A stretch of DNA of 64,000 nt from Arcicella rosea (GTDB lineage Bacteria; Bacteroidota; Bacteroidia; Cytophagales; Spirosomataceae). The notes below the pieces were generated by a model, which was not told where the DNA came from, did not search any database, and saw nothing but the letters and a program-made list of their open reading frames with translations. Shown in pieces: positions 1 to 64,000 of this stretch. The translations under genes and the position numbers were made by a program. Each line of letters starts with the position of its first letter. Position 1 is the first letter of the stretch. The DNA lies in contig NZ_JACHKT010000015.1 in the NCBI RefSeq assembly GCF_014204325.1, positions 62,001-126,000 on the forward strand, given 5' to 3'.

Positions 1-28
1 GTGTAGAGATATTTACAAGGCAAAAAAC

Positions 29-125
29 GAAAAGAGAAAGATTTGCTCTACCAACTGAGCTACTACTTGTGTAAAGTAAGTGGGACTCGAACCCACGACC
101 CAACCGCCCCGAAGCATCTCTTTTC
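29..125 (-). ncRNA. Y RNA-like permuted tRNA mimic (unit A)
   Basis: Read on the minus strand, a 9-bp closing stem (117-125 gaaaagaga with 29-37 tctcttttc) encloses a tRNA-like module in permuted order. First comes a T arm at 96-80, stem GTGGG/CCCAC around the canonical loop TTCGAGT. Next is a 6-bp acceptor-like stem (79-74 with 68-63, one G-U pair) capped by a 5-base loop TACAC. Then come TA and a perfect D arm at 60-45, GCTC-AGTTGGTA-GAGC. A tRNA opened at the anticodon and sealed at its acceptor end has exactly this order, as described for the tRNA-like module of bacterial YrlA RNAs. The same-strand rsr gene just upstream fits a Ro60-bound Y RNA. The arms are seen directly; the Y RNA identity is inferred from family knowledge, and the ends and expression are unknown. 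Confidence 0.8.
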
Positions 126-156
126 TACGGCACTCATTTCTTTGAGGTAACAGGCA

Positions 157-223
157 TCAAATGTTTTATTAAACTGGGACTCGAACCCAAAGCCTAACGC
201 TTTTACCACGAAGTAACATTTGA
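157..223 (-). ncRNA. Reduced Y RNA-like element (unit B)
   Basis: A perfect 9-bp closing stem (215-223 tcaaatgtt with 157-165 aacatttga, minus strand) encloses a T arm at 190-174 (five pairs including one U-G, loop TTCGAGT). Directly after the 5' strand comes ACTTCGTGG, matching TGCTTCGGG in unit A and TACTTCGTA in unit C. A short D-like hairpin, CTT-CGTGGTAA-AAG, can form at 213-200. Only eight bases separate the T arm from the 3' strand, so the capped acceptor stem and standard D arm of unit A are missing. It is either a minimal tRNA mimic or a decaying copy. Confidence 0.55.
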
Positions 224-257
224 CTAACGACACTCATTTTTACTGGAGCAAAAATCT

Positions 258-366
258 ATACCAAGTGCGGGGCATTGCATTGCTGGAGTCGAACCAAGAA
301 GACCTCATTGAATTTCTCAATCTCGCCATTCCTCCCCTATATGGTTGCTACGAAGTAACTCGGTAT
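258..366 (-). ncRNA. Divergent Y RNA-like element (unit C)
   Basis: This element starts about 22 bases after the rsr stop codon, on the same strand. A 9-bp closing stem (358-366 ataccgagt with 258-266 acttggtat, one G-U) is followed by TACTTCGTA, as in units A and B. Inside are a 5-bp hairpin (321-307, ATTGA/TCAAT) and a T arm at 298-282 with loop TTCGACT and four good pairs. No clear D arm is seen. GGGG near 334-337 could pair with CCCC near 268-271. The element is longer and more diverged than unit A; its assignment rests on the shared stem, the CTTCG box, the T arm and its position. Confidence 0.5.
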
Positions 367-388
367 TCTACGGCATCCTGTAAAGTCT

Positions 389-1906
389 TTAAAGCTCTAT
401 TTTATGAATTGTTTCTAAGACAGATTTTTGTGATTCAAGTGCTTCGAGAACATCAAAAATCTTTTCAGACCAACCTGCTATCAAGAATACATCTTCTTGT
501 GGAGTATTGACTGGCATTTGTCCATATCCTGTTAAATCAAAAAGGTACAATTTTGCATTGGGTGCTATCTTTTTGTAAAGCCTCCAACAGTTTGATAGCG
601 TGTTCTCGCCTTGTGTATCCCATAATTGCATATCTGTAAATATCATTACTTTATCTGCTTGATATTTACGGCTGATTAAATCTTGAATTACCAAGTGTCC
701 ATTTGTTGCGTAACCCACTTCACCTTCTCTGCGGTAAAAAGCATCAACATTGGCTAATATTCCTTGTGAAGGTAACTGAACTACTTTCCAAGTGTCACCA
801 AATATACCTGTCACAACGTTTTTACATTTGGCTTGTAAAATCATTCCCAAAAGCAAACCTATATCATAAAACCTAACCTTACTTTTAGGAGAAATATTTT
901 TTTGCATCGACCCCGAAACATCACAAGCAATCACCACTTTTACTTCATTTCCAAAACCTGACAAACTACTTGTACTGTGTTTGATGGCTTCTTCTAAAGT
1001 ATTCAGTACTAATGAAACATTTCCATGTTTTACTTTCGATAATTCACGATAAGCTGCTAAAAACCTGAACGGTAATTGTTTAGAATTGGCAACAGCTTTT
1101 GGATTTGATAAATAATTAAGAGCCTTTTGAAGATATGCTTCTTCTACGTTGGCTTCTAAAATATTTCTTAGGTTTCTCAACATAGCCATGTAGCCAATCT
1201 TCTCACTTTCAATAAGTTCTTGCCATTTTTCTTTAAAAGCGGCTTTCTTTTCTTTGTTATTATTGAAATGTTTTTGTCCTAAAGCTGAAAGTTCAGTTTC
1301 CCAAGTATAAGGAACAGCCAAAGTATTCTTGGCAATTTTATCAAAAAGTAATTGTTGTTCAGGACTTTTTGGCTTAGGGTGTACCAAAAACAAAGCATCT
1401 TTCAGTTTAATACCGTTTGACTGATTGTATTTAGCAAACTGGTATTCATCAAAATTATTAAAAGCACCCGATAAGCCCTTTTGAATTTGTTTTGATAATT
1501 TATTGAGTTGCTTTGTGCCAGTACGAGCATTACTTTTTTGATAGTATGCCAATACTTCTACTATTTCATCTGGTCTGACTACGATTTTTTCAATCGTTTT
1601 TCTGACCAAGCTATTTCCTTGAGTAACTTTTGCTAATTCAACAGACAGTAAAACAGGTACTGTTCTCAAGTGCATTTGCAAACGCACATAAACAGCAAGT
1701 TTAGCAACAAACTCAGGACTTACTTTTTTCATCAATTCCTGAATTCTTTTTTGTCTGCGATTTTCATCTTCATAATAGGTAGCCTCAATTATACTTGTCA
1801 CAGAAGCTGAATACAATTCCATTTCAGGAGTAATTCTGTAAGTTTTCGAACCTTCATAATTTTTAGAAAGGTTAAGAGCATCTTTAAACCAATTAAATTT
1901 CATCAT
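389..1906 (-). CDS. rsr: TROVE/vWA protein, Ro60 (Rsr) orthologue
   Basis: A 505-residue Ro60-type RNA-binding ring protein. The N-terminal 300 or so residues match the alpha-helical TROVE domain. The C-terminal part is a von Willebrand A fold whose metal site is visible as DVSGS (D329, S331, S333). In bacteria such proteins bind Y RNAs and work with exonucleases in RNA maturation and decay, or sit in RNA-repair operons with RtcB. Tandem tRNA-like elements follow the stop codon on the same strand, and a WYL regulator diverges upstream, which supports the assignment. The start at 1906 begins ATG-ATG; either ATG may be used. An rtcB or nuclease gene might follow beyond position 1, but that is a guess. 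Confidence 0.9.
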   Translation of the reverse strand: MMKFNWFKDALNLSKNYEGSKTYRITPEMELYSASVTSIIEATYYEDENRRQKRIQELMKKVSPEFVAKLAVYVRLQMHLRTVPVLLSVELAKVTQGNSLVRKTIEKIVVRPDEIVEVLAYYQKSNARTGTKQLNKLSKQIQKGLSGAFNNFDEYQFAKYNQSNGIKLKDALFLVHPKPKSPEQQLLFDKIAKNTLAVPYTWETELSALGQKHFNNNKEKKAAFKEKWQELIESEKIGYMAMLRNLRNILEANVEEAYLQKALNYLSNPKAVANSKQLPFRFLAAYRELSKVKHGNVSLVLNTLEEAIKHSTSSLSGFGNEVKVVIACDVSGSMQKNISPKSKVRFYDIGLLLGMILQAKCKNVVTGIFGDTWKVVQLPSQGILANVDAFYRREGEVGYATNGHLVIQDLISRKYQADKVMIFTDMQLWDTQGENTLSNCWRLYKKIAPNAKLYLFDLTGYGQMPVNTPQEDVFLIAGWSEKIFDVLEALESQKSVLETIHKIEL

Positions 1907-2185
1907 TATAAGCTGTTTTCATTGTTGACACTACAAAGTTGCAAGCTCACAACGCAGTCTTTTTGCGTAGCAAAAATTATTTTCTATTTTTAGTGAAATA
2001 TTTTAAAAATTCACAATTCAAAACTAATCCTATACAAAGGATTGTCAAATTATTGATTTTGGGTTTCAGATTTCAGCTTTATAAAAAACGTTTTTTAAAT
2101 TACTTTATCCTATTTCCCGAAATCTGAATTAATTAAATCTTTCGTACAACATAATTCAAAACTCATAATTCATAACTAATTCAAT

Positions 2186-3196
2186 ATGCCTGCTAATAGA
2201 AATGCCTTGATTCGGTATAAAACCATTGATACTTGTTTGCAGAACCGTCACAGAAAATGGACTTTAGAAGACTTGATAGAAAGTGTTTCGGAGGCTCTTT
2301 ATGAGTATGAAGGAATCCATAAAGGCATCAGTAAAAGAAGTATTCAGGCTGATATACAAATGATGAGAAGTGAAAAATTGGGTTATGAAGCACCGATTGT
2401 TGTCATCGACAAAAAATATTATACTTATGAAGACCCCAATTTTAGTATTACAAAAACGCCTTTGACCAGTGCAGACGTTTCCAGAATGAACGAGGCACTT
2501 GATATGTTAAAGCAGTTCAAAGGGTTTTCTCACTTCAACCAACTCAGTGAAGTAATCAATAAATTAGAAGAACATATTTACAGCAATAAAGAAAAACGTA
2601 ATTCAGTAATTGATTTTGAGAAAAACGAGAACCTCAGGGGACTTGAGTACTTGGATGATATTTACCAATCTATCCTTCAAAAAAAAGCGATATATCTGAA
2701 TTATCGGTCATTCAAAGCTCAACAGGCAAATCAATTTTACTTTCATGTTTGGTGGCTAAAAGAATTTAAAAACCGATGGTTTGCCGTAGGAGTACGACAT
2801 AAACATGATGTAATCACCACTTTGGCATTAGACAGAATCTTAGATTTGAAAATTGATGCAGACGCTCCTTACATCGAAAATCTAAAATATAGCCCAGAAT
2901 TGTATTATTATCATGTGATAGGTGCAACGGTAAGCCATAATGTGCGGGCAAGCAAAGTAAGAATCAAAGTCAGTAATTTGCACGCTCCATACATAGAAAC
3001 TAAACCTTTGCATCATTCACAACAAGTAGTAGAAAGAAGCAATACGGGAATTATTATTGAAATAAAAGTTCAATTAAACTTTGAGCTTGAGAAGGAATTA
3101 TTGGGTTTTGGGGAAGGCTTGGAAGTATTAGAACCACCTATTTTAAGAAAAATCATGCAGAAAAGATTGGATAGGGCGAGTGAGCAGTATAGATAA
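2186..3196 (+). CDS. WYL-domain transcriptional regulator
   Basis: A 336-residue protein with an N-terminal helix-turn-helix region (about residues 1-75), a middle helical region and a WYL-type Sm-like domain (about 150-260) with the typical RWFAVG strand. WYL domains are thought to sense nucleic-acid or nucleotide ligands and control defence or repair genes. The gene diverges from rsr across 279 bases that must hold both promoters, so control of rsr and the Y-like RNAs is the natural inference. The length is normal for the large Bacteroidota WYL subfamily. The start ATG has good N-terminal homology features. A strong 15-bp hairpin follows at 3231. Confidence 0.85.
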   Translation: MPANRNALIRYKTIDTCLQNRHRKWTLEDLIESVSEALYEYEGIHKGISKRSIQADIQMMRSEKLGYEAPIVVIDKKYYTYEDPNFSITKTPLTSADVSRMNEALDMLKQFKGFSHFNQLSEVINKLEEHIYSNKEKRNSVIDFEKNENLRGLEYLDDIYQSILQKKAIYLNYRSFKAQQANQFYFHVWWLKEFKNRWFAVGVRHKHDVITTLALDRILDLKIDADAPYIENLKYSPELYYYHVIGATVSHNVRASKVRIKVSNLHAPYIETKPLHHSQQVVERSNTGIIIEIKVQLNFELEKELLGFGEGLEVLEPPILRKIMQKRLDRASEQYR

Positions 3197-3230
3197 TTTT
3201 CAATAGGGTCGGGATGAATCCTAACCTTTT

Positions 3231-3263
3231 ACTCATGGCATGACTTAGAGTCATGCCATGAGT
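3231..3263 (+). terminator. 15-bp perfect hairpin after WYL gene
   Basis: The arms actcatggcatgact and agtcatgccatgagt pair perfectly around the 3-base loop tag, followed by a T-rich run. It lies 35 bases after the WYL regulator stop, so it probably terminates that gene. A degenerate copy of the same motif recurs at 5651-5681. Confidence 0.7.
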
Positions 3264-3306
3264 TGTTTTTTATCATAAACACTACGCTAAGCGAAGGTAT
3301 GCAACA

Positions 3307-3789
3307 TTATTTTTTCCCAACTCTTGATTTTATAAACTCTAACTGATCTTCTGTCAATGTTGTCATATCAATGAAATTGCCAAACTTTTTGCTGTGATAT
3401 AAAATCAAAAACTTACCAAACTCTTTTTGCTTAATAATATGTGACCACAAAAAATCGCTATTAAATGTCAACCCTTTAACAGCAACTCCTCGGTCGCTAA
3501 AAGTGTATGTCATCTCATTTTGGAAACTTGGATTTGATGTAAACTGTCTAATAGAAATTAAAACAATTACTGATGGAGCTAACAAAAGAAATATTCCAAT
3601 AACAATATCATATATTGGCATATCAGTGTAATAATCTATGACTTTAAGATAGTCAAGTAATACAATTGTTAGCAAGTAAAGTCCAAGCAAAGTGGCAAAG
3701 ATAAATATCGGCTTTTTATAAAGTCCGACATACATTACTCTTGTATACTCTTTTATTGTCAAACGTGTTTTGATTGTAAAGTCTTCCAT
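3307..3789 (-). CDS. YcxB-like membrane protein
   Basis: A 160-residue protein. A short cytoplasmic N-terminus is followed by two hydrophobic segments (about residues 27-47 and 60-82) and a soluble C-terminal part with the pattern of YcxB-like domains, including TYTFSDRGV, a WSHI strand and a final F-I-x-S-R helix. The family is widespread and of unknown function. The gene stands alone between a hairpin and a REP-like repeat. The start ATG at 3789 is the natural one. Confidence 0.65.
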   Translation of the reverse strand: MEDFTIKTRLTIKEYTRVMYVGLYKKPIFIFATLLGLYLLTIVLLDYLKVIDYYTDMPIYDIVIGIFLLLAPSVIVLISIRQFTSNPSFQNEMTYTFSDRGVAVKGLTFNSDFLWSHIIKQKEFGKFLILYHSKKFGNFIDMTTLTEDQLEFIKSRVGKK

Positions 3790-3870
3790 AGGAATTGAAG
3801 GGTTTAGCTAAATTTTATAGTACTTTTTGTATTATTCACAAACTAACTTTAGAATATGGTTTAGATAATT

Positions 3871-3925
3871 GGTGCGTTGCTTACGCACGTGTTGTTGGTG
3901 AGCAAACTCCAACAACAGCAAAAAA
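3871..3925 (+). repeat. REP-like palindromic element, distant copy
   Basis: Two hairpins lie in tandem: gtgcgt/acgcac (3872-3888) and tgttgttgg/ccaacaaca (3890-3917), followed by an A run. The order GTTGCT-ACGC, then GTTGG, then ACTCCAAC matches the palindromes that flank the RAYT transposase at 62.5-63.2 kb. A fragment, gttgttggtgcaggttg, recurs at about 4519. Confidence 0.6.
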
Positions 3926-4010
3926 ATTCTGTTAAAGTGAACGATTTTAATTGTAGTATGTTTAGTTAATACTTGTTTTATTTTGAAACAAGTATTAACT
4001 AATAAATAGA

Positions 4011-4286
4011 ATGGCACTGTATAATTTCCCAATTTATATTTTAGTAAAAGGAAGAAAAGCACAAGAACTTTTAAAGAATGAAAACTTTCTTCTTGAAGTT
4101 GAAGAATCAATTGATATTGTCGATATACGTAAAATTATACTTAAATACTTTATGATTGATATTGATAATCATAATGATAGAGGTCTAATATCCATTAATG
4201 ATGATTCGGATGAGCCTTTTAATTACAAATTAGTAATTAAAGATTTACAAGGACCTTACTTAGGTAAATTTTCAAATCAAGTTTAA
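4011..4286 (+). CDS. Small hypothetical protein
   Basis: A 91-residue predicted protein that I do not recognise. It is soluble, acidic in its second half (DIDNH, NDDSDEP), with no signal peptide or membrane segment. The codon pattern looks coding, and the composition is more protein-like than the opposite frame. The gene stands alone between REP-like debris and an 8-bp hairpin at 4332-4353 (ggtcttaa/ttaagacc) that could end its transcript. It may be a small effector, an immunity-like protein or spurious. Confidence 0.45.
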   Translation: MALYNFPIYILVKGRKAQELLKNENFLLEVEESIDIVDIRKIILKYFMIDIDNHNDRGLISINDDSDEPFNYKLVIKDLQGPYLGKFSNQV

Positions 4287-4591
4287 TTGACTAATTATGT
4301 ATTCAATACTAATTAATAACCATCTCAAACTGGTCTTAAGATTTATTAAGACCTAAAACGAGGAAGAACTTCACGCTCGAAAGGGCTTATTGAAAATATT
4401 AAAATTTATCAAGGTAAAATGGATATTTATACCTGATACATTTGTGAACGTGACGCTCTTTAACATTTTGGTTCGTAGGAAACAACCTACGATTATTTGA
4501 AATTAAGCCCTTCTTCTTTCGTTGTTGGTGCAGGTTGCCCATGAACCATTTCATAATCTATGATTATTGCAGAGTTTGATATTTCAAGCAT
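4287..4591. other. Intergenic stretch with nested inverted repeats
   Basis: No coding region is seen. It contains an 8-bp hairpin (4332-4353), a 9-bp inverted pair aagggctta (4381-4389) and taagccctt (4504-4512), and between them a 7-bp hairpin tcgtagg/cctacga (4473-4492). The outer pair could be the ends of a roughly 130-bp decayed MITE-like element. Confidence 0.4.
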
Positions 4592-4831
4592 TTATCTGTC
4601 CGTTTTAAATCCTTCATAAATCCATATGCCTGCAAAAGTTAAAACCCAATAAACTGGGGTACAAATAATTAAGCCAACCAAAAACCACTCTTCTTCACCG
4701 CCCATAATGTAACCTGCAATATAGGGTAAAATTAGACTTGCTACGATGATAGCTCTTTGTACTCCTTTGAGTAATGCTTTGAATCTTGGAATCATAGTTT
4801 TCTTGTTTTGTCGTTTCTTAAAATGGTACAC
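4592..4831 (-). CDS. Small two-TM membrane protein
   Basis: A 79-residue predicted protein with two hydrophobic segments (about residues 29-45 and 51-72) separated by GGEEEW, and a basic N-terminus. I do not recognise the family. An internal ATG at 4795 (MIPRFK) would give a 67-residue protein and is an equally likely start. The gene stands alone between two gene-free stretches. A small inner-membrane protein is the safest description. Confidence 0.5.
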   Translation of the reverse strand: MYHFKKRQNKKTMIPRFKALLKGVQRAIIVASLILPYIAGYIMGGEEEWFLVGLIICTPVYWVLTFAGIWIYEGFKTDR

Positions 4832-5234
4832 AACTCGCTAATATGCGAAATTGATGTCGTAATTCTACATTGTTAAACCAATTTTCTATTTTCCGAAAAG
4901 TACTACTTTATTTTTTCTCTGCAAACTCCTCTCTATTTTTTATCAAATACCCTTTAAAGCCTAATTAATCGCTTATTCTTTCCTGTTTCTTTTGAAATAA
5001 TTTACCGTATAATAAAAATACGCTTGTTGATGTCGGTTCAATTTGAAAAAAAATATTAATTTTAAGTAGCTGATAGATAGGCTGATGAATGCTTTTATGG
5101 AACTCAAAGCTGTGATTAGTAGGCTTTTTGTCTGAGAAAGAATAATTTCAAAGGCAATCTTTTATATTTGAATGAGTAATGAAAATCAAGATAATTGACT
5201 CTTGCACAAGGAAATAACACTAAACTAATTACCT
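4832..5234. other. Gene-free AT-rich stretch
   Basis: About 400 bases without a convincing reading frame, RNA gene or repeat. It presumably holds the promoters of the divergent small membrane-protein genes at 4592-4831 and 5235-5612. I see nothing else in it. Confidence 0.4.
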
Positions 5235-5612
5235 ATGAAAGGATACTATAAAATTCCGACAATCATTTTTTCACTACTGTTAATAATTCCAGGAGATAAA
5301 ATATCATTTCCTGTTTTTTTGATAATTCTATTAAGTTTTACAGGTGGTTTTTTGCAAATACTATTTAGTCTCTTTTCAATTACTTCAATAATTTATTTAA
5401 TATACTCTACATATTCAAAATTCAACAATAAAGCAGATAGTATTGTTACAATTACAATTATTCTTATCTCCTTTTTATTGCTACTCACACAATATAATAC
5501 TCTTTATTATTATGGAGATATAGCGGTTTTTATTTCAATATTTTTGTTTCTAGCCTTCTCCATTTTAACGCTTTATTATTCAATTAACAAGCTAATTAAT
5601 CGAGGGAAATAG
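5235..5612 (+). CDS. Small polytopic membrane protein
   Basis: A 125-residue, very hydrophobic predicted protein with about four membrane segments (residues 8-20, 24-57, 67-86 and 91-115) and a basic C-terminal tail (NKLINRGK). No family is recognised. It stands alone; a degenerate repeat and the maeB terminator hairpin follow. The rich Ile/Leu/Ser content is consistent with a genuine inner-membrane protein rather than a shadow frame, but nothing indicates its role. Confidence 0.5.
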   Translation: MKGYYKIPTIIFSLLLIIPGDKISFPVFLIILLSFTGGFLQILFSLFSITSIIYLIYSTYSKFNNKADSIVTITIILISFLLLLTQYNTLYYYGDIAVFISIFLFLAFSILTLYYSINKLINRGK

Positions 5613-5650
5613 CCATTCATAAATTTAGATATATCCTTTTGTTGTTTTAA

Positions 5651-5681
5651 TCATGGGATGACTTAGTGTCATGTATGAGTT
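5651..5681. repeat. Degenerate copy of the 3231 hairpin motif
   Basis: This stretch (tcatgggatgacttagtg followed by tcatgtatgagtt) matches 3233-3264 at most positions, but the stem has decayed. A companion motif, GGGTCGG-AT-AATCC, also occurs at both loci (3206-3221 and 5709-5725), so a two-part intergenic element seems to be repeated. Confidence 0.5.
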
Positions 5682-5704
5682 GAAATTTGAGTTGGTTTTA
5701 ATAG

Positions 5705-5734
5705 ACAAGGGTCGGAATTAATCCCGACCCTTGT
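5705..5734. terminator. Hairpin downstream of maeB
   Basis: An 11-bp stem acaagggtcgg/ccgacccttgt with an 8-base loop lies 36 bases beyond the maeB stop. It probably ends maeB transcription. No strong T run follows on the minus strand, so its strength is uncertain. Confidence 0.5.
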
Positions 5735-5769
5735 GAATATTAATGATTATTTTCCTTGAAAACTGATAC

Positions 5770-8043
5770 TTATTTCCCTTGTGCTTCTACCACAGCAATG
5801 GCTACCATGTTTACAATTTCACGTACTGATGAACCCAATTGTAATACGTGTACTGGTTTACGTAATCCTAAAAGGATTGGTCCGATGTACTCAATATCAC
5901 TGGTTTCTTTCAATAAGTTATAGGCAATGTTAGCCGCAGAAAGGTTAGGGAATATTAAAGTATTTGCTCCTTCCTCCGCTAACTTAGAGAATGGATAATT
6001 TTCTTTAATCAACTCATTATCAAAGGCTAAGTGTGCTTGCATTTCACCTTCTACAATCATTTCTGGATGCTTTTTCTGTAAAATAGCCGTCGCTTCTCTC
6101 ATTTTTACAGCATCTTCTCCGTTGGCAGTGCCAAAGTTGGAATAGGTCAACAAAGCAATTCTTGGTTTCAAGTTGAAACGTTCAACAGCCTTGGCAGTTA
6201 GTTCTGTAATTTCAACAATGTCTTCAACCGTTGGATTGAAATTCACAGTTGTATCTGAGAAAAATACTGGGCCTTTTTTCGTCAATAAAATATACATACC
6301 CGCTACTTTCTTCACGCCATCTTCACGACCAATAATCTGTAAAGCTGGACGAATAGCATCTGGATAATTACGAGTAAGACCTGAAATCACACAGTCAGCA
6401 TCACCAGTTTCTACCATCATCGAAGCGAAGTAACTGCGTACTTGCATCTGCTTATGAGCTTCGTACTGATTGTAACCTTTACGTTTTCTTTTATTGAAGA
6501 AAATATCACCATACTCTTTCAATCGTTCAATCGTTTCTGGTGCACGAGTATCAATGATTTGTACTTCATTCAAATCCAGATTATTTTCTTGAATAATTCT
6601 TCTGATTTTATTTTTATCCCCCAATAAAATTGGCACACAAATACCTTCATCTTTCGACTGTTGAACAGATTTTAATACTTTCAGATTTTCAGCATCAGCA
6701 AAAACAACTCGCTTAGGCGAACGTTTCGCTTTGTTGAAAATATATTTCATCAATTGATTATCTAAGCCCAAACGTTTACTTAGTTCTAATTCGTAAGCGT
6801 CCCAATCCGTAATTGGTTTTTGAGCCAAACCTGCTTCCATTGCCGCACGTGCCACTGCTGGAGCTACGGTAGTAATTAAACGTGGGTCAACGGGTTTTGG
6901 AATAATATATGTTCTTCCGAAAGAAAGATTCTTTTCGTTATAAGCCAAGTTTACGATGTCTGGCACTGGTTTCTTTGCTAATTCAGCTAAAGCTTTTGCA
7001 GCCGCCAATTTCATGGTTTCATCAATTTCAGTAGCACGCACATCCAAAGCACCTCTGAAAATGTATGGAAAACCTAACACGTTATTTACTTGGTTGGGAT
7101 AATCCGAACGACCCGTCGCCATAATAATATCTTCACGAGCGGCTACAGCATCTTCATACGAAATCTCAGGCGTTGGGTTTGCCATTGCAAAAACGATAGC
7201 ATCTTTTGCCATTGATTTTATCATTTGCTGAGAAACGATATTACCAACCGACAAACCTAAGAAAACGTCAGCGTCAACCATTGCCTCCGCCAAATTATGT
7301 ATATCATTTCGGTCTGTAGCAAAAGGCTGAACGTATTTATTCAAATCTGTTCTTTGTTTCGATACCAAACCATCTTTATCAAACATCAAAATATTCTCTA
7401 CTTTCGCACCTAAACCTAAGTACAATTTTGCACAAGAAAGCGCCGCAGCACCAGCACCCGAAATCGTGAATTTACAATCTTCAATGCGTTTCCCTACAAT
7501 TTCCAAAGCGTTCAACAAAGCCGCTGCCGAAATGATGGCTGTACCGTGTTGGTCGTCGTGCATGATAGGAATATTAAGGTCTTTTCTTAATCTTTCCTCA
7601 ATCTCAAAACACTCTGGCGATTTAATATCTTCGAGGTTTACGCCACCAAAAGTTGGTTCTAAGATTTTTACAGTACGGATAATTTCTTCGGGGTCTTCGG
7701 TGTTTAATTCAATATCAAAAACATCAATGTCCGCAAAAATTTTAAACAAAACGCCTTTACCTTCCATCACAGGTTTTGAGGCTTCTGCACCGATGTTACC
7801 AAGTCCTAAAACGGCTGTACCATTTGAAATTACGGCTACTAAATTACCTTTTGCTGTATATTTATAAACATCTTCACGGTTGGCTGCAATAGCCAAACAT
7901 GGTTCTGCAACGCCTGGAGAATAAGCAAGAGAAAGATCTCTCTGAGTTTCGGTTTCTTTGGTTGGAATTACTGCAATTTTGCCTGGGCGACCTTTAGAAT
8001 GGTAGTCTAACGCATCTTGTTTTCTAATTGAGATTTGGCTCAT
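5770..8043 (-). CDS. maeB: NADP-dependent malic enzyme with phosphotransacetylase-like tail
   Basis: A 757-residue MaeB-type enzyme that oxidatively decarboxylates malate to pyruvate with NADP, in the cytoplasm. The N-terminal half (about 1-420) is the catalytic malic enzyme. Visible are the SPGVAEPC motif near residue 42, the HDDQHGTA stretch near 163 and the GAGAAA dinucleotide site near 197. The C-terminal half (about 430-757) is the phosphotransacetylase-like domain typical of this long form, which usually regulates rather than catalyses. Length is normal and no key motif is missing. A DctA-type carrier gene lies 1.2 kb upstream on the same strand, so malate import and use may be linked. 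Confidence 0.95.
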   Translation of the reverse strand: MSQISIRKQDALDYHSKGRPGKIAVIPTKETETQRDLSLAYSPGVAEPCLAIAANREDVYKYTAKGNLVAVISNGTAVLGLGNIGAEASKPVMEGKGVLFKIFADIDVFDIELNTEDPEEIIRTVKILEPTFGGVNLEDIKSPECFEIEERLRKDLNIPIMHDDQHGTAIISAAALLNALEIVGKRIEDCKFTISGAGAAALSCAKLYLGLGAKVENILMFDKDGLVSKQRTDLNKYVQPFATDRNDIHNLAEAMVDADVFLGLSVGNIVSQQMIKSMAKDAIVFAMANPTPEISYEDAVAAREDIIMATGRSDYPNQVNNVLGFPYIFRGALDVRATEIDETMKLAAAKALAELAKKPVPDIVNLAYNEKNLSFGRTYIIPKPVDPRLITTVAPAVARAAMEAGLAQKPITDWDAYELELSKRLGLDNQLMKYIFNKAKRSPKRVVFADAENLKVLKSVQQSKDEGICVPILLGDKNKIRRIIQENNLDLNEVQIIDTRAPETIERLKEYGDIFFNKRKRKGYNQYEAHKQMQVRSYFASMMVETGDADCVISGLTRNYPDAIRPALQIIGREDGVKKVAGMYILLTKKGPVFFSDTTVNFNPTVEDIVEITELTAKAVERFNLKPRIALLTYSNFGTANGEDAVKMREATAILQKKHPEMIVEGEMQAHLAFDNELIKENYPFSKLAEEGANTLIFPNLSAANIAYNLLKETSDIEYIGPILLGLRKPVHVLQLGSSVREIVNMVAIAVVEAQGK

Positions 8044-8206
8044 AATGAAGTGTCACTAATTGGGTTTGTTTAAAAAACTGTCGCAAAAGTACGCTAAGGG
8101 TTTTTGATAAACTAAGAAAATCGTGCTGTATTAAAGCACCAGAAAAAATGACGACGGTTCTTTTCTGACAAAAACCATTGTCGAAATATTTTAATATAAA
8201 ATTTTA

Positions 8207-9073
8207 TTAAAGCGTTACCGCCCAAGTACGCAAGAATATTTGGTGAGAAGCTAAAACTTCAATACCTTCTTTTTCTATTAATTCTTGTTCGTGATTTTCA
8301 CTATCGGCAATGCCACACCAAGGTTCTATACAAACGAAGTTAGCATTTATTGCTGCCCAAATTCCCAAAAATGGAAATCCTTCAAAATCAAAGGTAAGTT
8401 TCGTATCACTATTATCTGCTTTTAAAACTACTGACGTTGATTGTAAATGCTTGAAAACGAGTGCATCTTGATAAAATAATTCTTTGGTCAATGGCAAGCG
8501 ATTGGTGTTTTCTAAAAAAGTTGAGGCTTCTTTTTTGATTAAACCGCCATCTGCCAATTCCCAACGGGGAAAATCTTCGGTTTGATTAAATTCCAAATAA
8601 TAATCGTCATAAACAGAATTTTCAGAAAGTGGCACAGCAAAAGCTGGATGCCCGCCTACTGAAAAATACATTTCTTCGTTTCCAGTATTTTTCACAGCAT
8701 AAGAGACCGAAAGAGTTTTCTCCACTAAAGTATAAACCAAACGAAACTCAAAATTGAAAGGAAATACTTTCAGGCTTTCTTCATCTTCTTTCAACAGAAA
8801 AGTGATACTTGATTCCATCTGACTTTCTACTGAAAATACTCTTTCACGAGCAAAACCATGCCGAGGAAGGGTATAAGTTTTTCCTTGATAGCGATACTGA
8901 TTATTCTTCAAAGCTCCAATGATTGGAAAAAGTACGGGCGAACTTTTCCCCCAAAAGGCAGGGTCGGCATTCCAAATATATTCTGTATTATTTTCTTTGT
9001 TGAAAAGACTCACCAACTCAGCCCCAAGTGGATTGATTGTCGCTTTTAGAAATTGATTTTCAATGATTTGCAT
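8207..9073 (-). CDS. Aldose 1-epimerase family protein
   Basis: A 288-residue galactose-mutarotase-like beta-sandwich protein of the LacX/YihR-like branch. Conserved points are the GGHPAF histidine near residue 144, an early RHGFAR-type motif (PRHGFARE, about residue 71) and the acidic CIEPWCGIAD segment near 250, where the catalytic base is expected. Such proteins interconvert sugar anomers, although the true substrate of this branch is often unknown. It sits between maeB and dctA on the same strand, but a long palindrome separates it from dctA, so co-transcription is unlikely. Confidence 0.8.
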   Translation of the reverse strand: MQIIENQFLKATINPLGAELVSLFNKENNTEYIWNADPAFWGKSSPVLFPIIGALKNNQYRYQGKTYTLPRHGFARERVFSVESQMESSITFLLKEDEESLKVFPFNFEFRLVYTLVEKTLSVSYAVKNTGNEEMYFSVGGHPAFAVPLSENSVYDDYYLEFNQTEDFPRWELADGGLIKKEASTFLENTNRLPLTKELFYQDALVFKHLQSTSVVLKADNSDTKLTFDFEGFPFLGIWAAINANFVCIEPWCGIADSENHEQELIEKEGIEVLASHQIFLRTWAVTL

Positions 9074-9125
9074 AATTATTTTATATGTGTCAGTTTATAA
9101 TTTAATTTTTCTGAAATAAATATTT

Positions 9126-9204
9126 CGTAGCGGCAATCCCTTGCGGTTGTCGTTGATATTGTAAAGATTCTCTGATGCGGCAACCGCAAGGGATTGCCGC
9201 TACG
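9126..9204. repeat. 24-bp perfect palindrome, REP/terminator-like
   Basis: The arms 9126-9149 and 9181-9204 are perfectly complementary over 24 bp (starting cgtagcggcaatccc) around a 31-base spacer, with a T run on the right. It lies between dctA and the epimerase gene and is much more GC-rich than its surroundings. It may act as a terminator after dctA, or be a copy of a genomic palindromic repeat. Confidence 0.7.
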
Positions 9205-9219
9205 CTTTTTTCAGAAGAT

Positions 9220-10482
9220 TCAAAGCACTCTTTCCATTTGTTCACGGTCAAATTCGCCTTCATTGTTGGCTAACCAAATCGTTGCTACGCCATTTCCGAT
9301 AAAATTAGTAATCGCTCTCGCTTCCGACATAAATCTATCGACACCCAAAAGTAAGGCTAAACCTTCTACAGGAATAACTTTTACCGCCGAAAGTGTGGAA
9401 GCCAACACAATAAAACCGCTACCCGTAACACCAGCCGCACCTTTTGAAGTAATCATCAAGATACCAATTATCGTCAAGATTTGTTGCAAATCTAAATGAA
9501 CATTGAATACTTGTGCTAAAAAAAGTACTGACATCGACAAATAAATGGTAGTTCCATCCAAATTAAATGAATAACCAGCAGGAACAACCAAACCAACCAC
9601 CGATTTTGAACAACCCATTTTTTCTAACTTTTCCATCAAAGAGGGCAAAGCCGCCTCTGACGAAGATGTACCCAATACAATCAAAAGTTCTTCACGAATA
9701 TATTTCAAGAATTTCAAAAGATTGATTTTATACATTCTAAGAATAAAGTACAACACTACAAAAATGAAAATTGCCATCGTACAATAGACTGTCACCATCA
9801 ATTTTCCTAAAGGTAAAAGCGTATGCACGCCGTACTTGGCAATGGTAAAAGCCATTCCACCAAAAGCACCAACAGGAGCAAAAAGCATTACTTTGTGCAA
9901 AGCCCAAAATATTTTATTGGAAATGGGCTGGAGAAAACTAACTACTTTATGGCGTTCACCATAGTTACTAAAGAGTACTCCTAAGAATATAGCGAGGATA
10001 AGTACTTGTAAGGTGGCATTGTCTAAAAGGAATTTCAACCAACTAAAAGCCTCTGCCGATTGAGTATATTTTGAAATATCACCGCCTTTTATTTCAGAAG
10101 TAACTACGCCATCGCCTGGTCGGATAATATTTGCAACCACAATACCAATCAGCAAAGCGATTGTAGTTACTACTTCAAAATATAAAAGAGATTTGGCACC
10201 AACTTTACCAACTTTTTTCAAATCGCCCATTGAAATAATACCTAACATAATGGTAATGAAAATAATAGGGCAAATAAATACTTTTACAATGCTGATAAAA
10301 ATACTACTCAGAAATTCGCTAAAAGTAGTTTTTATTTCGAATTCAGATAAGTAAAGACTGATTTTAATAGGTTTGTCAAGGATTTTTTGAAGTGCTACTT
10401 CTGGTGCGAAATGACCCAGTAAAACCCCTAAAGTAATGGCGGAGAGAACCCAAAAAGTTAAATTTTTAAAAAGTCTTTTCAT
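9220..10482 (-). CDS. dctA: C4-dicarboxylate/proton symporter, DctA type
   Basis: A 420-residue SDF-superfamily carrier (glutamate/aspartate/dicarboxylate symporters) in the inner membrane. The serine-rich re-entrant loop reads TSSSEAALP (near residue 277) and the next conserved site is YSFNLDGTTIY. The last helix reads DRFMSEAR-A-TN-IGNGVAT, which is characteristic of DctA; here the sodium-site Asp of the GD motif is Asn. The length fits. It most likely imports malate, succinate or fumarate with protons. The maeB gene nearby on the same strand would use the imported malate. The second SDF carrier at 31294 belongs to another subgroup. Confidence 0.85.
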   Translation of the reverse strand: MKRLFKNLTFWVLSAITLGVLLGHFAPEVALQKILDKPIKISLYLSEFEIKTTFSEFLSSIFISIVKVFICPIIFITIMLGIISMGDLKKVGKVGAKSLLYFEVVTTIALLIGIVVANIIRPGDGVVTSEIKGGDISKYTQSAEAFSWLKFLLDNATLQVLILAIFLGVLFSNYGERHKVVSFLQPISNKIFWALHKVMLFAPVGAFGGMAFTIAKYGVHTLLPLGKLMVTVYCTMAIFIFVVLYFILRMYKINLLKFLKYIREELLIVLGTSSSEAALPSLMEKLEKMGCSKSVVGLVVPAGYSFNLDGTTIYLSMSVLFLAQVFNVHLDLQQILTIIGILMITSKGAAGVTGSGFIVLASTLSAVKVIPVEGLALLLGVDRFMSEARAITNFIGNGVATIWLANNEGEFDREQMERVL

Positions 10483-10717
10483 GAAAATTGGATTTTAAAA
10501 GCTTTAAGCTTAAAAGATATTTGTCAAATTCAAATGGTAATTGGCTACCGAAAAAGCTTAATAGCAATATAAGTGTCTTTTTAAAAAAGATTTCAGCTTA
10601 AATTAGACATTTAATTTTCGCTTAATAACACAGAACCCCTTTGAACTTAATTTTGGAACTCCTTTTAAAGCGTAACAATTCATTGAAAGTAATCAAAAAC
10701 TAAAACAAATCAATTTC

Positions 10718-11665
10718 ATGAGAAGTAAATTATTGTTAGCCGCAGGCTTAATATTATCAACTTTTGTAGGTTCACAAGCACAAACAGAAGTAAAGCATTA
10801 TCCTAATGCCTTGAACTTCTTGGTAATGGGCGACTGGGGAAGAAACGGTGCCGACCACCAAAAACCTATTGCCGCACAAATGGGAACAGTAGCGACAAAA
10901 ATTAAATCAGAATTTGTGATTGCTACGGGTGATAATTTTTATCCAAGTGGCGTTATCAGCGAATTTGACCCACTTTTCAAGTACTCTTTTGAAGATATTT
11001 ATACAGATTTTTCTTTGCAATGGGATTGGTATCCAGTCTTGGGAAATCACGATTATAAATCAAATCCTGATGCACAAGTAGCTTATTCAAAAATTAGTCG
11101 CCGTTGGAAAATGCCTGCTCGTTATTATTCAAAAACATTTTCTATCAATGGTGATGCCAATCAGCAAGTATTAATTGCCTTTATTGATACCAATCCTTTT
11201 ATTCCAGAATTTTATAAAGGCGAGTATAGCAAAGCAGTGATCGGTCAAGATAGTACGGCACAAAAAGCATGGCTAGACAAAACTCTTTCTGATAATTCAC
11301 CATCAATTAAATGGAAAATAGTTGTGGGTCATCATCCACTTTATACTGCTACAGAAAAAAGAAGAGAAAGTTATGATACCAAGGCTACTAGAAATTCATT
11401 AAAATCAGTTTTGGATAAACACCAAGTAGATGCTTATTTATGCGGACACGACCATGACTTACAACATTTAAAACCAGAAGGTAAAACACATTATTTTGTA
11501 TCAGGTTCTGCTTCTGAAAAAACGCCAATTGGTACTTTGCCAATCAGTAAATTAGCCCTTTCAGACTATGGATTTATGGTTTTCTCAGCAACTGCCAACA
11601 AGCTATATGTACAAGTTGTAACAGAAGATGGTAAAGTAGTTTACAAAACCGAGTTAAGCAAGTAA
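10718..11665 (+). CDS. Secreted purple-acid-phosphatase-like metallophosphoesterase
   Basis: A 315-residue calcineurin-like phosphoesterase. A signal peptide ends near SQA (residue 21). The five metal-binding blocks are complete and in order: GDWG, GDNFYPSG, GNHDY, VVGHHPLY and GHDHDLQH. This arrangement resembles tartrate-resistant (type 5) acid phosphatases, so it probably removes phosphate from organic esters in the periplasm. It has its own upstream region and a strong terminator at 11691, so it is a single-gene unit. Confidence 0.85.
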   Translation: MRSKLLLAAGLILSTFVGSQAQTEVKHYPNALNFLVMGDWGRNGADHQKPIAAQMGTVATKIKSEFVIATGDNFYPSGVISEFDPLFKYSFEDIYTDFSLQWDWYPVLGNHDYKSNPDAQVAYSKISRRWKMPARYYSKTFSINGDANQQVLIAFIDTNPFIPEFYKGEYSKAVIGQDSTAQKAWLDKTLSDNSPSIKWKIVVGHHPLYTATEKRRESYDTKATRNSLKSVLDKHQVDAYLCGHDHDLQHLKPEGKTHYFVSGSASEKTPIGTLPISKLALSDYGFMVFSATANKLYVQVVTEDGKVVYKTELSK

Positions 11666-11690
11666 ACATTAACTTTCGAATAATTTATTC

Positions 11691-11742
11691 AGCGTATTGA
11701 GTGGTAAACCATTTTAAAATGTTATTTACCACTCAATACGCT
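11691..11742 (+). terminator. 18-bp hairpin terminator
   Basis: The arms 11691-11708 and 11725-11742 pair over 18 bp around a 16-base loop and are followed by seven T residues. It ends the phosphatase transcript. Confidence 0.85.
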
Positions 11743-11960
11743 TTTTTTATGAATGATTTTCTACGGTAAGAAATTACCATATTTTAACATACATTTCTGT
11801 AATTCAACAGGTTAACTATTAACTAATTATTACTCCTAGAATAAATTCTTGCCATTCTGGAATTAATCTGCAATTTTTACGTATAAATTTTTGTTCTGGT
11901 GATACTAACAAACGAGAAAAGACATTACAAAAATTAAGTAAAAAAGTATTAAATTTAACA

Positions 11961-12899
11961 ATGGCAGAGCATACCAAATGCCTTATTATAGGCTCAGGAC
12001 CAGCGGGTTACACCGCAGCAATTTACGCTTCACGTGCAGGATTGACACCCATAATGTATCAAGGCCCACAACCGGGAGGGCAATTAACAATAACCAATGA
12101 TGTAGAGAACTTCCCTGGTTACCCAGACGGCATCCAAGGGCCAGAAATGATGCAAGACCTTGAAAAACAGGCTCGCAGATTTGGTTCAGATGTTCGTTAT
12201 GGAATGGTAACTTCGGTTGACTTTTCTGTAAGTCCTAAAAAAGTTTTAGTTGACGATACACACGAAATTCTGGCTGATGCCGTTATCATTTCTACAGGTG
12301 CTTCGGCTAAATGGTTAGGATTACCTTCAGAACAAGCTTACAATGGTCGTGGAGTATCGGCTTGTGCAGTTTGTGATGGTTTCTTTTTCCGCAACCAAGA
12401 AGTAGCAATCGTAGGTGGTGGTGATACTGCCGCAGAAGAAGCTACTTATTTAGCGAATCTTTGTTCAAAAGTACACATGATTGTACGCCGTGATGAATTA
12501 CGTGCTTCACAAATCATGCAGAAAAGAGTTACATCAAATCCAAAAATTCAAATGCACTGGAATTCATCAACAGATGAAATTTTAGGAGACGATGGCGGAG
12601 TAACGGGTGTAAGAATTAAAAATAGTGTTTCTGGTGAAACTACCGAATTACCAGTAACGGGTTTCTTTGTAGCGATTGGTCATAAACCAAACACAGACAT
12701 TTTCAAGGGTTTCTTGGATATGGATGATGCAGGATATATTTTAACAGAAAAAGGCTCAAGCCGTACTAATATTGCCGGAGTATTTGCTTCTGGTGATGCA
12801 CAAGACAATATTTATCGTCAGGCAATCACAGCAGCAGGAACTGGCTGTATGGCGGCTTTAGATGCAGAAAGATGGTTAGCAGAAAATGAATTGCACTAA
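11961..12899 (+). CDS. trxB: Thioredoxin reductase
   Basis: A 312-residue FAD/NADPH flavoenzyme that reduces thioredoxin in the cytoplasm. The FAD site GSGPAGYTAA is near residue 11, the redox pair is C135-A-V-C138 followed by DG, and the NADPH site GGGDTAAEEA is near 152. The C-terminal FAD motif, GVFASGDAQD, is near 273. The length and cysteine positions match the classical low-molecular-weight enzyme. The downstream M23 peptidase gene begins 44 bases later and may be co-transcribed. Confidence 0.96.
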   Translation: MAEHTKCLIIGSGPAGYTAAIYASRAGLTPIMYQGPQPGGQLTITNDVENFPGYPDGIQGPEMMQDLEKQARRFGSDVRYGMVTSVDFSVSPKKVLVDDTHEILADAVIISTGASAKWLGLPSEQAYNGRGVSACAVCDGFFFRNQEVAIVGGGDTAAEEATYLANLCSKVHMIVRRDELRASQIMQKRVTSNPKIQMHWNSSTDEILGDDGGVTGVRIKNSVSGETTELPVTGFFVAIGHKPNTDIFKGFLDMDDAGYILTEKGSSRTNIAGVFASGDAQDNIYRQAITAAGTGCMAALDAERWLAENELH

Positions 12900-12943
12900 C
12901 AAACCTTGTGATTGCCCTCTATCTTTCATTAATTTTTTTACAG

Positions 12944-14062
12944 ATGAATACAGTTAAAAATTTATTAGTCTTAGTATTTTGTTTGGTATCATTTATTTCT
13001 TTTTCACAAGAATCTGGAAGTTTTAAGAAAAATCCAAAGATGAATGTGAAATCAAATTCAAAAGATAGAAGCACTAAAAATTTAGACGAAGCATTAGATG
13101 AATTGCCAAAACTGCAATTCAGGACTGATTATGTTCCTGAACCAGTTTCAACTTCATCTGCCATTACAGCTTCATCCAAATTTGAACCTGCGAAAGAACT
13201 CAATGGCTCGATAAGTATTTTTGATACCACCTCTGTAGATGAAAGAGAACCATTAATTGTAGAAATTGAAGAAGAGAATAGAACAGAAGGAAGCGATGAT
13301 TTTGTATCTGTAGCTACTTACTTTTCTATTTGGGATGCAACCAATATTGACCCTTACGGCATCAATCCAAAAGATTTTGATGATGTAGTTGATATTGAAT
13401 TGTACAATAAAGAACAAGGAAAATACTGGTCTGTACCGAATAATGCTCCAAAATTGACTTCAGTTTTTGGTCCACGATGGGGAAGAATGCACTCTGGTGT
13501 TGATTTAGATTTAGAAACTGGCGACCCTGTTTATGCAGCTTTTGATGGTATTGTCAGAGTATCAGGTTATGATGGTGGCGGATACGGAAAGTTTTTAGTA
13601 GTTCGTCATTATAATGGTTTAGAAACACTTTATGGTCACCTTTCATCAAAAAACTTTGAGTCTGGTGCATATGTAAAAGCTGGTGACCAAATTGGCTTGG
13701 GAGGTAATACTGGTAGAAGTACTGGTTCACATTTACACTTTGAAACACGTTATGAAGGAAACCCATTCAATCCTGCGATTTATGTATTTAATTTTGCAGG
13801 AGAAAGAACTGAACCTGTTTCAGACCATGTGTTGATTTCAGCGAGAGTATTCGATACTTACGGACTTACTTTAGATAACGAATATGGTTCAAGTGCTAGA
13901 AAAGTTCAAACTCGTCGCACCGCTTGGACAACCGTTCGTTCTGGCGATTCATTATATTCAATTGCAAACAGAGCAGGAATTTCTGTAGAAAAATTAGCAA
14001 GAATGAATGGTATGAGAATTTCAGCCAACCTTAGAATCGGAAGAAGACTAAGAATTCATTAA
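12944..14062 (+). CDS. Secreted M23 metallopeptidase with LysM domain
   Basis: A 372-residue envelope protein. The ATG at 12944 gives a clean signal peptide ending near FSQ (residue 22); an earlier GTG at 12908 would only extend it with extra hydrophobic residues. The LytM-type peptidase domain (about 170-275) shows HSGVDLD and GSHLHFET, the zinc-binding histidine and aspartate blocks. A C-terminal LysM domain (about 325-370, VRSGDSLYSIA) binds peptidoglycan. It probably cuts peptidoglycan cross-bridges during growth or division, or activates amidases. It follows trxB by 44 bases and ends in a strong terminator. Confidence 0.88.
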   Translation: MNTVKNLLVLVFCLVSFISFSQESGSFKKNPKMNVKSNSKDRSTKNLDEALDELPKLQFRTDYVPEPVSTSSAITASSKFEPAKELNGSISIFDTTSVDEREPLIVEIEEENRTEGSDDFVSVATYFSIWDATNIDPYGINPKDFDDVVDIELYNKEQGKYWSVPNNAPKLTSVFGPRWGRMHSGVDLDLETGDPVYAAFDGIVRVSGYDGGGYGKFLVVRHYNGLETLYGHLSSKNFESGAYVKAGDQIGLGGNTGRSTGSHLHFETRYEGNPFNPAIYVFNFAGERTEPVSDHVLISARVFDTYGLTLDNEYGSSARKVQTRRTAWTTVRSGDSLYSIANRAGISVEKLARMNGMRISANLRIGRRLRIH

Positions 14063-14079
14063 TATTTCACATTTTGAAC

Positions 14080-14116
14080 AAAAGCGTCAGCAGAACCAAA
14101 ATCTGTTGACGCTTTT
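14080..14116 (+). terminator. Hairpin terminator after M23 peptidase
   Basis: The arms 14080-14094 and 14102-14116 form a 15-bp stem with one G-U pair and a 7-base loop, followed by T-rich sequence. Because it separates the genes, the true bshB1 start must lie after it, in line with the ATG at 14187. Confidence 0.8.
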
Positions 14117-14186
14117 GTTTTTTAGCTCAAATTCCTTCTTAAATTGCAAAGGTTTTCAACTCAGCAATAAGAATTTAGATTTTACG

Positions 14187-14906
14187 ATGAAGTTAGATAT
14201 TTTGGTAATGGCAGCACATCCTGACGATGCCGAACTCGGTTGTGCTGGAACAATTTGTATGCAGATAGCTCAAGGGAAAAAAGTTGGTATTGTAGATTTT
14301 ACCCGTGGTGAATTAGGAACGAGAGGTACTCCTGAAATTCGTTTGGCAGAATCAGCAGATGCTACAAGAATTTTAGGCGTTCATGCCCGTGAGAACCTAG
14401 GTTTTAGAGATGGCTTCTTTGTGAATGATGAAGAGCATTTGATGAAATTAATCAGAGTAATCAGACGTTACAAACCTGAAATTGTATTAGCCAATGCTAT
14501 CAACGACCGTCACCCAGATCACATCAAAGGTTGTGAATTAGCGATAGATTCATGTTTCAAATCAGGTTTAAGAATGGTTGAAACATTTGAAGACGACGGA
14601 AGTATTCAGGATGCTTGGCGACCCAAAAATGTTTATCATTATATTCAAGACCGTTATATAAATCCAGATTTTGTGGTTGATATTTCTGCTTATTGGCAAC
14701 AAAAAGAAGATTCTATCAGAGCTTTTAGAAGCCAATTTTATGACCCAACTTCAAAAGACCCAGATTCTTATCTTAGTTCGCCTGCTTTTTTAAAATTTGT
14801 GGAAGCTCGTAATCGTGAAATGGGGCATAGTATTGGTGCTGAATTTGGAGAAGGTTATACTTCTTACAAAAAAATTGGCGTAACAGATTTATTCCATTTG
14901 AAATAA
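14187..14906 (+). CDS. bshB1: Bacillithiol biosynthesis deacetylase BshB1
   Basis: A 239-residue PIG-L-type zinc deacetylase that removes acetate from GlcNAc-malate, the second step of bacillithiol synthesis. The zinc and catalytic motif AHPDDAELG is at residues 11-19 and the third ligand is in NDRHPDH near 108-114. The closing part (SKDPDSYLSSPAF, GAEFGEGY) is characteristic of the BshB1 branch rather than generic LmbE proteins. The ATG at 14187 places the first beta strand correctly; upstream in-frame codons overlap a terminator. Bacillithiol is the usual low-molecular-weight thiol in this phylum. Confidence 0.93.
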   Translation: MKLDILVMAAHPDDAELGCAGTICMQIAQGKKVGIVDFTRGELGTRGTPEIRLAESADATRILGVHARENLGFRDGFFVNDEEHLMKLIRVIRRYKPEIVLANAINDRHPDHIKGCELAIDSCFKSGLRMVETFEDDGSIQDAWRPKNVYHYIQDRYINPDFVVDISAYWQQKEDSIRAFRSQFYDPTSKDPDSYLSSPAFLKFVEARNREMGHSIGAEFGEGYTSYKKIGVTDLFHLK

Positions 14907-14911
14907 AGATT

Positions 14912-14945
14912 AAGCGAGTGATTCATCTTCTTAAATCACTCGCTT
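14912..14945. terminator. Bidirectional terminator between bshB1 and pdxH
   Basis: A 12-bp stem aagcgagtgatt/aatcactcgctt with a 10-base loop lies between the two convergent genes and can serve both. Confidence 0.75.
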
Positions 14946-14957
14946 GATTTTTGAAAA

Positions 14958-15602
14958 CTACGGAGAAAGTCTTTCTATCTTCCAAGTATGCTCTTCTAGT
15001 TTAGTATAAGCAATTCTATCGTGTAATCTTGATGGGCGACCTTGCCAGAATTCTACATAATTAGGAATCAACCGATAACCTCCCCAATGTGGCGGACGAG
15101 GTATTGGATTATCCCCAAATTTGTCTTTTAAATATTGTTCTCTTTCTTCTAATACTTCACGGTTATCAATCACCATACTTTGGTTAGAAACCCATGCACC
15201 AATCTGGCTTCCAATTGGTCGGCTTTGGAAATAAGCATCAGATTCTTCTGCTGTTACTTTTTCAATGATGCCTTCAATTCTTACTTGTCGTTCTAATTCC
15301 ACCCAAAAGAATGTAATGCAAGCATTAGGATTCTCAGCTAATTCTGTTCCTTTTCGGCTTAAATAATTCGTAAAGAAAGTAAAACCTGTGTCAAAGCCTT
15401 TTAGCAAAACGACTCTTGCGGAAGGTTTGCCATCATTTGAAATCGTTGAAATTACCATTGCATTTGGCTCTGGTAATTTACTTTCGATGGCTTCATGAAA
15501 CCATTTGTGAAATTGTTCTATCGGAGAAATGTTTACGTCTTGAACGTCTAAACTGCCTTTGCTATAATTTTCTCGAAGTGCAGCAATATCGATTTGTGCC
15601 AT
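14958..15602 (-). CDS. pdxH: Pyridoxamine 5'-phosphate oxidase
   Basis: A 214-residue FMN enzyme making pyridoxal 5'-phosphate from the pyridoxine or pyridoxamine phosphate forms. Conserved blocks are SARVVLLKG (FMN binding, near residue 61), the [10 protein letters not shown] strand, the SQIGAWVS segment and the C-terminal [13 protein letters not shown] signature that binds the substrate phosphate. I chose the ATG at 15602 (MAQIDIA); an in-frame TTG at 15632 would add ten residues. It ends at a terminator shared with bshB1. Confidence 0.94.
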
Positions 15603-15822
15603 GGTTGGGTCGGCTAAGTACTCGCTTGCCAAATTTTAGTTTATGCTCTTACTGTTTTCGGAGTGATTATCTCTTATCGTTTTAAATGATTTTGTAATAA
15701 ATAATCATTTTTGTAAAACGAGTTAAAGTCTCCGAATAACTAAAGCACAATTTCGGGAAAATAAACCAAAGCCACAATGAGGAAAGTTATTGTAATAAAG
15801 CAATTTTTTTAAATAATACCAA

Positions 15823-16134
15823 CTAAGATACAACAAAGCGTTTTCTCCTTGAAATGGGAAGGATTCTTCCATCTAAAAGTACAATTGATTTCCTTCCGAC
15901 TTTACTAATAAATTTTTGATTGACTAAATACTTTCGATTGATTCTAAGAAAACAATCCGTATTTACTCTTTCTTCAACATTCGACAACGTTTTAGAAATT
16001 AATCTTGTTTTACCCATTGCGAAATGAATTCTAGTGTAATTAATCTCACCTTCAAAAAAGATAATTTCATTGGCAAAAAAAGTAGCTCTTTTTCCCAATT
16101 TGAATTGAATTTGAAAAATGTGTTGCGGTATCAT
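15823..16134 (-). CDS. Stand-alone LytTR DNA-binding protein
   Basis: A 103-residue protein consisting almost only of a LytTR domain. Visible are FFEGEINYTRIHF, a central LSNVEER helix and the typical FLRINRKYLVN strand, with a basic ISRRKR end. LytTR domains bind DNA direct repeats. Here there is no receiver domain, so it may be constitutively competent or respond through a partner. The gene is isolated: no kinase gene is adjacent. A second stand-alone LytTR gene lies at 38566. Confidence 0.8.
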   Translation of the reverse strand: MIPQHIFQIQFKLGKRATFFANEIIFFEGEINYTRIHFAMGKTRLISKTLSNVEERVNTDCFLRINRKYLVNQKFISKVGRKSIVLLDGRILPISRRKRFVVS

Positions 16135-16346
16135 AGTATTGTTCTATTAGGAGGATTTCACGCAACAATATTCCTACTAATTAACAATTTGAACAATGTG
16201 TTAAATACGGTAAAATACACCGTAATTAACCCGTTTTTAACCTAAAACTTTTAGCTGGCTCAATCCGTATTTTGATTGACAAACACTTTTAAGAGAAGAA
16301 CAACATTTTTTTAATCACAGAATTTCAGTAGTTTAAATAGGCTTTA

Positions 16347-16354
16347 TACTTTTG
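16347..16354 (+). promoter_or_regulatory. Candidate -7 box (TAnnTTTG)
   Basis: TACTTTTG matches the Bacteroidota -7 consensus TAnnTTTG and lies 30 bases before the ATG of the isomerase-like gene. No clear -33 TTG is present, so this is a weak call. Confidence 0.35.
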
Positions 16355-16384
16355 CTACAAAGTATTACATTACCTAAAACAACT

Positions 16385-17302
16385 ATGAAAATGTCTGAAA
16401 TTTCTCGTCGTGATTTCCTTTATCAAGCAGGTTTGTTAGCATCTGCTTCTTTGTTTTCTTTTGAAAGTCAGGCTAAAGTGCCTAATCTTCAGTTAGCGTA
16501 TTCAGCCATTACTTGGGGTGGAAAAGACCTTGATGCCATGAAAGATATTACTTCATTAGGCTTTAAAGGCGTTCAATTAAGAGCCAATGCCTATGATACT
16601 TATAAAACTAAAGTACAAGAGTTGAAAGAAGTAATCGCTTCTAATAGCTTATCTTTAGCGATGTTTTCAAGTGGAAATGTTGAGATTGACCCTGCTAAAG
16701 AAGCAAGTACTATTGACTATCACGTAGCTCATGCAAGTTTTGTAAAAGCGTTGGGTGGAAATGCCATTCAATTAACAAATTCTGTACGTCCGAAAGATAG
16801 ATTGCCAACCACTGAAGAATTAAAACGTTTGGCGTTCGTCATGAATGAAATTGGAAAACAAACAGCCGATTTAGGAGTACAAGCAGTATATCATAATCAC
16901 ATGCACCAATTGGGCGAAACGCCCGAAGAAGTAGATATAATTGTACAGGCGATGAATCCGAAATACATGAAATTATTATTGGATGTTGCCCATTATCATC
17001 AAGGCGGAGGTATTCCTGCAAAAGCAGTTTTGCAGTATAAAGACATCATTGGAGCATTGCATATAAAAGATGTAAAAAGTCCTTTAGCAGATAAGCCTAA
17101 TGACCCTAAAGCCTATAAATTTGTGGAATTAGGACAAGGAAATGTGGATTTGAAAGCTGTATTTGATAATCTTCAAAAGATTAAGTACAATAAATGGGCA
17201 ATTGTAGAATTAGACGGCGTACCTGAAAAAACTCGTACTCCTTTGCAATCTGCGGAAATCAGCAAAGCATTTTTAAAAGATACTATCGGTTTTAAGATTT
17301 AA
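16385..17302 (+). CDS. Tat-exported sugar phosphate isomerase/epimerase-like protein
   Basis: A 305-residue TIM-barrel protein of the xylose isomerase-like superfamily. The N-terminus carries a twin-arginine signal (SRRDFLYQAG) with a hydrophobic stretch ending near ESQA, so it is probably folded before export to the periplasm. Barrel landmarks are a YHNHMHQ block, a LLLDVAHYHQGG block, HIKDVK and a final VELDG, which together supply metal-binding histidine and acidic residues. Relatives act on sugars or inositols, but the substrate is unknown. The ATG at 16385 puts the arginine pair at the expected place. Confidence 0.82.
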   Translation: MKMSEISRRDFLYQAGLLASASLFSFESQAKVPNLQLAYSAITWGGKDLDAMKDITSLGFKGVQLRANAYDTYKTKVQELKEVIASNSLSLAMFSSGNVEIDPAKEASTIDYHVAHASFVKALGGNAIQLTNSVRPKDRLPTTEELKRLAFVMNEIGKQTADLGVQAVYHNHMHQLGETPEEVDIIVQAMNPKYMKLLLDVAHYHQGGGIPAKAVLQYKDIIGALHIKDVKSPLADKPNDPKAYKFVELGQGNVDLKAVFDNLQKIKYNKWAIVELDGVPEKTRTPLQSAEISKAFLKDTIGFKI

Positions 17303-17843
17303 TATTTTAAATAAATTTAATGGCTTCGATAAATTTTTAAATTTGTCGAAGCTAAAATTGACTTTACTATTTTCATCATCATTCTCTTTTTTTCATTCTC
17401 TAGGTATTTCTATTACTCCTTCTTGATAAATTTCTTCTCAATTCCTCAATTTCAAAAACAAAAGATAGGAATCAAAATGATTTAAGCGTTCTCGTATATT
17501 TATTAGAGTACATCGAAAAATTAATAAGATTTCCTGAAAAAATAGACACCACCTTTCTTCATTCATCTGGTTATTTATTGGTTGTTACAATTGTTACTCT
17601 CCAAAATTAGGATTTATAAATCTCAAAGATAGCTTAATGATGCAAATCTAAAGTATTTGAAAATCATTAAACAATTAACTGGCACACTTTTTTAGTGTTG
17701 ATGCGACAAGTAAAACGCATTTTTTGATTTAATCAAAATTTTATTAGTGACGAAATAATGTAAGTTTTTATATAAAATCTTTGGTAAGCGAAGCATTATG
17801 ATTTATTTTTATAATCTATTTGCAAATATTATCCTTTATAAAT
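17303..17843. other. Gene-free stretch after isomerase-like gene
   Basis: Apart from the terminator hairpin at 17323-17352 I see no coding region, RNA gene or clear repeat in these 540 bases. The sequence is AT-rich with scattered short frames and probably holds the promoter of the glycosyltransferase gene. Confidence 0.4.
17323..17352 (+). terminator. Hairpin terminator
   Basis: A 13-bp stem built from gcttcga, a U-G pair and aaatt on one side, with a 4-base loop, lies 20 bases after the isomerase-like gene. Confidence 0.6.
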
Positions 17844-18707
17844 ATGAAATTAGCTCACTTAATACTAACCTATACAGACCCTAAGCAAACTGAAAGATTA
17901 TTAATGAATCTGTGGCATCCAGACTCAGATTTTTATATTCATGTGGATAAAAAAATAGATATAAAACCCCACCTATATTTAAATGATATTAAGAATGTTT
18001 ACCTAATCAAAAATAGAGTTGAAGTACGATGGGCTGGGTATAATACTGTTAAAGCTACTTTTAGCTGTATTAAAGAAATTCAAGCAACGGGCAGAAAATA
18101 TGATTATATCAATTTTATGAGTGGACAAGATTATCCTATTAAGTCTCTAGCATATATCTTGGCATTTTTGAAGGAGCATCAAGGAAAACAATTTATTGAA
18201 GCCATTAATATTGAAAAAGATGTAAAAGAAGATATGCCAAAACTAAATAGGTTTCATTTAGTCAACTTTACATTTAAAGGAAAATATAAGCTTGAATGGC
18301 TAATTAATATTTTTCTTGCTCCAAGGAAAATACCCAAAGAACTTACTATTTACGGCAAAGCGATGTTTTGGACATTAACACAAGATGCCGCTAATTACGT
18401 AGTAAAAACTGTTGAGGGAAACAGAAAGTTTTTAAACTTCTTTCTATATAGTTGGGGTTGTGATGAGTTTGTTTTTCAAACAATTTTAATGAGCTCTAGT
18501 TACAAAGATGCGATTACAAATAATCATGCTAGATACGTTGATTGGTCTGCTGGAGGGCCACATCCCAAAACGCTTGGGGTTGAAGATTTTGACAATTTAA
18601 TGAAGTCTGAACATCTTTTTGCAAGGAAATTTAAAACGAGTCACGATTCAGAAATACTTGATTTAATAGATAAACACATACATAATAATAAATGGCTGAA
18701 CTTTTAA
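17844..18707 (+). CDS. Core-2/I-branching type glycosyltransferase (GT14-like)
   Basis: A 287-residue protein related to beta-1,6-N-acetylglucosaminyltransferases. Typical pieces are the N-terminal LAHLILTYTDP strand, FYIHVDKK, the FMSGQDYPIKS acceptor-side motif and the late WGCDEFVFQTIL block. It probably adds a sugar to a surface polysaccharide or glycoprotein glycan. The ATG at 17844 is preferred over the TTG at 17820 because it starts directly at the first core strand. Its last 16 bases overlap the FdtA-like gene, so the two are translated together. Confidence 0.85.
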   Translation: MKLAHLILTYTDPKQTERLLMNLWHPDSDFYIHVDKKIDIKPHLYLNDIKNVYLIKNRVEVRWAGYNTVKATFSCIKEIQATGRKYDYINFMSGQDYPIKSLAYILAFLKEHQGKQFIEAINIEKDVKEDMPKLNRFHLVNFTFKGKYKLEWLINIFLAPRKIPKELTIYGKAMFWTLTQDAANYVVKTVEGNRKFLNFFLYSWGCDEFVFQTILMSSSYKDAITNNHARYVDWSAGGPHPKTLGVEDFDNLMKSEHLFARKFKTSHDSEILDLIDKHIHNNKWLNF

Positions 18708-19060
18708 CCCTAAAAACTTTTCACGATAACAGAGGTTCATTGACGGTACTAGACCGTATAATTCCATTTGAAGTAAAAAGGTTATTTTATATTTATGGTG
18801 TTGATGAATCATCAAGAGGTGGACACAGGCATCATGAAACCCGACAAGCCGCTATTTGTATTCAAGGTTCTTGTGAAATTGTAAACCATAATGGAGAGCA
18901 ACAAGAGCTTTTTTTATTGGATACTCCTGATAAATGCCTGATTCTTGAACCGAGAGATTGGCATATCATGCAAAACTTTAAACCAAATACTATTTTATTA
19001 GTGTTAGCTTCAACCGCATTCGATCCATCCGATTATATTTTTGAGCCTTATCAAGCCTGA
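18692..19060 (+). CDS. FdtA/QdtA-like cupin sugar-nucleotide isomerase
   Basis: A 122-residue single-domain cupin of the WxcM/FdtA family. Members convert dTDP-4-keto-6-deoxyglucose to a 3-keto sugar, on the way to aminosugars such as Fuc3NAc or Qui3NAc. The family pattern is clear: FHDNRGSL at the start, YGVDESSRGGHRHHE with the active-site histidines, and the late PRDWHIMQNF strand. It overlaps the glycosyltransferase by 16 bases. No aminotransferase or other sugar-nucleotide gene is adjacent, so the pathway partners must be elsewhere. Confidence 0.8.
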   Translation: MAELLTLKTFHDNRGSLTVLDRIIPFEVKRLFYIYGVDESSRGGHRHHETRQAAICIQGSCEIVNHNGEQQELFLLDTPDKCLILEPRDWHIMQNFKPNTILLVLASTAFDPSDYIFEPYQA

Positions 19061-19067
19061 AATAATA

Positions 19068-19109
19068 GAAAGGTTCTCTTGGTATTTTTGAGTATCCAGA
19101 GAACCTTTC
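19068..19109. terminator. Bidirectional terminator
   Basis: A 12-bp stem gaaaggttctct/agagaacctttc with an 18-base loop lies between the convergent FdtA-like and anti-sigma-barrel genes. Confidence 0.75.
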
Positions 19110-19118
19110 AAAATAAAT

Positions 19119-20576
19119 TTATAAACTGAGATTAATCCCTACACTAAGTGCGTTACTTCTCATAAAGCTATTTACTTCCTGATTTTTCACCCATGAATTA
19201 AATGAATTTTGAGTTGTTCCTTCAAGATGCAAACCTAATTTGGGCGTAAATTGCCAGCCTAAGCCCAAGCCAACCCTCACTCCAAAAATAAAGCTTGAGC
19301 CATTTTCAAGATGTTTGCTGTCGTAGCTAATCTTTTTACTATCTTCATAGATTATTCCCGCTACACCATAAAACGTTGTAAGAGCATCGTATGCGATATA
19401 TCGATAGCTTGATTGCCTTTGAAAAGTAAAGTCTGCAATCCCATAAATTTTTAAATTAAGGTGCTTCTTTTTTTTACTTTGTAAGTTTAGAATATCATTT
19501 TGTGTTGTAATCCCTAAAGTAAAGGTTGTCATGCGGTGATCTTCAGTCATTAACATACTTCTAATGTTGTAGAGAGTATCTGGAGTTAGTTTTACTACTT
19601 CTGCAAATCTTTCAGCGGGAATATTAATCGTTCCTATAGGCAATATTGCACTGTAATATTGACTGCCATTTTTGGTATTGAGAAATACAGTTGGATAGCT
19701 CCAATAGCTATGCCATAATGGTATGTTTTTAAAAGGTTTGCCCAAATTATAACTATTGTAAGCTAGACTAATTCCCATTCTTGATTTCTCTGTGATTTTC
19801 CATGCAATATTTGCTTTTAGGTAAGTACTTGAGCTTTTTTCTGGATAAACTATATTGTAATCCAACGAATTGTCAGATTTAAACTTCCAAGTATTGGATG
19901 AAACGCCATAGTCGAATGAGACGATTGGGTGTTTTAAACTCAATTTAGAGCCTGTTTTTCTCGGTGCTTCTTCAGGTAAATCTTCTTCAAATACTTCTAA
20001 TGGATGAATTTTATTTTTTAGTTTTTCTCTATTGATAGCTGATAAATCTCTCAATATTAAATCCTTATGCTTTATTTCTTTGAGCTTTATATTACTACTT
20101 TTTGAGTTTTGCCCAAGTATCACTGATGATGAATAGCCTTCATTATTTATCATTTCGTCCTTGGTTAGTTTTGTGCTTTTTGGCTCAGTGTGTTTTGTCT
20201 TAGAAAAAGCTAAAACTTCAATACTTTTCAGCTTTTGAGCTTCATTTAATGAATTTTGTCGGCTAATTGTTTCTTTGTTTAATATCGTTTTAGGCTTGTC
20301 TGAAACACTTGTGTGTGACATAATTTCAGCATTTGGAGGCAGGAGATTTGCCTCGACAAAAGTTGTTTTTTTGATTCCAAAAAACATTAAAGTGGAAATC
20401 ATCAAAAATCCTGAGGTAAAAAAGAGGTACTTCATCATAGGTTTTATTTTTTTGTTTTCTTTATGAATAGTTTCAGCTGCAATACTTTCCCAAAGATTTT
20501 CTGGCGGAGGGAAAGCTTGGTTTTCAAGCGACTTTCTGAAAAAGCTATCTAATTTATGTTCTTGGTTATTTTCCAT
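19119..20576 (-). CDS. Probable anti-sigma factor fused to an outer-membrane barrel-like domain
   Basis: A 485-residue protein with an unusual layout. A short cytoplasmic N-terminus (LDSFFRKSLENQ, PPENLWESI), typical of Bacteroidota proteins paired with ECF sigma factors, is followed by one membrane segment (about 47-66). Then comes a low-complexity, lysine-rich periplasmic linker (about 70-215) and a C-terminal domain rich in alternating aromatic beta strands, ending as outer-membrane barrels do (LSVGINLSL). It starts eight bases after the sigma gene stop. If the barrel inserts in the outer membrane, the protein spans the envelope; I infer sigma control, and no catalytic site is seen. Confidence 0.7.
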   Translation of the reverse strand: MENNQEHKLDSFFRKSLENQAFPPPENLWESIAAETIHKENKKIKPMMKYLFFTSGFLMISTLMFFGIKKTTFVEANLLPPNAEIMSHTSVSDKPKTILNKETISRQNSLNEAQKLKSIEVLAFSKTKHTEPKSTKLTKDEMINNEGYSSSVILGQNSKSSNIKLKEIKHKDLILRDLSAINREKLKNKIHPLEVFEEDLPEEAPRKTGSKLSLKHPIVSFDYGVSSNTWKFKSDNSLDYNIVYPEKSSSTYLKANIAWKITEKSRMGISLAYNSYNLGKPFKNIPLWHSYWSYPTVFLNTKNGSQYYSAILPIGTINIPAERFAEVVKLTPDTLYNIRSMLMTEDHRMTTFTLGITTQNDILNLQSKKKKHLNLKIYGIADFTFQRQSSYRYIAYDALTTFYGVAGIIYEDSKKISYDSKHLENGSSFIFGVRVGLGLGWQFTPKLGLHLEGTTQNSFNSWVKNQEVNSFMRSNALSVGINLSL

Positions 20577-20584
20577 TGTCTTCT

Positions 20585-21124
20585 TTATTTCGTTACTCCC
20601 GATAATTTTTTCTGTAAAATTCTTCTGGCATCTGCCAAATTAGATTTAGAAGTACCTTCGCCAATGCCCAATTGTTCGGCAATTTCTCGGTGTTTCAATC
20701 CTTCAAAAACATATAGGTTAAACACTAATCTGTACGAAGGCGGTAATTCCTGAATCAATTGTAAAATTTCTTGATTGGACAAATAGCCTAAAATATCATC
20801 TTCACTTTCTATATCATAAACCTCTTCACTGTCTTCAAAAGCAATGTTTTTCCATTTGGTTTTACTTCTAAAATATGCTAAAGCGGTGTTGACAACCACT
20901 CGTTTTGCCCAACCTTCAAAAGAGCCTTCATTTCTAAAGTTTTTCAGTTGATGATAAATCTTGATAAAACTTTCTTGTAAAATATCCTTGGCTTCATCTT
21001 TATCTGCGGCATAGCGTAAGCAAACCCCAAACATTTTTGGTGCAAGGGCTTGGTAAATCTTCTCGAAAACAAGATGATTACCTTTTTGGAATTCTTCTAT
21101 ATAAGATGAAAGTTTATCGGGCAT
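20585..21124 (-). CDS. ECF sigma-70 family RNA polymerase sigma factor
   Basis: A 179-residue extracytoplasmic-function sigma factor. Region 2 (about 20-90) shows YAADKDEAKDILQESFIKIY and the promoter-melting GWAKRVVVNTA helix. Region 4 (about 125-175) shows ELPPSYRLVFNLYVFEGL and the HTH HREIAEQLGIGEGTSKS. It directs polymerase to a stress or envelope regulon. It forms an operon with the downstream anti-sigma/barrel gene at eight bases spacing, which points to envelope-sensed control. Length is normal for the class. Confidence 0.92.
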   Translation of the reverse strand: MPDKLSSYIEEFQKGNHLVFEKIYQALAPKMFGVCLRYAADKDEAKDILQESFIKIYHQLKNFRNEGSFEGWAKRVVVNTALAYFRSKTKWKNIAFEDSEEVYDIESEDDILGYLSNQEILQLIQELPPSYRLVFNLYVFEGLKHREIAEQLGIGEGTSKSNLADARRILQKKLSGVTK

Positions 21125-21515
21125 AATTTAAAGCAATAGCTAACAAATTCAGTTTCTAAAGATAAGATGGAATTTGAGATGAAATGGTGGGTTGGGAGGG
21201 GAGATTTTTTTTGACAAAAGAATCAAGACGAAAGAATCAAGATACAAGAGTCAAGATGTAAGAATCTAGAAATGAGATTAAGCTACTAGTTGTAAAATGT
21301 ACAAAATCACAGTTTTTAAGTAGAAATTTGTTTATTTATTTAAAACATGTTGTTAGAATTTTGTTATACTCTTATGAATGATTTATTAAATAACTCTAGC
21401 AGCTATTCTAGATAGATTAGGATTTTACATCAAAGCAATTATTAAAATTGAACTTAATTTTCAAGTAACAAGATTTTCTTTTATCTAAAATCTTGCTTCT
21501 TTTATCTAAAATAAA
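21125..21515. other. Divergent promoter region with short repeats
   Basis: A 390-base gap between the divergent sigma-factor and MpaB-like genes. It holds four tandem 14-base repeats at 21219-21274 and presumably both promoters. No coding region is seen. Confidence 0.45.
21219..21274. repeat. Four tandem 14-bp repeats
   Basis: Units agaatcaagacgaa, agaatcaagataca, agagtcaagatgta and agaatctagaaatg follow each other without spacers. They lie about 100 bases upstream of the sigma-factor gene and could be a regulator-binding array or simple slippage. Confidence 0.7.
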
Positions 21516-22502
21516 ATGAAACCCATCAAACCAACACGCTCGTTTTCTAATGAATTAATGGACAAACTCCGCCAAACTGGTGATGAAGTAGCCGATAATA
21601 TTATTCTACAAGTATTTCAGCAAACAGAGATGGTTGGGCTTCGTGATTTTTTTAAATGGCTCAATACCAACGAAACGAAATATTCTTTAACAATTGTCAA
21701 CGATTTTGTGAATCAGCAACCTGTTTTGCCAGACTTTGCTGACTGGAAAATGATGCAAAAAGGAATGAATTTCTTTCAAGAAAATCAGGAGCGTATCGGC
21801 ATTATGTTGGCTTGTTTGGCTTTACCTTATTGTTATGCGGGAGCAGACGGAGCGAGAGTATTGGCAAAATCACAAAGAATTCAGAACGATACTTTAAAAC
21901 GATTAGAAGAAACTGGCGAGTTTATTTTTACAGTAATGCAAGAAAAAAATTGGCAGGACGGAGTCGCTTTTCGTAAAATATTAAAAGTAAGATTGATGCA
22001 CGCCGCTATTCGTTTTTTCTCTGAATATCACGGCTCTTGGGATAATACTTGGGGAAAACCCGTAAACCAAGAAGACATGGCGGGAACGAACGGGGCATTT
22101 TCTTACATCGTAATCCGTGGACTTAGGAAATCAGGGAAAGCACCTGAAAGTGCTGATGCTGAGGCTTATTTACACCTTTGGAATGTAATCAGTAATATCA
22201 TGGGCGTTGAAAAAGATTTAATTCCAAATAACCTCAGAGAAGCCTTTACACTTGATAAAGTAATTGCTAAACGTCAATTCAGACCATCGGAGGAAGGTAA
22301 ATTATTAACGAAAGCTTTACTCCAAACGCTAGAAAGTTTTGTGCCTAATCCTTTATTGAAATCTTTCCCAGCCGCACAAATGCGTTTTTTACTAGGCAAC
22401 GAAGTAGCAGATTTGTTGGGTATTCCAGCTGTTCCGTTCGAGCGTAAATTAATTCCTTTTGTACCGAGTCAACTGATGTTTAAACCTGCTGATAAAAACT
22501 AA
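21516..22502 (+). CDS. MpaB/latex-clearing-type oxygenase (DUF2236)
   Basis: A 328-residue all-helical protein of the oxygenase MpaB / rubber oxygenase Lcp family, which use b-type haem to cleave isoprenoid chains or act as uncharacterised oxygenases. The conserved core KVRLMHAAIR near residue 158 carries the arginine and histidine expected at the haem site, and the central helices follow the family pattern. No signal peptide is seen, so it is probably cytoplasmic. It is a single gene; its stop overlaps by four bases the stop of the convergent SRPBCC gene. The substrate is unknown. Confidence 0.75.
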   Translation: MKPIKPTRSFSNELMDKLRQTGDEVADNIILQVFQQTEMVGLRDFFKWLNTNETKYSLTIVNDFVNQQPVLPDFADWKMMQKGMNFFQENQERIGIMLACLALPYCYAGADGARVLAKSQRIQNDTLKRLEETGEFIFTVMQEKNWQDGVAFRKILKVRLMHAAIRFFSEYHGSWDNTWGKPVNQEDMAGTNGAFSYIVIRGLRKSGKAPESADAEAYLHLWNVISNIMGVEKDLIPNNLREAFTLDKVIAKRQFRPSEEGKLLTKALLQTLESFVPNPLLKSFPAAQMRFLLGNEVADLLGIPAVPFERKLIPFVPSQLMFKPADKN

Positions 22503-22918
22503 TGAGTTAAAATTTCCTCTACATATTTTTTAAAATTATCTATTACTGCCTGTGTAAAGGCTTTTTGCTCAGGAATGGGCGTTTCAGTTTCAGGTTCGAA
22601 GGTTTCGATGAGAATGGTTTCATCGCCATTGGGTTTGAATATATTGATTACTTTTCTATGATCGAATAAAGTAGATTCAATGTATTCGTTGATGATTATT
22701 TTGTCGTAAGTACCCGTAAAATCAAAAGCTACGCTGCCGTTTTTTGCTTTCATTTTATAGATAAACTTTCCATTATCTTTTAAATCTACCGCTACGCTAG
22801 TCGTTTCCCAATCTTCCGACGGGTTGTTCCACTGAATAATATCAGCTGGAGTAGTCCAGCACTTCCAAACCTTTTCTATCGGTGCTTTGATGATTGTTTG
22901 TACAGTGAGTGCTTCCAT
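22499..22918 (-). CDS. SRPBCC (AHSA1-like) domain protein
   Basis: A 139-residue START/SRPBCC-fold protein of the activator-of-Hsp90 C-terminal (AHSA1) type. The N-terminal strand IKAPIEKVWKCWTTPADI and the central FDFTGTYDKI and final helix VIDNFKKYVEEIL are diagnostic. These small proteins bind hydrophobic ligands, and most have no known role. It is a single gene and converges on the oxygenase gene with a four-base overlap of stop codons, so the two cannot have a separate terminator. Confidence 0.85.
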   Translation of the reverse strand: MEALTVQTIIKAPIEKVWKCWTTPADIIQWNNPSEDWETTSVAVDLKDNGKFIYKMKAKNGSVAFDFTGTYDKIIINEYIESTLFDHRKVINIFKPNGDETILIETFEPETETPIPEQKAFTQAVIDNFKKYVEEILTH

Positions 22919-23091
22919 GGTTAATGATTCCGATTTAATTGTTAGTTTAAATATACATGAATTATAATTTCAATTCGCTTCAATTTAAGAAAATAAAACA
23001 CCTTCCTTCTCCTTAACCCCACAGGTTTGCATGGGTTTACAAAGATATTTTTTACTTTTATCCCAAAGACTATTATTAAACATTCCTAAAA

Positions 23092-24798
23092 ATGAATATC
23101 AACAATAACCATTTTGAAAAAAACACTTTTGATGCCATTGTAGTGGGTTCGGGGATTAGCGGAGGCTGGGCTGCTAAAGAGCTTTCGCAGAAAGGACTAA
23201 AAGTACTCGTGCTGGAACGTGGACGCAATATTGAACACGTAAAAGACTACAAAACCGCCCTAACCGACCCTTGGAATTTTGAACACGGCGGTAGAGCTCC
23301 TCTTGATATTATCGCCAAACATCCTATCCAAAACCGCACTGGTTTTGCCATCACAGAATCTACTCATGAACATTTTGTAAACGATTTAGAAAATCCATAT
23401 CTCGAAACCAAGCGTTTTGATTGGATTCGTGGATACCATGTGGGTGGACGTTCATTGATGTGGGGAAGGGTTTCTTTGCGTTTGAGTGATATAGATTTTG
23501 AAGCGAATCTGAAAGAAGGCATCGGAACCGATTGGCCTATTCGTTATAAGGACATTGCCCCTTGGTATAGTTATGTAGAAAAATTTGCAGGTATTTGTGG
23601 TTCTCGTGACGGACTTCCACATTTACCCGATGGCGAGTTTCAGCCACCGATAGAATTTACTTGTGCCGAAGAACATTTTTCGAAAACAATACGTCAGAAA
23701 TTTCCTAATCGCTATTTAATTCATGGTCGTGGGGCACATCTTACGCAACCTACTGCCGAACAAACTGCACTTGGACGAGCTTCTTGTCAGTCACGAGATA
23801 TGTGTATGCGTGGTTGTCCGTTTGGGGCGTACTTTAGTTCGCAGGCTGCTACTTTGCCTGCTGCTCAAAAGACGGGAAATCTTACGGTTCGTCCACATTC
23901 TATCGTCAATTCAATTATTTATGATGAACAAAAAAAGAAAGCCAAAGGCGTAAGAGTAATTGATGAACGCACAGGTGAATGGCATGAGTTTTTCGCCAAA
24001 ATCGTTTTCTTGAATGCTTCTGCTTTGGGTTCTACTTTTATTTTGTTGAATTCTACTTCAAACCGTTTCCCGAATGGGATGGATGATAGCGGTGAGTTAG
24101 GACATAATTTGATGGATCATCACTTCAGAATTGGTGCTTATGGCGAAACAGAGTTATTTAAAGATAAGTACTACAAAGGACGAAATCCAGTGGGAGGATA
24201 CGTGCCACGTTTCCGTAATATTGGTACTGATAAACGTGATTATTTGCGTGGTTTTGGCTACGAAGGCGGTGCAAGACGATACAGACAGTGGGCAGGAGAG
24301 GAGGAGTTTGGGGCTTCGCTCAAAAATAAACAAACGCAAATTGGTAACTGGAGTATGGATTTGGGAGGTTTCGGTGAATGCTTGCCTTACTACGAAAACA
24401 AAGTGGAGCTTTCTAAAGAAATTACCGATAAATGGGGGCAACCTGTTTTAAGAATGGATGCTGAATTCAAGGAGAATGAATTGAAAATGCGGGTGGATAT
24501 GAAAAACGATGCCGCTGAGATGCTAGAAGCCGCAGGTTTCAAAAACGTAAACGCTTATGACGACATTAGTTATCCCGGTTTAGGAATTCATGAAATGGGA
24601 ACTGCCCGCATGGGTCACGACCCTAAAACTTCGGTACTCAATAAGTGGAATCAGGTGTGGGCTTGCAAAAATGTGTTTGTCACGGATGGAGCTTTTATGA
24701 CTTCGGCTTCTTGCGTAAATCCATCGCTTACCTACATGGCAATGACTGCCCGTGCAGCCGATTATGCGGTAAAAGAATTAAAAAAAGGAAATTTATAA
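23092..24798 (+). CDS. GMC family oxidoreductase
   Basis: A 568-residue FAD-dependent glucose-methanol-choline oxidoreductase. The FAD-binding GSGISGGWAA is near residue 18, GGRSLMWGR near 118, and the C-terminal catalytic block HEMGTARMG followed by ASCVNPSLTYMAMTARA supplies the His and Asn pair. A cysteine-rich CQSRDMCMRGCPFG segment near 230 is typical of the gluconate 2-dehydrogenase-like branch. It probably oxidises a sugar or polyol. No signal peptide is visible. A secreted VOC-fold protein gene follows 17 bases later and is probably in the same operon. Confidence 0.88.
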   Translation: MNINNNHFEKNTFDAIVVGSGISGGWAAKELSQKGLKVLVLERGRNIEHVKDYKTALTDPWNFEHGGRAPLDIIAKHPIQNRTGFAITESTHEHFVNDLENPYLETKRFDWIRGYHVGGRSLMWGRVSLRLSDIDFEANLKEGIGTDWPIRYKDIAPWYSYVEKFAGICGSRDGLPHLPDGEFQPPIEFTCAEEHFSKTIRQKFPNRYLIHGRGAHLTQPTAEQTALGRASCQSRDMCMRGCPFGAYFSSQAATLPAAQKTGNLTVRPHSIVNSIIYDEQKKKAKGVRVIDERTGEWHEFFAKIVFLNASALGSTFILLNSTSNRFPNGMDDSGELGHNLMDHHFRIGAYGETELFKDKYYKGRNPVGGYVPRFRNIGTDKRDYLRGFGYEGGARRYRQWAGEEEFGASLKNKQTQIGNWSMDLGGFGECLPYYENKVELSKEITDKWGQPVLRMDAEFKENELKMRVDMKNDAAEMLEAAGFKNVNAYDDISYPGLGIHEMGTARMGHDPKTSVLNKWNQVWACKNVFVTDGAFMTSASCVNPSLTYMAMTARAADYAVKELKKGNL

Positions 24799-24815
24799 AC
24801 AACCAAATTCAATCC

Positions 24816-25280
24816 ATGAAAACTATACGCTTAATAATTGCCCTTTTGATGTGTACTGGCTTTGCTTCGCAGGCTGTTGCACAGGATACACCCCAAAAAG
24901 GGATTGAAATTCTTTCTTACAACCACGTTGGTTTAGCCGTAAAAGATTTGAAAGTAAGTGCTAAGTTTTACCGTGAAATTATCGGTTTGTCGCCTGTAGA
25001 TGTGCCAGATAATTTATTAGCGATTAGAAGATGGTTTAAGATTGCACCTGGACAAGAATTACATTTACTATTGGGCAGAGAACAACCTGTAGCAAACAAT
25101 GATAAGAACGGAGCGCATTTCTCTTTATCAATCCCGACAAATTCGGCAGATGGAATCGAGGCGTTTTTGAAAGCAAACAATGTGGCGTATCACAGACAAA
25201 TGCGTTTTGATGGTGCATTTCAAATTTATGTAACCGACCCAGACGGTTATGTGATTGAACTAAATGAGCCGAAGAAATAA
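24816..25280 (+). CDS. Secreted VOC (glyoxalase-fold) protein
   Basis: A 154-residue protein with a signal peptide (MKTIRLIIALLM, cleavage near VAQ) followed by one VOC domain: NHVGLAVKDLKVSAKFY at the start and the YVTDPDGYVIELNE metal-ligand end. VOC domains use a metal to act on glyoxal adducts, aromatic rings or similar. The periplasmic location is unusual for glyoxalases. The ATG at 24816 lies 17 bases after the GMC gene; longer in-frame starts overlap that gene and can be discounted. Its partner suggests a joint oxidation step on a sugar-like compound, but this is inference. Confidence 0.8.
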   Translation: MKTIRLIIALLMCTGFASQAVAQDTPQKGIEILSYNHVGLAVKDLKVSAKFYREIIGLSPVDVPDNLLAIRRWFKIAPGQELHLLLGREQPVANNDKNGAHFSLSIPTNSADGIEAFLKANNVAYHRQMRFDGAFQIYVTDPDGYVIELNEPKK

Positions 25281-25353
25281 TGTTGATGTGAAAGGTGAAA
25301 TGATACTACAGCACCTTTTCATTACAGATTTTTTCGTCCCTTTTCTCAAAAAC

Positions 25354-25379
25354 AGGTCAGTAACATCGGTTGCTGACCT
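25354..25379 (+). terminator. Hairpin terminator after VOC gene
   Basis: A 7-bp stem aggtcag/ctgacct, extendable inward by AAC/GTT, is followed by a T-rich run at 25381. Confidence 0.65.
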
Positions 25380-25398
25380 ATTTTTGTTTTAGCCTATT

Positions 25399-25603
25399 TA
25401 GAAATAGATGTATCTATGCTATTTCTGTTGAGAAATGATTAGAAACATCTGTATCTAATCTATTTCTGCTGGAAAATGAATAGATACACTTGTATTTATA
25501 TTATTTATGTTAGGGAATAATTAGGAACATGTATATCTGTACTATTTCTATTTGAAAATGAATAGAAATATATGTATCCATACTATTTCTATTAGAAAAT
25601 GAC
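25399..25603. repeat. 41-bp tandem repeat, five copies
   Basis: Five consecutive 41-base units start at 25399, 25440, 25481, 25522 and 25563, each beginning tag and ending aatga or aataa plus one base, with a sixth start at 25604. The units are diverged but keep an inner inverted pair, tagaaatag against ctatttct, so each can fold as a small hairpin. The array lies about 120 bases upstream of the DUF6261-like gene. Confidence 0.85.
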
Positions 25604-25654
25604 TAGAAATGATATTAACTATCCTGTTTCAGTTTGTTAGAGAATAAAAAAACG

Positions 25655-25726
25655 TCATGAAACAAACTATTTAAAGCCAAGCTCCGTTTTCTTGGAAAAT
25701 ATTCATCTAAATAGTTTACAGCATGA
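25655..25726 (+). promoter_or_regulatory. Hairpin covering the start codon of the DUF6261-like gene
   Basis: The outer arms tcatg (25655-25659) and catga (25722-25726) pair, then a symmetric 4x4 internal loop, then a perfect 10-bp stem (25664-25673 with 25708-25717), and inside it a 5-bp hairpin ccaag/cttgg (25677-25695). The start codon at 25723-25725 lies inside the outer pairing, so translation may be controlled by folding. Confidence 0.55.
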
Positions 25727-26430
25727 TACATACCTCAAAAATCTACCACTATTCCAACGCCTCGACCATTGGCTTTCTGGAAACTGTTATCTCCATTTGT
25801 AAAACGTTGAATCAACCAACTACCGAAGTAAGTCAAAAAATGGCGGAACTCTCTTCCGAGATAGAACAACTCAACCTGATTTTCTCAACGGCTAGAAAGA
25901 ATCCACACACTGAGGGTTTAAAGGAGCTGGATACTCGTAGAAATCAGCTAACACAAGGCATCAGAGAAATTGCTACAAGCTATTTAAAGCATTTTAATGC
26001 CGATTATCGAGAGGCTGGCAAAAGTATTTTGAGAACCTTTGCCAAGTATGGAAAGCAGATTGAAAAAAGGAAATATTACGACCAAACCGAGATAACGAAT
26101 AGCCTGATAAGGGATTTTGAAAATGATGAAAGTCTGAGCCAAGCCATCACCAAACTGCATTTATCAGACTGGCTTCAAGCCTTGAAAACAGATAATTTGG
26201 CATTTAATAGTTTGTACATAATAATGGTAATGTCAAGAGTAAACTTACCTGAAAAGAATTTCAAGGAAAGTAAAATGATAGCCATAGCACGATTCAAAAG
26301 CCTTTTTAATCTATTAAAAGCCCTAGAAATGGTATATCCCACAGCCGATTATGGTAATATCATCAAAGAAATTGAAGAATTGACTAAAAAATACAATGTA
26401 TCAAGACCGAAAAGAGGAGGGAAGGAGTAA
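25723..26430 (+). CDS. DUF6261-like hypothetical protein
   Basis: A 235-residue, mostly helical protein. Its layout resembles the Bacteroidota family DUF6261: a LDTRRNQLTQGIREIA segment, a KSILRTFAKYGK helix, an alternating central region with WLQALKTDNLAF, and a charged basic tail (SRPKRGGKE). No function is known for the family. The start codon lies within a predicted hairpin and a 41-bp tandem repeat precedes it, an arrangement not shared by any neighbouring gene. The family assignment is from memory of pattern and is only moderately sure. Confidence 0.6.
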   Translation: MIHTSKIYHYSNASTIGFLETVISICKTLNQPTTEVSQKMAELSSEIEQLNLIFSTARKNPHTEGLKELDTRRNQLTQGIREIATSYLKHFNADYREAGKSILRTFAKYGKQIEKRKYYDQTEITNSLIRDFENDESLSQAITKLHLSDWLQALKTDNLAFNSLYIIMVMSRVNLPEKNFKESKMIAIARFKSLFNLLKALEMVYPTADYGNIIKEIEELTKKYNVSRPKRGGKE

Positions 26431-26498
26431 AAGAGAGTTGTCAACTGCGGGTGAATTAAATCGCCCGCAATTGAAAGTGAATTTGTGTCATGTTAATC

Positions 26499-27230
26499 CT
26501 AAAAATTAGGTTTCAACAAATACTTAGCATAAAAATCATCAATTACTTTCACGGCATCCGTCGGATTATCAACCAAAGAAACTAAATCCAAATCATCAGG
26601 ATTGATAGTTCCCTCTGGTACCATCGTTTCTTTAATCCAATCAAATAAACCACCCCAGTATTTTTTACCAACCAATACCACAGGGAAGCGACCAATCTTT
26701 TGAGTTTGCATCAAAGTAAGCGATTCAAACATTTCATCAAGTGTACCAAAGCCACCCGGCATGATGATAAACCCTTGAGAATATTTCACAAACATTACTT
26801 TACGCACAAAGAAATATTCAAAGTCGATACTTTTATCACGGTCGATATAATCATTCGGTTTTTGTTCGAAAGGCAATTCAATGTTCAAACCTACCGATTT
26901 CCCACCTTGCAATTTCGCACCTTTATTACCCGCTTCCATGATACCCGGCCCACCACCAGTAATAACACCATAACCGTGGCGTACCAATTTAGAAGCAATT
27001 TCCTCAGCCATTAAATAATATGGATTGTCGGGTTTTGTTCTTGCCGAGCCAAAAATCGAAACACAAGGACCAATTTTAGCCAATTTATCTACACCCTCTA
27101 CAAATTCAGACATGATTTTGAAGGTTCTCCAAGATTCTTCTGAATGAATTTCCGCCCAAGTATGGTCAACGAAAGCTTTTTTTATTTTCTCATCATGCGT
27201 CATTAATTTCCCGCTCTCTCTTTCTGTCAT
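26499..27230 (-). CDS. LOG family phosphoribohydrolase (TIGR00730)
   Basis: A 243-residue Rossmann-like protein of the LOG/YgdH-type family, which hydrolyses nucleoside monophosphates (cytokinin riboside phosphates in plants) to base and ribose phosphate. The signature GGGPGIMEAGNKGA and the catalytic PGGFGTLDEMFE are intact. The start ATG at 27230 is chosen; an internal MTHDEK ten residues later is possible. It diverges from rpiB across 111 bases, so both promoters lie there. Confidence 0.9.
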   Translation of the reverse strand: MTERESGKLMTHDEKIKKAFVDHTWAEIHSEESWRTFKIMSEFVEGVDKLAKIGPCVSIFGSARTKPDNPYYLMAEEIASKLVRHGYGVITGGGPGIMEAGNKGAKLQGGKSVGLNIELPFEQKPNDYIDRDKSIDFEYFFVRKVMFVKYSQGFIIMPGGFGTLDEMFESLTLMQTQKIGRFPVVLVGKKYWGGLFDWIKETMVPEGTINPDDLDLVSLVDNPTDAVKVIDDFYAKYLLKPNF

Positions 27231-27341
27231 AGCTTTTTAAATTTTAATCGTTAAAAAAATATTGATACTTTGTACCTTTGTTAATGAATAGGTTGAAATA
27301 ACGAAAAAAAAATCGTTCGATTTTACAAATACATAATTTTT

Positions 27342-27782
27342 ATGGAATTTATTAAGAAAATCGCCATCGGTGGCGACCACGCAGGGTTTGATTACAAAGC
27401 CGAATTAATAACATATTTAACCGCAAAAGGTTACGAAGTAAATGATTTCGGGCCATACAGCAATGCCTCTTGCGACTATGCAGATTTTGCACACCCCCTT
27501 TCTTTAGCTGTTGAAAGCAAAGAATATACTTTTGGTATTTTATTATGTGGAAGTGCCAACGGAGTAGCTATTACAGCCAATAAGCATCAGGGAATTCGTG
27601 CAGGTTTAGCTTGGAATGCAGAAGTATCTTCATTGATTCGTCAGCACAACGATGCGAATGTATTATGTATTCCAGCTCGTTTTGTGACTTTGGAAGAAGC
27701 CATTGAAATCACAAACGTTTTTCTTACTACTGAATTTGAAGGAGGAAGACATCAGCTAAGAGTAAATAAAATTCCTTGCTAG
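27342..27782 (+). CDS. rpiB: Ribose-5-phosphate isomerase B
   Basis: A 146-residue RpiB/LacAB-family isomerase interconverting ribose 5-phosphate and ribulose 5-phosphate in the pentose phosphate pathway. Conserved are GGDHAGFDYK (phosphate binding, residues 9-18), YADFAHPL, the active-site LCGSANGVAITANKH and IRAGLAWN. Length is normal. It is a single-gene unit ended by a strong terminator. Its divergent neighbour, the LOG protein, releases ribose 5-phosphate, so the two enzymes act on the same metabolite. Confidence 0.93.
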   Translation: MEFIKKIAIGGDHAGFDYKAELITYLTAKGYEVNDFGPYSNASCDYADFAHPLSLAVESKEYTFGILLCGSANGVAITANKHQGIRAGLAWNAEVSSLIRQHNDANVLCIPARFVTLEEAIEITNVFLTTEFEGGRHQLRVNKIPC

Positions 27783-27802
27783 GTTTTAAAGGTACAAAAA
27801 GT

Positions 27803-27836
27803 AAAAGCGGTCGAAATTAGTTTTTCGACCGCTTTT
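27803..27836. terminator. Bidirectional terminator after rpiB
   Basis: A 14-bp stem aaaagcggtcgaaa/tttcgaccgctttt with a 6-base loop and T runs lies between the convergent rpiB and 27867 genes. Confidence 0.85.
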
Positions 27837-27866
27837 TTGTGATTTTAAAATTCGAGTGACTAATAT

Positions 27867-29273
27867 TTATATCCTATTATTCAATTCATAAACGCCATCG
27901 CCAACTGAATGATACTTCCTAGCCAAAGCAGGAATTCGTTTAAACAATTTCGGTGCAAGATTTACTTTGTCGATAATAAATTCTGGATAATCGTTCTCTA
28001 CATTTCTAAGAATATTGATAACGTTATCGTAGTTGTCAAGATTTTCCAATTCATATTTTGCCAAACTCCAGTTGATATATGGCGTAGCAGCAAAATTATT
28101 TTTGTATTCCTCCATGCCATCTCCGAGCACCAATATTTTTTTATTAGTCAACTTAATAGCAGGGTCTTCCTTCAATTTTAGACTTTTTAATTGCACCAAA
28201 GTTTCCACACCTTTGAAGTAAACAGCTTGATAATGAATCAATAAAACAGCAGCGAATAAAGCCAGACAAGTTAACTCAGCCAACCAAGCTCTTTTAGTAT
28301 TGTTAAAGAAACTTACCGTAAAAAAAGCAATAGCAGGTACAAAAATGATAAACTGCATCGGTGCTAAAAAGGGCATTAAACCGATAGAAAGCACACCAGC
28401 AATTGCCCAAATCATCATTACTTGTTGGCAACGAATTTGGTAGTTATTAAAACCTACAGCATTGACTAATCTTAAAAAACCTAAAACTCCAAAAGTAATT
28501 GGCAATAACAAAGTAGCAAGCAAACTTCTGAAGTCATTCAAATCATACTGACGAATTTGCAAAACAGAAGAAATGAAATTTCTGGAAAAAGCTTCATAAC
28601 TACCACTTAAATAGAAAAACAAAGCCGTGAGTGATAAGGGAAAAATAAAGCCGAATATTGATAAAGAGTGTTGACGTAACGTTGTACCACTAAAGAATAA
28701 AAGGGAAGCCGTAGCCCATAAAATAAATATTCCTGCTGGTGGATAAAATAAAGTAGCGATACCAATTAAAAAGCCGATTTCAAATACCTCGTCAGTCGCT
28801 TCTAATCGGTTCATTTGTTTTACTAATGTTCCAAGTGAAAGCAATACGAAGGTTGTTGCCATTAAGACAGGCGATAAAGTACAACAATCGAAAGAAATAT
28901 TCATGAACAATAAGTAGAATAGCCCGGGTAAATAATTTCTTTTGGCTAAAATATCTCTATTATTAATCATTACATTAAAGTAAACCGCCTGAAAATAAGT
29001 AACAAAAAGTGCTACGATTTGATAAACCGATTGCGACCGACCGAAAAGTCCATCAAGACCAGCATAGACTAAAGTAGAAAGTGGTGCAGTATTATCCCAA
29101 ATTTCAGAGTACATCACAAAGCCTTTATTGATTTGCTCGCCAACCAACATCCATTGCAATTCAGGGATTAGCTGAGGTAACCCTACCAAATACACGGGCA
29201 TTCGGATAAGGATAAGTAAAATCAATAAACTAAAGATTTGATAGACAGCGTTTACTTTAAAGAAACTGAGCAT
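27867..29273 (-). CDS. Polytopic membrane protein of unknown function
   Basis: A 468-residue inner-membrane protein with roughly ten to twelve hydrophobic helices over residues 8-350 and a soluble C-terminal domain of about 110 residues (KKILVLGDGMEEYKNN onward). An early WMLVGEQINKG stretch and an EIWDNTAPL loop resemble the first periplasmic loop of membrane glycosyltransferases (GT-C type) or of DUF6427-like proteins, but no catalytic motif can be claimed. It is next to rbfA, divergently oriented. It could act in envelope glycan or lipid transfer; this is inference. Confidence 0.6.
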   Translation of the reverse strand: MLSFFKVNAVYQIFSLLILLILIRMPVYLVGLPQLIPELQWMLVGEQINKGFVMYSEIWDNTAPLSTLVYAGLDGLFGRSQSVYQIVALFVTYFQAVYFNVMINNRDILAKRNYLPGLFYLLFMNISFDCCTLSPVLMATTFVLLSLGTLVKQMNRLEATDEVFEIGFLIGIATLFYPPAGIFILWATASLLFFSGTTLRQHSLSIFGFIFPLSLTALFFYLSGSYEAFSRNFISSVLQIRQYDLNDFRSLLATLLLPITFGVLGFLRLVNAVGFNNYQIRCQQVMMIWAIAGVLSIGLMPFLAPMQFIIFVPAIAFFTVSFFNNTKRAWLAELTCLALFAAVLLIHYQAVYFKGVETLVQLKSLKLKEDPAIKLTNKKILVLGDGMEEYKNNFAATPYINWSLAKYELENLDNYDNVINILRNVENDYPEFIIDKVNLAPKLFKRIPALARKYHSVGDGVYELNNRI

Positions 29274-29420
29274 ATTGTATGAAGGTAATCAAGTTTTTCA
29301 CGAATTTACGGTGAATCCAAGAATTATTCCGAAATTTGTGAGATTATTGAAAGAAGAGCATAAGATATTATGTGGTAGCGCAAATTACGATAATCAGAAT
29401 TTGCAGAAATTAAAATTAAA

Positions 29421-29804
29421 ATGGAATCGAAGAGACAACAACAATTCGCTAAATTAATTCAACAAGATTTAAGCGATATTTTTCAAAAAGATATGCGTAC
29501 AACTTTCGGGAAGGCTTTTGTAACGATCACAGAAGTTAAAATGACCCCCGATTTGGCAATTGCAAGAGTGTATCTAAGCTTTATGTTAGCCAATGATAAA
29601 GCAGGTTTATTACAAGACATCCGTGAAAAATCTAAACATATCAGAGGTATTTTAGGAAATAGAATCCGTAACCAAGCAAGGATTATTCCGAATCTTGAAT
29701 TTTTTATTGATGATACCGCAGAGTACGCCGCTCAAATGGACGCTCTAATTTCTGGATTAGATATCCCACCTTTGAAAGAAGGAGAAGAAATAGAGATAGA
29801 TTAG
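29421..29804 (+). CDS. rbfA: 30S ribosome-binding factor A
   Basis: A 127-residue KH-like RNA-binding protein needed for late maturation of the small ribosomal subunit and cold growth. The first helix ESKRQQQFAKLIQQDLSDIF, the VYLSFM strand and the final helix with IRNQARIIPNLEFFID are the family hallmarks. The ATG at 29421 is preferred. It is followed by an inverted-repeat stretch and then the FtsX-like permease gene, a neighbour pair seen in many Bacteroidota. Confidence 0.93.
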   Translation: MESKRQQQFAKLIQQDLSDIFQKDMRTTFGKAFVTITEVKMTPDLAIARVYLSFMLANDKAGLLQDIREKSKHIRGILGNRIRNQARIIPNLEFFIDDTAEYAAQMDALISGLDIPPLKEGEEIEID

Positions 29805-29812
29805 TTTTTTAG

Positions 29813-29988
29813 TGATTAGTAATTGGTAATTAGTGATTAGAAGGTTTTTTAGGATTTCCCCTAAAATCTTATTGAATATTTCTGTGAAAAAGTATTTCTT
29901 ATAATCTCTAATTACAATTTACTAATCACCCCAAAATTAAATCACTAAAAGCTCCACCTTCTAATCACTAATCACCAATTACCAATCA
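29813..29988. repeat. Imperfect inverted-repeat element, about 176 bp
   Basis: The arms 29813-29844 and 29957-29988 are complementary at 30 of 32 positions (built from atta/attagtgattagaagg words), separated by 112 AT-rich bases. It fills nearly the whole gap between rbfA and the FtsX-like permease. It looks like a MITE-like or foldback element. Confidence 0.65.
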
Positions 29989-29999
29989 CAAAAAGAAAT

Positions 30000-31220
30000 A
30001 TGAATTTCCCTTTCTTTATTGCTAAACGATACTTTTTTGCTAGAAAGAAAACGTCCTTCATTTCCTTAATTTCGATGATTTCGATGTTGGGCGTAGGTGT
30101 TGGAACGATGGCTTTAGTGGTGGTATTGTCGGTTTTTAATGGATTAGAAGATTTTCAAAGAGGTTTATACAAAAGCTTTGATGCTGATTTAAAGATTAGT
30201 CCGAAGAAAGGAAAATACTTCAATTGTCCGCCAGCCTTATTACAAAAAATTAGCAAAGTACAAGGCGTAGAAAGTATCACACAAGTAATTGAAGAGAATG
30301 TTTTGTTGCGTTATCGTGATGCACAAATGGTTGTTAACCTAAAAGGCGTTGATGAAAGTTTCTTGAAACAAGAGCGTTTGAAGAAAATGATGATTGACGG
30401 TCACGCAATATTGGACGATAATGGCATTGCTTATTCAATTGTTGGTTCGGGTATTGCGGTTAAATTAGGGATTGATATTGATGCTTTTTTTACGCCATTA
30501 GAAGTTTGGTATCCCAGAAATAAGCAAAGTAAAACCCTAGATTTTTACGCAACCGACGCATTTAATAAACAAAATTTAGTACCTGCTGGAATCTTTGCAA
30601 TTGAACAGCAATACGATGATAATTATATTTATGCACCGCTTTCGTTTGCACAGAATTTATTTGAACTAGACAATCAACGCACAGCGATTGAAATAAAAGT
30701 AGCTAATGAAGAAGCAACAGCGAATATTCAAGACAAAGTACAAGAAATTTTAGGAACAAATTATATCGTTCAAAATCAAGATGAGCAACACGCCAGTTTG
30801 TTGAGAGCGATTAAAATTGAAAAGCTTTTTGTGTTCTTAACGCTTACTTTTATCATTGGCATTGCCAGTTTTAATATATTTTTCTCCCTTTCAATGTTAG
30901 CCATCGAGAAAAAAGAAGACGTTAAAACACTTTATGCAATGGGAGCAGATTCCCGAATGATTCAGAAAATCTTTTTATCAGAAGGTGCTATTGTTGCTTT
31001 TACAGGAGCAATCGTAGGTTTGGTTTTAGGATTTACTTTATGTTGGTTACAACAAACTTATGGCTTTATTTCGATGGGCATTGTAGGTGCGTTGATTGAT
31101 GCTTATCCAGTAAAAATGCAGTTTTCAGATTTCTTTTTCACCACCATTGTTGTAGTTGTGATTACTTTATTGGCATCTTATTTTCCAGCAAAGCGTGCTG
31201 CTAATGTCGAAATTGTTTAA
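30000..31220 (+). CDS. FtsX-like (LolC/E-type) ABC transporter permease
   Basis: A 406-residue membrane permease with the LolE/MacB-like layout: one N-terminal helix (about 25-47, LISMISMLGVGVGTMALV), a large periplasmic domain (about 50-270) and three C-terminal helices (about 278-400). Relatives extract lipoproteins from the inner membrane with an ATPase such as LolD. No ATPase gene is adjacent, so its partner lies elsewhere. The ATG at 30000 starts directly at the conserved FPFFIAKRYF segment. Confidence 0.88.
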   Translation: MNFPFFIAKRYFFARKKTSFISLISMISMLGVGVGTMALVVVLSVFNGLEDFQRGLYKSFDADLKISPKKGKYFNCPPALLQKISKVQGVESITQVIEENVLLRYRDAQMVVNLKGVDESFLKQERLKKMMIDGHAILDDNGIAYSIVGSGIAVKLGIDIDAFFTPLEVWYPRNKQSKTLDFYATDAFNKQNLVPAGIFAIEQQYDDNYIYAPLSFAQNLFELDNQRTAIEIKVANEEATANIQDKVQEILGTNYIVQNQDEQHASLLRAIKIEKLFVFLTLTFIIGIASFNIFFSLSMLAIEKKEDVKTLYAMGADSRMIQKIFLSEGAIVAFTGAIVGLVLGFTLCWLQQTYGFISMGIVGALIDAYPVKMQFSDFFFTTIVVVVITLLASYFPAKRAANVEIV

Positions 31221-31231
31221 AGACAATTCAT

Positions 31232-31276
31232 AAAAAATCCCCACAAGTAATATCAACTTACTTGTGGGGATTTTTT
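31232..31276. terminator. Strong bidirectional terminator
   Basis: A 19-bp stem (31232-31250 with 31258-31276), including A and T tracts at the base and a 7-base loop, separates the convergent permease and SDF carrier genes. Confidence 0.9.
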
Positions 31277-31293
31277 ATGAATAAAATTTCAGT

Positions 31294-32526
31294 TTATGCT
31301 TCATTAAGCGTTTCACCTTCCCATTTACTTACTACTACAGTTGCAACTGCATTACCAACAACAGAAGTTGCCGAACGACCCATATCTAAGAAAGGATCTA
31401 CGCCAAGAAGTAACACCAAACCTTCTTGTGGAAGTCCAAAGAGTGTCATTGTACCCATAATTACCACCAAACTGGCACGTGGCACGCCAGCGATACCTTT
31501 ACTTGCTAATAACAGCGTTAAAAGCATCGTAATTTGTTGGTCTAAGTTCAATGGCATTCCATAAGCCTGAGCGATAAAACCAGTAGCGAAAGTCATGTAC
31601 ATCATCGAGCCATCCAAATTAAAACTATAACCCAAAGGCAAAACAAAACCGATGATTCTTTCGCTGATTCCCAAACTTTTTAAAGATTCAATTTGCTTTG
31701 GCATTGATGCTTCTGAACTTGCTGTACTGAAAGAAAGTAAAATAGCATCTTTCATCGTAGTCATCAAACGCCAGTAAGGAATCTTCAATACATAGCAAAT
31801 CAACCAAAGTACAACGAAAATAAAGAATAGTAAAGCGGCAAAGAAACAAACAATTAAGTAAGCATAAGATGCTAAAACGCCTAAACCATTTTGAGCAATT
31901 ACATTGGTCATGGATGCAAAAACAGCAAATGGTGCTAATAGCATTATATAACCAACGATTTTGAAGATTGCTTCCCCAATCCAATCAATACCTTTTGATA
32001 TTTTTTTGCCATGTTCTCCCATCGTTGCCAATGCTATTCCAAAAACGATTGAAACCATGATGATTCCTAAAGTTTTATTTTCGGCAAAAACTTGAAAGAT
32101 ATTATCAGGGAAAATTTCAAAAAGGAAATCTCTAAAAGTTTTTAAAGGTTTGACAGTTACGCCAGTTTCTACACCAGAGGCTGGTAATTTCCAAGTACCA
32201 AATTCTCCGGGACGAGTAATATTTACGAAAACTAAACCAACTAATAAAGAAAGGATGGTGGCGAAGTAAAAATAAGCCAATGTTTTTAAACCTATTCTGC
32301 CCACCAAACGGAAATCTCCTAATTTGGCAACACCAACAGATAAAGTACAAAAAATAAGTGGCCCAACAATTAAGTGAATGCTTCTTAGAAATATATCTCC
32401 TAATAATTTAATATTTTTACTAGCATCTGCAATTTGCTCAACACTAAGCTGAGTGTGCATGATTTGTCCTACAATTATTCCGATAATAAAACCGATGATA
32501 ATTTTAGTGGTAATGTTTAGCTTCAT
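31294..32526 (-). CDS. Dicarboxylate/amino acid:cation symporter (SDF family)
   Basis: A 410-residue inner-membrane symporter of the same superfamily as the carrier at 9220 but from another branch. The serine-rich loop reads STASSEASMP and the next site YSFNLDGSMMY. The final helix reads DPFLDMGRSATSVVGNAVAT: the DM and Arg of glutamate-type carriers are kept, while the two classical metal-site positions are Ser and Asn instead of Asn and Asp. It probably carries an acidic amino acid or dicarboxylate; the coupling ion is uncertain. Single-gene unit. Confidence 0.85.
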   Translation of the reverse strand: MKLNITTKIIIGFIIGIIVGQIMHTQLSVEQIADASKNIKLLGDIFLRSIHLIVGPLIFCTLSVGVAKLGDFRLVGRIGLKTLAYFYFATILSLLVGLVFVNITRPGEFGTWKLPASGVETGVTVKPLKTFRDFLFEIFPDNIFQVFAENKTLGIIMVSIVFGIALATMGEHGKKISKGIDWIGEAIFKIVGYIMLLAPFAVFASMTNVIAQNGLGVLASYAYLIVCFFAALLFFIFVVLWLICYVLKIPYWRLMTTMKDAILLSFSTASSEASMPKQIESLKSLGISERIIGFVLPLGYSFNLDGSMMYMTFATGFIAQAYGMPLNLDQQITMLLTLLLASKGIAGVPRASLVVIMGTMTLFGLPQEGLVLLLGVDPFLDMGRSATSVVGNAVATVVVSKWEGETLNEA

Positions 32527-32614
32527 TTAAGATTAAGTTTGTTTGGGTCGAAATGATGAGATTTTTACTCGTTGATTTCAATTAAATGTATTTTGTCAAA
32601 ACGAATTAACACAA

Positions 32615-32648
32615 AAAATCCACTCTTTGCAAATTTAGAGTGGATTTT
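32615..32648 (-). terminator. Hairpin terminator
   Basis: A 12-bp stem aaaatccactct/agagtggatttt with a 10-base loop lies directly after the stop of the 32652 gene. Confidence 0.75.
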
Positions 32649-32651
32649 GCT

Positions 32652-33086
32652 TTAGCGGAAATATCGTTTGTAAATGGGTTTTCTGTATAAAAATTGAAGA
32701 TAAAGTAAGGGATACATCAAGTAATCCGTCAAAATAAAAGGAGTGTTGAAAGTAATATCATCAATAATCACTGTACCCGATTCCTCACTTATCATTGTAT
32801 GTTGATGATGCCAATATTTTAAAAAAAATGGCAGTTTAGTTCCTTTGTCAATAAAGTAAATGCTAGATTCTGTCGTTTTTTGTTCAATAATTGAAGAAAT
32901 CCAATCTTGTTTAAAAAGAATAAAATTTAATTCTAAATGAACAATATCGCCTTCAAGACAACCATCAAATTGCCGAATAATAACTGGAGGAAAAGGAGGA
33001 GAGAGTGCTTTGAATAGTTTCAAGTCAAAACCTTTCCAAACATTAGCAAGACTTTGATTTACTTTAGTTTTAATCAGTATTTTCAT
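32652..33086 (-). CDS. SRPBCC family protein
   Basis: A 144-residue protein of the ligand-binding SRPBCC superfamily. The opening strand ILIKTKVNQSLANVWKGF is typical, as is the closing basic tail (FLYRKPIYKRYF) shared by so-called cell-division-inhibitor-like SRPBCC members of Bacteroidota. The ligand is unknown. I chose the ATG at 33086; an in-frame TTG at 33101 would add five residues. It is followed immediately by a terminator. Confidence 0.7.
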   Translation of the reverse strand: MKILIKTKVNQSLANVWKGFDLKLFKALSPPFPPVIIRQFDGCLEGDIVHLELNFILFKQDWISSIIEQKTTESSIYFIDKGTKLPFFLKYWHHQHTMISEESGTVIIDDITFNTPFILTDYLMYPLLYLQFLYRKPIYKRYFR

Positions 33087-33148
33087 GGAATTGTAGCTCA
33101 AGTAGCTATGCTATTCCAAGCTATTATTAATTGTAAATGATTTAATTA

Positions 33149-33484
33149 TTACCAAGCTTTAGAAGTAAACAAACTGATAATTGCGGCGACAATAGATTTT
33201 ACAATACTTACAAAAGCACTAGTAATAAATTCTACAGTTGACTTTACTCCATTCGCAATCCATTGGATTAAAGATTTAGTAAAGTGATTGTCAGCAGGTT
33301 TTTCGGGTTCTTTTTTCAGTACTTGGTTTGCTTGTGTAACTTCAAATTGCTGGCTATTGTTTCGTAAAGTATCTTGTTTGTTACGATGTTTGGTGTGCAT
33401 TACTGTAGAATACTCAATCAATCCAAAACCAGAAGCTTCGGAAAAAACCATTAAGGAGAATAAGAGGATGAATGTGGTTTTCAT
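33149..33484 (-). CDS. Secreted hypothetical protein with hydrophobic tail
   Basis: A 111-residue predicted protein. The ATG at 33484 gives a clear signal peptide (MKTTFILLFSLMVFS, cleavage near SEA). A polar middle (about 25-70) is followed by an amphipathic to hydrophobic C-terminal half containing STVEFITSAFVSIVKSIVAA, which could associate with a membrane. No family is recognised. It sits 62 bases upstream of the SRPBCC gene on the same strand and may be co-transcribed. Confidence 0.5.
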   Translation of the reverse strand: MKTTFILLFSLMVFSEASGFGLIEYSTVMHTKHRNKQDTLRNNSQQFEVTQANQVLKKEPEKPADNHFTKSLIQWIANGVKSTVEFITSAFVSIVKSIVAAIISLFTSKAW

Positions 33485-33598
33485 TTGATTTAAGATGTTG
33501 AGGTTCAATAATAATGCAATTTACTAAAGGTTTTAAATTATGTTATAAAATTTGATAAAGTTTAATCCTTATCAGCGTAAAAACTTTTTAAAATATGT

Positions 33599-33955
33599 TT
33601 AGGCTAGTCTCGTACCATTAGGTACTTTTCTTTCTACGGAAGTTAAAACTACTTCACCATCAGGCAACACAATGCCTGTTACTAATACTTCTGAGAAAAA
33701 ATTTGCGATTTGTCTGGGTGGAAAATTCGTTACACAAATTACTTGGCGACCAATCAAATCTTCTTTGCTATATAGTTTTGTAAGTTGAGCTGATGAGTAC
33801 TTGATACCTAACTCTTCCCCAAAGTCAATTGACAACTGATATGCGGGCTTTTTGGCCTTTTGGAAGTCTCTTGCTTCTAAAATTGTACCGACTTGGAGTA
33901 TCACTTTTTCAAAGTCTTCCCAAGAAATCACCTCATTATTGTTATTATTTATCAT
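33599..33955 (-). CDS. csaA: tRNA-binding domain protein CsaA
   Basis: A 118-residue single OB-fold protein of the CsaA/EMAP-II-like tRNA-binding family. Conserved stretches are VGTILEARDFQKAKKPAY, the FGEELGIKYSSAQLT block and VTNFPPRQIANFFSEVL. CsaA has chaperone-like and tRNA-binding properties, and its exact role is unclear. The short Asn-rich start MINNNNNE probably does not matter. Single gene; length is normal for the family. Confidence 0.88.
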   Translation of the reverse strand: MINNNNNEVISWEDFEKVILQVGTILEARDFQKAKKPAYQLSIDFGEELGIKYSSAQLTKLYSKEDLIGRQVICVTNFPPRQIANFFSEVLVTGIVLPDGEVVLTSVERKVPNGTRLA

Positions 33956-34147
33956 AGATTAAATTGATTAGGTAAATTTGCTTTTTTTGTAAAACAGGTA
34001 TTTTTACGCTAAAATCTTCAATGAAAACTTCCTTATTTTGTTGAAGAAATACATCTAAAGATTGAAAAAAAATATAATATACTTAGATTCTGTAAGTTTT
34101 TGTAATTCATTAAGAGCATTTTTTACTTCTATAAATCTTTAAAAGCT

Positions 34148-34375
34148 ATGAATGAAAATGTATCTTTTCAGTTGAAGAACGAATCAGGAGATGAGTTCAG
34201 GCCAGATGAAGTATCGTTTGTGTTGTACTCTCAAATACTTAATATTCTCTACGTAAAGTTAAAAAATAATTTTAGTGAAGCTGTACAAATTGGAGTGCCA
34301 AAAAGAAAAAAAAGCATACTCCAAGAATGGCTAGATTACCATAATATATACTATCCGCCTGAGGATTTTTTATGA
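34148..34375 (+). CDS. Small hypothetical protein
   Basis: A 75-residue soluble predicted protein that I do not recognise. It has an acidic first part (NESGDEFRPDE), a basic middle (PKRKK) and an aromatic end (WLDYHNIYYPPEDF). No signal peptide or membrane segment. It stands alone on the plus strand between minus-strand genes and is followed by a strong hairpin at 34467, which favours a genuine transcript. Confidence 0.45.
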   Translation: MNENVSFQLKNESGDEFRPDEVSFVLYSQILNILYVKLKNNFSEAVQIGVPKRKKSILQEWLDYHNIYYPPEDFL

Positions 34376-34466
34376 AATTACTAGACCTATTTTAAGTATC
34401 AATAGCGACTAACCCTTGCAGATTTTTAGTTCAATCACACAAATTGCCTCTAATTCTTAAAGTGAC

Positions 34467-34495
34467 GTGGTGCTATTTGAATAAAATAGTACCAC
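34467..34495. terminator. Bidirectional terminator
   Basis: A 12-bp stem gtggtgctattt/aaatagtaccac with one G-U pair and a 5-base loop is followed by seven T residues. It lies between convergent genes at 34148 and 34519. Confidence 0.8.
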
Positions 34496-34518
34496 TTTTT
34501 TTCAAAGTTTAAAACTTA

Positions 34519-34908
34519 TTATTTTTCATAAAACTCAATGGGTAATCCATCTGGGTCACTTATAAAAAAGAATTGTTTATCAGTTAATTCATCAATTCTA
34601 ATACGCTCGCAGTCTATATTGAATCCTGTTAAATAATTATGTGTTTTTTGAACATCATTTACTTCAAAAGCTAAATGTCTTAAACCACAAGATTCAGGTC
34701 TGGAAGGACGAGCGGGAGGATTTGGGAATGAAAATAACTCAATTTGATATACACCGTTAACAGATAAATCTAATTTATAGGAATTTCTTTCTGTTCTGAA
34801 TACCTCGTTTTCAATTTTGAAACCAAGTATTTCGGTATAAAACTTTTTAGATATTGTATAATCAGCACAGATAATAGCAATGTGATGAATTTTGTTGATA
34901 GCTAACAT
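34519..34908 (-). CDS. VOC family protein (GloA2/YaeR-like)
   Basis: A 129-residue single-domain glyoxalase-fold protein. The first metal ligand lies in KIHHIAIICADY (residues 6-17), with KKFYTEILGF after it, LRHLAFEVNDV in the middle and the closing FISDPDGLPIEFYE with the glutamate ligand. This arrangement fits the SMU508/YaeR-type branch, whose substrate is unknown. No signal peptide, so it is cytoplasmic, unlike the VOC protein at 24816. Confidence 0.82.
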   Translation of the reverse strand: MLAINKIHHIAIICADYTISKKFYTEILGFKIENEVFRTERNSYKLDLSVNGVYQIELFSFPNPPARPSRPESCGLRHLAFEVNDVQKTHNYLTGFNIDCERIRIDELTDKQFFFISDPDGLPIEFYEK

Positions 34909-35043
34909 ATTTGTATGTTTTTATTTCAACAAAGATATTGATTGGATTAGCATTCATCAAAAAATAATTATCTAATAATTACCTTACTTGCAGTGGCGGC
35001 TGCTCCAATATCTTGTTTTTAATATGATAACTTTTGGTAAAAA

Positions 35044-35071
35044 AAACCTCATCTCTTTTGAGATGAGGTTT
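35044..35071 (-). terminator. Hairpin terminator after DinB gene
   Basis: A perfect 12-bp stem aaacctcatctc/gagatgaggttt with a TTTT loop is followed on the minus strand by eight T residues. Confidence 0.85.
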
Positions 35072-35090
35072 GAGTAGGGTCTTTATCTTG

Positions 35091-35591
35091 TTATAATAAA
35101 TTCATTTCATCAGCACTCGGACCATAACAACCAGGAATTGGAATATCAAGTAAGCGAAGAAAAACGCCTAATTGAGCTCTATGATGTACAATTTGACAGT
35201 AAGCATGACGAATAGTTTCACTTTTTGAAGTAGTACTGTAAATAGTATCACCACTTCTCAATGTCCAACTTTCATTTAATTGTTCTTCGCTGGCAGTCAA
35301 TAAATGATTTTTTGCGTCTTCAAGCGTTTTTTCAAACACCTCTAAAAGTTCAGCGGTTGAATTGATTTTTATAGGTTCATAGGGTGTTGCTGCAAAATCT
35401 AACTCACTGGTAGTAAGGGCAAGCACAACCCAAGAAGGTAACTCGGCAATGTGTTTTACAAGTCTTAAAACAGTCATACTTCTAGGATGTGGCTGCCAGT
35501 TAAATTTATCTTCTGGCACTATTGATAACATTTTGCGAGTACTAACCGCTTCTTGGTCTAACTCTTTCAAGAACATTGCAATCATCGTCAT
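35091..35591 (-). CDS. DinB family protein
   Basis: A 166-residue four-helix-bundle protein of the DinB/YfiT-like superfamily. Likely metal ligands are His48 (VKHIAELP) and the pair in QIVHHRAQLG. Such proteins are thiol transferases or DNA-damage-induced proteins, and the specific role is unknown. The YafY-type regulator gene lies 88 bases upstream on the same strand, so the two may be one operon. In bacteria with bacillithiol, some DinB-like proteins are thiol S-transferases, and bshB1 is present in this window. Confidence 0.8.
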   Translation of the reverse strand: MTMIAMFLKELDQEAVSTRKMLSIVPEDKFNWQPHPRSMTVLRLVKHIAELPSWVVLALTTSELDFAATPYEPIKINSTAELLEVFEKTLEDAKNHLLTASEEQLNESWTLRSGDTIYSTTSKSETIRHAYCQIVHHRAQLGVFLRLLDIPIPGCYGPSADEMNLL

Positions 35592-35679
35592 GTCGTTTGT
35601 TTTTTGGTTGATGATACAAAGAAAACAGTTACTACTGACAACCCTATGTCAGTGATTTTTAAATAATTTTTCAATAAAA

Positions 35680-36369
35680 CTAATAGTTTACTGGAAGTAA
35701 TTTCATGTAATCAGATAAAGGAATATGATCGTTTTTCTGGAAAGGCATTTGAGTGTTTTTAACATCTAAAATTCTGGATACCCTGAAATCACGATAAGTA
35801 TTTCGTTTGTAACACCAAGCAATTAAATGCCAATTAAAGGCATAAAAAACCAGACCGATAGGTTCTGCTCGTCGATGACTAATTTCGTCTTTGTTGTTTT
35901 TATAATTAAAATCAATGATTGTTTTAGCGGAAATAGATTGTTGTAAATCAGATAAGTACTCATAATTCTGTTCAATACAAGGTGAAATTTGGTATTTAAT
36001 ATTATCTGAAAGTAAATCAATTTTATCTTTTTGAGCATTCGGTAACACAGATTTTACTTTATTCAAAGCATTGGAGTAATGTTTTTGAATGGATTTATCC
36101 GTAAAGCGATAAACAATTGATTCCATTAAAAGTAAGGCATTTGCTTCATCACTTGTCAGCGAAATAGGAGGAAGGAAGAAGCCTTGAACAATAAAATATC
36201 CTTTGTTGGGTTCAAAGCCTAGTGGGATTCCTGATTCGTTTAAAGCCTTTAAATCTCTGTAAACAGTACGCACACTGATTTGAAATTTTTCAGCAATTTT
36301 TTCAGCGGAAGTGTATTTTTTTGATTGTAAAAAAGTGAAAATTCCAAAGAGTCTATCAATACGATTCAT
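35680..36369 (-). CDS. YafY-type HTH/WYL transcriptional regulator
   Basis: A 229-residue regulator. A DeoR-like HTH (about residues 1-55, with SAEKIAEKFQISVRTVYRDLKAL) is followed by a WYL domain (about 135-205, with PIGLVFYAFNWHLIAWCY). WYL regulators respond to nucleotide-type or other small ligands. It lies just upstream of the DinB gene and may control it and itself. It is smaller than, and of a different branch from, the WYL protein at 2186. Confidence 0.88.
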   Translation of the reverse strand: MNRIDRLFGIFTFLQSKKYTSAEKIAEKFQISVRTVYRDLKALNESGIPLGFEPNKGYFIVQGFFLPPISLTSDEANALLLMESIVYRFTDKSIQKHYSNALNKVKSVLPNAQKDKIDLLSDNIKYQISPCIEQNYEYLSDLQQSISAKTIIDFNYKNNKDEISHRRAEPIGLVFYAFNWHLIAWCYKRNTYRDFRVSRILDVKNTQMPFQKNDHIPLSDYMKLLPVNY

Positions 36370-36762
36370 AAAAAATTTGTTTAGATTAAGCAGAAGAAAC
36401 CAAATTTAGGAGAAATAATTTGTTGGCTAACAATTTTTTTAAATATAAAATTGTATTGTGTAATATTGATTTTTATTAATGCCTACAGTAACAAAAGAAT
36501 TGTTATCTGTATGTAAATTGTAATATAGTATAAAAATAAATTCTTGTTTGAGGTGGCTTTTTTTTTCGATTAAATCATTGTTTGAGCGTTCATCTTTATT
36601 ATCTTTGTTAAAATAACACACTGAAATATACATCATACTATTAAGGTTTACCCATGTTTAAAATGAGTTCTTTTTACTTAAACTAAGTTAAGTATTAAGA
36701 CCTTGTAATTTAAGCATCTATGAATCATATATTATGTAATTTGAATCCGAACTAAGTAATAA
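36370..36762. other. Divergent promoter region
   Basis: A 393-base, very AT-rich gap between the divergent YafY-type regulator and the 7TM/AraC gene. I see no convincing gene, RNA or repeat in it. Confidence 0.4.
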
Positions 36763-38424
36763 ATGTTAATTTCTCAATTTCTCAAAAGAATTGTTTGGTT
36801 AATTGTATGCATTAATTTTAATGGGTTAAGTACATCAGCCAAAGGCATAGATTTATCGAAGAATTCTTCTCCCTTAGATATTACCTCTTTAGTAGAATAT
36901 TATGAAACGAATGACGAAACACTCACTCTTCATGATATTCAACACAGACCGTTTATTACTCATACCCAAAAAGCAATTCATTTTGGTTTTTCTGATATTA
37001 CACGTTGGTTTAAAATTACTTTATATTCATCAAAAACTGGAAATTGGTCTTTTGAATGTGGAAATCCTTTAATTGAGTATTTTGATGTTTTCATCCCAAA
37101 TGGAAATAATAAATTTGATATTATAAAAGGAGGTTGTTTTGTTTCAAGAGAAAAAAGAAGCTACAGTTATGGTTCAAATCATCCAATTATTCAATTTCCT
37201 CTATTAGCTAACCAACCTAAGACACTCTACATAAGAATTACTAGCCAAAGAGGTTTTTATACAAAATTTTTAGTAATGCCAGAAAAGGCTCAAGTACTTA
37301 AAAGCCGTTCTGACAATCGCAGGAATTCGCTTTTCGATGGAATTCAACTTTTTGGAAATTTATTGATTGCCATCGTTGCTTTTTTCTTATTTAAAACCAA
37401 TGCCTATAGCGTTTTTGCTTTTTACTCTTTTTGTATTTCCATCACAGTATTAGGTTACCATGAGTCGCTTGGCGATTTATTTACGAGCAATCCAATCCTT
37501 TCTTCTTTAATCAATACTTTCCCTTATCGACTTTTAGTCATTCCTGAAATTGTTTTAACGTTTTTTCTTTTGCCAATCAATAAGTTATTTCCAAGATGGG
37601 TCAAATGGTACTTATATACCATTATTGTTATAACATTTATCTTATTATTCGGCATTTGTGTTGATTACAATTGGATATGGGTAAAAATGAATGTTTGGAA
37701 TGCTGTGATTGCAGAATGTTCAATTTTGTTACTCTTTACTTATGCTTTTTATAAAAAAAACAAATTTGAAGGTTTTTTTGTCAGCTCTTTTTTATTTAGC
37801 TTTTTGGGTTTTTTATTTCTCCAACTAAGGTTATTGCAAGTCATTGATTTCGACTGGATTCATCATCTTATTTTGCTTTCTGAAATATCTAAAATTGTAT
37901 TTTTTATACTTTTAGTTTTTCAGTTTTTCAAGCGTATTCAAAATGCTAAAATAAAAGCTCAACCAACAATACTGGAAAATACTTCCTCAAATTTAATAGC
38001 TGATAGATTATTCGAAACAAATAATACTAAAGAAAAGAGTAATGGAAAAACGCTAGTAGCCGAATTGGAGACACTAAGTGAAGAACCTATTTTGAATCAT
38101 GTTGATGACGTTTTTTTACAAAGGATTAATCAGATAATTGAAAATAAGCTTTCAGACAGCACATTTAGTATTGTTGATTTAGCAAATGAGTTAAATCTTA
38201 GTCCAGTTCAATTAAGGAGAAAGCTAAAAATACAAACTAATCAAACAACAGTAGAATATATTAGAAATTATCGATTAAAGAAAGCTGCCGAATTACTGAA
38301 AAATCGTAGTGGAAATATCTCTGATGTTGCCTTTCAAGTTGGTTTTGAGAGTCTCTCATATTTTACCAAGGTTTTCCAAGAATTTCATGGGAAATCACCT
38401 TCTGATTGGTTGAAAACACAGTAA
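36763..38424 (+). CDS. Membrane-embedded 7TM-DISM/AraC regulator
   Basis: A 553-residue one-component sensor-regulator. A signal peptide (about 1-26) is followed by a 7TMR-DISMED2-type periplasmic beta domain (about 45-175, with the DITRWFKITLYSS strand). Seven hydrophobic helices follow (about 190-390), then a short linker and a C-terminal AraC-type DNA-binding domain (about 455-553; FSIVDLANELNLSPVQLRRKL and the second HTH with VAFQVGFESLSYFTKVFQEF). DISMED2 domains bind carbohydrate-like ligands. A LytTR gene follows, then SusCD, so it may sense and regulate nutrient import. Tethered AraC domains are less common than two-component systems. Confidence 0.85.
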   Translation: MLISQFLKRIVWLIVCINFNGLSTSAKGIDLSKNSSPLDITSLVEYYETNDETLTLHDIQHRPFITHTQKAIHFGFSDITRWFKITLYSSKTGNWSFECGNPLIEYFDVFIPNGNNKFDIIKGGCFVSREKRSYSYGSNHPIIQFPLLANQPKTLYIRITSQRGFYTKFLVMPEKAQVLKSRSDNRRNSLFDGIQLFGNLLIAIVAFFLFKTNAYSVFAFYSFCISITVLGYHESLGDLFTSNPILSSLINTFPYRLLVIPEIVLTFFLLPINKLFPRWVKWYLYTIIVITFILLFGICVDYNWIWVKMNVWNAVIAECSILLLFTYAFYKKNKFEGFFVSSFLFSFLGFLFLQLRLLQVIDFDWIHHLILLSEISKIVFFILLVFQFFKRIQNAKIKAQPTILENTSSNLIADRLFETNNTKEKSNGKTLVAELETLSEEPILNHVDDVFLQRINQIIENKLSDSTFSIVDLANELNLSPVQLRRKLKIQTNQTTVEYIRNYRLKKAAELLKNRSGNISDVAFQVGFESLSYFTKVFQEFHGKSPSDWLKTQ

Positions 38425-38565
38425 TTGTACTTTACCTAGTAATTGTTGTTGTATAATAGTACTTTTTTGCTAAAAGGTACTAAATGAGCTAAATTTTGTC
38501 GCTTTCAAGCTAATATCCTAAAGACTTAAAATTGCATTTTTGTAATATTATTACTTGCCAAGATT

Positions 38566-38946
38566 ATGAAAAAATTATACCTAACAAAAAGTAGTCAAAT
38601 CGCTCTAAACGAAATTTTATATTTAAAGAGTGACGAAAATTACACAACAGTTCATACAACAAATCAAGAACGTTTGCTTGTAGCACGTACTTTAAGAGTG
38701 ATGCAAGAAAGAATAAATGATGAATTTACTTTCATTCGTATCAGTAACAATCATGTAGTAAATATCCATTTTATGAATGGATGGAGGAAAGAAGATAAAA
38801 AGCTTTTGATAATTTTAGAAGATGGTCAGGAGTTAATTGTATCAAGAAGAAGAATAAGTGATTTCAGAGAAGCTATCAGAAAAACGCCTAAAGCAATTTT
38901 ATTGAAGAAGAAACAAAGCCAAGTTAAAAACATAAAGACATTATGA
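38566..38946 (+). CDS. Stand-alone LytTR DNA-binding protein
   Basis: A 126-residue protein dominated by a LytTR domain: EILYLKSDENYTTVHTT, LLVARTLRVMQERI, FIRISNNHVVNIHFM and a closing LIVSRRRISDFREAI. There is no receiver domain. It lies 141 bases after the 7TM/AraC gene on the same strand and converges on the lipoprotein-SusD-SusC operon, so the two regulators could act on that operon. A basic tail follows the domain. Confidence 0.82.
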   Translation: MKKLYLTKSSQIALNEILYLKSDENYTTVHTTNQERLLVARTLRVMQERINDEFTFIRISNNHVVNIHFMNGWRKEDKKLLIILEDGQELIVSRRRISDFREAIRKTPKAILLKKKQSQVKNIKTL

Positions 38947-39053
38947 AAGCGATGTCATTTTATCTCAAAACCTAACACACCCTAAAGTGAATCTAGTTTC
39001 TGGATTCTTGATCTGCTTATAAAGTATATACTTTTAGGGCAGGTTTTTTATTG

Positions 39054-39089
39054 AAGGCATCACCCAAAAAGTATCTTGGGTGATGCCTT
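39054..39089. terminator. Bidirectional terminator
   Basis: A 14-bp stem aaggcatcacccaa/ttgggtgatgcctt with an 8-base loop and a seven-T run separates the LytTR gene from the convergent Sus operon. Confidence 0.88.
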
Positions 39090-39098
39090 TTTTTAATA

Positions 39099-39674
39099 CT
39101 ATTGCAAAACGTTTACTCTATAAAAGAATGGAGAACTATAGAAAGCTCCACCAGTAATGTTTGCACCCGTATTAGCAGCGTTATAAGACTTACCATTAGT
39201 AAGTTTCATCGTGCCAGTAATTTCAAAACGGTCGCCTGATGCAATATCTCCAATAACAAGTTTAGATGCCGCTAAAGCTTCTGTTCCTGTCACGCTAATT
39301 GTTGCTCTTGGATAGCCTGTAATCGCATCTTTTGTAAATGCAGAAGCCATTATCGTTTTGAGTGGAAGTACAGAAGTTGTTTTTGTACCGTTTGAAGGAG
39401 TAGCATCTACAAACCTTACAAACAATTCATAAGAAGCAAAATCTGCTCCTTTATTTGGCGTAACAGCTTCGGCAACAATTTCCATTTTAGTACCGCCCAT
39501 GTCTGTAATTTTATAGTTGAACGTAGATGTAGCAACAGGATATGGACTTACTGTACGAATATACCCACCAGTTTCAAGTGCATCTAAATCAATTGGTTCA
39601 ACAATTTCGGTTTTACAAGCTAGTACTACTAGCCCGCAAATCATTAAAATTGAATATTTTAAAATGTTTTTCAT
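39099..39674 (-). CDS. Surface lipoprotein, accessory to SusCD
   Basis: A 191-residue predicted lipoprotein (lipobox LVVLAC with Cys20). The mature part is rich in beta-forming and small residues and I do not recognise a domain. It starts 35 bases after the SusD-like gene and is the last gene of the SusC-SusD-lipoprotein operon, a place where substrate-binding surface glycan-binding proteins often occur. A strong terminator follows. Binding of the same ligand as SusD is inferred only from position. Confidence 0.65.
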   Translation of the reverse strand: MKNILKYSILMICGLVVLACKTEIVEPIDLDALETGGYIRTVSPYPVATSTFNYKITDMGGTKMEIVAEAVTPNKGADFASYELFVRFVDATPSNGTKTTSVLPLKTIMASAFTKDAITGYPRATISVTGTEALAASKLVIGDIASGDRFEITGTMKLTNGKSYNAANTGANITGGAFYSSPFFYRVNVLQ

Positions 39675-39709
39675 GATATTTTAATTTTAAGGAAATTCAA
39701 AAGCTAATA

Positions 39710-41347
39710 TTATTTGAATAATGTTGCAGGATTATTATCCCAGAAAACTGGCGAAGTCATATTCGCTTTTTGTTTAGCGTTTGCATTTCTACTAACAAAT
39801 GAAGTCGGATAATAGAAAGATCTGATAAATGCACCAGGATTTGGATCTAAAGCAGGCTGAAGATTTTTAGGCATTCCAGTTCTTCTGTATAAGTTGTAGG
39901 ACTCAATACCATTACCATACAAGGCAAAATAATATTCAGTCGCTACGATGTTAAGTCTGTCAGCATCTGAAGTAGCAGATGAATAAGCACTTAATACAGC
40001 TGTTACATAATTATTTACCTCATTTGCCCACACAATATTGTTAGCAGCCTCGAATGTTGCGATTTTTCCACCTTCAGCTGATGCTAAGATAAAAGTACGT
40101 ACATCTGCCATTGATTTGCGAATAGCTGATTCCAAAAGAGTTTTTGCATCTCCAGTTGTACCCAATGTAATGGCTGATTCAGCCAACATGAAATCTGTAA
40201 AAGATGACATAAAAATTGGATGAATTCCTGCACCAGCCGCACCAGCTACTAATGCAATAGGTTTTCCGTTATCATTGTCGTATTGTCCTCCTGCAGGATA
40301 CAAACCCCAAGCAGTTCTTCTTAAACCATCTGGTGGAATACCTTCGTTACTCAAGTGGTCACGTCCCCAATAACCAACGTTTGTTGGCAAGCAGAAATAG
40401 TCTGTTGCTGCATAATGGTTAGGTTTTTGATTCGTGATACAGCGAATTTCATTCACATCTTTAGAGTTTACGATAACTTGGCGATAGAAGTAAGAACGAA
40501 TTCTTGGATCTTTTTTATCATACATACTACCCATATAGGCATTAGACTGATAGTCCCCACCACCAGTTGGCGAATATTGACCAGCATATCTTGGATGTCT
40601 ATTATCTGGGTTAACTTGGCTAGTACCGAACTTGAAAGCAAAATTTTGAGAAGTAGTTGAAATTAATTTTCCACCAGCTATTATGCTATTGATTGCTGTT
40701 TTTGAACCCGCTGCATCAATTAATCTTTTGTTCAACAAAATCTTTAATTTTAAAGTATTAGCAGCACGAATCCAGTTATCAACATTACCAGAATAGTATA
40801 AGTCTGTTGTTAAACCAGATTTAGATTTAGCTCCGAAGTTTTCAATAGCTTTATCAACATCAGCTAAAGCAGCGGTATAGATAGAAGCACCACCATCAGT
40901 TTTAGGGTTGAAATTACTAGCATCCAAAGCTTCCGAATAGGGTACATCACCAAAAGTATCCACTAAATTTACCATTACTGATGCTCTTAGGAAACGAGCC
41001 ATACCTGCATGAACAAAAAACTCACCTTTTTCAGCTAAAGGAATAAGTGTTTTTATATCGTTCAAAATACCAGCATAAGCAGTGTTCCAAGTTCCATCAA
41101 GTCCACCAGGAGTAATGGCATTATCATAAATGGCAGCACCTGCATTTAACATTCTGGTTAATCGCATTCCTGGGTCACTTAATTGGTTAAAATGACCTGA
41201 GTAACTAATCTGGATTTGACTTGCTAAATAGTTTATATCGGTATTGCCAGTTGTTACTGCGTTTGGATTGTCAAGTAAGTCGAGTTTACACGAGCTTACC
41301 AGTATAGCTGACAAAACAAACAAATATTTTATGAATTTATTTATCAT
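39710..41347 (-). CDS. SusD/RagB-like lipoprotein (SusD-like_2 branch)
   Basis: A 545-residue outer-membrane lipoprotein (lipobox LVSSC, Cys20) that closes the SusC barrel as a lid and binds the nutrient. The helical start with NLVDTFGDVPYSEALD, typical TPR-like repeats and a C-terminal segment with the ESYNLYRRTG, DPNPGAF and RSFYYP features mark the SusD-like_2 branch, which often handles oligopeptides or small glycans. It is placed 64 bases after SusC, and the ligand cannot be read from the sequence. Confidence 0.9.
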   Translation of the reverse strand: MINKFIKYLFVLSAILVSSCKLDLLDNPNAVTTGNTDINYLASQIQISYSGHFNQLSDPGMRLTRMLNAGAAIYDNAITPGGLDGTWNTAYAGILNDIKTLIPLAEKGEFFVHAGMARFLRASVMVNLVDTFGDVPYSEALDASNFNPKTDGGASIYTAALADVDKAIENFGAKSKSGLTTDLYYSGNVDNWIRAANTLKLKILLNKRLIDAAGSKTAINSIIAGGKLISTTSQNFAFKFGTSQVNPDNRHPRYAGQYSPTGGGDYQSNAYMGSMYDKKDPRIRSYFYRQVIVNSKDVNEIRCITNQKPNHYAATDYFCLPTNVGYWGRDHLSNEGIPPDGLRRTAWGLYPAGGQYDNDNGKPIALVAGAAGAGIHPIFMSSFTDFMLAESAITLGTTGDAKTLLESAIRKSMADVRTFILASAEGGKIATFEAANNIVWANEVNNYVTAVLSAYSSATSDADRLNIVATEYYFALYGNGIESYNLYRRTGMPKNLQPALDPNPGAFIRSFYYPTSFVSRNANAKQKANMTSPVFWDNNPATLFK

Positions 41348-41411
41348 CTTTTTATGAATTATAATGAAAAAATATCATTAATTAGAAATCCCTAAACAAT
41401 GTCTAGGTTGT

Positions 41412-44400
41412 TTAGAACGTCAATTTCAATGTTCCTCCTATTCTTCGTGAGCTTGGTCCAGTCAAGAATTCAAATCCTAAACCATTACCAACACCTAAAC
41501 CTAAGTTGTCTGTATCAAGATTCAAGCCTTTAGGAATGTGTAAAGCTTTGTACCATAAATTATTACCTGATAAACCAATACTTGCACCTTTGATGCCTAG
41601 TTTACCCAAAAGTTTTTTAGGTAGGCTATAAGATAATGATACTTCTTGCAAACGAATTGTTGAACCATCGTAGATTCTACCTTCATCACCAAAGAAATAA
41701 ACGTTGTTGAAGTTAATGTCAGAACCCGTTACTTGAATATCATTTACTGAGCCGTCAGCTTTAACACCTGGGAAGATGAACGTTTGTGCTCTATCATAGC
41801 CTGTTTCACTACCTGATTCAATCGTTAAGCCACGACCTAACAAAGCACCTGCTGTAGATGAGTACATCGCTCCACCATGACGATAAGAAACCATTACGTT
41901 CAAACTTAGTCCTTTATAATTAAATCCATTAATCATACTTGAGACAAAAGCAGGGTTAGGGTCACCCAGAATTACTGGTGAAGTTGTTGCCTGTAAGTTA
42001 CCTGAACCATCAATTAATAATTTACCAGCCTCATTTCTACGGAAGCCAATACCTTTAATTACGTTGAATGGCTGACCAACAATAGCGTAATTACCCAATG
42101 CTGAACCAAAACCAGTCACTTGTACTTCTTGGATCGTTCCCCCTAAGTCTAATACTTCAGGAGTATTGCGTGAATAAGTTAAAGTAACATCCCAAGAGAA
42201 TGGCCCTTTTACAACTGGTGTTCCTGTTAAACTGAATTCAATCCCTTGGTTTCTGATTTTACCTACGTTAATAGTAGTGTTTGTATAACCTGTTGAAGCA
42301 TCCAAAGGAGCACTTGTAATCAAGTTTCTTGTATCTCTGCGATATACAGTAAGGTCGAAACTAATCTTGTTGTTGAATATCTTACCTTCTAACCCTAATT
42401 CAGTTTCTGTATGTAATTCTGGTTTAAGATTTGGATTACCTAAGTTATTATCCACTGAATGTGTTTGAATTGGTGAAGATGTTAACCAACCTCTTGCATT
42501 TTGATTCAAGATATTTCTTGTTTGATATGGGTTAGGGAAACCTGCTGAAGTACCAATACCAACTCTAAATTTCAAGAAATTGAGTGTATTGCTACTTAGG
42601 CTTTCAAATGCAGAAGTAGGTACAAAAGACAAACTGGCAGATGGATAGAAAACTCTACGATTATCAGCTTCAACTGTTGATGTCCAGTCATTTCTTCCAG
42701 CAAAGTTTAGGAATAAGTAGTTGTTATAATCTGCTGTAATTTCTCCAAAAATACCATAACGAGTTTGTTCTGAAGTAAAGTTTGCTGCTACGTTATCTAT
42801 AAAGTTTGAATGGCGAAATAAATTACGAGCTAATTGATTCTGGCTTGAGATATTATAGAGCGAGAATCTATCGTTTCTCATGTTACCCCCTAACTTAGCT
42901 GAAAAGCTTAGTTTGTCAGATACTGTTTTGTTGTAAGAAAGAATCATTGAGTTATCCCAAATCGTATTCTTAAAATTCAAAGTATTGTAAAAACCATTTA
43001 CAAATGAGACACCACCTTTGTTTAGTAAAAATTCCTGCGTTTCATCATAAGTATCTAAACCGATTTTATAGATTAAAGCAAGTTCTTTGGTAATATCTAA
43101 ATTGAATGAAGTAGCTGAAAAGAATCTGTTTACAACACCAGTCGTTTTGTAGTTATTTAATATCCATCTTGGGTTGGGAATATCATTACCACTTCTAAAA
43201 TACACAGAGCTTCCATCGATAGGATTTTCATAAGGCCAACCCATTAAATCAACCTGACGGGGTGTGTACATTACGTTCGCCAATACTGATGGGAAATCAT
43301 TGGCATTGTTACCCGTACCAGAACTTAAAGGGGGTGATGTCTGGTCTGTATTAGTAAAGTTAAATGAAGTATTAACAGTAAGTTTTTTTGATAACTGTGC
43401 ATTCAAACCAAGCCCTAAATTTACTCTTTTTAGACCATTATTCTCAATATATCCTTGCTCATTATTGTACCCAGCCGAAATGTTATAACTAACTTTTTCT
43501 CCACCGCCAGATATATTCATCGAAGTATTTGATATTAGCCCTGTGCGGAAAAAATCCTTAACGTTATTTGGATAAAACTGCATTGTATATGGACTAACGG
43601 ATGCCACATACGAAGACATAGCTTCTCTTGTGGCAGCATTCGTTAAAAAAGCATAAGGGTGCGTTGTTAATGCAGTGTTGGTATTCTGTGAAGGATAGTT
43701 TTTAGCTTCTTCCAACGAAGGTCCCCAGTTACTGAAAAAGTATCCTAGGTTTTGTTGAAAACCACCCACATAAGAGTTTTGGTATCTTGGCAAGTGAGCT
43801 GTATTGGTAAAAACAGACTGAGTAATAGAGTACTCTGTTTTTCTGGCTTTTTTAGTACCATTCTTAGTTGTAATCAAAATTACACCATTTCTACCTTGAT
43901 CACCATAAGTAACCGTAGCAGCCAAACCTTTCAATACCGTTACGTTTTCGATATTGTTAGGGTCAATATCAAGAAAACGGCTTGAAGAAGTCTGCCCTCC
44001 ACCAGTAAACCCTCCACGTGTGTTTGTATTTGAGTTGAAAGGTACACCATCAACAACGAATAAAGGTTGAACAGAACCCGTAATAGACGAATATCCACGA
44101 ATTGTGATGTTTGTACCAGTACCACTAACCCCAGAAGTAGATGTAATATTTACCCCTGGAATTTTACCTTGTAATACACGACCAATATCTGATTGGGGTT
44201 TATCCTCAATAGCACGTTTATCTAATGAAGTTACAGAATATCCAAGTGCTCTTTTTTCTCTAACAATTCCTTGTGCTGTTACTACTACTTCGGATAATTG
44301 TTGATTGTCACTTGTGAGTTGAACATTAATGACAGATTGGCTGCCTACTACAACTTCTTTAGGAGCGAAGCCAACAAATGTGAATCGGATTGTGCCACCC

Positions 44401-44600
44401 GAACTTACTGGGAGGGAGTAATTTCCATTAGCATCAGTAGTTGTTCCTTTGGTACTACCTTTCAATTGAACAGACACTCCTGGAAGACCTGAGCCATCCT
44501 CGGCTGCGGTCACTTTTCCTGTTACTTTTCTGTCTTGTGCATAAATACCTACGCAACAAGTCATCATAACGAGAAAAATCGTTAGTAATTTTTTGTTCAT
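41412..44600 (-). CDS. SusC/RagA family TonB-linked outer-membrane transporter
   Basis: A 1062-residue TonB-dependent barrel. A signal peptide (about 1-21) precedes a carboxypeptidase-like N-terminal extension (about 25-108, GVSVQLKGSTKGT). A plug follows (about 118-235, beginning EKRALGYSVTSLD and including VRG-type RGYSSI and the FVVDG strand), then a 22-strand barrel to the C-terminal TLKLTF end. It imports a large nutrient with the SusD lid next in the operon. The length is full. The second, truncated SusC upstream (44938) suggests an earlier duplication. Confidence 0.95.
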   Translation of the reverse strand: MNKKLLTIFLVMMTCCVGIYAQDRKVTGKVTAAEDGSGLPGVSVQLKGSTKGTTTDANGNYSLPVSSGGTIRFTFVGFAPKEVVVGSQSVINVQLTSDNQQLSEVVVTAQGIVREKRALGYSVTSLDKRAIEDKPQSDIGRVLQGKIPGVNITSTSGVSGTGTNITIRGYSSITGSVQPLFVVDGVPFNSNTNTRGGFTGGGQTSSSRFLDIDPNNIENVTVLKGLAATVTYGDQGRNGVILITTKNGTKKARKTEYSITQSVFTNTAHLPRYQNSYVGGFQQNLGYFFSNWGPSLEEAKNYPSQNTNTALTTHPYAFLTNAATREAMSSYVASVSPYTMQFYPNNVKDFFRTGLISNTSMNISGGGEKVSYNISAGYNNEQGYIENNGLKRVNLGLGLNAQLSKKLTVNTSFNFTNTDQTSPPLSSGTGNNANDFPSVLANVMYTPRQVDLMGWPYENPIDGSSVYFRSGNDIPNPRWILNNYKTTGVVNRFFSATSFNLDITKELALIYKIGLDTYDETQEFLLNKGGVSFVNGFYNTLNFKNTIWDNSMILSYNKTVSDKLSFSAKLGGNMRNDRFSLYNISSQNQLARNLFRHSNFIDNVAANFTSEQTRYGIFGEITADYNNYLFLNFAGRNDWTSTVEADNRRVFYPSASLSFVPTSAFESLSSNTLNFLKFRVGIGTSAGFPNPYQTRNILNQNARGWLTSSPIQTHSVDNNLGNPNLKPELHTETELGLEGKIFNNKISFDLTVYRRDTRNLITSAPLDASTGYTNTTINVGKIRNQGIEFSLTGTPVVKGPFSWDVTLTYSRNTPEVLDLGGTIQEVQVTGFGSALGNYAIVGQPFNVIKGIGFRRNEAGKLLIDGSGNLQATTSPVILGDPNPAFVSSMINGFNYKGLSLNVMVSYRHGGAMYSSTAGALLGRGLTIESGSETGYDRAQTFIFPGVKADGSVNDIQVTGSDINFNNVYFFGDEGRIYDGSTIRLQEVSLSYSLPKKLLGKLGIKGASIGLSGNNLWYKALHIPKGLNLDTDNLGLGVGNGLGFEFLTGPSSRRIGGTLKLTF

Positions 44601-44937
44601 TTAATAATTTAGTTTTGGTTTAATTTAGTTTAATGATATTGTGTTATTGCTAACAATATCTAATTTAAAAAATTGTACTTTACAAACAAAGCAAATTTTA
44701 AATAATTTTATTCTTTATTTAATAAATAGCTTATATTTTTAAAGAAGCAGCTGTTTGAGTGTTTTTGGGAGACTATACTTATTGTATTTATTCGACTAAA
44801 ACGAATATTTGTCTGACATAAGTCTTGTTTTTGTAGATGAATGAATATAGAAAATTATGTAAGAAGTACTCAGTTATATTACGTTAAAAATACTTAAACA
44901 AAAAAATGATTTGATTATGAATACTCAATTTGCATTA
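44601..44937. other. Gap between SusC remnant and intact SusC
   Basis: A 337-base AT-rich stretch that must hold the promoter of the intact SusC operon. I find no trace of the missing barrel of the upstream SusC remnant. Confidence 0.45.
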
Positions 44938-46185
44938 TTACAATAATTGGGAAGTTGGGTTATCAAATTGACGGTCACCAGACAAACGTTTGTTCAGCGT
45001 TCTTGACATCGACATATTAATCCCTACTTTGAATTTATCTGTCAAAGCATGTTCTAAGTTCATACGACCAGTTGCTCTTGTCAAGGCATTTCCAACTAGA
45101 ATCCCTTTTTGGTCAAGGTACTGGCCAGACATAAAGATAGACGTCTTTTCAGAACCGCTAGTGATATTCATATCATATTGGTTCATCGGAGCATCTTGAT
45201 AAGCTAAATCACCCCAAGCTGTTGAAGTTTGCTGAGGAGTACCAAAAGTACCAAGACTTTGTGTTACATAGAAATTTTCCATGTAAGAAGTATATGAATC
45301 AGGGTCAGCTTGATCTAAGCTATCAATTCTATCAGAATTTGCTGCTGCTTGTCTGTAGAATTTAACATACTGTTCTGTATTAAGGAATTTCAATTTTTTG
45401 GTTGGTGTACTTGAACCAACTTGGTATCCGAAGTTAACTCTAGTCTGTCCAACTTTACCCTTTTTTGTAGTTATTATGATAACACCATTAGCTCCACGAG
45501 CACCGTATATCGCAGAAGCAGCAGCATCTTTCAATATATCCATTGACTCAATATCTTGAGGATTAATATCTGCTAATGGGTTGGTTGATCCAAATTGGAA
45601 AGAAAGGTTATTCGTTGTTAATGGAATACCATCAATTACAAATAATGGCTGAGTATTAGCAGAAATAGAAGATTGTCCACGAACGTTGATACGAATCCCT
45701 TGTCCTAGTTTACCACTACCAGCATTAACAAGTACACCCGCCGCTTTTCCTTGAAGAGCTTGGTCGAATGTAGGAACCGGCATATCTGCAATATCAGAAG
45801 ATTTTATTTTTGCTACATTACCAGTCATGTCACGTTTGATTTGTGTACCATAACCAACAACTAATACTTCTTCTAATGACTTAACATCTTCTTTCAAAGA
45901 AATATTAATTACAGATTTATTTCCGATTGCAACTTCTTGAGAAGTAAAACCAACAAAACTAAAAATTACTGTTTTTTGATTATTCGAAACGCTCAATGAA
46001 TAACTACCACTCGCATCAGTTTGAGTGCCTTTAGAAATCCCTTTTATTTGAACTGTTACACCAGGTAAAACAGAGCCATCGCTTGCTGAAGTTACCTTTC
46101 CTGTGATACGACGCTCCTGAGCAATCATGCTCAACGAACATCCCAAAAACAGAAGTAGATTGATAAATAATAAACGTTTGTTCAT
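44938..46185 (-). pseudogene. Truncated SusC/RagA-type transporter
   Basis: A 415-residue frame with a proper SusC start: signal peptide, N-terminal extension (GVTVQIKGISKGT), the VVGYGTQ motif with plug (RINVRGQSSISA, LFVIDGIPL, IYGARGANGVIII) and the first barrel strands, then it stops at DRQFDNPTSQLL. Intact members exceed 900 residues, so about 600 barrel residues are lost and the protein cannot form a channel. The following gap contains no remnant, which points to a deletion. It is separated from the intact SusC by 337 bases and no SusD follows it directly. An expressed plug-only fragment is possible but unlikely. Confidence 0.8.
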
Positions 46186-46537
46186 GAAATATTGGGGTTA
46201 ATTGATTAAAAAAATAGTTTGTGAATTGTACTTTTCTATGTATTTAGTTTTGGGTTTCTTGATTTGGTAAAGTTTTTGTCTATAATTTAAAATTATTTTT
46301 TGTGAAATTTCAAAAAAATGGATTGTAAAATGTGTTTTTTAAGTACCTTTTTTATGAAAAAATGAAAATTAAGTATATTAATTTCGTTGATTTTTTGATA
46401 AAAATGAAATTTTAGGTTTTTTGTGTTGCAATTAAGTAGCAGCGAGGAGAGTCACGCTAAGTTAAAAACACTTTCGGATATTAGCAATATAAAATTTAAT
46501 AAAAATATTTTTTGCACTTTTTTTATAATAAATTATA
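46186..46537. other. Gene-free AT-rich stretch
   Basis: About 350 bases between two minus-strand genes; they hold the promoter region of the SusC remnant. I see no gene, RNA or clear repeat. Confidence 0.4.
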
Positions 46538-47290
46538 TTAAAGCATATTTTCTGGTAAAGTTAATGATTTAGTATATTCATAACCTACTTTGAAAATGTT
46601 ATGGGCTTTACGAATATCCTGAGGATCAAAATTTTTAAGAAGAGGCGGTTCTATGAGTAAATCACACAGGGCGAGGCGACTTTTTGAGTTGTTGTTAATG
46701 GCTAAAAAAAGTGATTTTTGAACCATCGAAGCCATTGATTTTGGTAATTGATTCATCCCATAAGGATTACAATGACTACCAATAATAAAATCGTATTTGT
46801 CTTTCAATGGTTCTACAGGCATATTATTTAAAATGCCCCCATCCAACAAAGTCTGATTGTTCATAATGATAGGCTCAAAAAGTCCTGGAATACAACATGA
46901 AGCCATGACGGGTCTTAGCAATTCACCACTAGAAAAGTAAATGCTTTCTCCTGCATATAAGTTGGTTGCATTAATGGTTAATGGAATTTTTAAATGCTCA
47001 AATGAATTATGAGGAATGTATTTTAGATAAGCTTCTTCTGCTTTTTTCATATTGAGCAATCCCACTCTACTCCAAGCAGGTCTTAAAGCTCGCAGTGTAT
47101 TGGTTGAAACCACGATTTCAAAGATTTTGTCGGGCGAGTATCCCGCAGAAAACATTGCTCCAGCAATAGCACCAGCACTACAACCTGAAATTGCTGAAAT
47201 TTCCACGTTTTTTTCTTGTAAAGCCTTTAATACACCAAGATGGGCAATGCCTCTAGCACCACCACCTGAAAGAACTAGACCGATTTTCAT
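46538..47290 (-). CDS. Patatin-like phospholipase
   Basis: A 250-residue patatin-family lipase. The oxyanion-hole GGGARG (residues 9-14), the nucleophile elbow GCSAG (about 38-42) and the DGG of the Ser-Asp dyad (near 149, LLDGGILNN) are all present. It hydrolyses acyl esters of phospholipids or lipids. No signal peptide from the chosen ATG at 47290, so it is cytoplasmic, similar to the RssA/YchK-type group. The upstream in-frame start at 47374 overlaps the divergent MBL gene and is less likely. Confidence 0.88.
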   Translation of the reverse strand: MKIGLVLSGGGARGIAHLGVLKALQEKNVEISAISGCSAGAIAGAMFSAGYSPDKIFEIVVSTNTLRALRPAWSRVGLLNMKKAEEAYLKYIPHNSFEHLKIPLTINATNLYAGESIYFSSGELLRPVMASCCIPGLFEPIIMNNQTLLDGGILNNMPVEPLKDKYDFIIGSHCNPYGMNQLPKSMASMVQKSLFLAINNNSKSRLALCDLLIEPPLLKNFDPQDIRKAHNIFKVGYEYTKSLTLPENML

Positions 47291-47404
47291 AGTTTTAGAT
47301 TGTTTCCTTGATTGTATTTGAAATCCGTTCGTACAAAATACTTCTGAAAGTAAGCAACTTCTTATATATTGCAAAGTTTATTGAAACAAAATCATATTAT
47401 AAGA

Positions 47405-48250
47405 ATGAAATTACATAGCATTGATGCGGGAAATTTTAAATTAGATGGTGGAGCAATGTTTGGAGTAGTTCCTAAATCTTTTTGGCAAAAAACTAACCCT
47501 GCTGACGAAAACAATCTTTGTTCATGGGCAATGAGGTGTTTATTAATTGAGGATGGAAATCAACTGATTTTGATTGATACTGGGATGGGCGATAAACAAG
47601 ATGCCAAATGGCAAAGTTATTATTATCGACATGGTGAAGGGGATTTGGTAAAATCTATTCGAGCCAAAGGATATACAGAAAATGAAGTGACAGATGTTAT
47701 TTTGAGTCATTTACATTTTGACCATTGTGGAGGTGCCGTAAAATGGAATGCTGATAGAACCCATTTTGAAATGACTTTCCCAAATGCTCGTTATTGGACT
47801 CATTCAGCACACTTTGAAGCTGCCATTCATCCGAACCAACGAGAAAAAGCTACTTTTTTTAAAGAAAACATTTTGCCGATTCAAGAAGCTGGACAATTGT
47901 TTTTTACGGATAAAGTAACAGAAAGACCTTTTAAAAGTATTGAAATTTTGACGGCTGATGGACACACTGAAAAAATGTTAATGCCATTGATTACTTATCA
48001 AAATAAAAAAATACTTTTTATCGCAGATACGCTTCCTTCACAATCACATATTCCTATTCCTTATGTGATGGGCTATGATGTTAGACCTTTACAAACTATG
48101 GAAGAAAAAAGTGTTTTGTTGAACCAAGCTGTTGAAAATGACTGGATTTTGTTTTTTGATCATGACCCAACAGTTGAATGTGCTAGTATTAAAATGACAG
48201 AAAAAGGCTTTAAAGTAAACGATAATGGGAGATTGGATGCTTTTCTTTGA
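47405..48250 (+). CDS. MBL-fold metallo-hydrolase
   Basis: A 281-residue metallo-beta-lactamase-fold protein. The metal motif is HLHFDHCGG (residues near 103), with further ligands ADTLPSQSH and DHD near the end. The overall layout (GGAMFGVVPKSFW at the N-terminus) is shared with the AiiA/quinone-like lactonase and AttM group, but the substrate cannot be assigned. The ATG at 47405 is chosen; an earlier TTG would add 12 residues. It diverges from the patatin-like gene, with 114 bases between the start codons. Confidence 0.82.
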   Translation: MKLHSIDAGNFKLDGGAMFGVVPKSFWQKTNPADENNLCSWAMRCLLIEDGNQLILIDTGMGDKQDAKWQSYYYRHGEGDLVKSIRAKGYTENEVTDVILSHLHFDHCGGAVKWNADRTHFEMTFPNARYWTHSAHFEAAIHPNQREKATFFKENILPIQEAGQLFFTDKVTERPFKSIEILTADGHTEKMLMPLITYQNKKILFIADTLPSQSHIPIPYVMGYDVRPLQTMEEKSVLLNQAVENDWILFFDHDPTVECASIKMTEKGFKVNDNGRLDAFL

Positions 48251-48425
48251 TTTCTATTTCCCAAAGTGAAATAATTTTGTTGCATCAATTTTCGTTATTA
48301 ACTTTAAGAAATATAAACATAAGTTTATTTATATAATTTCTAATTCAAACAAAATATCTTCTGAATTAAGGGCGAATCGTTCAGAGGTATTTTAAAATTT
48401 TAAGCTTGATTCGTTCCAAAAACAG

Positions 48426-49172
48426 ATGAAATTAAAGAATATCTTACTTTGCTCAAGCGTAGTTTTGACTCCATTTTTTGTAAATGCACAAACTAAACCA
48501 ACTGCTAAAAAAGTAGCTGTAAAACCTAAAACAACTGCCGTTAAACCAGCTAACACCTCAACACAATCAATTTCCTTAGCTTCTTTAAAAGATTCAGCTA
48601 GTTATGGACTAGGAATTTTGGTGGCACAGAATTTTAAGATGCAAAACATTGAAATCAATGCAGAACTTTTGCAAAAGGGTTTCAATGAAGTAATGAAAGG
48701 AGCTACTACGCCAATTACAGACATGCAGGCGAATCAGTTACTTCAAAAATACATGCAAAAAGAACAATCTAAACAATTTGAACCAAACAGATTGGCAGGC
48801 GAGAAGTTCTTGGCAGAAAATAAAAAGAAAGAAGGCGTTGTTACTTTGGCGAGCGGTTTACAATATCAGATTTTGAAAAAAGGCGATGGGGCAATACCAA
48901 CAGCGAGTGATAAAGTAAAAACTCATTATCACGGAACATTGATTGATGGATTCGTGTTTGATAGTTCAGTAGATAGAGGCGAACCAATTTCATTTCCAGT
49001 TACAGGTGTAATTCAAGGCTGGGTAGAAGCACTTCAATTAATGCCTGTAGGTTCTAAATGGAAATTGTTTGTTCCTTATGAATTAGCGTATGGTACTCGT
49101 GGAAGTGGCTCAACAATCAAACCATATTCTACTTTAGTTTTTGAAGTAGAATTGTTGGGTATTGAAAAATAG
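48426..49172 (+). CDS. FKBP-type peptidyl-prolyl isomerase (Mip-like)
   Basis: A 248-residue exported isomerase. A signal peptide (residues 1-21, ending VNAQ) is followed by a Lys/Thr/Pro-rich linker, a helical dimerisation domain (about 52-130) and the FKBP catalytic domain (about 135-247), with the VKTHYHGTLIDGFVFDSS, VIQGWVEAL and PYELAYG strands. It speeds proline isomerisation during folding of envelope proteins. It is just four bases upstream of the Prc gene, so both act in envelope protein quality control. Confidence 0.93.
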   Translation: MKLKNILLCSSVVLTPFFVNAQTKPTAKKVAVKPKTTAVKPANTSTQSISLASLKDSASYGLGILVAQNFKMQNIEINAELLQKGFNEVMKGATTPITDMQANQLLQKYMQKEQSKQFEPNRLAGEKFLAENKKKEGVVTLASGLQYQILKKGDGAIPTASDKVKTHYHGTLIDGFVFDSSVDRGEPISFPVTGVIQGWVEALQLMPVGSKWKLFVPYELAYGTRGSGSTIKPYSTLVFEVELLGIEK

Positions 49173-49176
49173 ACTA

Positions 49177-51345
49177 ATGAAAAATAAGATGATGAAATAC
49201 TTTCTTGCTCTTGTGCCAATTTCGCTGCTTGCGTTTTTTGGTTTACAGTCCTTCTCGCACAATAATAGTACTCTTTCTGGAGCAGATTATAAATTTGCGG
49301 CTGATGATTTACAACCGACTGCTACTCAAAAGAAAGTCGAAAACTTAGTGACTGAAATCCTGAGTAATTATCATTATCGCCGTGTGCCTTTGAATGACTC
49401 ACTTTCTTCTAAAATCTTCGATAATTATATCAAAGAATTGGATTTCAATAAAATGAATTTTACTGCTGCGGATATAGCAGACTTTGAGAAGTTTCGTTTT
49501 CAGTTGGATGACCAATTAAAAAATGGAGAATTGACTGCTGCTTACCAAATCTACAATGTATTCAGAAACAGAGCTAAAGAGCGTTTTGCTTTTGTCGCTT
49601 CTGTGTTATCTAAGCCCGTAGATTTCAAAACAGACGAAACTTATACGCCAGATCGTGAAAAAGCTTCATGGGCGAAGTCTAAAGAAGAATTAGATAATAT
49701 CTGGAGAAAAGCAGTAAAAAGTACTTTACTTGATTGGAAAATCAGTGGAAAAGCAGATACTTCTGCCATCAAAGATTTAAGAGAGCGATATAAGCGTACT
49801 GAAAAGTACTTTGATAAAACGAAGAGTGAGGACGTATTTCAACAGTTTATGAATTCGTTTACCGAGAGTGTTGACCCACATACTACATATTTTATTCCTA
49901 AAACCGCTTCAAGTTTCAATCAAGAAATGGCACAATCTTTCGAAGGAATTGGTGCTACGCTTAGAAATGAAGGCGATTATGTAATGATTGTAGATTGTAT
50001 CGTTGGTGGACCAGCTTTCAGAAGTAAATTACTGAATCCGAAAGATAGAATTGTTGCCGTAGCACAGGGCGACGATAAACCATATCAAGACATTGTTGGT
50101 TGGTTTACTGATGATGCCGTGAAGCTAATCAAAGGGCCCAAAAATACAGTAGTTCGATTGAAAATTCTTTCAAGCGATGCACCAATTGGTTCAGTACCAA
50201 AAGAAGTACGCTTAGTTCGTGAGAAAATTAAACTTGAAGACGGAACGGCTAAGAAAGAAGTATTGAATTTTAACCGTGATGGTAGAGAATTCAAATTAGG
50301 ATTGATTACGATTCCACTTTTTTATCGTGATGCTGAAGGTGCAAGAAATGGCGAACAAGGTTACAAGAGTACCACAGCTGATGTAAAAAAATACTTGAAT
50401 GAATTGAAAGCCGAAAAAGTGGACGGAGTAATTGTTGACCTTAGAAATAACGGTGGAGGTTTCTTGAACGAAGCGGTTAGTTTAACAGGTTTGTTTATTT
50501 CGCAAGGCCCAGTTGTTCAACGTCGCCAGTCAGATGGAGAAATTAATGTTGAAAATGATAGAGATCCATCAATTACTTATGATGGTCCAGTTACTGTACT
50601 AGTTAACCGCTTTTCAGCTTCTGCTTCTGAGATTTTCGCAGGTGCTATCCAAGATTACAAACGTGGTTTAGTAATTGGCGAACAAACTTATGGAAAAGGC
50701 ACAGTTCAGAGTTTAGTTGACTTAGACCGCTTCTTGAAAGGTGAACCAGAAGGAGTAGGGCAATTGAAAATTACGATGGAGAAATTCTATCGTGTTACAG
50801 GTAGCAGTACTCAACACAAAGGAGTAACGCCTGATATTGAATTCCCTTCGTCTTTCAGTGCTTCAGAATTTGGTGAAAGTTCTCAGCCAAGTGCATTGCC
50901 TTGGGATATGATTGCTTCTACCAAATATTCACCAACGACTGATGTAAATGAACAAGCGGTTGTTAAATTGAAAGCTTTGTACCAAGATAGATTAAAAACG
51001 GATGCTGATTTGAAAAAATTAGTAGCTGATATTAATTATATTAAAAAGGCAAAAGAAAAGAAAACAATCTCTTTGCAGGAAGATAAAAGACATAAAGAAA
51101 TAGATGACCAAAAGAAGAAAAATTTAGCTGATTTGGGAGACGAGTTGACAAGTGCTACAGAAAAAGAACCTGAAAAAGCACCAACAGATTCAACAAGTAT
51201 TGCTCAGGCTAAATTGAAAATTTTGAAAGAAAGAAGAAGTAAAGATACTTATCTAAAAGAAAGTGAGAGAATTTTAACGGACTTCATTCTATTGAATCCA
51301 GCGACTCCTCAGATAAAACTTTCTAATGTCGATAAGAAGAAGTAA
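49177..51345 (+). CDS. prc: Carboxy-terminal processing protease (Prc/CtpA, S41)
   Basis: A 722-residue periplasmic protease. A hydrophobic N-terminus (about 12-30) is followed by the N-terminal Prc domain, a PDZ domain (about 235-330, SFEGIGATL, IVGGPAFRS) and the S41 catalytic domain. By comparison with E. coli Prc the catalytic Ser is S482 in FSASASE, with Asp493 and Lys507 in TYGKGTVQ. A lysine-rich C-terminal domain ends the protein. It trims or degrades envelope proteins with hydrophobic C-termini. Start chosen at ATG 49177, just after the FKBP gene; an earlier TTG overlaps it. Confidence 0.94.
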   Translation: MKNKMMKYFLALVPISLLAFFGLQSFSHNNSTLSGADYKFAADDLQPTATQKKVENLVTEILSNYHYRRVPLNDSLSSKIFDNYIKELDFNKMNFTAADIADFEKFRFQLDDQLKNGELTAAYQIYNVFRNRAKERFAFVASVLSKPVDFKTDETYTPDREKASWAKSKEELDNIWRKAVKSTLLDWKISGKADTSAIKDLRERYKRTEKYFDKTKSEDVFQQFMNSFTESVDPHTTYFIPKTASSFNQEMAQSFEGIGATLRNEGDYVMIVDCIVGGPAFRSKLLNPKDRIVAVAQGDDKPYQDIVGWFTDDAVKLIKGPKNTVVRLKILSSDAPIGSVPKEVRLVREKIKLEDGTAKKEVLNFNRDGREFKLGLITIPLFYRDAEGARNGEQGYKSTTADVKKYLNELKAEKVDGVIVDLRNNGGGFLNEAVSLTGLFISQGPVVQRRQSDGEINVENDRDPSITYDGPVTVLVNRFSASASEIFAGAIQDYKRGLVIGEQTYGKGTVQSLVDLDRFLKGEPEGVGQLKITMEKFYRVTGSSTQHKGVTPDIEFPSSFSASEFGESSQPSALPWDMIASTKYSPTTDVNEQAVVKLKALYQDRLKTDADLKKLVADINYIKKAKEKKTISLQEDKRHKEIDDQKKKNLADLGDELTSATEKEPEKAPTDSTSIAQAKLKILKERRSKDTYLKESERILTDFILLNPATPQIKLSNVDKKK

Positions 51346-51386
51346 GCTTTTTTTATGGAATACTTCCTTTGATAACATATTTCACC

Positions 51387-51424
51387 AAAAAACCACTCAT
51401 GCTCTTTGCAATGAGTGGTTTTTT
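51387..51424. terminator. Terminator between prc and ftsK
   Basis: A 14-bp stem aaaaaaccactcat/atgagtggtttttt with a 10-base loop lies after prc, upstream of the convergent ftsK stop. Confidence 0.85.
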
Positions 51425-51618
51425 ATTTTGTTAAAGTAAATATTTATAAAAAATGCTAGCTTGTGCTGATTTTGTTTCCCTATGCTTCTGTGGATATTCA
51501 ATATTTATTTTTGTAAATCTTTGAGTGAAAATATTCTCCACTGATTTTTGAATAAAAATTAATCAATTAAAGCTCATTTTTGAAATATTGCTCTGTAAAT
51601 CTATATCAATTCCAAAAA

Positions 51619-54123
51619 CTACAAACTCTTCAAATGTCTTTCCAACGTTTCCATGTCTTTTATCAATACTTCTCTGGCTTTTGAGCCTTCAAATTGACCG
51701 ACGATTCCAGCGGCTTCTAATTGGTCAATTAAACGACCAGCACGATTGTATCCTAATTTTAATCTTCTTTGAATCAACGATGTTGAGCCTTGTTGATGGG
51801 TGACAATTAAGCGAGCGGCTTCATCAAAAAACTGATCACGGTTACTTGGGTCGAAATCACTTTTTTCACTGCCTCCTCCTTCACTTTCGCCTTCAAATTC
51901 TGGTAACATATAAGCAGAATCGTATCCTTGTTGATTTCCGATAAATTCACATACATCTTCTACTTCTGGTGTATCTACAAAAGCACATTGTAAACGAATA
52001 ATATCAGAACCCATCGAAAGTAACATATCTCCTTGACCAACCAATTGTTCGGCTCCACCTGTATCCAAAATCGTTCTTGAGTCAATTTTTGAAGTAACTT
52101 TAAAGGAAAGTCGTGCAGGAAAGTTAGCTTTAATTGTACCAGTAATAACGTTTACTGATGGTCGTTGCGTTGCTACAACCAAGTGAATACCGATAGCACG
52201 GGCTAACTGAGCCAAACGAGCAATTGGTTGTTCCACATCTTTCCCAGCAGTCATCATTAAATCTGCCAACTCATCTATAATCAATACGATATAAGGCATA
52301 AAGTAATGACCTTTATCTGGATTCAGTCTTCTATTGACAAATTTCACATTGTATTCTTTCAAATTTCTACAACCTGCATCTTTCAACAAATTGTAGCGAT
52401 TATCCATTTCTATACAAAGCGAATTTAAAGTATGAACAACCTTTTTAGTATCCGTAATAATAGCTTCGGCAGCGTTGGGTAACATTGCTAAAAAGTGTCT
52501 TTCAATTTTATTGAAAAGTGTTAATTCAACCTTTTTAGGGTCAACTAATACAAATTTTAATTGTGATGGATGCTTTTTATAAAGTAGTGAAGTAAGAATC
52601 ATATTCAACCCAACTGACTTTCCTTGTCCAGTAGCACCCGCCATCAATAAGTGAGGCATTTTAGCTAAATCAGTAATAAAAATATCATTACTGATGGTTT
52701 TCCCTAAAACGATTGGTAATTCAGCTGTTGATTTCTGGAATTTTTCAGAGCCGATGACCATTTTTACAGGAACCATTTCACGGTTTTTGTTTGGAACTTC
52801 AATACCAATTGTCCCTTTTCCTGGAATTGGAGCGATGATACGAATACCTAAAGCGGCTAAAGATAAAGCAATATCATCTTCTAAATTCTTAATTTTTGAA
52901 ATCCTAACTCCAGCATCAGGAATAATTTCATATAAAGTAACCGTTGGTCCAATCGTAGCTTTGATAGAAGCGATACCGATGCCATAATTCGCCAAAGTTT
53001 CCACAATTTTATCCGAATTGGCTTTCAATTCTTCTTGCGAAACATTTGGTTTACCCATGTCATACTCTTTCATCAAGTCCAAGGTTGGGTACTTGTAATG
53101 AGGTAAATCTAACATTGGGTCGTATAAACCAAATTTCTTTACCAGTTCATCATTGACAGATTCATTGATTTCCAAAATTGGAGCTTCATCTTCAAACTCT
53201 TCAATGATTTCTGGAATATCATCGCTGTTTTCAATGGTCAAAGCAACAGGACTTTTGCTTGCATTATTGCTTTTAGCAATTGGTGTTTCCACAATTGGTG
53301 GGAGAAATGGACGAATATTGGCTTCATCGAAATTATCTTCACGGTCGATTGCTAATTCTTCTTCTGGTTCTTCTTCGGCAAGAATCGTTTCAAAGTTTGC
53401 TCGTACTCGTTTGATATTTTTTGCTTCGGCGATGTTGTCCTCTGCTGTTTCACTTTCAGGCGTAGCTAAAGCTACATCCTCTTCAGTTTCATTTGCCGCA
53501 AAACTAGAAGTGTCAACTTTATAATAATAAACAATAAAAACAATCAGTACAAAAGAGATGACAAAAAAAGAGGCCCAGCCAATAAAACCATATAAATATT
53601 CATTGATGAAATAGCCGATACCTCCACAGAGGTTACTCCATTTTTCCTCTGCTTCAAGCATAAAAACGAAAAAACCAAGAAAAGTACTTAGCCAAATCAT
53701 GTAAAATAATGATTGCCAAGTAAGTTTTTCAAGGGGTAAAATTTCCTTTTTAAAAGAAAGTTTGTAGCCTGCAATCAATAAAATGGGAACAAGTAAAAAG
53801 GCAGACCAACCGAAAAGTCTGAACAATAACAAATGTGCTAATTTCGCACCATACAAACCGAATGGATTCTTGGGCTGTTTTTTTAAAGGTTCGATAGAAG
53901 ATTGTAAATTATCTTCTACCTCGCTTTGGTCGGCATCACCTGTAAAAAGATGCGACGAAAATGAAAACAACATGAATACACCTAAGAGTATAAACAGGAT
54001 GCCCAAAACGAAGTGTAACTGTTCGCTTTGAAGTATTTTTTTTATATTAAAATCAAACGAAATAGATTGGGTTGGATTTCGTTCTCTGGTTTTTTCTGTA
54101 TTTTTTGGAATATTTCTAGCCAT
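51619..54123 (-). CDS. ftsK: DNA translocase FtsK
   Basis: An 834-residue septal DNA pump. Four hydrophobic segments (about 35-190) anchor it, then an acidic linker (about 205-330) precedes the RecA-like motor. The Walker A motif GATGQGKS is at residues 496-503, and the Walker B strand VLIIDELADL is further on. The C-terminal gamma winged helix (about 770-834; STSLIQRRLKLGYNRAG, the KOPS reader) is intact. It clears chromosome ends from the division septum and activates XerCD at dif. Standard length for the phylum. Confidence 0.95.
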   Translation of the reverse strand: MARNIPKNTEKTRERNPTQSISFDFNIKKILQSEQLHFVLGILFILLGVFMLFSFSSHLFTGDADQSEVEDNLQSSIEPLKKQPKNPFGLYGAKLAHLLLFRLFGWSAFLLVPILLIAGYKLSFKKEILPLEKLTWQSLFYMIWLSTFLGFFVFMLEAEEKWSNLCGGIGYFINEYLYGFIGWASFFVISFVLIVFIVYYYKVDTSSFAANETEEDVALATPESETAEDNIAEAKNIKRVRANFETILAEEEPEEELAIDREDNFDEANIRPFLPPIVETPIAKSNNASKSPVALTIENSDDIPEIIEEFEDEAPILEINESVNDELVKKFGLYDPMLDLPHYKYPTLDLMKEYDMGKPNVSQEELKANSDKIVETLANYGIGIASIKATIGPTVTLYEIIPDAGVRISKIKNLEDDIALSLAALGIRIIAPIPGKGTIGIEVPNKNREMVPVKMVIGSEKFQKSTAELPIVLGKTISNDIFITDLAKMPHLLMAGATGQGKSVGLNMILTSLLYKKHPSQLKFVLVDPKKVELTLFNKIERHFLAMLPNAAEAIITDTKKVVHTLNSLCIEMDNRYNLLKDAGCRNLKEYNVKFVNRRLNPDKGHYFMPYIVLIIDELADLMMTAGKDVEQPIARLAQLARAIGIHLVVATQRPSVNVITGTIKANFPARLSFKVTSKIDSRTILDTGGAEQLVGQGDMLLSMGSDIIRLQCAFVDTPEVEDVCEFIGNQQGYDSAYMLPEFEGESEGGGSEKSDFDPSNRDQFFDEAARLIVTHQQGSTSLIQRRLKLGYNRAGRLIDQLEAAGIVGQFEGSKAREVLIKDMETLERHLKSL

Positions 54124-54341
54124 ATAAAAAATTGGTTCTTGGCGAGTTACGATTGGTTAAGGATTTGACGATTAATCTTTTCGTTGATGAAGCTCAAATT
54201 TTTTCTAACCATTAGCCTTGTGCCAAGCAACTGTATTATTCCAAAGTTCGCAATTTTGAGGTATTTTTTGCGAAAAAAATTAAAAATGTTACATTAAAAT
54301 CACAATAAAGGCTTTTTTACTGCGAAGCCAAATCATGTATT

Positions 54342-56564
54342 TTACTTGTTCAATAATACTTTTTCGGTAATTGGTGCTTTTCCTTCTGCCATTATTCTGA
54401 TAAAATAAGTGCCGTTTGGATAAGTACTCAAATCAAAATAGACTTCTTCGTTGAGATTGGTACTTGTTTTTCGACCAAGGTCTTTTCCTGAAAAATCTAT
54501 TAAATGATATTCTGCTGGATAAGTGTTTTTGATATAAATGTAATGATTAGCTGGATTTGGGTAAATCAAAGCAGATTTACTTTCTTCATTACCTGTCACT
54601 GTAAATTTTGTTGTGCCTTTCAAGAACCTCAAACCTCCTGAGTTCGTACCAACAATAAAATCTGGGATGACGTCGCCATCTAAATCGCCGACAGTAATTG
54701 AAAGCATTCCTCCTAATTTTAAATGTTCGTGTTTTCCTGTTAAATCATTCAACACGCCAGAACTATCTTCTTTAAAAAGATTTTGACTTTGGTCAATAAT
54801 GTTTTTATACACCTTGAAAGTACCGTCTCGGTTGCCTGTAATTAGCTCCGCTTTTCCATCACCATTCAAGTCTGCCGCAGCCAACGAAACATTGCCTGAA
54901 AGATAATCTGAAGTAAGTCCACCGAGTTCTTCTTTCGTCAAAACATAATTTGGGTTTTCATTACTTCCACTATTTTTATGAAATTCAATTCTTCCACTTC
55001 CTTTTCCGATGAGTAAATCTTTTTTGCCGTCGTTGTCTAAATCAAAAAATAAAGGCGAATCGCCATTTGACAAATTATTGATTTTAGATAAAGTAACGAT
55101 TTCAGAAAGTTTCAGAGAAAAAGCCTGATTTCTTGGCGCACGGTTGGGAATGTACTGAATCGTCATGCCATTAAAAGTATTGGCAGTAAAACCGAAATCT
55201 TCAGTGCCGTCGCCATTCATATCAGTCACAAATGGTTTGATTTCAAATAATTGCTGTGCTTTTGAAAGGTCTAAGAAATCAGCCGTTTTTAACTCAAAAG
55301 TATTATTTCCTTTATTTTCATAAAGAGCAATATTGGCTCTATAACCTGTATCACCACGATTTCCTGCATTGCCAACGAATAAATCTTTATCTCCATCGCC
55401 ATCAATATCGACTAAAACTGGAGTAGCGTTTTCGCCCAAATCTACCATCGTGTTTTGTAAGAAATTACTTTGTTGATAGGTAAGTATTGGCTTGTTGTTC
55501 TGTCCTGAATTTTTGAAAAACCAAGCTGAATTTTGATAATCAACTGTTTGAAGGGCATTATCATAGCCATTTGGTGCGGCGATAAGGTCTTTTATTCCAT
55601 CAAAATCTAAATCTTCATAATAAATGGCAGGGAAAACAGAGAAATCTATGGGTTTTTGATTTGGAAAATAATAATCTGCTTTAGTAAAAATCGTTTGATT
55701 CAAATTTCCATTATTACTCAAAGCAGCAACTCTGTTGGCTGTAACATGTCCGTAAAGAGCATCTTTCAAACCGTCGCCATCTAAATCTATAACCAATAAA
55801 GCATTTCCAGAATGTTCTACTTTTTGGCTACTTGCATTTCCATTTCCACCAACTGGCGTATTACTTCCGCAATCTTGATTAAAACGTGCATCTTCAAAAT
55901 GCTCTTTGAAGAAATTTCCCCAACAATCGCCAACTCTTTTAAATTCTAAATGTGTATTGTCTTTATAATTTTCTTGGCTGAAGTTTTTATGAAAGAGTAA
56001 AAAGTTTCCAGAAGAATCAAAAGCGACAATGTCTAAATCTCCATCATTATCAACATCAACAATCGCAGGAATATCGGTTGAAGCCGTGTACAAATTAATT
56101 CTTCCAGAATAACCAGTACTGTATAAAGGGTCTGTAATAAGTTGCCAAGCAATTTTATCGGTAGAAATATTTCTATAAACTTTGATTCCCGCTGGCGTGT
56201 AAGTAAAAATGTCCTTTTTGCCATCTGAATCATAATCTACTAATAACATCCAATGTTGAATACTTGGAAATACACTTTCAAATTCTGGAGCATATTGCCA
56301 AAAATACTTTCCAGCATTATCCTTTTTAGCCAGAAAAGTAGTGATTTTAGCATTTGTTCTGTCAAAAACAACCAAATCTTCAACATTATCATTATCTAAA
56401 TGGCATTTTGAAAACTGAGGGGCATTCAATCCTCCGGCAAAAGCATTGGTTAATGTTTGTCCGTTTTGGATTACTTTTAAAGTATTATTGTATTGAAAGG
56501 TAAAGTTTTGAGCAAAGCTTTTACCAAGATTTGACAGTAATAAAAGTAAAATTAATTTTTTCAT
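54342..56564 (-). CDS. T9SS-exported FG-GAP/VCBS repeat protein
   Basis: A 740-residue secreted protein. A signal peptide ends near SFA (residue 18). The body carries many FG-GAP-like calcium-loop repeats (VDYDSDGKKD, VDVDNDGDLD, VDIDGDGDKD, LDNDGKKD, LNGDGKAE, LDGDVIPD), which fold as a beta-propeller and bind ligands or surfaces. The C-terminal 75 residues, ALIYPNPANHYIYIKN to the terminal TEKVLLNK, form a type A type IX secretion sorting domain, so it is exported and probably anchored on the cell surface. Its target is unknown. Confidence 0.9.
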   Translation of the reverse strand: MKKLILLLLLSNLGKSFAQNFTFQYNNTLKVIQNGQTLTNAFAGGLNAPQFSKCHLDNDNVEDLVVFDRTNAKITTFLAKKDNAGKYFWQYAPEFESVFPSIQHWMLLVDYDSDGKKDIFTYTPAGIKVYRNISTDKIAWQLITDPLYSTGYSGRINLYTASTDIPAIVDVDNDGDLDIVAFDSSGNFLLFHKNFSQENYKDNTHLEFKRVGDCWGNFFKEHFEDARFNQDCGSNTPVGGNGNASSQKVEHSGNALLVIDLDGDGLKDALYGHVTANRVAALSNNGNLNQTIFTKADYYFPNQKPIDFSVFPAIYYEDLDFDGIKDLIAAPNGYDNALQTVDYQNSAWFFKNSGQNNKPILTYQQSNFLQNTMVDLGENATPVLVDIDGDGDKDLFVGNAGNRGDTGYRANIALYENKGNNTFELKTADFLDLSKAQQLFEIKPFVTDMNGDGTEDFGFTANTFNGMTIQYIPNRAPRNQAFSLKLSEIVTLSKINNLSNGDSPLFFDLDNDGKKDLLIGKGSGRIEFHKNSGSNENPNYVLTKEELGGLTSDYLSGNVSLAAADLNGDGKAELITGNRDGTFKVYKNIIDQSQNLFKEDSSGVLNDLTGKHEHLKLGGMLSITVGDLDGDVIPDFIVGTNSGGLRFLKGTTKFTVTGNEESKSALIYPNPANHYIYIKNTYPAEYHLIDFSGKDLGRKTSTNLNEEVYFDLSTYPNGTYFIRIMAEGKAPITEKVLLNK

Positions 56565-56622
56565 GTAATATTTGTCGAAAAATCCTGAATCTCATATTTG
56601 AGGTACACACATAACGAATAAA

Positions 56623-57936
56623 ATGATGATTTCGCTTACTGAATTATATCAAAAGTATAAAGAATGTTCTGGTGTTTCTACGGATACCCGTAAAATTGAA
56701 GAAGCTTCTATGTTTTTTGCCTTGAAAGGTCCCAATTTTAATGCGAACGCTTTTGCCGAACAAGCCATCGAAAAAGGTGCGAAATATGCTGTAGTTGACG
56801 ACGCAGAGTATGTTAAAAACGAACAATATCTATTGGTAGAAGATGGACTAAAAGCCTTACAACAACTAGCCAATTTCCACAGAAAACAGTTGAATATTCC
56901 ATTCATTGGGCTAACGGGTTCTAATGGAAAAACAACAACGAAAGAGCTAATCAACTGTGTTTTATCAACCAAGTATCGTACTTATGCCACGCTAGGAAAT
57001 TTGAATAATCACATTGGTGTTCCTTTAACGATTTTGGCAATTGATGAAACTATCGAAGTTGCCATTATTGAAATGGGAGCAAACAAACAAGGTGATATTA
57101 AAGAATTAGTAGAAATTGCTGAGCCTACTCATGGTTTTATTACCAATATTGGCAAAGCCCATTTAGAAGGATTCGGTGGGATAGAAGGTGTGAAAAAAGG
57201 AAAGGGTGAATTGTATGATTGGTTAGGTACACACAACGGAACAGTTTTCGTAAATGTAGCTTCTGAACCAACTTACGAAATGATTCAGAAGTATCAATTC
57301 AAAGAAAATATCATTTATACTTCAACGCAAAACCCATTATTTGAAAACGTCGTAAATATCCTTGAAGAAAGTCCTTTTGTCGTTTTCGAAGATGCTTCAA
57401 GCAACCAATATACTTCGCACTTAACAGGAATTTATAATTTCCAAAATATATGTGCAGCTATCAGGATTGGTCAATTTTTTGGTATTGAAACGTCAATCGC
57501 TTGTCAGGCTGTAGCTGATTATGTTCCCAACAACAATCGTTCTCAGTTTATTCAAAAGGGAACAAACATGGTTTTGATGGATGCTTACAACGCTAATCCT
57601 TCATCAATGTCAGCCGCTATTACTTATTTCAATGATTTGAAAGTAGGCAAGAAAATGGTGATTTTGGGCGATATGTTTGAACTTGGAGAAGAAGCCAGTG
57701 CAGAGCATGAAGCGATTGGGAAGTTATTGTTAAACTGTCATTTCGATTATATTCTTTTGGCTGGTCATTTGATGGAAAGTGCCGTGCGAGTTTTACCTTT
57801 GATGAAAGTACATTATTTCCCAGATAAATTTGGTTTACACAATTGGCTACAAGACTATCCCGTTAAGGATACTCATATTCTTGTAAAAGGCTCAAGAGGT
57901 ATGGGATTAGAAAGTGTCTTGCAATTTTTGGGTTAA
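56623..57936 (+). CDS. murF: UDP-N-acetylmuramoyl-tripeptide--D-Ala-D-Ala ligase
   Basis: A 437-residue Mur ligase that adds D-Ala-D-Ala to the peptidoglycan precursor in the cytoplasm. The N-terminal substrate domain has GVSTDTRKIE and MFFALKGPNFNA. The ATP loop GSNGKTT sits at residues 99-105, followed by the NLNNHIGVPLT and EMGANKQGDI blocks. A C-terminal DAYNANPSSM and ILGDMFELGE stretch completes the family pattern. ATG-ATG at the start leaves two options one codon apart. It diverges from the T9SS protein gene. Confidence 0.94.
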   Translation: MMISLTELYQKYKECSGVSTDTRKIEEASMFFALKGPNFNANAFAEQAIEKGAKYAVVDDAEYVKNEQYLLVEDGLKALQQLANFHRKQLNIPFIGLTGSNGKTTTKELINCVLSTKYRTYATLGNLNNHIGVPLTILAIDETIEVAIIEMGANKQGDIKELVEIAEPTHGFITNIGKAHLEGFGGIEGVKKGKGELYDWLGTHNGTVFVNVASEPTYEMIQKYQFKENIIYTSTQNPLFENVVNILEESPFVVFEDASSNQYTSHLTGIYNFQNICAAIRIGQFFGIETSIACQAVADYVPNNNRSQFIQKGTNMVLMDAYNANPSSMSAAITYFNDLKVGKKMVILGDMFELGEEASAEHEAIGKLLLNCHFDYILLAGHLMESAVRVLPLMKVHYFPDKFGLHNWLQDYPVKDTHILVKGSRGMGLESVLQFLG

Positions 57937-58062
57937 CAGCCCCTCATTTTGTAGGATGAAATTACCGTTTAATCATTATTCAAGATAGAGTGAAAATGTT
58001 GTATTATCTTTGAGAAATTTTAAAAAACCAAAACGTTATTTTTAAAACTTATCCATTTAGTC

Positions 58063-59022
58063 ATGAATAATTTATCAAGCGAAGAATCAACTCCTAAGCC
58101 CAATTCAAATAATGTTTTAAAAGCTGTATTAGCGTTAGTGGCTTTGGTGGCTGGTTGTTTGGCATATATGCTTTTTGAATCAAAACAAACATCAGCAAAT
58201 CAGCAAGAAGTAATTGAAACGAAAGTGATAGAATTGGCTGATACCAGAGTAAAGTTAGATTCTATTACGACGCAATTGGAATCTCAAATTGCTGAAGTAA
58301 CAAAACTCGGCGGAGATGTTGCTGAATTAGAAAAAGCAAAATTAGCTTTAGAAAAAGATAAAAAAGAGTTAAACAGTCGTTATGCTTCTTTAGAAAACAT
58401 CAAGGATAATTATGCTGAAAGAATTAAAAACTACGAATTAATTCTGATTGCTAAAGAAGCAGAATTGGTACAATTAAGAGAAGAGAATTCTCATTTAACC
58501 AATGAAAACTCTACATTAAAAACAGAGAAAAGTGGTTTGGTGAAAAGTGTTGAAGAAGCGAGAGCCCAAAACCGTGAAGTATCTTCTATCAATAGAATTC
58601 TGACAGAAAAGGTTACTCGTGCGGCTGCTTTGAAAGCAGAATCTATTAAAATTTTAGGTATTACTGATAAGGGAAAAGAATTTGAAGATGACCGTTACAG
58701 ATCTAAGAAATTAGGAAAAATAAAAATTGCGATTCAATTATCTAAAAACGACCTTACTGAAAAAGGCAAGAAAACAGTGTTAGTCAGAATACTTGACCCA
58801 GACGGTTATACGCTTTTTGATACGGATTTAGGTTCTGGTAATTTTGTTCATAACGGACAAGATTTAGCTTTCACCATGAAAAGAGATTTTACTTTTGATA
58901 ACGATAATCCTCATGCAGATTTTTACTTTGATCGTGGCGCTCCTTACAGAGCAGGCAAATATACAGTAGAACTTTTTGCCGAAGGTTTCAAAATCGGAAC
59001 AGGTGGTTTTGAAGTAAAGTAA
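58063..59022 (+). CDS. Membrane-anchored coiled-coil protein
   Basis: A 319-residue protein of unknown function. A short polar N-terminus precedes one membrane helix (about residues 22-41), a long heptad-rich coiled coil (about 48-195) and a C-terminal beta domain (about 215-319, KIAIQLSKNDL, VRILDPDGYTLFD, GKYTVELFAEGF) that resembles a small immunoglobulin-like or C2-like sandwich. It is probably a periplasmic tether. It follows murF by about 125 bases on the same strand, so it may share its transcript. The same architecture is common in Bacteroidota. Confidence 0.6.
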   Translation: MNNLSSEESTPKPNSNNVLKAVLALVALVAGCLAYMLFESKQTSANQQEVIETKVIELADTRVKLDSITTQLESQIAEVTKLGGDVAELEKAKLALEKDKKELNSRYASLENIKDNYAERIKNYELILIAKEAELVQLREENSHLTNENSTLKTEKSGLVKSVEEARAQNREVSSINRILTEKVTRAAALKAESIKILGITDKGKEFEDDRYRSKKLGKIKIAIQLSKNDLTEKGKKTVLVRILDPDGYTLFDTDLGSGNFVHNGQDLAFTMKRDFTFDNDNPHADFYFDRGAPYRAGKYTVELFAEGFKIGTGGFEVK

Positions 59023-59033
59023 TAATAAAAATC

Positions 59034-59059
59034 AAAGGCTGGAATCACTTCCAGCCTTT
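59034..59059. terminator. Bidirectional terminator
   Basis: An 11-bp stem aaaggctggaa/ttccagccttt with the 4-base loop tcac lies between the convergent 58063 and 59065 genes. Confidence 0.82.
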
Positions 59060-59064
59060 TTGCT

Positions 59065-59904
59065 TTAGAGGTCAACAGATAAGTTGTAGGCTTTCTTTTT
59101 ATCTTTCCAGTAGAACGTCATTTGGTTATTTTTAAATGACACAACTTTGAACAATGTGTTTTTAATGCCTCTGGCTTTGCCTCTTACATAGACAAAACCA
59201 TTTTCTTCATAGAAATCTTCAATGGTAAATGTTTCAGGTAAATATGGGTTTCCTTCTACATCAGTGCTATTGATACCCGCATAAAAGTTTGAATTTACAT
59301 TAAAGGTCTTCTTAGAATTTAGTAAAGCTATAATTTCATCCACTTTTGGGATACTATTACTATAAACAATTCCAGTAAGCGTAGTTTCAGTGGCTTTCCC
59401 AGTTTGATAATAACTACCAAATTGATTACCCACCGTATTTTGATCTAGCATAAAAACAACATTGCCCCCCAATAATGCTGCTTGAATTTTGAGTTTCCTG
59501 AAGGCTCGCTCTTTTACGGTGGTGATATTGGATAAAGTGGTCGTTCCCACGGCCTTGGCAAATACTTCATCCAATTTATACAATCCTTTCGTTTCAGATT
59601 CGAGGTGCGTTAAACTTACTTTTTCGTAATCGTGAACATATTTAATTTCTGCCAATGCCAACGACTCTTTGAAAAGTTGAACCCTTCCTGAGTTGAATCT
59701 GATTTTTTGTACATTGTTTTTGTAAATACTATTAATCAGCGTTTCGGATGGGAAAGAATATTTTACATAATCTGGTGCAATTTCCTTCACTTCTGCAAGA
59801 ATTAGTCCTTCGCTTGTAAAAATAGAATCTACAGGATTATTTTGAGCCAGCAATCCATTACTAAGACAAGTAATGAATAAAAGATTTAAGATTTTCTTGA
59901 ACAT
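59065..59904 (-). CDS. Secreted hypothetical protein
   Basis: A 279-residue predicted exported protein. The ATG at 59904 gives a signal peptide (MFKKILNLLFITCLSNGLLAQ). The mature part starts with VDSIFTSEGLILAEVKEIAPDYVKYSF, a pattern of short strands common in Bacteroidota envelope proteins that have a DUF-type beta-hairpin repeat. Residues 130-200 could hold a heavy-metal-binding-like (YbjQ-type) fold, as AALLGGNVVFML resembles its core strand, but this is unsure. No neighbour hints at its role. Confidence 0.5.
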   Translation of the reverse strand: MFKKILNLLFITCLSNGLLAQNNPVDSIFTSEGLILAEVKEIAPDYVKYSFPSETLINSIYKNNVQKIRFNSGRVQLFKESLALAEIKYVHDYEKVSLTHLESETKGLYKLDEVFAKAVGTTTLSNITTVKERAFRKLKIQAALLGGNVVFMLDQNTVGNQFGSYYQTGKATETTLTGIVYSNSIPKVDEIIALLNSKKTFNVNSNFYAGINSTDVEGNPYLPETFTIEDFYEENGFVYVRGKARGIKNTLFKVVSFKNNQMTFYWKDKKKAYNLSVDL

Positions 59905-60225
59905 AAGCTTTATTTTGATGATTCGGAATAATGACAAGTAAAAAGCTTTTTACCCTGATTCGGATAAAATTATTTTTTCTGATACATTGATTGTAAGCGT
60001 TATTTATCTGTTTTTGTGAAGACTTGTAGAATCAGTAATCTACTATAACTGGTCAAATTACTAGATAATATTTCTTGATATTGGAGCTGAAAAGATATAT
60101 TATCTAATTTTTCAGAATAAGCAGATAAATCGCAAAACTTATTCTGAATCATTTTTAGATTCATGGAGAAAGATGTTAATTTTGTGTTATTCTAAGAAAA
60201 TTGAAATTTAAAACATAAAAAATAA
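59905..60225. other. Upstream region of ahcY
   Basis: A 321-base gap between the divergent 59065 and ahcY genes. It carries a candidate -7 box at 60177 and no recognisable riboswitch or gene. I checked for a compact SAH-type fold and saw none. Confidence 0.45.
60177..60184 (+). promoter_or_regulatory. Candidate -7 box of ahcY (TAnnTTTG)
   Basis: TAATTTTG matches the Bacteroidota -7 consensus and lies 41 bases before the ahcY ATG. No clear -33 TTG sits at the right spacing, so the call is tentative. Confidence 0.35.
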
Positions 60226-61542
60226 ATGTCAACTGGAACACAACAGTACGTGCCTTACAAAGTAAAAGACATCGCTTTGGCAGAATGGGGTCGTAAAGAA
60301 ATACGTTTGGCCGAAGCAGAAATGCCAGGTTTGATGGCACTTCGTGCAGAATATGGTGAAGCTCAACCTTTGAAAGGTGCAAGAATCGCAGGATGTTTGC
60401 ACATGACTATCCAAACGGCTGTATTAATTGAAACATTAACTGCATTGGGTGCTGATGTTACTTGGTCATCTTGTAATATTTTCTCTACACAAGACCACGC
60501 AGCTGCTGCTATTGCCGCTGCGGGTATTCCCGTTTATGCTTGGAAAGGTATGAACGAAGAAGAATTCAACTGGTGTATTGAACAAACACTTTTCTTCGGA
60601 GAAGACCGTCAGCCTTTGAACATGATTTTGGATGATGGTGGCGATTTAACAAACATGGTATTCGATGAATATCCAGAATTGATTGAAGGCATTAAAGGTT
60701 TATCAGAAGAAACTACTACGGGCGTTCACCGTTTGTACGAGCGTTTGAAAAACGGTACTTTATATTTACCAGCTATCAACGTTAACGACTCTGTTACTAA
60801 ATCTAAATTCGATAACAAATACGGTTGTAAAGAATCTTTAGTAGATGCAATCCGTCGTGCTACCGACTTAATGTTGGCTGGTAAAGTAGCGGTTGTAGCA
60901 GGTTATGGTGACGTAGGAAAAGGTTCTGCTGAATCTTTACGTGGTGCAGGATGTCGAGTATTAGTTACTGAAATCGACCCAATTTGTGCTTTACAAGCAG
61001 CAATGGACGGTTTTGAAGTAGTAACAATGGATGAAGCGGCTACTCGTGCCAACATCTTTGTTACAGCTACTGGTAACTTACGTATCATTCGTGAGCGTCA
61101 TTTCAAAGCAATGAAAGATAAAGCTATCGTTTGTAACATCGGTCACTTCGATAACGAAATCGACATGGCTTGGTTGAACAGTGCTTATGGCAATACAAAA
61201 GAGCAAATCAAACCACAAGTAGATATTTATAACATTGACGGTAAAGACGTAATCGTTTTGGCTGAAGGTCGTTTAGTAAACTTAGGTTGTGCGATGGGTC
61301 ACCCATCATTTGTAATGTCTAACTCTTTCTGTAACCAAACATTGGCTCAGTTAGAATTATGGACAAACACTGATAAATACGAGAAAAAACTATACATCCT
61401 TCCTAAACATTTGGATGAAAAAGTAGCTCGTTTACACTTAGCACATATCGGTGTAAAGTTAGAAACTTTAGAAACAGAACAAGCAGAATATATCGGCGTA
61501 ACCGTAGAAGGCCCATTCAAGGCAGAACACTATCGTTATTAA
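60226..61542 (+). CDS. ahcY: Adenosylhomocysteinase
   Basis: A 438-residue NAD-dependent enzyme that splits S-adenosylhomocysteine to adenosine and homocysteine, keeping methylation running. Visible blocks are [32 protein letters not shown], the substrate-binding [13 protein letters not shown], the NAD-binding [15 protein letters not shown] and the final [12 protein letters not shown] and FKAEHYRY end. Length is normal for the bacterial long type. It is a monocistronic gene with a strong terminator. Its codon choice looks more GC-rich than its neighbours, as expected for a highly expressed gene. Confidence 0.96.
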
Positions 61543-61563
61543 GAGTTGATTCTTTTCAAAATA

Positions 61564-61600
61564 AAAACTCCCCATCAGGTTTACTCTGGTGGGGAGTTTT
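61564..61600 (+). terminator. Hairpin terminator after ahcY
   Basis: A 15-bp stem (61564-61578 with 61586-61600, one G-U) with a 7-base loop is followed by further T residues. Confidence 0.88.
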
Positions 61601-61740
61601 TTTGTTTTAATTGCTTTATTATTTTTTCGGATTTTATCAAAATTAGGAATTGGCTAAAGTTTGGTTCAATGACGCACTTAGGCTAAGCTTTTTTGAGGAT
61701 TTATAAAAAAGTAAAACGCTAATGGATAACTTGTTTTTAC

Positions 61741-62382
61741 CTAATCAACTAAATCATCAATATTATTGCCAGTTAAATTGTTAACGTTGTTTGTAATTTT
61801 TTGAATGTCCCAATCCCACCATTTAAGTTCTAAAAGCTTAGTAATTTTTTCATCTGAAAACCTTTTTTTGATTTCCTTCGCTGGGTTTCCGCCAACAATT
61901 GAATAAGGTTCTACATCTTTTATTATCGTTGAATTTGTTGCAATAATAGCACCGTCTCCAATTGTAACACCTGCCATTATTGTTGCATTGTACCCAACCC
62001 AAACATCGTTACCAATATTAATGTCACCTTTTTGAGGATAAGTCTTACCTTCCATCGCTTTTTCCCAACCTTGTCCAAAAATTGCAAATGGGTATGTTGT
62101 CATTGCATCTGTTAAATGATTTGCACCGTTCATTATAAATTTAACATCTGAAGCAATCATACAAAATTTCCCAATTATTAATTTATCGCCAACAAAGTCA
62201 AAATGATATTTAACGTTCTTTTCAAAGTTCTCAACATTTTCAAAGTCGTCATAGTAGGTATAGTCACCAACAATTATGTTTGGGTTTTTAATTATGTTTT
62301 TTAAAAAACAAAGCCTGTCGTAATTACCAAGCGGAAAAATTATATTCTTATCAGGACCATTCATTAATATCTTACTGTTCAT
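61741..62382 (-). CDS. Vat/XAT-type hexapeptide acetyltransferase
   Basis: A 213-residue left-handed-beta-helix acyltransferase of the xenobiotic acetyltransferase family. Key features match the Vat (streptogramin A) and CatB (chloramphenicol) group: GDYTYYDDF, IGKFCMIASDVKFIMNGANH with the catalytic histidine, YPFAIFGQGWEKAM, IGNDVWVGYNATIMAGVTIGDG and GGNPAKEI followed by WWDWDI. It could acetylate an antibiotic, but many family members are housekeeping or have unknown substrates, so resistance is not shown. The gene lies next to a RAYT transposase and REP-like repeats, in an accessory patch. The start may be the second Met (MNGPDKN). Confidence 0.85.
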   Translation of the reverse strand: MNSKILMNGPDKNIIFPLGNYDRLCFLKNIIKNPNIIVGDYTYYDDFENVENFEKNVKYHFDFVGDKLIIGKFCMIASDVKFIMNGANHLTDAMTTYPFAIFGQGWEKAMEGKTYPQKGDINIGNDVWVGYNATIMAGVTIGDGAIIATNSTIIKDVEPYSIVGGNPAKEIKKRFSDEKITKLLELKWWDWDIQKITNNVNNLTGNNIDDLVD

Positions 62383-62470
62383 TTAAAGGATTCATAATTA
62401 TTTCTTACAAGGAGCAAAAGGTTATAGCGGACAAGTCATTAGAAAACTTTTACCCACAATCACTGCTGAT

Positions 62471-62583
62471 TTTTGCCCTTGTTGGTATTTTCACCAACAA
62501 GCTTTGCGTCAGCAACTCGCCAATAAGCAATTCTCCGCCCTTGTTGATATTTTTTACCAACAAGCCTTGCGTCAGCAACTTAC
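62471..62583. repeat. Two REP-like palindromes (left flank of RAYT)
   Basis: Two tandem copies: cttgttggt/accaacaag (62478-62501, loop attttc) followed by TTGCGTCAGCAACTCGCC, and cttgttg/caacaag (62540-62564) followed by TTGCGTCAGCAACTTACC. The tail TTGC-GTCA-GCAA can itself fold. The copies lie directly downstream of the RAYT gene, in opposite orientation to the copy at 63131. Confidence 0.8.
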
Positions 62584-62586
62584 CAA

Positions 62587-63108
62587 TTAACAATCCTCAA
62601 GATAATGGGTTAAGAAACCAAACTCATCTATATTCATTTCATAAAAACGATATGAGGAAAACCAATACTTATCAGGGCTATTTGCTAACAACCATTTTCC
62701 TTTCAATGGATTAGCATGAATATAGGATAGTTTTTGTTCAATTACTTTTCGTGAATATAAATCGACACTCAAAGGATTTCTTTCCCAAAATTGGTATTGT
62801 CTATCCTTCAAGTTTACTTCAAAATGAGGTAAAATAGCAGGATGATTCTTTATCAAATCAAATTTAATTTGTTGAGCTGTGTATTTTAAAAAATCTCTTT
62901 GTACATCTTTCAGTAAATAGTTTTCATTGATTTTCCAGACCAAGTGAATATGATCTGGCATAATCACAAAACCATATACTTTCACTCGATGATTTTTAAC
63001 CAAGAATTTAAGGATATCAATGATAATTTGCTTATACTTATCAGGTTTGAGTAAAGGTCTCCACCATAAAATTGTAGCTGTAAAAAACTGTATATAGTGA
63101 TGATTCAT
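62587..63108 (-). CDS. RAYT, REP-associated tyrosine transposase (Y1 HUH)
   Basis: A 173-residue single-strand transposase of the IS200/IS605-like REP-associated type. The HUH site is in MPDHIHLVW (HIH), and the likely catalytic tyrosine is in KLSYIHANPLKGKW, followed by the PDKYWFSSYRFY end shared by the family. Such enzymes bind and cleave REP palindromes and are thought to spread or maintain them. The gene is bracketed by inverted REP-like copies (62471-62583 and 63131-63190), exactly the arrangement expected. Length is normal, and no break is seen. Confidence 0.9.
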   Translation of the reverse strand: MNHHYIQFFTATILWWRPLLKPDKYKQIIIDILKFLVKNHRVKVYGFVIMPDHIHLVWKINENYLLKDVQRDFLKYTAQQIKFDLIKNHPAILPHFEVNLKDRQYQFWERNPLSVDLYSRKVIEQKLSYIHANPLKGKWLLANSPDKYWFSSYRFYEMNIDEFGFLTHYLEDC

Positions 63109-63130
63109 AACATTAAGTTTTGTAGTGTTT

Positions 63131-63190
63131 TCAGTTGGCGAGTTGCTGACGCTTGTCTCGTTGGAGATAACTCCAACGAGGGCGAAAAAA
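63131..63190. repeat. REP-like palindrome (right flank of RAYT)
   Basis: TTGGCGAGTTGCTGACGC is followed by ctcgttggag (63157-63166) pairing with ctccaacgag (63171-63180), a 10-bp stem with loop ataa. It is the reverse complement type of the copies at 62471-62583 and so forms the other end of the RAYT unit. Confidence 0.8.
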
Positions 63191-63210
63191 GTTACTTTTT
63201 AAGTATTGTA

Positions 63211-63663
63211 TCAAAATTTCCCTGTACCGTCATATTTCCCTTCTCCAATAAAATATGGTGCTTTAGAACAAGCCAAACAAGTATCATATTCCATCTTATG
63301 AACTAGTGTTAAAATTCTGTCTTCTTCATGACTGTAGTTTTCTCTGATATCATCAATATCAAAGAAAAAAAAACTTGGTTTATAATTTCTATTTATTCCA
63401 AAAGTTTCTTGATAAAAAACTTGTATAAAACGAGTATATTTCTTAATATCTTTTTGCTTTGATAATAAAGTCTTATTATTATAATTCACTATATATTTTA
63501 TTAAAGTATCTCGACTTACTGGAGGGTTATCAACTACGTAATATTCAGTATATCTAAGATAATCTTTATCTTTAATCTCTACATTTAATTTATAAATTTC
63601 ACATTTTTGTTGGCATCCAACAAAAATGAATAATCCCCAAAAAACAAATATTTTATTTTTCAT
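63211..63663 (-). CDS. Small hypothetical lipoprotein
   Basis: A 150-residue predicted lipoprotein (lipobox FVGC, Cys17; then QQKCEIYKL). The mature part is polar, rich in Asp, Lys and Tyr, with a second cysteine pair near the end (TCLAC). I do not recognise a family. It lies between a RAYT flank and a degenerate REP-like copy, so it may be part of an accessory cassette. Its start ATG at 63663 is adequate. Confidence 0.5.
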   Translation of the reverse strand: MKNKIFVFWGLFIFVGCQQKCEIYKLNVEIKDKDYLRYTEYYVVDNPPVSRDTLIKYIVNYNNKTLLSKQKDIKKYTRFIQVFYQETFGINRNYKPSFFFFDIDDIRENYSHEEDRILTLVHKMEYDTCLACSKAPYFIGEGKYDGTGKF

Positions 63664-63680
63664 ATATCTTCTTTAATTCC

Positions 63681-63740
63681 AGCTCTTGTTGGTATTTTTC
63701 ATCATAGCCTGACGGCTATGGAGATAACTTCAACGAGGGC
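63681..63740. repeat. Degenerate REP-like element with inserted hairpin
   Basis: It begins agctcttgttgg and ends caacgagggc, as REP-like copies do, but the middle holds a separate 7-bp hairpin catagcc/ggctatg (63703-63720) that is absent from the other copies. Confidence 0.5.
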
Positions 63741-63846
63741 AAAAATTAACACCCCTGCCAAGGTCAAATTTTTATGCAAAAATATTGCAGATAGAAAGGT
63801 AAATTGTAAGTACTGATATGATTAATATTTTCATTTAAATAGGCTC

Positions 63847-64000
63847 TTATTTATCGCTTTTGGGGTCGAAAACAGAAAATGATTTATCAAAAAAATGAGA
63901 GTTTGGTATTGTTATTATTGCATTATTTACTGTTTTTATGTACACAAAAAAATAATTTAATTCAATAACTTCTCCCTCGTATTGATAGTCTTTATGCAAT
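63847..64000 (-). CDS. MscS-like mechanosensitive channel, 3' end only
   Basis: Reading leftward from the window edge, an open frame of about 50 residues runs to a stop at 63847-63849. It contains GEVIELNYFFVYIKT, a hydrophobic beta strand, then AIITIPNSHFF and a short C-terminal tail. This matches the middle beta domain of the MscS family (typical EGTVEEI-x-TxIRT followed by IPNS). MscS channels release solutes on osmotic downshock. The start lies outside the window, so the length and type cannot be judged. The IPNS motif is the main support. Confidence 0.6.
   Translation of the reverse strand, partial: LHKDYQYEGEVIELNYFFVYIKTVNNAIITIPNSHFFDKSFSVFDPKSDK

What the first reader, a model, noticed from the sequence alone, without database searches (positions are those of the whole stretch)
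29..125. Permuted tRNA mimic with a capped acceptor stem beside a Ro60 gene
Seen directly: on the minus strand, a T arm, a 6-bp acceptor-like stem sealed by a 5-base loop, then TA plus a perfect D arm occur in that order inside a 9-bp closing stem. This is a tRNA opened at the anticodon and closed at the acceptor end, with no room for a CCA end. Known: bacterial Y RNAs (YrlA) carry a tRNA-like module and bind Ro60. Inference: this is a functional Y RNA of a Bacteroidota Rsr.
Basis: partly seen in the sequence, partly recalled or inferred. Interest (0 to 1): 0.9.

Follow-up and report, generated by a model that had tools for sequence, protein, structure and literature searches.

The report
Ro60-linked Y RNA mimicking permuted tRNA
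Beside a bacterial Ro60 gene sits a small RNA gene that folds like a tRNA cut open at the anticodon and sealed at the amino-acid end; it is one of an array of such mimics on a shared docking stem, which may connect RNA repair to several parts of the translation machinery.

Summary
Confirmed. The minus strand at 29-125 holds the described parts; the full unit is 15-137. Rfam's bacterial Y RNA family (YrlA) matches full length, E 8e-9, but at 44.6 bits against a gathering score of 69. Thirty-eight aligned units, the window's among them, show compensatory changes in all five helices and in the tRNA Levitt pair 15-48. In a 295-genome class sample, a model of these units scores at least 81.7 bits in exactly the 14 genomes with a TROVE (Ro60) match and at most 58.9 in the other 281. 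The operon reads rsr, three Y RNA-like units, rtcB. So it is a Y RNA of Rsr, a known kind. Beyond that: 177 units on one frame occur in 43 of 46 rsr loci (3 in a shuffled control), carrying permuted tRNA mimics (60), a pseudoknotted T-arm module (20), minimal stems (28) and, in four units, 23S rRNA-like stretches. Slipin operons in genomes without Ro60 carry permuted mimics too. Transcription, Rsr binding and the partner enzyme are untested.

The parts
15..137 (-). Unit 3: complete Y RNA-like unit with permuted tRNA mimic (class A)
   Evidence: frame parser; Rfam YrlA 44.6 bits at 18-124; model R1 107.7 bits, (this unit is in the training set of R1, so that score is by construction)
133..137 (-). 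outer stem S1, 5' strand (pairs 19-15)
   Evidence: helix 1
126..132 (-). internal-loop motif TGCCGTA, probable Rsr-binding site
   Evidence: exact in 92 of 177 units; its third base co-varies with the 3' loop (CG 19, UA 17, UG 2 of 38); Rsr binding itself is inference
117..125 (-). closing stem S2, 5' strand (pairs 37-29)
   Evidence: helix 2, in which 8 of the 9 pairs were scored
110..117 (-). ATGCTTCG (alignment consensus TTACTTCG)
97..101 (-). variable-loop-like GGGTC; C at 97 stands where tRNA has nucleotide 48
   Evidence: 15-48 is G-C or A-T in 58 of 60 units; all 38 of 38
80..96 (-). T arm
63..79 (-). capped acceptor-like hairpin (6 pairs, 5-base loop)
45..62 (-). TA plus D arm
29..37 (-). 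closing stem S2, 3' strand
20..28 (-). 3' internal-loop strand GTTTTTTGC
15..19 (-). outer stem S1, 3' strand
142..237 (-). Unit 2: same frame, T arm without D arm
   Evidence: payload read by eye; 45.5 bits
243..380 (-). Unit 1: same frame, class B payload (GGGGAGG...CCCC with T arm and pseudoknot)
   Evidence: weak by R1 (18.7 bits)
389..1906 (-). rsr, Ro60 orthologue
   Evidence: Pfam TROVE E 3.9e-31; vWA_Ro60 24.4 bits, below its cut-off of 27.7
1951..1969 (-). near match (18 of 19) to the palindrome TACGCAAAAAGACTGCGYA, probable operator
   Evidence: the window itself missed the strict pattern; the near match was read by eye; the strict pattern is within 300 nt before the rsr match in 24 of 46 rsr loci
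2186..3196 (+). divergent WYL/WCX regulator gene

Best explanation
The element is a bacterial Y RNA of the YrlA kind belonging to the neighbouring Ro60 orthologue Rsr. It is probably made as part of an rsr - three Y RNAs - rtcB transcript and cut out. Its outer double stem with the TGCCGTA / GNNNNTTGC loop docks on the Rsr ring. Its inner module folds as a tRNA elbow (T loop on D loop, Levitt pair, capped acceptor helix) that cannot be charged or decode, and is presented to an enzyme that recognises tRNA elbows, so that the RNA tethers or gates that enzyme on Rsr during RNA repair. Shown here: anatomy, covariation including the tertiary pair, co-occurrence with rsr, gene order. Inferred: transcription, Rsr docking, the three-dimensional fold, the partner enzyme.
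For: Rfam YrlA full-length match, E 8e-9, same order of helices. Five helices and the Levitt pair covary in 38 units: 95.6% of cells paired against 69.5% shuffled; covariation 0.733 against at most 0.143 when slid. RNAalifold on the MAFFT alignment predicts 29 pairs, 26 with double changes. The cap stem pairs 0.885 in cognate against 0.483 in swapped halves, 0 of 10000 permutations reach it; 15-48 is GC 41, AT 17, other 2 of 60. Class sample of 295: TROVE in 14, R1 at 81.7 bits or more in the same 14 and at most 58.9 bits elsewhere; by coordinates 13 of 14 lie within 2 kb of the TROVE match. rsr and rtcB flank the units. A review states that the basal stem of YrlA binds Rsr and its tRNA-like domain binds PNPase (PMC8394870, passages); an rsr-yrlBA-rtcBA operon is described in Salmonella (PMC7790460, passages).
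Against: The score is below Rfam's gathering score (44.6 against 69). The single-sequence fold is no better than shuffles. The aligned units were found with rules that require S1, S2, T and D pairing, so the percentage paired in those helices is raised by selection; the Levitt pair was not used and the cap stem only as a minor weight in placing the D arm. In G134 the array lies about 26 kb from rsr. Permuted mimics of the same order also occur in slipin operons of genomes without Ro60, so the tRNA-like module need not act through Rsr. R1 was trained on loci that may coincide with sampled genomes, and only the top candidates per genome were scored, with filters that lose weak matches. No expression or binding data.
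Confidence: 0.78

Rival explanations
1. Decoy: the units are sponges that imitate tRNA and rRNA surfaces and soak up nucleases or other toxins that attack them, held on Rsr beside the ligase RtcB.
For: Gene order with the RNA ligase RtcB; sister units in relatives carry 23S-like stretches as well as tRNA mimics; the authors of PMC7790460 raise a competitive-inhibitor role for YrlA (passage).
Against: The window's permuted unit has no anticodon arm, where anticodon nucleases cut; PMC7790460 reports that no YrlA fragments were detected with the nuclease in question (passage), which fits a decoy only if it is bound and not cut.
Confidence: 0.3
2. Cis-acting leader: the unit about 50 nt before rtcB is a tRNA-like control element of the rtcB mRNA, not a free RNA.
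For: Position directly before rtcB on the same strand.
Against: Units parse upstream of rsr in 11 of 46 rsr loci, L009 and L010 among them (L023 is an opposite-strand call), and lie about 26 kb from rsr in G134; rtcB was found within the fetched flanks in only 11 of 46 rsr loci (short flanks).
Confidence: 0.08
3. Decayed tandem tRNA genes whose T arm and next D arm happen to be neighbours.
For: Tandem tRNA-Lys-like genes on contig 55 give weak YrlA scores (31-35 bits); such a pair is a plausible origin of the permuted order (inference).
Against: Compensatory changes in cap stem and frame; no tRNA gene by ARAGORN in the window; the frame parses in 43 of 46 rsr loci against 3 units in a shuffled control.
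Confidence: 0.02

Closest known systems
Bacterial Y RNA YrlA (Rfam RF02553; Salmonella YrlA)
   Same: Basal stem, T arm, capped acceptor hairpin, TA, D arm in that order; gene beside rsr; rtcB in the same gene run.
   Different: Score below Rfam's gathering score; in 40 of the 46 rsr loci scanned (the 40 given to the calls) no RF02553 match reaches it. Basal frame with TGCCGTA / GNNNNTTGC and TTACTTCG; array of three units with different payloads.
Deinococcus radiodurans Rsr - Y RNA - PNPase complex (RYPER)
   Same: Ro60 orthologue with a Y RNA as tether (PMC8394870 and PMC8058203, passages).
   Different: Partner enzyme here unknown; not tested.
Salmonella rsr-yrlBA-rtcBA RNA repair operon
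   Same: rsr, Y RNAs and rtcB together (PMC7790460, passages).
   Different: Three units here, and a divergent WYL/WCX regulator gene beside rsr. rtcA was not searched for.
Phage TROVE proteins with a tRNA-like partner
   Same: [quoted passage not shown] 3 of 4 phage loci fetched carry R1-positive units before the Ro60 gene.
   Different: Phage, not chromosomal; found here only as a comparison.
tmRNA
   Same: tRNA-like elements inside a longer RNA.
   Different: RF00023 scores 16.5 bits against 47.

Membership tests
bacterial Y RNA (YrlA kind) | tRNA-like module in the order T arm, capped acceptor hairpin, D arm | tested here: met
   full-length alignment to RF02553; covariation
bacterial Y RNA (YrlA kind) | basal stem formed by 5' and 3' ends | tested here: met
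   helices 1 and 2 covary, 98.9% and 91.1% of cells paired, in units that were selected for such pairing
bacterial Y RNA (YrlA kind) | encoded beside a Ro60 orthologue | tested here: met
   rsr at 389-1906 minus; same 14 of 295 genomes
bacterial Y RNA (YrlA kind) | bound by Rsr | not testable with these tools
   needs a pull-down
bacterial Y RNA (YrlA kind) | expressed as a small RNA | not testable with these tools
   needs RNA data
Rfam RF02553 as curated | score at or above 69 bits | tested here: not met
   44.6 bits. This is a curation threshold, so I file the element under the biological kind and not as an RF02553 member.
tRNA gene | acceptor-D-anticodon-T-acceptor order with free 3' end | tested here: not met
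tmRNA | RF00023 score at or above 47 bits | tested here: not met
   16.5 bits

The most novel reading that the evidence does not exclude
Rsr in Bacteroidota is a universal dock for a wardrobe of RNA mimics: one fixed handle joined to interchangeable payloads that copy permuted tRNAs, a pseudoknotted T-arm module and defined patches of 23S rRNA (a stretch AACGGTCCTAAGGTAGCG and, in one unit, a region that I recall as the GTPase-associated centre), while a sister system uses a slipin (SPFH) protein and another RNA frame for the same permuted tRNA mimic. Each payload would bring one translation-related enzyme, or one toxin, to the RNA repair operon.
Probability: 0.45. Interest if true: 0.85.

Novelty: new variant of a known kind. 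Interest (0 to 1): 0.62.

Why it matters
In the passages read, bacterial Y RNAs appear as tRNA mimics that link Ro60 to one nuclease. If many bacteria keep arrays of Y RNAs with one handle and many mimic payloads beside RNA repair genes, the payloads are a readable list of what Rsr complexes engage, and each can be tested by pull-down. It also shows that Rfam's threshold hides part of the family, and it puts an open question in testable form: why the same permuted tRNA mimic goes with Ro60 in some operons and with a slipin in others.

Tried and rejected
Thermodynamic folding as proof (rejected: z -0.28). Broken tRNA, tmRNA and tandem-tRNA artefact. Idea that the segment after CTTCG is an anticodon loop: 14 units with a 7-base loop, 11 of 14 with T at position 33, but most units with a hairpin there have other loop sizes, and the window's permuted unit is not among the 14; left as a weak lead. 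My first payload sorter labelled only 15 units as permuted mimics; one search found 60 and is the count used; 12 of those 15 are among the 60. Literature: the primary YrlA papers (recalled as Chen 2014, Wang 2018, Sim and Wolin 2018) are not held, so I cannot say whether arrays, the pseudoknotted class or rRNA-like payloads are already in print; nine searches of the held library showed no such title among those listed. Whether the outer frame here is homologous base by base to the basal stem of Rfam YrlA is unresolved: cmscan placed the window's S2 on Rfam's outermost stem. The 23S-like stretch was not found in G005's own assembly beyond the unit itself, nor in G000 or G008; it was found in G033 and G011.

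Full report
Observation. The minus strand at 29-125 contains, in this order, one half of a 9-bp closing stem, a T arm, a six-pair stem with a five-base loop, TA, a D arm and the other half of the closing stem. The unit is longer than reported: a further outer stem (137-133 with 19-15) and an asymmetric internal loop (TGCCGTA opposite GTTTTTTGC) make it 15-137. ARAGORN finds no tRNA or tmRNA in the 64-kb window, and Rfam at gathering scores finds nothing in it. Folding alone does not set it apart from shuffled sequence (z -0.28). Rfam's YrlA model aligns full length with E 8e-9 and 44.6 bits (gathering score 69); in the whole genome this is its best match, ten bits above tandem tRNA genes that imitate the order by adjacency (the tRNAs read by eye). 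With a loose limit (E up to 10) that search also rings in 13 of 14 control genomes, in none over the cut-off, so weak scores of this kind mean little.

Surroundings. The unit lies downstream of rsr (389-1906 minus; Pfam TROVE, E 3.9e-31) and about 50 nt before rtcB, which starts just outside the window (Pfam RtcB). Between rsr and this unit lie two more units on the same strand, 243-380 and 142-237. A divergent WYL/WCX regulator gene is at 2186-3196. A palindrome with the strict pattern TRCGC...TGCGYA occurs in 30 of 46 rsr loci, in 24 of them within 300 nt before the rsr match, and in 6 of 6 slipin loci; no mononucleotide-shuffled locus of the 52 has it. The window itself misses the strict pattern by one base (1951-1969, read by eye).

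Relatives. rsr matches were found in 12 of 59 genomes, the window's own included, and in 34 named contigs, giving 46 loci, L006-L051. Most named contigs are labelled Bacteroidota; L026 is labelled Limnohabitans and L033 Balneolaceae. A parser for the frame S1 - TGCCGTA - S2 - TTACTTCG - payload - S2' - GNNNNTTGC - S1', written after looking at these loci, finds 177 units in 43 of 46 loci and 3 in one dinucleotide shuffle of the same 297,395 bases; 175 of 177 are on the rsr strand, and some are misparsed across two neighbouring units. The three loci without a parsed unit are L017 (only a 54-residue rsr match), L050 (rsr cut by the contig end) and L042, where model R1 finds one (42.3 bits). R1 scores at least 64 bits in 39 of the 46 loci (counted by hand from the list); those without are L017, L050 and the five Bacteroidales-type loci L038, L039, L042, L044 and L048.

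Fold evidence. Sixty units carry the permuted tRNA mimic, in 35 loci; at least two of them, L013 and L026, look parsed out of register. In the 58 anchored by the D-arm motif, the first and last six bases of the cap segment pair at 0.885, against 0.483 when halves are swapped; none of 10000 permutations reaches the observed sum. Cap pairing had a minor weight in placing the D arm. The tertiary Levitt pair 15-48, not used in finding the units, is G-C in 41, A-T in 17, and otherwise in 2 of 60; one of the two exceptions is the L013 unit named above, the other a different L026 unit. For a formal alignment I used 38 of the 60: 40 passed limits on length and motif, and two of those were dropped by hand, a near duplicate (L022) and L013:1192-1318, parsed out of register. 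RNAalifold predicts 29 pairs, 26 with changes on both sides. For the named structure, 95.6% of cells pair against 69.5% in shuffles, 322 cells have changes on both sides against 86.5, and the covariation score is 0.733 against at most 0.143 when slid. Because the units were found with rules that ask for S1, S2, T and D pairing, the percentage paired in those helices is raised by selection; the variety of pairs, the cap stem and the Levitt pair carry the argument. One base inside the internal loop co-varies with its partner (CG 19, UA 17, UG 2 of 38), so the presumed Rsr site is structured.

Linkage. In a class-wide sample of 295 genomes, TROVE is found in 14. R1 scores 81.7 bits or more in exactly these 14; the best genome without TROVE scores 58.9 (where only the top candidates per genome were scored with stricter filters, and 159 of 295 genomes have some match at E 0.001 or better). 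By coordinates, in 13 of 14 the RNA lies within 2 kb of the TROVE match; in G134 it is about 26 kb away, where six units stand together, while none parses in the 3.5 kb around its rsr. In the 59 relatives R1 exceeds 93 bits in exactly the 11 genomes with full rsr, against 57.2 elsewhere, but that set is circular: 10 of those 11 loci trained R1. In phages, 95 records have a Ro60 match; I fetched four stretches, and in three of them R1 scores 81 to 107 bits at units before the Ro60 gene, so the frame is not confined to Bacteroidota. In the 40 of 46 rsr loci that I gave to Rfam, no RF02553 match reaches the gathering score.

Payload diversity. Besides the 60 permuted mimics, the first sorter gave 20 class B units, 28 minimal units and 3 with a 23S-like stretch, none of them among the 60; the remaining 66 are T-arm-only, variant, false or unrecognised. 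Class B (as in window unit 1) has GGGG...CCCC, a hairpin and a T arm, and a second helix that crosses the first. In 19 of 20 units tested (one skipped, no T arm found) its strands match better in cognate than in swapped combination (72.0 against a mean of 46.3 and a maximum of 67.4; none of 5000 permutations as high): a pseudoknotted T-arm module. The three 23S-like units align with each other. In L034, 33 bases are identical to a sequence present at five places in G033 and two in G011, and absent from G000 and G008; one of the G033 places lies in the large-subunit rRNA gene. One further unit, L039, matches the Rfam large-subunit model at positions 1079-1158 with 63.9 bits, above gathering, a region that I recall as the GTPase-associated centre.

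Operons without Ro60. Among genomes without a Ro60 match I opened six with high R1 scores (G004, G007, G010, G095, G298, G348). In all six the match lies between a WYL gene and a slipin-like gene (tblastn; Band_7 in the three tested), and rtcB was found within two of the stretches (L069, L070). Nine permuted modules with cap and D arm were found in 8 of 10 slipin loci scanned, two of them in one RNA (L063); L077 and L078 had none. In the four short stretches parsed (L063-L066) the Rsr frame is absent. Slipin and rsr also occur together, in L010 and L051 (G034). So the permuted mimic belongs to WYL-linked RNA repair operons more widely than to Ro60.

Mechanism. From these facts and from published statements on YrlA (PMC8394870, PMC7790460 and PMC8058203, passages only), the most likely working is a tether: handle on Rsr, tRNA elbow towards an enzyme. 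PNPase is the precedent; the partner here is unknown. A decoy role is the main rival.

Limits. PDB sequences closest to this Rsr are 9L5Y and 9KOP, TROVE proteins; I did not compare structures.

Noticed in passing
L034:5554, L009 minus 341, L026:6015 (unit starts): Three Y RNA-like units carry a stretch AACGGTCCTAAGGTAGCG; in L034 33 bases are identical to a multi-copy sequence of two relatives, one copy of which lies in 23S rRNA.
   Followed up: partly
L039:2859-2939: Unit payload matches the bacterial 23S rRNA model at 1079-1158 with 63.9 bits, above gathering.
   Followed up: partly
L063-L066, L073, L074, L079, L081: Permuted tRNA mimics beside a slipin-like gene (and a WYL gene in the six opened) in genomes without Ro60.
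   Followed up: partly
L010:453-1426 and 3075-3146; L027:1088-2232: Runs of ordinary tRNA genes beside rsr (8 and 10 Rfam tRNA matches), perhaps spare tRNAs in an RNA repair island.
   Followed up: no
L009:3545-3607 minus: A tRNA match (43.2 bits, model 6-65 of 71) with anticodon arm lies inside the Rsr frame.
   Followed up: no
G134 contig 4, 213400-214700 (L067): Array of six units about 26 kb away from rsr on the same contig.
   Followed up: partly
24 of 46 rsr loci and 6 of 6 slipin loci; near match at window 1951-1969: Palindrome TRCGCA-N7-TGCGYA shortly before rsr (within 300 nt in those 24) and in the slipin loci, probable WYL operator.
   Followed up: partly
units after CTTCG: Some units have a 7-base loop like an anticodon loop (T33 in 11 of 14).
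   Followed up: partly
L082-L084 (phages): Phage Ro60 genes are preceded by arrays of the same units, up to 107.3 bits.
   Followed up: partly
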